A stretch of 19,092 nucleotides of DNA. Origin: Candidatus Bathyarchaeota archaeon (lineage in GTDB: Archaea; Thermoproteota; Bathyarchaeia; 40CM-2-53-6). The stretch covers positions 1 through 19,092 of the forward strand of contig VBBE01000142.1 in the NCBI GenBank assembly GCA_005884605.1, read 5' to 3'. Of the stretch, positions 1-19,092 are shown piece by piece. The number at the start of each line of letters is the position of its first letter. Position 1 is the first letter of the stretch. A program made the position numbers and the translations under genes. The notes under the pieces were generated by a model that worked only from the letters and a program-made list of their open reading frames with translations, was not told the origin of the DNA and did no database searches.

Positions 1-328
1 TGTAGAGGGACATTGCCTGATCGAAGAGATAGGGGAAGATCGCGACGAGGATCAGCAATATCACGTTCAGGAATGTTACGAGACGTGTCTCGACCGGGAG
101 GACGGACATGTCACTGGTGTAGATGATCCAGCTGGTGATCAGGATCAAGAAGACGAAGAGAAACTCGAAAACATTCCTGTTGATATCATTGGCAGTGGAA
201 GCCTGGTTGTTGGTTATTACTAGGCTGATTGCGCCGATAGATAGAGAGAGTCCGTAGATTAGGTCGGACAGCGTCTCTAGTCGGGGTCGCGGATGTTTGC
301 GGTGTTGCTCTCCCTCTTGCATTGACAT
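1..328 (-). CDS. TMEM175/DUF1211-type membrane protein, C-terminus outside window
   Basis: The reading frame starts at an ATG (328) and stays open to the window edge, giving about 109 residues. After a short basic, hydrophilic N-terminus comes RLETLSDLIYGLSLSIGAIS. This resembles the R-x3-(F/L)-S-D signature opening transmembrane helix 1 of TMEM175-like (DUF1211) cation channels. Two more hydrophobic segments follow, FLFVFLILITSWIIY and FLNVILLILVAIFPY. Family members are K+-selective tetrameric channels in the membrane; the function here is inferred from the signature alone. The usual F of the FSD motif is L, a deviation that makes ion selectivity uncertain. A second ATG lies two codons downstream. 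A weak TATA-like CTATTT stretch lies about 45 bases upstream on the minus strand. Confidence 0.7.
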   Translation of the reverse strand, partial: MSMQEGEQHRKHPRPRLETLSDLIYGLSLSIGAISLVITNNQASTANDINRNVFEFLFVFLILITSWIIYTSDMSVLPVETRLVTFLNVILLILVAIFPYLFDQAMSLY

Positions 329-424
329 TATCGAATTCGTTGCCTCGCTCGGTTATGATGACTTGTAGAAATAGACTGGGATGGGCCTCCGTCTTCTCAC
401 CCAGATAGGATCCTCGCGTACTCT

Positions 425-640
425 TCAGCCTAGTCTGGCGTCTTTGAATATCTTGATCTTTGGTTTCTCGGATTCTTGGGCTGGGACGTTTGGCTTGTAG
501 AGCTTGTCGACTTCTATCTGGAGCACCATCATCAATTCCTTGATCTTCATCGGCACAGCCTCCCTTCCCTCCCAGTCGTAATAGACTTCGACCACTTCCT
601 TAGCAAACCCAGGAGCCAAACTGATCCATTCCAGGCCCAA
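425..640 (-). CDS. Small hypothetical protein (71 aa)
   Basis: This is a 71-residue frame with a TTG start. The start is supported by a strong Shine-Dalgarno sequence, AAGGAGAT, seven bases upstream, one of the best ribosome sites in the window. The N-terminal third contains aromatic and acidic residues (VVEVYYDWEGRE). The middle looks helical (KIKELMMVLQIEVDKLY), and the end is Lys/Pro-rich and probably disordered. There is no signal peptide or membrane segment. It lies upstream of, and on the same strand as, the TMEM175-like gene with about 96 bases between them, so co-transcription is possible. I do not recognise a family. The ribosome site argues for a real gene, but length and lack of homology keep confidence moderate. 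Confidence 0.5.
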   Translation of the reverse strand: MGLEWISLAPGFAKEVVEVYYDWEGREAVPMKIKELMMVLQIEVDKLYKPNVPAQESEKPKIKIFKDARLG

Positions 641-834
641 GACTATCTCCTTGTCAATTCGTGGTCATGAACTTAGACACGTCAGCAGACTGAAACTATT
701 CTAATCAGTCGTGCTTTCCCTTACGAGGGGCGAGGCAAAGCCTTTCACTACCCCGATTCTGCATTATGGCTTAGGGGGAATAGGCACTGACGGAATCAGA
801 GGATACCGACATTATTCCTGCGTCAAGCAGTATC

Positions 835-3093
835 GTGAGGGCACCCTCAGAAATTACCACAGTAAATTCAGGTCTGGCCAAGACAGTTATCCCGAGCAAA
901 GACTCGCTGGCCAAGGTTACCTACTACAAGCTTGACCTAGACACTATCCTGGATGGATTGATCCCTGATCCGCTTCCAGAGTCGATCGGTAAGGACAATG
1001 CCATTCACCATCTGAACATCATAATCTTCGGAAAACCAAACACAGGCAAGTGCCTGACGAGTGATGATGTGGTGCCGACAACCACTGGTTCTATCGTCCG
1101 TGTTGGTAATCTGCATCCCGGTCTCGAGGTGTTTTCAGTTGATGAGAACTTCAAGCTGGTCAAGGACAAAGTAGTCGCCGTGGCCTCCAATGGTGTACGG
1201 GACGTTTTCAGAGTCAGACTCTCGGACGGTCGGCAGATCAAGTTGACCTCAAACCATCCGTTGTTGACGGCTTATGGCTGGAGGCAGTTGTCTGATCTAC
1301 ACGAGGGTATCCCCATAGCCGTTCCAAGGGTTCTTCCGGTTGAGGGTAAGCACCTCAACCATGATGCATCGAAGGTTCTCGGCTATCTCATCGCGGAAGG
1401 TGGTCTTACCAACATTACTCCAAGGTTCACGAACGCGGATCAGACGATTGTTGCTGATATGGGGAGGGCTTTGGCCCCGTTCGGCTTGCGGTTGAGCGAG
1501 CCGTACCAGCAAATCAACTACAATGTGGTGCAGATTAAGCCAGGCCAGCCGTTTAGGACAGACGATTCGCGTCATCAGTCCTATGGATACTATAAGCGAT
1601 TCGCCGATGAGTTTGGTCTTCAGAGAGTTAACTCTCGCGGAAAGAGAATCCCCCAATCTGTTCTGCGTGCAGACAACGAGTCTCTCGCAATCTTTCTGAG
1701 TGCTTTGTTTGCTGGAGACGGGTGGGTCGACTCGCGCGGTAACATAGGCTATGGGACCATCTCTTCCGTTCTGGCGCACCAAGTTCAACACTGCCTTCTC
1801 AGATTCGGGGTCCTAAGTAAGCTTCGAAGGGGCGTGCGAGCTCTAGCATGGGACCGCAAGCGCCAGACCGTCTCGTACGAGGTATGGGTCCCGTTAGAAT
1901 ATCGACCGAAATTCGAGCAACACATTGCATTGCCGGAAAGAAGGGTCCTAGTTGGGGCAGACGCCGTGCTCCGGCATGAGCCTCGGCAGATTCGTAGATG
2001 GAGTCAGGATGACTTTCCACTTCCCGTTGCATATCTGAGATCCAGACGCAATTGGCCTGGTCCGTGGTCGGGCGGGGCGTTTGCGAGCATGAAAGAAGCA
2101 CAGGAGTTCGCACGGAAATACAAGCGTCCTTACGCTCTGAAAATCGCGGAGGGTGACTGCTTCTGGCCGCGAATCAAATCCATTGAGTACATTGGCCCCG
2201 TTCAGACTCTTGATGTTCAAGTCGAAAAGACAGGAAATTTGGTCGTCAACGATATTTTCGTTCACAATACTACGCTGGCTGAGTCGCTTTCGCAGGCGCT
2301 GGCGCGTCGGTATGGCCAAGAGAATGTGAAGGCCCTTCGATCGACTAGAGATCTTCCGGCATTGTTTGAAAATATGGATAAACTGTTCAAGCGGTTTCGA
2401 AAGCCTCCGAGGGCGGTTTTGTTGTTTGCTGATGATATGACGAAGGCGTTGAAGAAGCTCTCGGGGACTGTTTCGGTAAAGGATTCCAATGGACAGTTAC
2501 AGAAGATGAGGAGGGTCGATTACTGGCTGGATAAATGGTACGATATCAGAGGCGAACTCTTCAAGCGCGGCATGCGCCAAGGACTCGTGATCATGGTCGC
2601 CGCCCTCCACCGGTTCTATGGAGGAGATATCGACCTACGGGCTGACGCAGATCTGCTATTGGTCAGGAGTACTGGAACGCCTGGGACGTTTGATGCGAAC
2701 AAGGTCGAGCGGATGCTTGGCCCAGTCGTCTACTACGCCATGCGCCAACACGAAGTCGACGCTTTACGGGATAGAAAAGAACTCGCATGGACAGCATATG
2801 TAGCAAAAACAGGCTCCGGAGTCTTCCGCGTACCCCGACCACCAGTCACAAAAAAATGGATAATGCGAAACGTAGGAGCTATCGAGACATCTCAGGAAAC
2901 TGCTTTCGAGATAGTTGAGCCTGGCGGAAAATCAGAGCTAAGAGAGCCAGAGAAGAAATCAGCAGTCGAGGAGAAACTAACTATTCAGACTAGGCCGCAC
3001 CGAGGCAAATGGGGGCGACGCTTCCTTATGGCCACGGGAGTCTTGGCGATACTATACTTAGCCTGGGCATACCTCCGGCCGCTCCTGAGATAG
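835..3093 (+). CDS. Tail-anchored P-loop ATPase interrupted by an intein
   Basis: The 752-codon frame starts at a GTG and encodes a 346-residue host protein split by a 406-residue intein (residues 73-478). Joining the exteins restores a Walker A motif, FGKPNTGK|TTLAES, with the intein between the invariant Lys and the first Thr. A Walker B-like AVLLFADD follows at 527-534. A segment at about 584-610 (VIMVAALHRFYGGDIDLRAD) resembles the sensor region of HerA/FtsK/VirD4-type ATPases. The C-terminus has a charged linker and then one hydrophobic helix (about 730-746) ending in basic residues, so the protein is probably membrane-anchored with the ATPase in the cytoplasm. This order recalls inovirus Zot/pI and conjugation ATPases, but similarity is only structural-level and the role is unknown. 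No Shine-Dalgarno site decides the start. Codon choice shifts to more A-rich codons after about 2750. It stands alone on its strand. Confidence 0.75.
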   Translation: MRAPSEITTVNSGLAKTVIPSKDSLAKVTYYKLDLDTILDGLIPDPLPESIGKDNAIHHLNIIIFGKPNTGKCLTSDDVVPTTTGSIVRVGNLHPGLEVFSVDENFKLVKDKVVAVASNGVRDVFRVRLSDGRQIKLTSNHPLLTAYGWRQLSDLHEGIPIAVPRVLPVEGKHLNHDASKVLGYLIAEGGLTNITPRFTNADQTIVADMGRALAPFGLRLSEPYQQINYNVVQIKPGQPFRTDDSRHQSYGYYKRFADEFGLQRVNSRGKRIPQSVLRADNESLAIFLSALFAGDGWVDSRGNIGYGTISSVLAHQVQHCLLRFGVLSKLRRGVRALAWDRKRQTVSYEVWVPLEYRPKFEQHIALPERRVLVGADAVLRHEPRQIRRWSQDDFPLPVAYLRSRRNWPGPWSGGAFASMKEAQEFARKYKRPYALKIAEGDCFWPRIKSIEYIGPVQTLDVQVEKTGNLVVNDIFVHNTTLAESLSQALARRYGQENVKALRSTRDLPALFENMDKLFKRFRKPPRAVLLFADDMTKALKKLSGTVSVKDSNGQLQKMRRVDYWLDKWYDIRGELFKRGMRQGLVIMVAALHRFYGGDIDLRADADLLLVRSTGTPGTFDANKVERMLGPVVYYAMRQHEVDALRDRKELAWTAYVAKTGSGVFRVPRPPVTKKWIMRNVGAIETSQETAFEIVEPGGKSELREPEKKSAVEEKLTIQTRPHRGKWGRRFLMATGVLAILYLAWAYLRPLLR
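1051..2268 (+). other. Intein 1 (406 aa) with LAGLIDADG homing endonuclease
   Basis: In-frame protein-splicing element with all expected junction residues: Cys1 at host residue 73, the block B TSNHP motif (His141), penultimate His477, terminal Asn478 and a Thr as +1 extein residue. The homing endonuclease has two dodecapeptide motifs, VLGYLIAEGG (181-190) and ALFAGDGWVD (about 290-299), each keeping its acidic residue (Glu188, Asp294), so DNA cleavage activity is plausible. The C-terminal block ends VVNDIFVHN. The insertion point lies in the phosphate-binding loop between Lys and Thr, a favoured intein site because this codon stretch is highly conserved. An unspliced precursor should lack ATPase activity. 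Intact motifs suggest a recently acquired or still selected element. Confidence 0.95.
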
Positions 3094-3378
3094 AAGCCTG
3101 GACCGGGTTCTTTGGGCCGCGCGACTTGAGTAGGCCCGGGGGGCCCTAGAAATCACAGGTGCGCGTGTCAGAGCCGATCTCAACATCGTTTTCGGCGCCG
3201 TTTTCAGAACCGGTTTCAAACTCGTTTCAACAGTCGTTTCATGGATTTGATCAAGAACCATTTCAAAACTGATTCCAATAACGGATTCGGAATCAAACGG
3301 GTTCGCAGTGGCAGGCTTCGCGATAACTAAGACTAGCTAGGATACGCATGAAACAGGCAATCGCATGATTCGCGACAC
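3094..3378. other. Intergenic region between ATPase and nuclease-fold gene
   Basis: The 285 bases between the convergent ATPase and DUF559-type genes contain no convincing gene. They hold a GC-rich imperfect dyad near 3131-3149 (AGGCCC and GGGCCCT arms) with no following T-run, and then the 12-base-period array described separately. A minus-strand frame through the array exists, but it lacks a ribosome site and has no recognisable product. Confidence 0.5.
3187..3306. repeat. Degenerate 12-base-period tandem array
   Basis: About ten consecutive 12-base units follow one another, e.g. CGTTTTCGGCGC, CGTTTTCAGAAC, CGGTTTCAAACT, CGTTTCAACAGT, CGTTTCATGGAT and later CATTTCAAAACT and GATTCCAATAAC. 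The shared core is roughly CGTTTCA at a constant phase, decaying toward the right end. A GATTCC/GGAATC inverted pair (3271-3276 and 3289-3294) overlaps the last units. Read on the minus strand, the period would be a four-residue repeat rich in Val/Leu, Glu/Lys and Thr, but no good start codon supports translation. It could be a decayed tandem repeat, a protein-binding array or a remnant of coding sequence. Confidence 0.45.
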
Positions 3379-3726
3379 CTAAATTCTTCCTAGGCTGTCT
3401 AGGATTTCGTTGTACAATTGGCCTCTTTTCTTGTCCGAATAGCCGTCGTAGTATAACTCCAGGATTCTGTATCCTCTCCTCCGTAACAGAGATCGTAGCT
3501 CTTCGTCCTTCGCCATTTGAGTTGTTCCAAGGTGGACCCGGCCGTCGATAAACACGAGTAGTGGTCTAGGTTCTAGGGGAAAGTAGAGGTCGGCGGTGGT
3601 TACTGGTATCTCGACCTGTGTAAGATAGCTTATTCGATCGTCTTGTAGCTTGATAGCTAGTTCCTGTTCCATCCGTGAAGGATTAACGCTCAGTCTTTCC
3701 CGCCAGTCGCTCCGCTGACTCGACAT
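3379..3726 (-). CDS. DUF559/Vsr-like nuclease-fold protein, copy 1
   Basis: A 115-residue protein starting at an ATG. The core TTADLYFP (about 43-50), LLVFIDGRVHL (about 56-66), KDEELRSLLRRRGYRILEL (73-91) follows the order of the DUF559 and very-short-patch-repair endonuclease folds: Asp on a first strand, a strand ending in (E/D)-x-D-G-x2-H, then a helix with D-x2-L-R and a G-Y-R-(I/V)-L strand. These belong to the PD-(D/E)XK superfamily, whose members cut or nick DNA. The key residues would be Glu20, Asp46 and Asp61, although the usual Glu of the 'EVDG' strand is Phe-Ile here. A near relative lies at 6305-6646, about three quarters identical by hand alignment, and the first twelve residues are the same. 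Substrate is unknown; nuclease activity is inferred. Confidence 0.7.
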   Translation of the reverse strand: MSSQRSDWRERLSVNPSRMEQELAIKLQDDRISYLTQVEIPVTTADLYFPLEPRPLLVFIDGRVHLGTTQMAKDEELRSLLRRRGYRILELYYDGYSDKKRGQLYNEILDSLGRI

Positions 3727-3785
3727 CTAGAAAGTTGAGCCGCTCCTAGGCTATTGCTCGGACACGAGAGCGAAACTGTCGTCGA

Positions 3786-4067
3786 TTGAGAAATGCTACG
3801 CGATCTGCCAGGCGCTTGGGGGGCGACTACTGGGAAGAAATCGAAGGACAACACATGTTCTTCTGTTGTGACATCTGAGCAGTTGAATTCAAGAATATGA
3901 TCAACGAGGTCAAGAAGAGAACGGGATGGAAAACGATCGATGAGATCAACATGACAGGAAACTACCGTGGCAGAGAGTGCGTGGCATTGTACGAGGGTAC
4001 AACGTATGGGTTCAGTATCCGGTTTGACTCGAAGGGTGGTATAGACCTGTTCAGGGAACTGGCGTAG
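3786..4067 (+). pseudogene. Broken small Cys-rich (YHS/TRASH-like) protein gene
   Basis: One plus-strand frame reads DYWEEIEGQHMFFCCDI, then a TGA (3876-3878), then AVEFKNMINEVKKRTGW and on to a TAG at 4065. The two sides fit together as a single domain. A hydrophobic/Cys pattern Y/H-x-F-F-C-C-x2-[C]-A-x2-F is the signature of YHS/TRASH-type metal-binding domains, and the stop sits exactly where the third Cys is expected, one base from TGC or TGT. Upstream of a GGGGGG run (3817-3824 area) an alternative frame holds KCYAICQALGG, which hints at a second lesion. No ATG precedes the domain in frame. An ATG at 3897 could still give a 56-residue C-terminal fragment. Most likely it is a decayed metal-binding protein; UGA recoding is less likely. 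Confidence 0.5.
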
Positions 4068-4076
4068 GCTCCAAAA

Positions 4077-4100
4077 GGCTAGGGTCGGGGACCCAGAGCC
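4077..4100 (+). terminator. Stable hairpin just after the Cys-rich frame
   Basis: A two-part stem GGCT-a-GGGTC with loop GGG and GACCC-ag-AGCC lies ten bases past the TAG at 4067. No T-run follows directly, so an intrinsic bacterial-type terminator is not complete. It could be a 3' structural element or a processing signal. Confidence 0.35.
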
Positions 4101-4214
4101 GGGCATGAAGGAAGGAGGACTCGATAAGGGCAGCTGAACGAGGGATTCTCGTCGTTTCACGAGGGGCGAGGCGCGGGAAAAGAGACGACCTGGGGTTCGA
4201 GAAAAGAATGCTTA

Positions 4215-4223
4215 TTTTTTTTT
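4215..4223 (+). terminator. Nine-base T-run, probable archaeal terminator
   Basis: An uninterrupted run of nine T in the non-template strand lies between the broken Cys-rich gene and the metalloprotease gene. Archaeal RNA polymerase terminates at such oligo-T stretches. The preceding CTTATT could alternatively serve as a TATA box for the metalloprotease gene, with a leader of about 45-50 bases. Confidence 0.4.
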
Positions 4224-4283
4224 CGACGTGGTCGCTGAAGAAGAGATATGCTTCACGGGTGAGCACTATCAGTAACTGAAAGA

Positions 4284-5477
4284 GTGGAAATGTACCCCAT
4301 CACCTTCGAAAAATGGCTTAGACTAAAAGCTGCCTTGACCGCCTTTCTTGCTGGAAGTATCTCCTACCCCGTATTGTATCTGCTCGGCTTAGACTCGGAG
4401 TGGTACAGTCAGGTTCCTATCCTACTATTGTTCGGAGGGTTGGCCTATATATTCTATATTGGAGAATGGGAGCGCGTTCTATACAAGAGACGAAAAGATC
4501 CCGAGACCCGACCAAAAATCGTGCGGGCCGGAACTATCCTATTCCTCGCCGGGCTTACAACCCCCGTCATCCTCGACCTTCCGCCTATCGAAGACCTCGT
4601 AAAACAAAACATCCCGGACACAGCCCTCCTGATCACTTACGGATTGATGGTAGGCATTGGAGCGATCACGATAACTTGGGGAATCTTTGACAACTGCAAA
4701 AAGCTACCTGCTAGGGCTGAAAGATCTGCACGAAACGCGCTGCGAATGATGAAAGAAGCAGGTTACGAGATACGCGACGATCCCCTCTGGGTGGGACTGG
4801 ACCCAGCTGTCCGATCAGCAGCTCACAACTATCCCGCCGAAGGCGGAAACGTAATCTTGGTTAATCCAAAGTACGTCAACACAAAATGGTTCGGCGGACT
4901 GGACAACATACTGGTTCACGAGATGTCGCATATCTACGGAAGGGCGACCAACCGTCCCTGGGAAAACCCGGAGATCGTCAAAGACCTAGAGGCGAAATAC
5001 AAGACAGCGAGGAACTATCACACTAAGGGCTACCTGCTAAAGACGCTAGTCAGGTCAGCGTTCGACCTGGGAGAAGTACTTACCGACGACCTCGCCTACA
5101 AGGTGCTTGAAAAATCAAAGATAACATGGGTTGAGCCAACCAGGGAATCGCTCCAGACACTCGTAAGATCAAGGCCTGGCTTGGCCCTCAGAACCAAACG
5201 TAAACAATGGAAAAACGCAATGCTGATCGCGAAGAACAGCATATGCATAGCAGAGATGGACAGACACAACATACCAGACACAGAAGACAAGGCGAAAAAA
5301 GCCAACCAGAAACTAATGTCCGCACTACCTGAAGAAGCCGCAAGAGCATACAAACAGCTTCACCAAATCGCACTCGAGCTGGAAGAGAACCTCACCGAGG
5401 CAGACTACAAGACCCTACTGGGCAACTACCTGGGAACGCTCGTAGAGTTCGCCGAGGCCCAACCGGGCAGGGTTTGA
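4284..5477 (+). CDS. Membrane-bound zinc metalloprotease-like protein
   Basis: A 397-residue protein with a GTG start; an ATG two codons later (4290) is an equal alternative. The N-terminal part carries about four membrane helices (near 14-35, 44-60, 82-98 and 112-133). A cytoplasmic domain follows, containing ILVHEMSHIYGR with the HExxH zinc motif at His212-Glu213-His216. A downstream GEVLTDDLA (Glu264) is well placed as the third zinc ligand, as in gluzincins of the M48 type. The last 130 residues are Lys-rich and helical. The chemistry would be peptide bond hydrolysis near the membrane, but the substrate is unknown and this is not a canonical HtpX or Ste24. It sits alone on the plus strand between the two nuclease-fold copies and converges with vapC. 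Confidence 0.7.
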   Translation: MEMYPITFEKWLRLKAALTAFLAGSISYPVLYLLGLDSEWYSQVPILLLFGGLAYIFYIGEWERVLYKRRKDPETRPKIVRAGTILFLAGLTTPVILDLPPIEDLVKQNIPDTALLITYGLMVGIGAITITWGIFDNCKKLPARAERSARNALRMMKEAGYEIRDDPLWVGLDPAVRSAAHNYPAEGGNVILVNPKYVNTKWFGGLDNILVHEMSHIYGRATNRPWENPEIVKDLEAKYKTARNYHTKGYLLKTLVRSAFDLGEVLTDDLAYKVLEKSKITWVEPTRESLQTLVRSRPGLALRTKRKQWKNAMLIAKNSICIAEMDRHNIPDTEDKAKKANQKLMSALPEEAARAYKQLHQIALELEENLTEADYKTLLGNYLGTLVEFAEAQPGRV

Positions 5478-5551
5478 CTGAGTCAATATCATTCAAAGTG
5501 TAGGCGTCTGACACGAGCCGGACTCAAACAATTCTCTCTTCCAACCTTCGG

Positions 5552-5974
5552 CTAGATCGATCTGACTCCGTGAAAACGGAGCGAATTGAAATCGTCGTCA
5601 AAGGTGAAAATGTCTGAGACGCCATGGGTTCTCGCAAGCACCGCCGTTGAACAATCCGTGAAACTGAGCTTGATCTCGGCTCTCTGCTTGAAGAGCTCCC
5701 AGGATCCCTTCAAGATGTCTCCATCAACTTTCAGGAGGACCATTGTCTTGGAGTTAAGAATGTCCGTTCCTAGCTCGACGGCGAGACTATGGTTTCCGGT
5801 TTGCGACCGGCAGAGAGTAAGAGACTCGTCCAGTACATAGTCCGAGGTATAGAGCTTGCGATAAGGGGTCTCGCCGCGCCCAATCCTCGCGAAGGATTCG
5901 CGCGCAGAGACGTGTTGTCCATCCCTTTTGTTGTAGAATGCCACAAGGGGTCCAGTGTCAACGAAGAGCTTCAG
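5552..5974 (-). CDS. vapC: VapC-type PIN-domain toxin (probable CTG start)
   Basis: PIN-domain ribonuclease, the toxin of a type II toxin-antitoxin pair; such enzymes cut tRNA or other RNA in a Mg2+-dependent way. The N-terminal strand KLFVDTGPLVAFYNKRD holds the first catalytic Asp (6). YVLDESL supplies the Glu (50), SFTDCST an Asp (107), and IFTFDDDF the last acidic cluster (near 125). Length is 140 residues, normal for the family. The first ATG/GTG in frame is the GTG at 5944, but it would cut off the catalytic first strand. The only plausible start is CTG at 5974, which overlaps the antitoxin stop as CTGA and has GGGGAG five bases upstream. This implies translational coupling with vapB from a rare start codon. 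Confidence 0.85.
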   Translation of the reverse strand: MKLFVDTGPLVAFYNKRDGQHVSARESFARIGRGETPYRKLYTSDYVLDESLTLCRSQTGNHSLAVELGTDILNSKTMVLLKVDGDILKGSWELFKQRAEIKLSFTDCSTAVLARTHGVSDIFTFDDDFNSLRFHGVRSI

Positions 5975-6231
5975 CTGGACTCCCCGTAGAGGACCTTGTC
6001 ATGATCGATAGATGTTCTCTCGGTCCCCTTTCCCCAATCCTGGGCCTTCCGTCGCCCAAGCGCTATGTCAAAAATCGGATCCTTCGAATCAATACCCGAC
6101 TCCTCGCTGGTCCAGCGAAGGGCGGCCTCTCGCAACGCGTCCTTGATTGTGAGACCTTTCCTCTCAGCTATCTTGACCAAGGCACGGTACTCTTCTGCGT
6201 CCAGCTCGGTCTGAGCAACCTTTCGCTCCAT
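5971..6231 (-). CDS. vapB: VapB-type ribbon-helix-helix antitoxin
   Basis: An 86-residue antitoxin. The N-terminal part, MERKVAQTELDAEEYRAL, fits the beta strand and first helix of a ribbon-helix-helix DNA-binding domain, followed by KGLTIKDALREAALRW as helix two. The C-terminal half (DPIFDIALGRRKAQDWGKG onward) is the flexible toxin-binding tail common in archaeal VapB proteins. I chose the ATG at 6231 because GGAG lies five bases upstream; a longer frame from 6273 would add a poorly coding N-terminus running through the operator. The protein should neutralise VapC and repress its own promoter. It may be co-transcribed with the nuclease-fold gene 73 bases upstream. Confidence 0.85.
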   Translation of the reverse strand: MERKVAQTELDAEEYRALVKIAERKGLTIKDALREAALRWTSEESGIDSKDPIFDIALGRRKAQDWGKGTERTSIDHDKVLYGESS

Positions 6232-6249
6232 GATATCTCCATGCAACAC

Positions 6250-6268
6250 TACATGCCATGTACATGTA
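6250..6268 (-). promoter_or_regulatory. Probable VapB autoregulatory operator
   Basis: Three hexamer half-sites lie side by side: TACATG, one base, CATGTA, CATGTA. They form two overlapping perfect palindromes (TACATG-c-CATGTA and CATGTACATG). The array sits about 20-37 bases upstream of the vapB ATG and overlaps the likely TATA element on the minus strand, CTTACATGTA. Ribbon-helix-helix antitoxins bind such repeated palindromic half-sites, so autorepression is inferred. Confidence 0.55.
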
Positions 6269-6304
6269 AGCATTTCGGAAATGGGAGGCTCGCAGAGGCG
6301 CAGA

Positions 6305-6646
6305 CTATCCGAGGCCGTTCAAGATTTCCCGGTACAGTTCGTCTCCTTTCTTATCCGTGTAGCTACCGTAAACCAGTTCCAGTATCCTGTATCCTCTTTT
6401 CCGCAATAACGTTCGTAGTTCTTCGTCCTTCATCATCTGCCTCGTCTTTAGGTGGACCCGGCCATCCACGAGCACGATCAATGGTCGAGGATCTAGTGGA
6501 AAATAGAAGTCGGCTGTGGTTACGGGGACCTCGACTTGAGTCAGATAGTTCACCCGGTCAACTTGTAGCCTGAGAGCTAGTTCATGCTCCATCCGTGAAG
6601 GGTTAGCGTGTAAGCGCTCGCGCCAGTCGCTCCGCTGACTCGACAT
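6305..6646 (-). CDS. DUF559/Vsr-like nuclease-fold protein, copy 2
   Basis: A 113-residue paralogue of the gene at 3379-3726, in the same orientation. It keeps the ATG, the N-terminus MSSQRSDWRERL and the PD-(D/E)XK-like core TTADFYFP, LIVLVDGRVHL and KDEELRTLLRKRGYRILEL. The two proteins differ mainly by conservative changes and at the C-terminal helix. Similarity extends at DNA level through the start region, including a stretch CGCCAGTCGCTCCGCTGACT shared exactly with the other copy. The gene lies 73 bases upstream of vapB on the same strand, so a three-gene transcript nuclease-vapB-vapC is possible, although vapB also appears to have its own operator. Function is inferred as a DNA endonuclease-fold protein; real activity is unknown. 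Confidence 0.7.
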   Translation of the reverse strand: MSSQRSDWRERLHANPSRMEHELALRLQVDRVNYLTQVEVPVTTADFYFPLDPRPLIVLVDGRVHLKTRQMMKDEELRTLLRKRGYRILELVYGSYTDKKGDELYREILNGLG

Positions 6647-7025
6647 CTCTAAGGTTGCTGGTCAAAGAGAAAAGGAGCACTCAGTTCCACACATCTGTAC
6701 CCGTTGGTTGAGAGCTTCGTCTCGACATGTGAGCGCATTAAGAATCTCGACAAGACATTCTGGCAGTTGGTTCTCAGCGAAGTGACACTCTCGATGAGGT
6801 CGTTTTCCGAAAGGAGCAAACACCCCGCACCCAAGCTCATCGATATACTGTCGCTTTCCGGACTGAGTTTCTTAATCGCTCAACTCCTCAAAGTTCTCGG
6901 ATAGCTCTTCTCAGGGAGCCCTCTCCATGCTGGCAACGCTCGGAAGTCGTAGGTCAGAAGATCGTAGCGGCCGTCATGCTCCGATTGTGTAGCTCGGTTT
7001 AGCATAACCTTCTAGTGCTTTCCAA
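6647..7025. other. Intergenic region upstream of nuclease copy 2
   Basis: About 380 bases without a convincing gene. A plus-strand TTG-started frame (6704-6904, 66 residues) ends in a hydrophobic stretch, LIDILSLSGLSFLIAQLLKV. It has no ribosome site and no recognisable family, so I do not call it. The region must hold the promoter of the minus-strand nuclease-fold gene, but no strong TATA box stands out. Confidence 0.4.
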
Positions 7026-9599
7026 TTAGGCTAGTTCTTGAAGTGTTATGGGTTCGATTTTTCGATAAACCTGACGTGGGTCCAACGGCCGTTCTTGAAC
7101 GGTCAGGAGATCCTTCTTTACCGATATTCCGAACAGTTTCTCATTTTCTTCTAGGAACGGTAAAATCAGCTCCCAATCCTTCGTGGTGAAGTCCGCGAGT
7201 CGTCCTCCGTTCAGCTGGTCGCTCGAAACCTTTCGATATGGATCTCGGATGAATATCGCCCCGCCTGAGGCTAGGGAGAATAGGTTGCTTCCGGGATACG
7301 GGTATTCTTGTTCGACGAATCGTCCGTCAAACGATGGTCTCAGCCCGTTCACAACAACGAACCCGCCGCCGTTGTAGGGGTTCCCGGCCATGAATGATTC
7401 CGCAAGATAATCGAGGCACGTTCCATTGATCACGACTCTTGGCCTGCCTACTGCGTTGATGAGGGGTCGTCCCGCTGCGTTGCCCAGCACATATACTTCA
7501 CCGCCCTTCGCTGCATACATAAACGCCTGACCCACGTCACCGTGAACCACTAGCTTTCCATATTTCAGAATCTGGGCCGCCTGGTCCTGAGCGGTACCAT
7601 GAACCGTGATCTCACAACCATCAATACCAGAAGCGACGTAATCTCCAACATCTCCGTAACAATCAATCTTCAAACCATTCGTTCGTGCGCCGAGCCCGCT
7701 CCCAATGAATCGATGGCCTCGCAGGTTGTAGAGTAGAATATTCCTCCAGCCTTCTCCATATGCATCGACCACGAACCTGGCAGCACTTTCCTCTCCTTCA
7801 GCCGGGAATTCTAGGGCATCAATGACCAGCACCTGCCCCTCAATCCCTGGATGAATCAGTCGAGATCGAGTCTTCCAATCTAGTCGAGTATACAAGTCAT
7901 AATTTGACAATGAAACAGAAGAGAATACATCATTCAACGCTTCATGATACAGTTGCAGTAGAGAGCTTTTTTTCTTTCTTCCCGTATCGTAGATTCTGTC
8001 GTAGAGTAGTGAAAGTGCTTTTATCGCGAATTGTCGGGACTCTTGTCCCTTCACAGCCAGCAGTTTCAGCTCCTCCAGAATCTCCCTCACATACTGGAAG
8101 CCAGCATCCCTCAATGCGGGACGAACATACTCATAGAATCCCAACGGGTCCTGCGTACCGGGACCCTTCTGCAACTGAATCGCAATACTAGCATTCAGAG
8201 AGAGTGATGAACCCACGCTCGGCAACCAGTCCTGCTCCGGAAGCTCTATCGACTTTCCAAACTTGTCAGCACACTCCAATACCTTACCCTCCTCCCCATC
8301 CCTCACAGTAAACAGAAATGCCCCACCATCCGTGAAGCTTCCACCCCGCGCATTCCAGTAAGAATCCGCAAATCTACTCGGAATCCTTTGATCTTCCTGC
8401 AATTTTCCTAGGACCGCATTGGTCGCCTGCCTCTCCGACGCGATGATCCCAATCTTCAGAGGGCCTTCCTGGACCGCGAACACTTGTGGTCTCAGCATCG
8501 ACGTATCAGTAATCCCCAGCAATTGCCATGCGTTCTTCTCCACTTCATTTCTAGCCACGATAAAGAACCATGGGCCATCAGGGGACCCGTGAATATGCGT
8601 CGACTGTATCAGTCGGTAGATCTTTTTCTTCTCTTCCCCCAGCATCTCAAAATCTCTCTCAGTCGTCGGCGCCAGAGCCTCGATCAGACACTCCAGCGGA
8701 TACTTGTAGACACGGCTGAGAAGGTCGAACAGTAACACCGAGACCTCCGTATCAGTCAAGAATAACGGGTGAATGTTCCGCTGGGCCAGATACTCCATTA
8801 TCGAATGATAATTCGCAAAATCACCATTATGCACCAACGCCTCATGCAATCCCACGAACGGGTGCGCGCCGCCTGGATGCCAGACCCGGCCCTTCGTCGG
8901 ATACCGATGATGACCAATCCAGACATGCGCCTTGAAATCCTCCAGCCTGTAATACCGTACAACATCATCCCCAAAACCCACGAGCTTCAGCACGACCATG
9001 TTCTTTCCATGGGAGACCACGAAGGCCTTCTTTTCGCCCAACGACGAGTAATACTGCTGATTCAGTCGGTAAGAATTCTGGTAGAGAAATTCATCTTCTA
9101 CCTCGTTTTCCTTGAGCCTCTCTAAACCATTCCTACGAGCAAACTCTGCAAGAACATTTTTTCTGATCTTTACGAAATACCTGTAAACTTCAGGAGGTTC
9201 TACCTCCAGACCTGGAATCGAATGATAGTCATCAACCGCCTCCACCCTAGCCTCATAATCAACAACAAAGAAAGGCAGAACATGCTCGTCCTCGACTTTC
9301 TTTCTGACTGAGCTGTCCAAATAGGCAACCTGCAGGATGTAATCTTCTTCCAGGATTTTCTTAGAGACCCCTAATTGTTCCGGGACCAGTCCGACAGCCG
9401 CGATTCCTCCGCCCTTTCCGTTTCCCCTGTTCCGCATCTGGATGAGAGATTGAAGGAGATATTTTCCTTCAAGCGGGGCATTACATGCCAGACCTACAAC
9501 TCCGCATCCACCTTCAGCCTCCTGCTTGCCGACGGGAACACTGTCAAAGGGCAGAGTTCTTCTCGAATCAATAATCCGCTGTCCAACCAATTCTCTCAC
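7026..9599 (-). CDS. gltB: Glutamate synthase subunit: class II amidotransferase fused to GXGXG domain
   Basis: An 857-residue protein combining the outer domains of bacterial GltB without the FMN domain. The class II glutaminase domain begins at EGGCGVVGLACN, with nucleophile Cys32 behind a 31-residue propeptide. It continues with IGHHRYPTKGRVWHPGGAHP and LVHNGDFANY, the glutamine-binding motifs. The C-terminal part (about 600-830) is the right-handed beta-helix GXGXG domain, with YGDVGDYVASGIDG and HGDVGQAFMYAAKGGEV. The role is to release ammonia from glutamine and tunnel it to the FMN subunit. I place the start at GTG 9599, overlapping the upstream stop as GTGA with GGTGAG just before it. 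A frame extension to 9803 only reads through the neighbour's coding sequence. A relative with a different acceptor, such as N-methylglutamate synthase, cannot be excluded. Confidence 0.88.
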   Translation of the reverse strand: MRELVGQRIIDSRRTLPFDSVPVGKQEAEGGCGVVGLACNAPLEGKYLLQSLIQMRNRGNGKGGGIAAVGLVPEQLGVSKKILEEDYILQVAYLDSSVRKKVEDEHVLPFFVVDYEARVEAVDDYHSIPGLEVEPPEVYRYFVKIRKNVLAEFARRNGLERLKENEVEDEFLYQNSYRLNQQYYSSLGEKKAFVVSHGKNMVVLKLVGFGDDVVRYYRLEDFKAHVWIGHHRYPTKGRVWHPGGAHPFVGLHEALVHNGDFANYHSIMEYLAQRNIHPLFLTDTEVSVLLFDLLSRVYKYPLECLIEALAPTTERDFEMLGEEKKKIYRLIQSTHIHGSPDGPWFFIVARNEVEKNAWQLLGITDTSMLRPQVFAVQEGPLKIGIIASERQATNAVLGKLQEDQRIPSRFADSYWNARGGSFTDGGAFLFTVRDGEEGKVLECADKFGKSIELPEQDWLPSVGSSLSLNASIAIQLQKGPGTQDPLGFYEYVRPALRDAGFQYVREILEELKLLAVKGQESRQFAIKALSLLYDRIYDTGRKKKSSLLQLYHEALNDVFSSVSLSNYDLYTRLDWKTRSRLIHPGIEGQVLVIDALEFPAEGEESAARFVVDAYGEGWRNILLYNLRGHRFIGSGLGARTNGLKIDCYGDVGDYVASGIDGCEITVHGTAQDQAAQILKYGKLVVHGDVGQAFMYAAKGGEVYVLGNAAGRPLINAVGRPRVVINGTCLDYLAESFMAGNPYNGGGFVVVNGLRPSFDGRFVEQEYPYPGSNLFSLASGGAIFIRDPYRKVSSDQLNGGRLADFTTKDWELILPFLEENEKLFGISVKKDLLTVQERPLDPRQVYRKIEPITLQELA

Positions 9600-10876
9600 T
9601 TGTATCTCACCAGTAGATCCTTTCTTCCCCGCAGATCCCGGACACTCTTCAACCCGAAACCAGCCAGAATCGATCTTAACCGCTTCGTCCAAGCCGTGTA
9701 GAGATTCACAATTCTCTCTTCGCCCCATTCGGGCTCGATGAATTGGGATAATTCTGGGTCCGTTGTAGTGATTCCGACTTGGCATCCCCGTCCCCTCTCG
9801 CAATTACCGCAGTGGGTACAACCGACAGCAACCGCTTCAGCAGTCGCCACCACACACCCATCCGCTCCTAGGGCAATTGATTTCGCAATATCGTCAGCAG
9901 TCCTGATACCACCACTAGCTATCAACACAATATCGTCTCGGACCCCTTCCGACACTAGATAATCGTGGACCTTTGGAATCGCATACTCCACCGGCATCGC
10001 AATGTTCTTTTTCGCGATCTCTGGCGCTGCCCCTGTCCCACCGTACCCACCGTCGATATGGATGATGTTCGCTCCAGCATAGTAGCTCCCAATCGCCACC
10101 ATGTCCACATCCGTCGGCGTTGACACTTTCACCGACACAAGTGCACGAGGATTCACAGTCTTGATCCAGTCAACATGCTTCTTGTGATCCTCCACCGAAT
10201 AGACACTATGAAACGGAAACGGCGAGTAAAGACTAGTAAACATCGATGACTCCCGCATCTTCGCAACCTCCGACGTCACCTTGTCAGCCAGCAAATGCCC
10301 GCCCAATCCCGGTTTCGCGCCCTGGGCGTACTTGAACTCGACAATGGGCGCGTACTGTATCGTCTCCTCCCGAACCCCGAACATACCCGTCGCCACCTGC
10401 GTAATCACATTATCACGATACGGAACAATAGCATCCGGATAACCGCCTTCACCAGTAGACGTGTAAGTCCCAATCTTCTTCGCAGCCCGCGCCCGCGCAA
10501 GCATGAAGTTGAGACTGATCGATCCAAACGACATCCCACCGCCATAAATCGGCAACGGAATCTCGATTTTCCGACCTTCTCCTCTCTTGTTCAGTGAGAT
10601 CGAAAGATCGACAGTTTCCTGATCAACCTTAGCGAAAGCATCGTTTTTCCATCCTAGAACATCAAAACCGCCACCAGAATCCCCAATCTTATACTCCAGA
10701 TCATTTTTCGGCAGATCCCCTGTCAACGCCATCTCGTAAGTCGCCAGTATCAGCTCCGCGGTCCAGCGCTTGTTCCCCAGCCCCGCCGGCAAACCATGAC
10801 GGAGGCTTGGAAGAACCTCTAATCCGTGATGGATTCTTTCCGAATGTTTTTCCACGATCAGTTCTTGGTTGCCCAT
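9596..10876 (-). CDS. gltB: Glutamate synthase FMN-domain subunit (canonical)
   Basis: A 426-residue protein of the glutamate synthase central/FMN family. PIYGGGMSFGSIS (109-121) and TGEGGYPDAI (141-150) line the flavin pocket. SVKVSTPTD (248-256) contributes a conserved Lys. IIHIDGGYGGTGAAP (271-285) and IASGGIRTADDIAKSIALGA (319-338) bind substrate and FMN phosphate. CTHCGNCERGRGC (Cys353, 356, 359, 365) is a cluster motif with more cysteines than the three used for [3Fe-4S] in bacterial GltB. It would reduce the imine made from 2-oxoglutarate and ammonia to glutamate in the cytoplasm. The ATG has AAGGGGA upstream and lies 19 bases inside the preceding gene, so the operon is translationally coupled. 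No GltD-type reductase is nearby; electrons may come from ferredoxin. Confidence 0.9.
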   Translation of the reverse strand: MGNQELIVEKHSERIHHGLEVLPSLRHGLPAGLGNKRWTAELILATYEMALTGDLPKNDLEYKIGDSGGGFDVLGWKNDAFAKVDQETVDLSISLNKRGEGRKIEIPLPIYGGGMSFGSISLNFMLARARAAKKIGTYTSTGEGGYPDAIVPYRDNVITQVATGMFGVREETIQYAPIVEFKYAQGAKPGLGGHLLADKVTSEVAKMRESSMFTSLYSPFPFHSVYSVEDHKKHVDWIKTVNPRALVSVKVSTPTDVDMVAIGSYYAGANIIHIDGGYGGTGAAPEIAKKNIAMPVEYAIPKVHDYLVSEGVRDDIVLIASGGIRTADDIAKSIALGADGCVVATAEAVAVGCTHCGNCERGRGCQVGITTTDPELSQFIEPEWGEERIVNLYTAWTKRLRSILAGFGLKSVRDLRGRKDLLVRYK

Positions 10877-12255
10877 GCGATCCCCTTGAACGACTGCTCC
10901 CGAAGCTCTGTGTCCATCATCGACCGGCCAATATCCCCTCGCAACCGTCTAACGTCGCGCATGCCCATGGCGCTGAGAATCTCGATTAGCTGATCATGCC
11001 AAACTCCAAACAAGTTCACAAGACGCTGCGCACCCCAACCTGGATCGATCCTCCGTGGTCTCAGCTTGTAGCTCTCCCTGTCCCTAGTCTCGCCAAGAAA
11101 CTCGGCTTGCAAAGCCACGAGAACAGTTGTATCAATGCCGACAAGGTCGGCCCCACAAATAATCGCCTTCGGAACATGCTCCGCCAAGGTTATTCCACCG
11201 CTCGCGATGATCGTTACCTGGTCCCGGAGTCCCTCTTTCACTAGCTGCTGGTGGGCCTCTTTCAGAGAAGCCGAAAGATGCAAGGGGTCCTTCGAGTAAT
11301 CCTGACCGTGATAGTCAGCATACAAGTGCAATCCGTGCACTCCCTCTCGTGCCAGCTTGCACACAACCATTCCAGTGTCCTCCCGGAGAGGTATTCTCGC
11401 GATAACAATCGAGGACGGAAGCCGTCTCGCCAGCTTCTCGAACAAATCCGACTCTTCAGCATCATATTCCACAACAGCCGGCTTCTTCTCTATAGTTTCA
11501 TAGATGCTGTTCTCGTCAACAATCGGAACCATCCTCTCCCTGTGAGAATCACCCCTCGTCTGGTCTCTGGAAACAAACATGGTCCCAAGCTTCTCGGCCG
11601 CCGTTCCAACAGCAGCCCAAACACCCCTGTTCCCGGTAGGTAGCTCGTCGAAGATTATCGGAACCGGAACCTTCACCGTCGAGGGAGGCTGATCTAGCTT
11701 GGAGAAATCCACTTTAGTCGGTTTTCTGCCAATATCGACACAGGTCGAAATATACTCGCGACCATACACACCATCTCTGGTAGGACGAACGATCTCTGAC
11801 ATGTCCGTCCATATCCCATCAAACCCCTCTCCGCCAAATGCGCCCTTGTAGCCCATCCCCTTAACCGGGATCTTCCCGGTTGATGCTTCATTCCATATCG
11901 TAAACACAGCCTCAGGCGTCCAGAACGAATCGCCCAGCCTCTTGTATTCATCCGACTGTTTCACCGTCATAATGTGCGGATACTCCTGGACACACCTCAT
12001 GCACCCAACACACTTGTGCTTCAACGGCTTGAACCCGCCAAGCCGCCCCCCAAAAACCCCGTAGATACACGGTCGACTGAGAACAACTTCCTTGTTGAGC
12101 TTGAACTCGAAAGCCTCATGCACCAGCATAGCCGCAAGCCGCACCTTACGCGCACTCACATCGAACTTGTTCGGAATCTGATAGACATGCGGAGCCGGTT
12201 TGGTCTCTATCCTGAAACGCTCATACTTCGAGGGCTTGATGGTTTCAGTTTCCAA
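10858..12255 (-). CDS. Degenerate glutamate synthase-like FMN-domain paralogue with Fe-S motif
   Basis: The 465-residue first gene of the operon starts at TTG 12255. The N-terminal region has HKCVGCMRCVQEYP (Cys82, 85, 88), a ferredoxin-type C-x2-C-x2-C in which the usual fourth Cys is Tyr92; Cys63 lies nearby. The C-terminal half follows the FMN-domain fold: TIIASGGITLAEHVPKAIIC and RIDPGWGAQRLVNLFGVWHD align with matching parts of the next gene. However, the segment that should read GGxGGTGAAP is LYADYHGQDYSKDP, and the four-Cys motif seen in the partner is absent. It therefore looks like a catalytically altered partner, perhaps an electron-transfer or structural subunit forming a heteromer with the canonical FMN subunit. 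Family membership is clear; the role is inference. Confidence 0.75.
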   Translation of the reverse strand: METETIKPSKYERFRIETKPAPHVYQIPNKFDVSARKVRLAAMLVHEAFEFKLNKEVVLSRPCIYGVFGGRLGGFKPLKHKCVGCMRCVQEYPHIMTVKQSDEYKRLGDSFWTPEAVFTIWNEASTGKIPVKGMGYKGAFGGEGFDGIWTDMSEIVRPTRDGVYGREYISTCVDIGRKPTKVDFSKLDQPPSTVKVPVPIIFDELPTGNRGVWAAVGTAAEKLGTMFVSRDQTRGDSHRERMVPIVDENSIYETIEKKPAVVEYDAEESDLFEKLARRLPSSIVIARIPLREDTGMVVCKLAREGVHGLHLYADYHGQDYSKDPLHLSASLKEAHQQLVKEGLRDQVTIIASGGITLAEHVPKAIICGADLVGIDTTVLVALQAEFLGETRDRESYKLRPRRIDPGWGAQRLVNLFGVWHDQLIEILSAMGMRDVRRLRGDIGRSMMDTELREQSFKGIAWATKN

Positions 12256-12302
12256 GTACCATGCCCTCTACAAACGCACAGGAAGAGGCAAATCTTTCGA
12301 AC

Positions 12303-12311
12303 AAATATAAG
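12303..12311 (-). promoter_or_regulatory. TATA box of the glutamate synthase operon
   Basis: On the minus strand GCTTATATTTG matches the archaeal TATA consensus well and lies about 50 bases upstream of the TTG start. A start site 25 bases downstream would give a leader of about 30 bases containing AGAGGG before the TTG. Confidence 0.6.
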
Positions 12312-12443
12312 CTCTCTGCGACCATGACCAAACATTCGTCCAGGAATACCGATCAGACGCAATGGCTTGGATGCAGACGACACTCCACGTATCCACCGAG
12401 CTCTTCAATTCATAAGCAGCGTCCGTGAGAAGAACCAGTTGCC

Positions 12444-12875
12444 ATGGAGACCAGCCACGTCGAGCTCCAAGAGATACCCGTCCTACGCGTCAGAGCCGAC
12501 ATGAAGGGGAAGGGACCCTCCGCAGCATTCAACCTGCTAGAGTCCAAGCTCCCGACCATAAAGGGTCGCAAGTTCTACGGCACCTTCCAACCCACACCTG
12601 ACGGAGAAGAGTACTACGCCTGCGTAGTGCGGGTCGATTCTGACGATCCCCGGAAAATGCAGCTGGAGACGGGAACGATCCCGGGCGGATGGTACGCCCG
12701 CAGCAAACTCATGGACTGGGAGAAGCACCTCTCCAAGTTGCCCAGTCTCGTCGAAGAAATGGCTCGCACTCATGACGTAGACTCGAACCGTCCATCATTG
12801 GAGTTCTATCGAAGCCAGGCAGAGATGCACCTCTTCCTCCCTGTGAAGAGTCATCCCGCGATCGAAGCAAAATAG
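12444..12875 (+). CDS. GyrI-like small-molecule-binding protein
   Basis: A 143-residue stand-alone domain of the GyrI/AraC effector-binding type. Diagnostic parts are the N-terminal strand VLRVRADMKGKGPSAAFNLL, the central GEEYYACVVRV, the GTIPGGWYARSKLMDWEKHL motif (the conserved T-I-P-G-G-x-Y-A turn), and the C-terminal NRPSLEFYRSQAEMHLFLPV. This fold binds hydrophobic or cationic ligands and is often fused to transcription regulators; here there is no DNA-binding domain. It starts at an ATG about 30 bases after a weak TATA-like TTCATAAG, so the transcript may be nearly leaderless. It is divergent from the glutamate synthase operon and followed by a surface protein gene. The ligand is unknown. 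Confidence 0.75.
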   Translation: METSHVELQEIPVLRVRADMKGKGPSAAFNLLESKLPTIKGRKFYGTFQPTPDGEEYYACVVRVDSDDPRKMQLETGTIPGGWYARSKLMDWEKHLSKLPSLVEEMARTHDVDSNRPSLEFYRSQAEMHLFLPVKSHPAIEAK

Positions 12876-12926
12876 ACATCCTTCTTCGCGGTTGAGAACC
12901 CATGCGTATGTGTACTTGTGTACAGT

Positions 12927-12935
12927 GCGCTTAAG
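12927..12935 (+). promoter_or_regulatory. TATA-like box with upstream dyad
   Basis: GCGCTTAAG is a plausible BRE/TATA element for the surface protein gene. A dyad TGTAC-TTGT-GTACA (12911-12924) lies just upstream and could be an operator. Transcription would begin near 12957, just before the GAGGAGG ribosome-site-like stretch at 12971-12977. Confidence 0.35.
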
Positions 12936-13036
12936 TGTCCAGTGAGCAAGGTTCTAGTTCTGGTTGAATAGAGGAGGCGAAGCGGTTCCGAAACGGTTTC
13001 CGCTCTGGAACAATCGTTGTCGTACTGCTGACGCTG

Positions 13037-13939
13037 ATGGCGTTCGGGACCGTTGGTCTAGCGAGACCCGTTCTTGCAATAACTCCCGATTTTACGCTTT
13101 CCGCTGATCCAGGCAAAGTCAGCATTCCAATGGGATACTGGGCCGAGACGATGCTCACTATTACCAGTTTGAACGGATTCGAAGGCATAATTCAGCTTTC
13201 AACTATGGTTGGACAAAGCACGGGGCTCGATGGAGCAGGGTTCTCGACAGGGATGACGCTCAGCCCAAACGGAAGTGTGAACACGGACCTCCAGCTAACT
13301 CCCGGAAAAACTCCCGGAAATTACAATCTGTCGATAACAGCGACGATCGGTTCCATTTCCCATATGCTTGTAATACCGATCACAGTGTCACAAATCACAA
13401 GTCCTGACTTCACCACTAGGCTCTGGGGATCGTACTCGACCCTCCAAGAAAGAGACATCACAATACCGGAACAATTCGTCAGCCTTGGAGGTTTCAGAGG
13501 TCAAGTGAGCCTGTCGGCCAAACTCACACCGGACATTTCGAATGCTCCCACCGTATCATTTCAGCCGAGCACCTTCGATCTCTTGGCGAGTGCTAGTCTT
13601 GCTTACAACAGCGTTGTCTCGACAGTAAGGACAACTCCTGTCGGCACTTACATCGTGGCAATCACAGCATCAAGCGGAACAATATCGCATACCTACCAGG
13701 CCATAATGATGGTCGGAGACTACAGACCACCATCGGAACACCCTCCACCCGACAACAGCACCTCTGGTGCTAACGGTCAGACCTCGACCAGTTCGGCCAC
13801 GAACAACTACTCGCCCCTCAACAATGCATCTGCGACTTTGTCACTACTCCAGTCGTTCTGGTGGCTGCAAACAATAATCGGACTAGCCATCACTACCTTG
13901 GTAGTCTACCGTGGAAGACCACTTTTCAAGGAACAATGA
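13037..13939 (+). CDS. Secreted, C-terminally anchored cell-surface protein with two Ig-like modules
   Basis: A protein of about 300-323 residues. Two related beta-sandwich modules begin PDFTLSADPGKV and PDFTTRLWGSYS. Each has a 'GF(E/R)G-x-(I/V)-x-LS' strand and a closing 'TP-G-x-Y-x-(L/V)-x-I-T-A' strand, as in many Thermoproteota surface proteins. A Ser/Thr/Asn/Pro-rich stalk follows, then a membrane helix, WLQTIIGLAITTLVVY, with a basic tail. The N-terminus is a signal peptide, but the ATG at 13037 gives only its last part. The frame upstream (from 12968) reads EEAKRFRNGFRSGTIVVVLL, a normal basic n-region and hydrophobic core, yet has no ATG/GTG/TTG. The start is therefore unresolved: a rare codon, a lesion or an error. 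Likely a cell-envelope or adhesion-like role. Confidence 0.75.
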   Translation: MAFGTVGLARPVLAITPDFTLSADPGKVSIPMGYWAETMLTITSLNGFEGIIQLSTMVGQSTGLDGAGFSTGMTLSPNGSVNTDLQLTPGKTPGNYNLSITATIGSISHMLVIPITVSQITSPDFTTRLWGSYSTLQERDITIPEQFVSLGGFRGQVSLSAKLTPDISNAPTVSFQPSTFDLLASASLAYNSVVSTVRTTPVGTYIVAITASSGTISHTYQAIMMVGDYRPPSEHPPPDNSTSGANGQTSTSSATNNYSPLNNASATLSLLQSFWWLQTIIGLAITTLVVYRGRPLFKEQ

Positions 13940-13962
13940 CCCAGAAGAGGCTAAAGCCACTC

Positions 13963-14520
13963 TCATCTGCCTGACACTTGTGCTCTCGCAAGTATCGCGT
14001 TGACGACCTCGGATTTTGCGTCCGCATAATTCTGCACATACTTCCACTTCCTACTCGCTAGGCTCTGTTTGGTGCGGGCGTAGAGTTGACGATCGGCTTC
14101 ATTCGTCCGCAGCCAATCTCGAAGTATCAGAACTCTTCGGATCTCCTCCGATCCCGTTGTGAAGACGTGCAAGTTGATGTTGGTGTCAGGACCTTTGAAG
14201 AGGCGATGCTGGTGCCAATCAGGCTCTCGAATCCGCAGCACATAGCCCGCCGCTTCGAGTGCAGGGACATACGATGGCTCGTCTGCGGAGTTAGCCACTA
14301 CGAGAAGGATGGCGATAATCGGTTTGGCAACGAGCCCAGGCACGGCAGTTGACCTGATATGCTCCACCAAGATCTCTTGTTTCCCCAAGGCAGTTTTGGT
14401 TCGTTTTGCTTCGCGGGCGAAGTCTTGGGGCCATGCAAGATCATATTCTACGAGGATGATTGGGGCTTCATGGGGCTTCAGTTCACCAACAGTAGCCCGC
14501 TGAAGTTATTCCTCGGTCAT
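13963..14520 (-). pseudogene. grpB: grpB (UPF0157) nucleotidyltransferase-fold gene, disrupted
   Basis: Starting at ATG 14520 the frame reads MTEE, then TAA (14508-14506), then LQRATVGELKPHEAPIILVE and on through the full GrpB family to a stop at 13963, about 185 codons, the usual length. The family's MTEE-x-L...VGEL N-terminus is kept on both sides of the stop, so a single CAA/GAA-to-TAA change is the simplest history. The core motif, normally HIGSTAVPGLAAKPIID, reads HIRSTAVPGLVAKPIIA. The Gly of the nucleotidyltransferase G-S motif and the Asp of its metal site are both changed. Translation could restart at TTG 14388, but the protein would lack strand one and the active site. Both observations point to decay. 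It converges with the surface protein gene. Confidence 0.75.
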
Positions 14521-14649
14521 CGGTGAAGAGAGTTTCTTACGCTCTGCCGATTTTGGCCACTCCATCCCTTGCGGAGAACTACGTGACGTCAATAGGCATA
14601 TTCTTTTCTCCCAAGCATCGTTGGTACTTTCGTTGACAGCTGCTTGATC

Positions 14650-15338
14650 GTGAAGCAGGACCAGTCGAGCCAACTAGATAATCCAGTATGGAACGCTCTC
14701 TCTACCAGCCACGCTTCCTTTGCCGAGGGCAACGAGCTAGCCAAACGCTACCCCATAGATGTCGCTCCGCTTGCCGCGACACGCGATCAATATCTGTAAT
14801 CTTATCATTCACTCGCCAAGCTGCTCGGTCCAGCAGGAGCGACCGCCCTCGCTTTCGCAACGGTCTCTGACCTTCCCGCTGGCTGGACCATTGTTCGTAC
14901 GTTGCTAATGCCCAGATGGTATGGAATGGCCCAGTACCCCCGGAGGTGAAACATAGCGCTGAGGATCTCAACATTTCGCAAATCGATGAGATGCTCGAGC
15001 TTACCGAGCTGAACGAACTCGGTCGATTTCGCAAACGAGCACCTGAACTGGGATCATACCTCGGAATCCGCGAAGCAGGCCAACTCGTGGCTATGGCGGG
15101 GGAAGGATTCCGATTCCCTGGATACACTGAGATTAGCGCTGTCTGCACGCATCCCGACCACCGAGGCCGTGGATATGCCAGCTCACTTGTCTCCGCCCTC
15201 ATACAAAAGATCACAAAGAGTGGTGAGACTCCTTTCCTTCACGTCGGCACAGAGAATGCTCAAGCAATACGCGTATATGAGAAACTTGGCTTCAAGACCA
15301 GACGCACCATAACTTTCGCTATTGTGAAAAGAGAATAA
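14650..15338 (+). pseudogene. GNAT (FR47-like) acetyltransferase gene, N-terminal half disrupted
   Basis: From GTG 14650 the frame reads SSQLDNPVWNALSTSHASFA through DVAPLAATRDQYL. It meets TAA at 14797, then continues SYHSLAKLLGPAGATAL and DLPAGWTIVRTLLM. Just before 14916 the frame must shift by one base to join MVWNGPVPPEV. The whole matches the arrangement of two-domain FR47-type acetyltransferases, in which an N-terminal half precedes the catalytic GNAT half. The C-terminal part (from 14916, 140 residues) is intact: ISAVCTHPDHRGRGYASSLV is the acetyl-CoA-binding motif, and NAQAIRVYEKLGFKTRR is the closing motif. It may still be made as a short acetyltransferase from ATG 14916. It is divergent from the broken grpB. 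Confidence 0.65.
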
Positions 15339-15525
15339 TCCATCGGACTATTGTCCTAGTGTGACATTAGCCCAGCGAACACTTCGCAATGTCTCGTAGT
15401 GACGGGTAATTCGATAGTACTGTGGACTCGGTTCACAGGTTGCGATTCGCTTAACCTTCAACAGTGAACGTGGCTTATTCGGCGAGACGGATAGTAAAAG
15501 AGGAGAGACGGCTACGCGCTACATA

Positions 15526-15735
15526 TTGACAGTTGACTTCGAAGAAGATAACGACATTGACAGTTTCATCCGGTTTGTCCAGTACCACACTAAACGGCTG
15601 AAGTGTCCTAGCAAGGACGTGTTCATCCGGCTCGCTCACGAATGGGAAAAACAGCTGGTGAGCCACCCTGAGCCAAACAACGGCAATGGAATCAAGAAAG
15701 AAAAGAAAAAAACGCTTAAAGAACCATCCGAGTAA
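15526..15735 (+). CDS. Small acidic/helical protein (69 aa) overlapping the intein host gene
   Basis: A 69-residue frame from a TTG start. The N-terminus is acidic (VDFEEDNDIDSFIRFV), the middle amphipathic helical (KDVFIRLAHEWEKQLV), and the C-terminus a Lys-rich, disordered tail. It overlaps the next gene by 50 bases in another frame, so the two are probably translated from one message. No family is recognised. The start is uncertain: the purine-rich AGGAGAG is about 15 bases upstream, and the frame is open further without an ATG or GTG. A 19-codon frame (GTG 15470) ends at the TTGA overlapping the chosen start. The pairing with an intein-bearing partner suggests a two-protein module of unknown function. 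Confidence 0.45.
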   Translation: MTVDFEEDNDIDSFIRFVQYHTKRLKCPSKDVFIRLAHEWEKQLVSHPEPNNGNGIKKEKKKTLKEPSE

Positions 15736-17029
15736 ATTCAAGATCCGAGTACGATACAAGTACCACTACTACCGCTGGATCAACACCCAAGACTACGGCA
15801 GCTTCAAAGACATCTACGAAAAATACAAAGACAAGGGATTCTCCTTTTGGTGTGTACCAAAGGGAGACACAGTGTTCACCAACCCCGGAATAGAATCAAT
15901 GGGCGAGCAGCTAGACTCGATAGTATCCGCGAACGGAAATTACGAGATTCCATCTCGATATTCTGAGAGAGACTATGCGGGCGACCTTGTAGTCGTAAAA
16001 CCATTCCTCCTTCCAGAGACCCGGTTGACTCCAGAGCATCCGGTCTTATCCTGCGAATCTAATCCGCAAAAATCAAAATGGTACAATCCTCAAGCGAGAC
16101 CATCCTTAAGGAAAACTTGGAAACATGCAGGAGAACTAACAGAGAGAGATTGGGTCTTCTTCCCACTCTTCAAAGGCAATAGAGAGGGCGATCCCGAACT
16201 ACTCTACCTCCTCGGCCTGTACATGGCCGAAGGATATTCAACAGGCAATCAAGTCTACTTTGCACTGGGACACAAAGAACGACAACTCGCCGAGCAGATT
16301 CTTCAGATGGCGGAAAAGCACTGGAGCGTAAAGGGCTCAATAAACCATCACAGAACTGGACTGCTCGTTCGTTTTTCCAAACCAGCTTTGGCCGAATTCA
16401 TGAGGAAAGAGTTCGGTAGTAGAGCGGTGAATAAGAAGATCCCGTCGTGGATTATAGAACAACGCGATCCTCAACCTTTCCTCGAAGGATGGCTGAAGGG
16501 AGACGGGTTCAAGCGTGGAAACACTTGGAGGCTCACGACATCATCCAAAACCGCTGCTTACCAGGCGCTGCTCATGGGTTCTCGGCTTGGCATTCTACCT
16601 GCCATCTACACGGACGACAGGGAGGCGCGAGGGATTATCCAGGGACGAAAGGTCAACGCGAAGCCATCATACGAGATACGATTCCATCAGGACGGCAGCA
16701 AATACTCAAACAAGCCAAGTCACGTGGTAAAGACGGAAAACGGCTTCTGGGTCAGGATAAACAAGATAGAGAGAGAAAGATTCTCTGGCAAGGTCTGCAA
16801 TATGGAGACGCCGTCAAACACGTACCTTCTATCCTTCATCGTACACAACTGTGCGGATTTGCCCCCGGAGTATTCTAGCCAGGATGGAACATGGACAGGA
16901 TACCGATTAGATGGCGATAAGACTCATACCGAATCTACGTTGAAGAGGTATGGACGCCATAAGGCGTGGATCGATAGCAGTTACAAGTTCGAAGGAAAAC
17001 CCGTAATCCTCGTCTACAACGCCGAATGA
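15686..17029 (+). CDS. Small hypothetical protein (114 aa after splicing) carrying an intein
   Basis: A 447-codon frame from an ATG. Residues 56-388 are an intein; the joined exteins give only 114 residues. The N-extein is very basic (RKKRKKRLKNHPSKFKIRVR), then aromatic-rich (YKYHYYRWINTQDYGSFKDI) and ends DKGFSFW. The C-extein starts CADLPPEYSSQDGTWTGY and ends with a mixed strand/helix region and KPVILVYNAE. No family is recognised. The splice point lies at a Cys between Trp and Ala-Asp; inteins favour conserved functional sites, so this Cys region may be the active or binding centre. It overlaps the acidic 69-residue gene upstream, implying co-expression. Nothing in the flanks identifies a pathway. 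Confidence 0.75.
   Translation: MESRKKRKKRLKNHPSKFKIRVRYKYHYYRWINTQDYGSFKDIYEKYKDKGFSFWCVPKGDTVFTNPGIESMGEQLDSIVSANGNYEIPSRYSERDYAGDLVVVKPFLLPETRLTPEHPVLSCESNPQKSKWYNPQARPSLRKTWKHAGELTERDWVFFPLFKGNREGDPELLYLLGLYMAEGYSTGNQVYFALGHKERQLAEQILQMAEKHWSVKGSINHHRTGLLVRFSKPALAEFMRKEFGSRAVNKKIPSWIIEQRDPQPFLEGWLKGDGFKRGNTWRLTTSSKTAAYQALLMGSRLGILPAIYTDDREARGIIQGRKVNAKPSYEIRFHQDGSKYSNKPSHVVKTENGFWVRINKIERERFSGKVCNMETPSNTYLLSFIVHNCADLPPEYSSQDGTWTGYRLDGDKTHTESTLKRYGRHKAWIDSSYKFEGKPVILVYNAE
15851..16849 (+). other. Intein 2 (333 aa) with LAGLIDADG homing endonuclease
   Basis: The splicing residues are complete: Cys1 (host residue 56) in CVPKGDTVFTNPG, block B LTPEHPVL (His118), VCNMETPSNTYLLSFIVHN ending His387-Asn388, and Cys389 as +1 residue. 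Two homing endonuclease motifs, LLGLYMAEGY (Glu182) and FLEGWLKGDGF (Asp273), keep their acidic residues. The element is about three times longer than its host. It differs in sequence and insertion residue from intein 1 (+1 Cys versus +1 Thr), so the two were acquired independently or diverged long ago. Confidence 0.95.
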
Positions 17030-17121
17030 TAACCCGCGACCTATCTTCGATTTCTCATCATCACTAATCGTTGTCGTCACTACGCGTGACTGTCAATTGT
17101 AACCACGTGATGTGAGCGACC

Positions 17122-17129
17122 CTTAAGAG
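17122..17129 (+). promoter_or_regulatory. TATA-like box for the MFS gene, leaderless spacing
   Basis: CTTAAGAG is centred about 28 bases upstream of the ATG at 17153, the distance expected between an archaeal TATA box and the transcription start. No ribosome site precedes the ATG, so the message is probably leaderless. Confidence 0.45.
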
Positions 17130-17152
17130 ACACAGTTCCATCTTAGCTCGGC

Positions 17153-18478
17153 ATGGAGACAGAGATCGTCCAGAAGGAGACGCTTTGGCGGAACGCCAAC
17201 TTTCTAAAGCTCTGGACCTCAGAGACCATCTCTCAATTCGGCAGCCAGTTCACCGGGCTAGCCCTGCCCCTAACAGCCATCATCATTCTAAGCGCGGACT
17301 CTGTTCAGGTGGGAATACTCAACTTCGCCGGATCCGTACCCTGGTTGATGTTCGGACTCCTAGCCGGGGTCTGGATTGACCGGCATCGCAAGCAGCGCAT
17401 AATGGTCACCTCCAACATACTTCGTGGATCAATACTCGCATTGATTCCAATTGCAGCCGTCTTGGGAGTCATAACGAAACTTGGAATTCCATTTCTATAC
17501 GCGATAAGCTTCGCTGTCGGATTTTTACAAGTCTTCTTTGACATCACATACCAATCCTATCTGCCCTCCCTCGTGCGGAGGGATCAGCTGGTGGAAGGAA
17601 ACCGCAACCTGCAGGCTAGCGCATCCACAGCCCAAGTGGCTGGACCCACGATAGCCGGGATCATCATCAGCATAGTCACCGCGCCCATCGCCATTGCCAT
17701 CGATGCAGCCTCCTTCTTTGCATCTGCACTCGCACTAGGACGAATCGAACATGAAGAGGTGATCGATAGAGAGATCGCAAAGCCTTCGGTATTGGCCGAT
17801 ATCCGGGAGGGGCTTCACGTCGTCTTTGGCGACAGACGACTTCGGATGATCGCAGGCTGCACAGGTACATCCAATTTCTTCTCAACCGGTCTGGGCACGC
17901 TTTTCCTACTTTACCTGATACAGCCGAGCCCTGCTGGACTTGGAGTCTCCAAGAACCTCGCGGGAGTTACAGCCGGGATCATATTCAGCGTGGCAAGTGT
18001 CGGCGCTCTTGTCGGAGTCGCGATCTCCACTAGGGCGGCAAAGAACATTGGAGTTGGACCCGCGATAATTGGAAGCATACTCATCGGTGGACTCGGGGCG
18101 ATTCCTTACTATACGTCCGGATCCCTGACCGCATCTCCCTTGATTACACTTGGAGGGTTTGCGGTCAACTGGAGCATGCTATCCATCATGGCAGGCCAGT
18201 TCGTAAGCTTCATCGCCACGGTAGTTTACAATGTCAACCAGGTCAGTTTGAGACAGGCGATAGTACCGCTTCGTCTACAGGGACGAATGAACGCAACAAT
18301 GCGGTTCCTAGTCTGGGGAACAATACCGCTCGGCGCTCTCACCGGCGGATTACTGGGAGAGTTTCTCGGATTGCGGACCGCGATTGGAATAGCGATACTA
18401 GGAGGCTCGTTAGCGTTTCTTTGGGTTCTGCTCTCGCCCGTACGCTCACTCAAGAAGATACTCGAACCTCTCGAATAG
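17153..18478 (+). CDS. MFS transporter, drug/siderophore exporter type
   Basis: A 441-residue integral membrane protein of the major facilitator superfamily, with about twelve predicted helices in two halves. It starts with a short hydrophilic N-terminus and FLKLWTSETISQFGSQFTGL. This opening and the first-loop motif GVWIDRHRKQRIM (G-x3-D-R-x2-R/K) are typical of the MFS_3/enterobactin-exporter-like group. Other supporting parts are FFDITYQSYLPSLVRRDQLV and EGNRNLQASASTAQVAGPTI in the loops of helices 4-5, and LQGRMNATMRFLVWGTIPLG in the second half. It probably exports small molecules by proton exchange; the substrate cannot be told. The gene is monocistronic with its own promoter and converges on the aldo/keto reductase gene 16 bases away. 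Confidence 0.88.
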   Translation: METEIVQKETLWRNANFLKLWTSETISQFGSQFTGLALPLTAIIILSADSVQVGILNFAGSVPWLMFGLLAGVWIDRHRKQRIMVTSNILRGSILALIPIAAVLGVITKLGIPFLYAISFAVGFLQVFFDITYQSYLPSLVRRDQLVEGNRNLQASASTAQVAGPTIAGIIISIVTAPIAIAIDAASFFASALALGRIEHEEVIDREIAKPSVLADIREGLHVVFGDRRLRMIAGCTGTSNFFSTGLGTLFLLYLIQPSPAGLGVSKNLAGVTAGIIFSVASVGALVGVAISTRAAKNIGVGPAIIGSILIGGLGAIPYYTSGSLTASPLITLGGFAVNWSMLSIMAGQFVSFIATVVYNVNQVSLRQAIVPLRLQGRMNATMRFLVWGTIPLGALTGGLLGEFLGLRTAIGIAILGGSLAFLWVLLSPVRSLKKILEPLE

Positions 18479-18494
18479 AATGGACCCGAAGCGT

Positions 18495-19092
18495 CTAGGA
18501 GAACCCTTTAGCCAGTCTCTGAAAATCTTCGCTGCCCAGCTTCCATTCAGCTACCTCAGCATTTTCTTTGACATGATCCGTGTCAGCTGCCTTGGGAATC
18601 GCAACTACAGAGTCATGTTGTAGGACCCAGTTTAGAGCTATCTGGTTTCTGCTCTTACCCAGTTTCTCCGCTATCTCGTCCAGGACTTTGAACGATGAAC
18701 CTCTTCCTCTTGGAATTTTTCCCTGGCCAAGGGGACTGTACGCGATCACGGTCAAGCCTTCCTTCTGGCAATACTGAAGGATTCCCGCCTCCACACTTCT
18801 ATCGATCAGACTGAACTCGACCTGGTTAGAGACAATTTTCTCGTGAGAGAGCGATTCCTGCGCCTCTTTCATCTGCTCGACCGAGAAGTTGCTTACCCCG
18901 ATATGACTAATGATGCCGTCACCAACAAGTTTCTCCATCGCTCGCATCGTCTCTGAGAGAGGAATCCTCGGGTTCGGCCAATGCAACTGGTAGAGATCCA
19001 TCTGCTTCAATCCGAGCCTCTTCAAGCTGCTCTTCGCCGCTTCCAATACGTCATTGTATGAGAAGTGTCTCGGAGAAACCTTCGAGGCCACA
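18495..19092 (-). CDS. Aldo/keto reductase, N-terminus outside window
   Basis: The last 199 codons of a gene running off the right edge. The first visible residues, VASKVSPRHFSYNDV, correspond to the strand following the catalytic Tyr region in this family, so the Asp and Tyr of the tetrad lie outside the window. DLYQLHWPNP gives the catalytic His. HIGVSNFSVEQM, SNQVEFSLIDRSVE and VIAYSPLGQGKI are family signatures, and VAIPKAADTDHVKENAEV contains the NADPH-binding motif. Such enzymes reduce aldehydes or ketones with NADPH in the cytoplasm. A GTG near 19091 is not the real start, because the family extends about 80 residues further. Confidence 0.9.
   Translation of the reverse strand, partial: VASKVSPRHFSYNDVLEAAKSSLKRLGLKQMDLYQLHWPNPRIPLSETMRAMEKLVGDGIISHIGVSNFSVEQMKEAQESLSHEKIVSNQVEFSLIDRSVEAGILQYCQKEGLTVIAYSPLGQGKIPRGRGSSFKVLDEIAEKLGKSRNQIALNWVLQHDSVVAIPKAADTDHVKENAEVAEWKLGSEDFQRLAKGFS

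Follow-up and report, generated by a model that had tools for sequence, protein, structure and literature searches.

A probable class-1 homing intein in a small gene that overlaps its conserved partner gene in soil Bathyarchaeia

The window analysed here, 19,092 nucleotides of contig VBBE01000142.1 (Candidatus Bathyarchaeota archaeon, assembly GCA_005884605.1), contains two small overlapping genes, the second of which is interrupted by an intein. We consider it likely that this is a homing intein parasitising a chromosomal, family-specific operon that encodes the partner protein p69 and the intein's host protein, the two products of which act together. The module is strongly conserved and narrow in range, all host-bearing genomes falling in one family of archaea; it matched no family in the libraries searched, and selection and the intein both mark it as important. 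A preliminary description made from the sequence alone had proposed both open reading frames (15526-15735 from TTG; 15686-17029 from ATG, a whole precursor of 447 aa) and their 50-base overlap, and these are present as described:

15526..15735, + strand: p69 partner gene, 69 aa with the TTG start, or perhaps 73 aa with a start at ACG 15514
15686..15850, + strand: N-extein, 55 aa from ATG, or 61 aa if CTG at 15668 is the start
15686..15735, + strand: overlap of the p69 and host frames, 50 bases, or 68 with the host starting at CTG 15668
15851..16849, + strand: intein, 333 aa, with Cys1, block B LTPEH and C-terminal VHN
within 15851..16849, + strand: two LAGLIDADG motifs of the intein, LGLYMAEG and GWLKGDG
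16850..17029, + strand: C-extein, 59 aa plus stop, opening with CADLPPE

Judged by its motifs, the intein is an ordinary class-1 LAGLIDADG homing intein, a kind already known; its motifs are named by the usual class-1 scheme, in which the acids of the LAGLIDADG motifs are catalytic. Searched against Pfam, the 447-aa product scores above the cut-off for LAGLIDADG_3 (PF14528; 37.9 against 22.5 bits) and below it for the Intein_splicing profile (PF14890; 12.3 bits against 35.8). As read from the sequence, the intein opens with a Cys codon at 15851 and closes with a penultimate His and an Asn codon at 16847-16849, followed by the host's own Cys. The class-1 features (N-terminal Cys, TxxH block B, C-terminal His-Asn and Cys at +1) occur in all 12 full-length inteins, those of the window and 11 genomes, each of which is 333 aa long and stop-free. 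Eleven of these 12 keep both catalytic acids in their two LAGLIDADG motifs. The exception, L001 (L001:1301-2299), has lost the first acid (AEG to AGG) while its frame stays open; homing is thus unlikely to be active in every case, and this intein is perhaps endonuclease-dead yet splicing. Of 18 further database sequences (P0108-P0125), P0112 is the one in which the pattern did not pick up the first motif.

The splice junction is proved by intein-free relatives that carry the joined sequence. P0001, 96% identical over the joined 114 aa, reads FSFWCADLPPE unbroken, and the syntenic loci L013-L015 have no insert at the same codon; the exteins thus join exactly at the Cys in FSFW-CADLPP where the preliminary description had placed the site. 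Its expectation of a conserved target site was also correct, and the Cys that opens the C-extein is invariant across the host family. That the intein lies inside a small basic protein is borne out by the motifs, the boundaries and the mature host, which has 114 aa (120 aa from the CTG start), a pI of 9.7 and a Lys/Arg tail.

The suggestion that the host may be widespread does not hold. A class-wide search, which added genome G020, identified the gene in 15 of 256 Bathyarchaeia genomes, and in a draw across the phylum 3 of 398 genomes matched, all three already among the 15; all 15 fall among the 21 genomes available from one family. Twelve of the 15 carry the intein and three (L013, L014 and L015) are empty, and these three, with P0001, are the intein-free alleles that had been sought. 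Of the 15 loci from the first genome scan, all but L011 were queried further, and these 14 lie in as many genomes; L011 has the same assembly prefix as L012, and the extein halves of their genome, G011, sit on two contigs. The exteins have 41 homologues at E<=10, with metagenomic relatives of the host reaching down to about 50-57% identity, and in a named Bathyarchaeia record the intein-bearing host P0118 and the p69 protein P0087 have adjacent locus tags. Each of the 14 genomes examined has the host at one place. Pattern scans of viral contigs found no relative of the host, nor did a search of phage and plasmid records with P0029 as the only query, and a viral origin of the host was rejected on these grounds.

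The gene neighbourhood is largely kept. A major facilitator superfamily (MFS) gene lies downstream in 13 of the 15 loci, glutamate synthase upstream in 8 and both in 7, counts in which several loci end at contig edges. The genes between the module and these flanking genes are variable, and in L010 the MFS gene is more distant. The glutamate synthase of L014 groups with Bathyarchaeia loci.

The partner gene accompanies the host. All 15 host-bearing genomes have p69, none of them showing the host alone; within the family, p69 occurs in 16 of the 21 genomes, the additional one being G019, where it runs into the contig end. None of the five genomes lacking p69 is a demonstrated loss: in G018 the contig with gltC is 4.5 kb long and stops 1.8 kb past this gene, which is too short for a decision, and the other four have no gltC match either. 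As to the portrayal of p69 as acidic with a Lys tail, the 73-residue form has a computed pI of 7.9, with 5.8 for its first 54 residues and 9.7 for the tail. Its structure model is of low overall confidence (pLDDT 60): two helices are predicted, the Lys-rich tail is modelled with low confidence, and a structure search with the model returned nothing usable. Pfam gave one match for 18 p69 members, DUF1299 at E 0.017, and none to ribbon-helix-helix families. A ribbon-helix-helix geometry had fitted by eye, but hhalign probabilities against 13 ribbon-helix-helix sequences were at most 0.2%, less than the top value from 30 column shuffles (10.7%), and this identification was dropped.

The host model is confident over its core (pLDDT >90) and matched no solved fold in Foldseek and a second look at the Foldseek matches. 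Neither p69 nor the host was matched in the family libraries searched, apart from chance-level matches that we set aside: PNPase_C (E 0.024 for P0001; 8 of 20 members, best 0.0043), phrog_8856 (0.025), eL32 (E 1), Sec18p (E 0.43) and, for the relative P0129, YHS (E 0.0097) and REase_II (E 0.011). P0129 (252 aa) fuses the host domain to an HNH-like region that scores below the Pfam cut-off (20.0 against 21.4 bits), and the distant relatives P0022, P0027 and P0029 have a hydrophobic, basic tail; such varied C-terminal additions start directly after the conserved NA end. By eye only, the host-domain end of P0129, LVHNA, resembles the end of a HINT domain.

Host, partner and intein are all under purifying selection. 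Median pairwise dN/dS is 0.031 for the exteins (66 of 105 pairs usable), 0.072 for p69 (86 of 105) and 0.063 for the intein (50 of 66). The intein has evidently also moved sideways, as homing predicts, a reading drawn from the conflicting trees of L007 and from recombination patches inside the intein. In the intein tree, L007 falls inside the window's clade (support 96/94), the alternative placement being weakly rejected (AU p 0.029) for a grouping that was named after the distances had been seen. In the tree of concatenated glutamate-synthase proteins, L007 lies outside the clade, to which L008, L013 and L014 belong as well (support 100/100), and forcing it into the window's clade is strongly rejected (AU p 2.9e-9); L007 and L010 are long branches in this tree, and the conflict rests on one genome, L007. 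The window and L001 inteins are 95-98% identical in six of nine segments, 92% in the first and 78-81% in the other two; the last two thirds are at 95-98%, both 78-81% segments lie within the first three, and the C-exteins are 79% identical. A tree of p69 plus exteins requires at least two changes of intein presence, of which the starred branches alone force one.

These observations fit a simple cycle. The 447-aa precursor would splice itself to release the 114-aa (or 120-aa) basic host and a free homing endonuclease, which would cut intein-free alleles at the conserved FW/CADLPPE codons, and repair of the cut allele would copy the intein in. The host and p69 genes would form an overlapping two-gene operon that is probably translationally coupled, frame overlap alone being no proof of such coupling. 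Their products most likely act together, presumably as a physical complex in which the basic-tailed host would contact nucleic acid and p69 would be a small helical partner. We regard p69 and the host as probably a nucleic-acid-binding complex, charge being the support for binding; both structure models are of monomers and are uninformative on the complex.

Alternatively, the intein may have been domesticated, in that splicing at the invariant Cys would be conditional and redox or other stress would activate the host through it, the intein being kept for this regulation and not by homing. Its position directly before that Cys, its occupancy of 12 of the 15 genomes, its strong purifying selection and stop-free frame, and its retention in the L001 lineage despite the lost catalytic acid are all in keeping with such a role, and at least some reports describe conditional splicing in other inteins. 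We nevertheless think it rather improbable, as close relatives are empty (L013 is the sister of L008 in the glutamate-synthase tree, and P0001 is 96% identical) and homing accounts for the evident horizontal movement without any benefit to the host.

Two other readings concern the module itself. Two small overlapping genes, one with a basic product and the other with an acidic core, recall a toxin-antitoxin pair or a component of some defence module, with the overlap serving dosage control. This seems very unlikely to us given the single place per genome, the recurrent MFS and glutamate-synthase neighbours, the lack of phage, plasmid or viral-contig relatives in the searches above, a PADLOC result that was blank for the host and at chance level for p69 (E 0.028), and the failure of the ribbon-helix-helix antitoxin fold on test. 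The pair might instead descend from a mobile element, of which P0129, P0022, P0027 and P0029 would be element versions and the chromosomal pair a remnant. The HNH-like region of P0129, albeit below the Pfam cut-off, and the varied additions right behind the NA end favour this descent, to which we attach little probability: strong purifying selection and largely kept neighbours are unlike a remnant, and the same viral, phage and plasmid searches found no relatives. A homing intein in a chromosomal operon of p69 and host is our preferred reading.

In a set of 15 loci that takes in the window, the host frame runs open from within the p69 frame, with starts assumed. The starts themselves look changed in the window's clade, to judge by comparison with other genomes, from ATG to ACG for p69 and from ATG to CTG for the host. 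Elsewhere p69 begins with ATG or GTG before RYILT, a position that is ACG at 15514 in the window and in 9 of 16 loci overall, and the host begins with ATG before SQQ, where the window has CTG at 15668 and other loci of its clade read L. Downstream alternatives in this clade are TTG for p69 and ATG or TTG for the host, and the TTG and ATG starts adopted in the preliminary description are plausible, not certain. No further frame is open throughout in any of the 16 loci, and a third overlapping gene was rejected.

Synonymous differences among codons for shared residues, counted with 15679-15748 excluded, reveal a constraint that ends at the splice site. In the window's clade (8 sequences) they amount to 0.17 (15517-15597) and 0.09 (15598-15678) in p69 and, for the N-extein beginning at residue 22, to 0.03 (15749-15799) and 0.09 (15800-15850); the intein has 0.20-0.45 and the C-extein 0.40-0.46, with an MFS control at 0.36 (7 sequences given, equal-length pairs only). 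A second clade (5 sequences, 3 of them intein-free) has this step too, with values of 0.38, 0.28, 0.14 and 0.20, then 0.51-0.52 in the C-extein. The step is more than a matter of amino-acid mix, because two-fold codons alone show the contrast between N- and C-extein: 0.02 against 0.38 in the first clade (intein 0.23, MFS 0.25) and 0.13 against 0.38 in the second. NNY codons end in C at 119/120, 68/70 and 24/27 positions of the N-extein (the last grouping being L007 and L010) and at 59/122, 50/78 and 23/31 of the C-extein in the same groupings. Both the constraint and this bias stop at the intein site, even where three of five alleles are intein-free; since sequence pairs are non-independent, all these figures are descriptive and not tests.

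The explanations we tried fail to account for this constraint. An RNA element was rejected, as only 2 of 24 predicted pairs have two-sided change (covariation term +0.3); RNA structure z-scores for eight stretches range from -1.65 to +1.0, and no Rfam family matches the window at gathering scores. Ordinary high expression may be the cause of the codon bias, which is as strong in 2 of 35 comparable stretches of the genes searched: open reading frames around the L22 ribosomal gene in five genomes include a few with 0.90-0.96 of NNY codons ending in C. Most of the frames, however, lie at 0.5-0.8, and high expression leaves a bias confined to the N-terminal half unexplained. A bolder and doubtful idea is that p69 and host form a lineage-specific two-subunit nucleic-acid-binding complex of new fold that binds its own message; the constraint, which peaks at 15749-15799, would mark a coding-region control element, and the intein would have invaded exactly where the constrained stretch ends downstream.

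Other inteins of these archaea put the choice of host in context. Replication, recombination and repair proteins host 67% of archaeal inteins, according to PMC5874633. The preliminary description had flagged a small host outside the large DNA-metabolism proteins as unusual. The size relation is confirmed, but such a host is not exceptional here, as NuoI-like ferredoxin and the thioredoxin-like P0126 also serve. An intein profile matches 23 of 256 class genomes at E<=1e-6, and six of these have 5-8 matches each; a match is often to the endonuclease part only, and one intein may yield two. Hosts read from open frames and checked by profile include deoxyribonuclease IV, NuoI-like ferredoxin, S-adenosylmethionine synthetase, a DEAD_2 helicase, a TPP enzyme, a topoisomerase and Hel308; the cases of the synthetase, the TPP enzyme and the topoisomerase come from outside the 21-genome family. 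A host smaller than its intein thus occurs elsewhere in the same family, since the open frame of the ferredoxin (L068, L080), apart from its 373-aa intein, comprises 158-160 residues. That intein sits at a Cys of the 4Fe-4S region, and the intein profile matches open frames of similar length in further genomes.

The inteins of deoxyribonuclease IV (L063, L074) and the NuoI-like protein, both from the 21-genome family, likewise lie before a Cys and match the profile, but differ in length (373-377 aa, boundaries by eye) and host, and their similarity in the profile search is partial. The P0126 intein, from a metagenome, is 45% identical and shares the end LLSFIVHN/CA, but its host is different and its record lacks the N-extein and the intein start. 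Farther afield are the class-1 LAGLIDADG homing inteins of archaea, for example the MCM inteins of Haloferax; homing of archaeal inteins in vivo is reported in PMC10643990. Such inteins share with the window's intein Cys1, the TxxH block B, the HN/C end, two LAGLIDADG motifs and a conserved site that is empty in some alleles and occupied in others; here, unlike there, the host is one third of the intein's size and no replication enzyme, and splicing and cleavage are predicted. A full-text search of the open literature found no paper on inteins in Bathyarchaeota, its one match for Bathyarchaeia and inteins concerning, by title, Thermococcales viruses. The present case shows inteins of soil Bathyarchaeia occupying small proteins other than replication enzymes and still passing from lineage to lineage, which runs against the view of inteins as belonging to large DNA enzymes.

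The window holds several further features. A second intein (1051-2268, 406 aa) lies in the P-loop (GKPNTGK/C...VHN/T) of the product of ORF 835-3093, which is ATPase-like and has a hydrophobic stretch at its C-terminus. Paralogous proteins of 113-115 aa are encoded about 2.6 kb apart at 3379-3726 and 6305-6646 (- strand), with 84 of 114 positions identical in an ungapped alignment; the one at 6305-6646 is weakly DUF559-like, below the cut-off. At 5552-6273 (- strand), a PIN-domain gene adjoins a gene with a sub-threshold ribbon-helix-helix match, and the two are possibly a VapBC-type pair.
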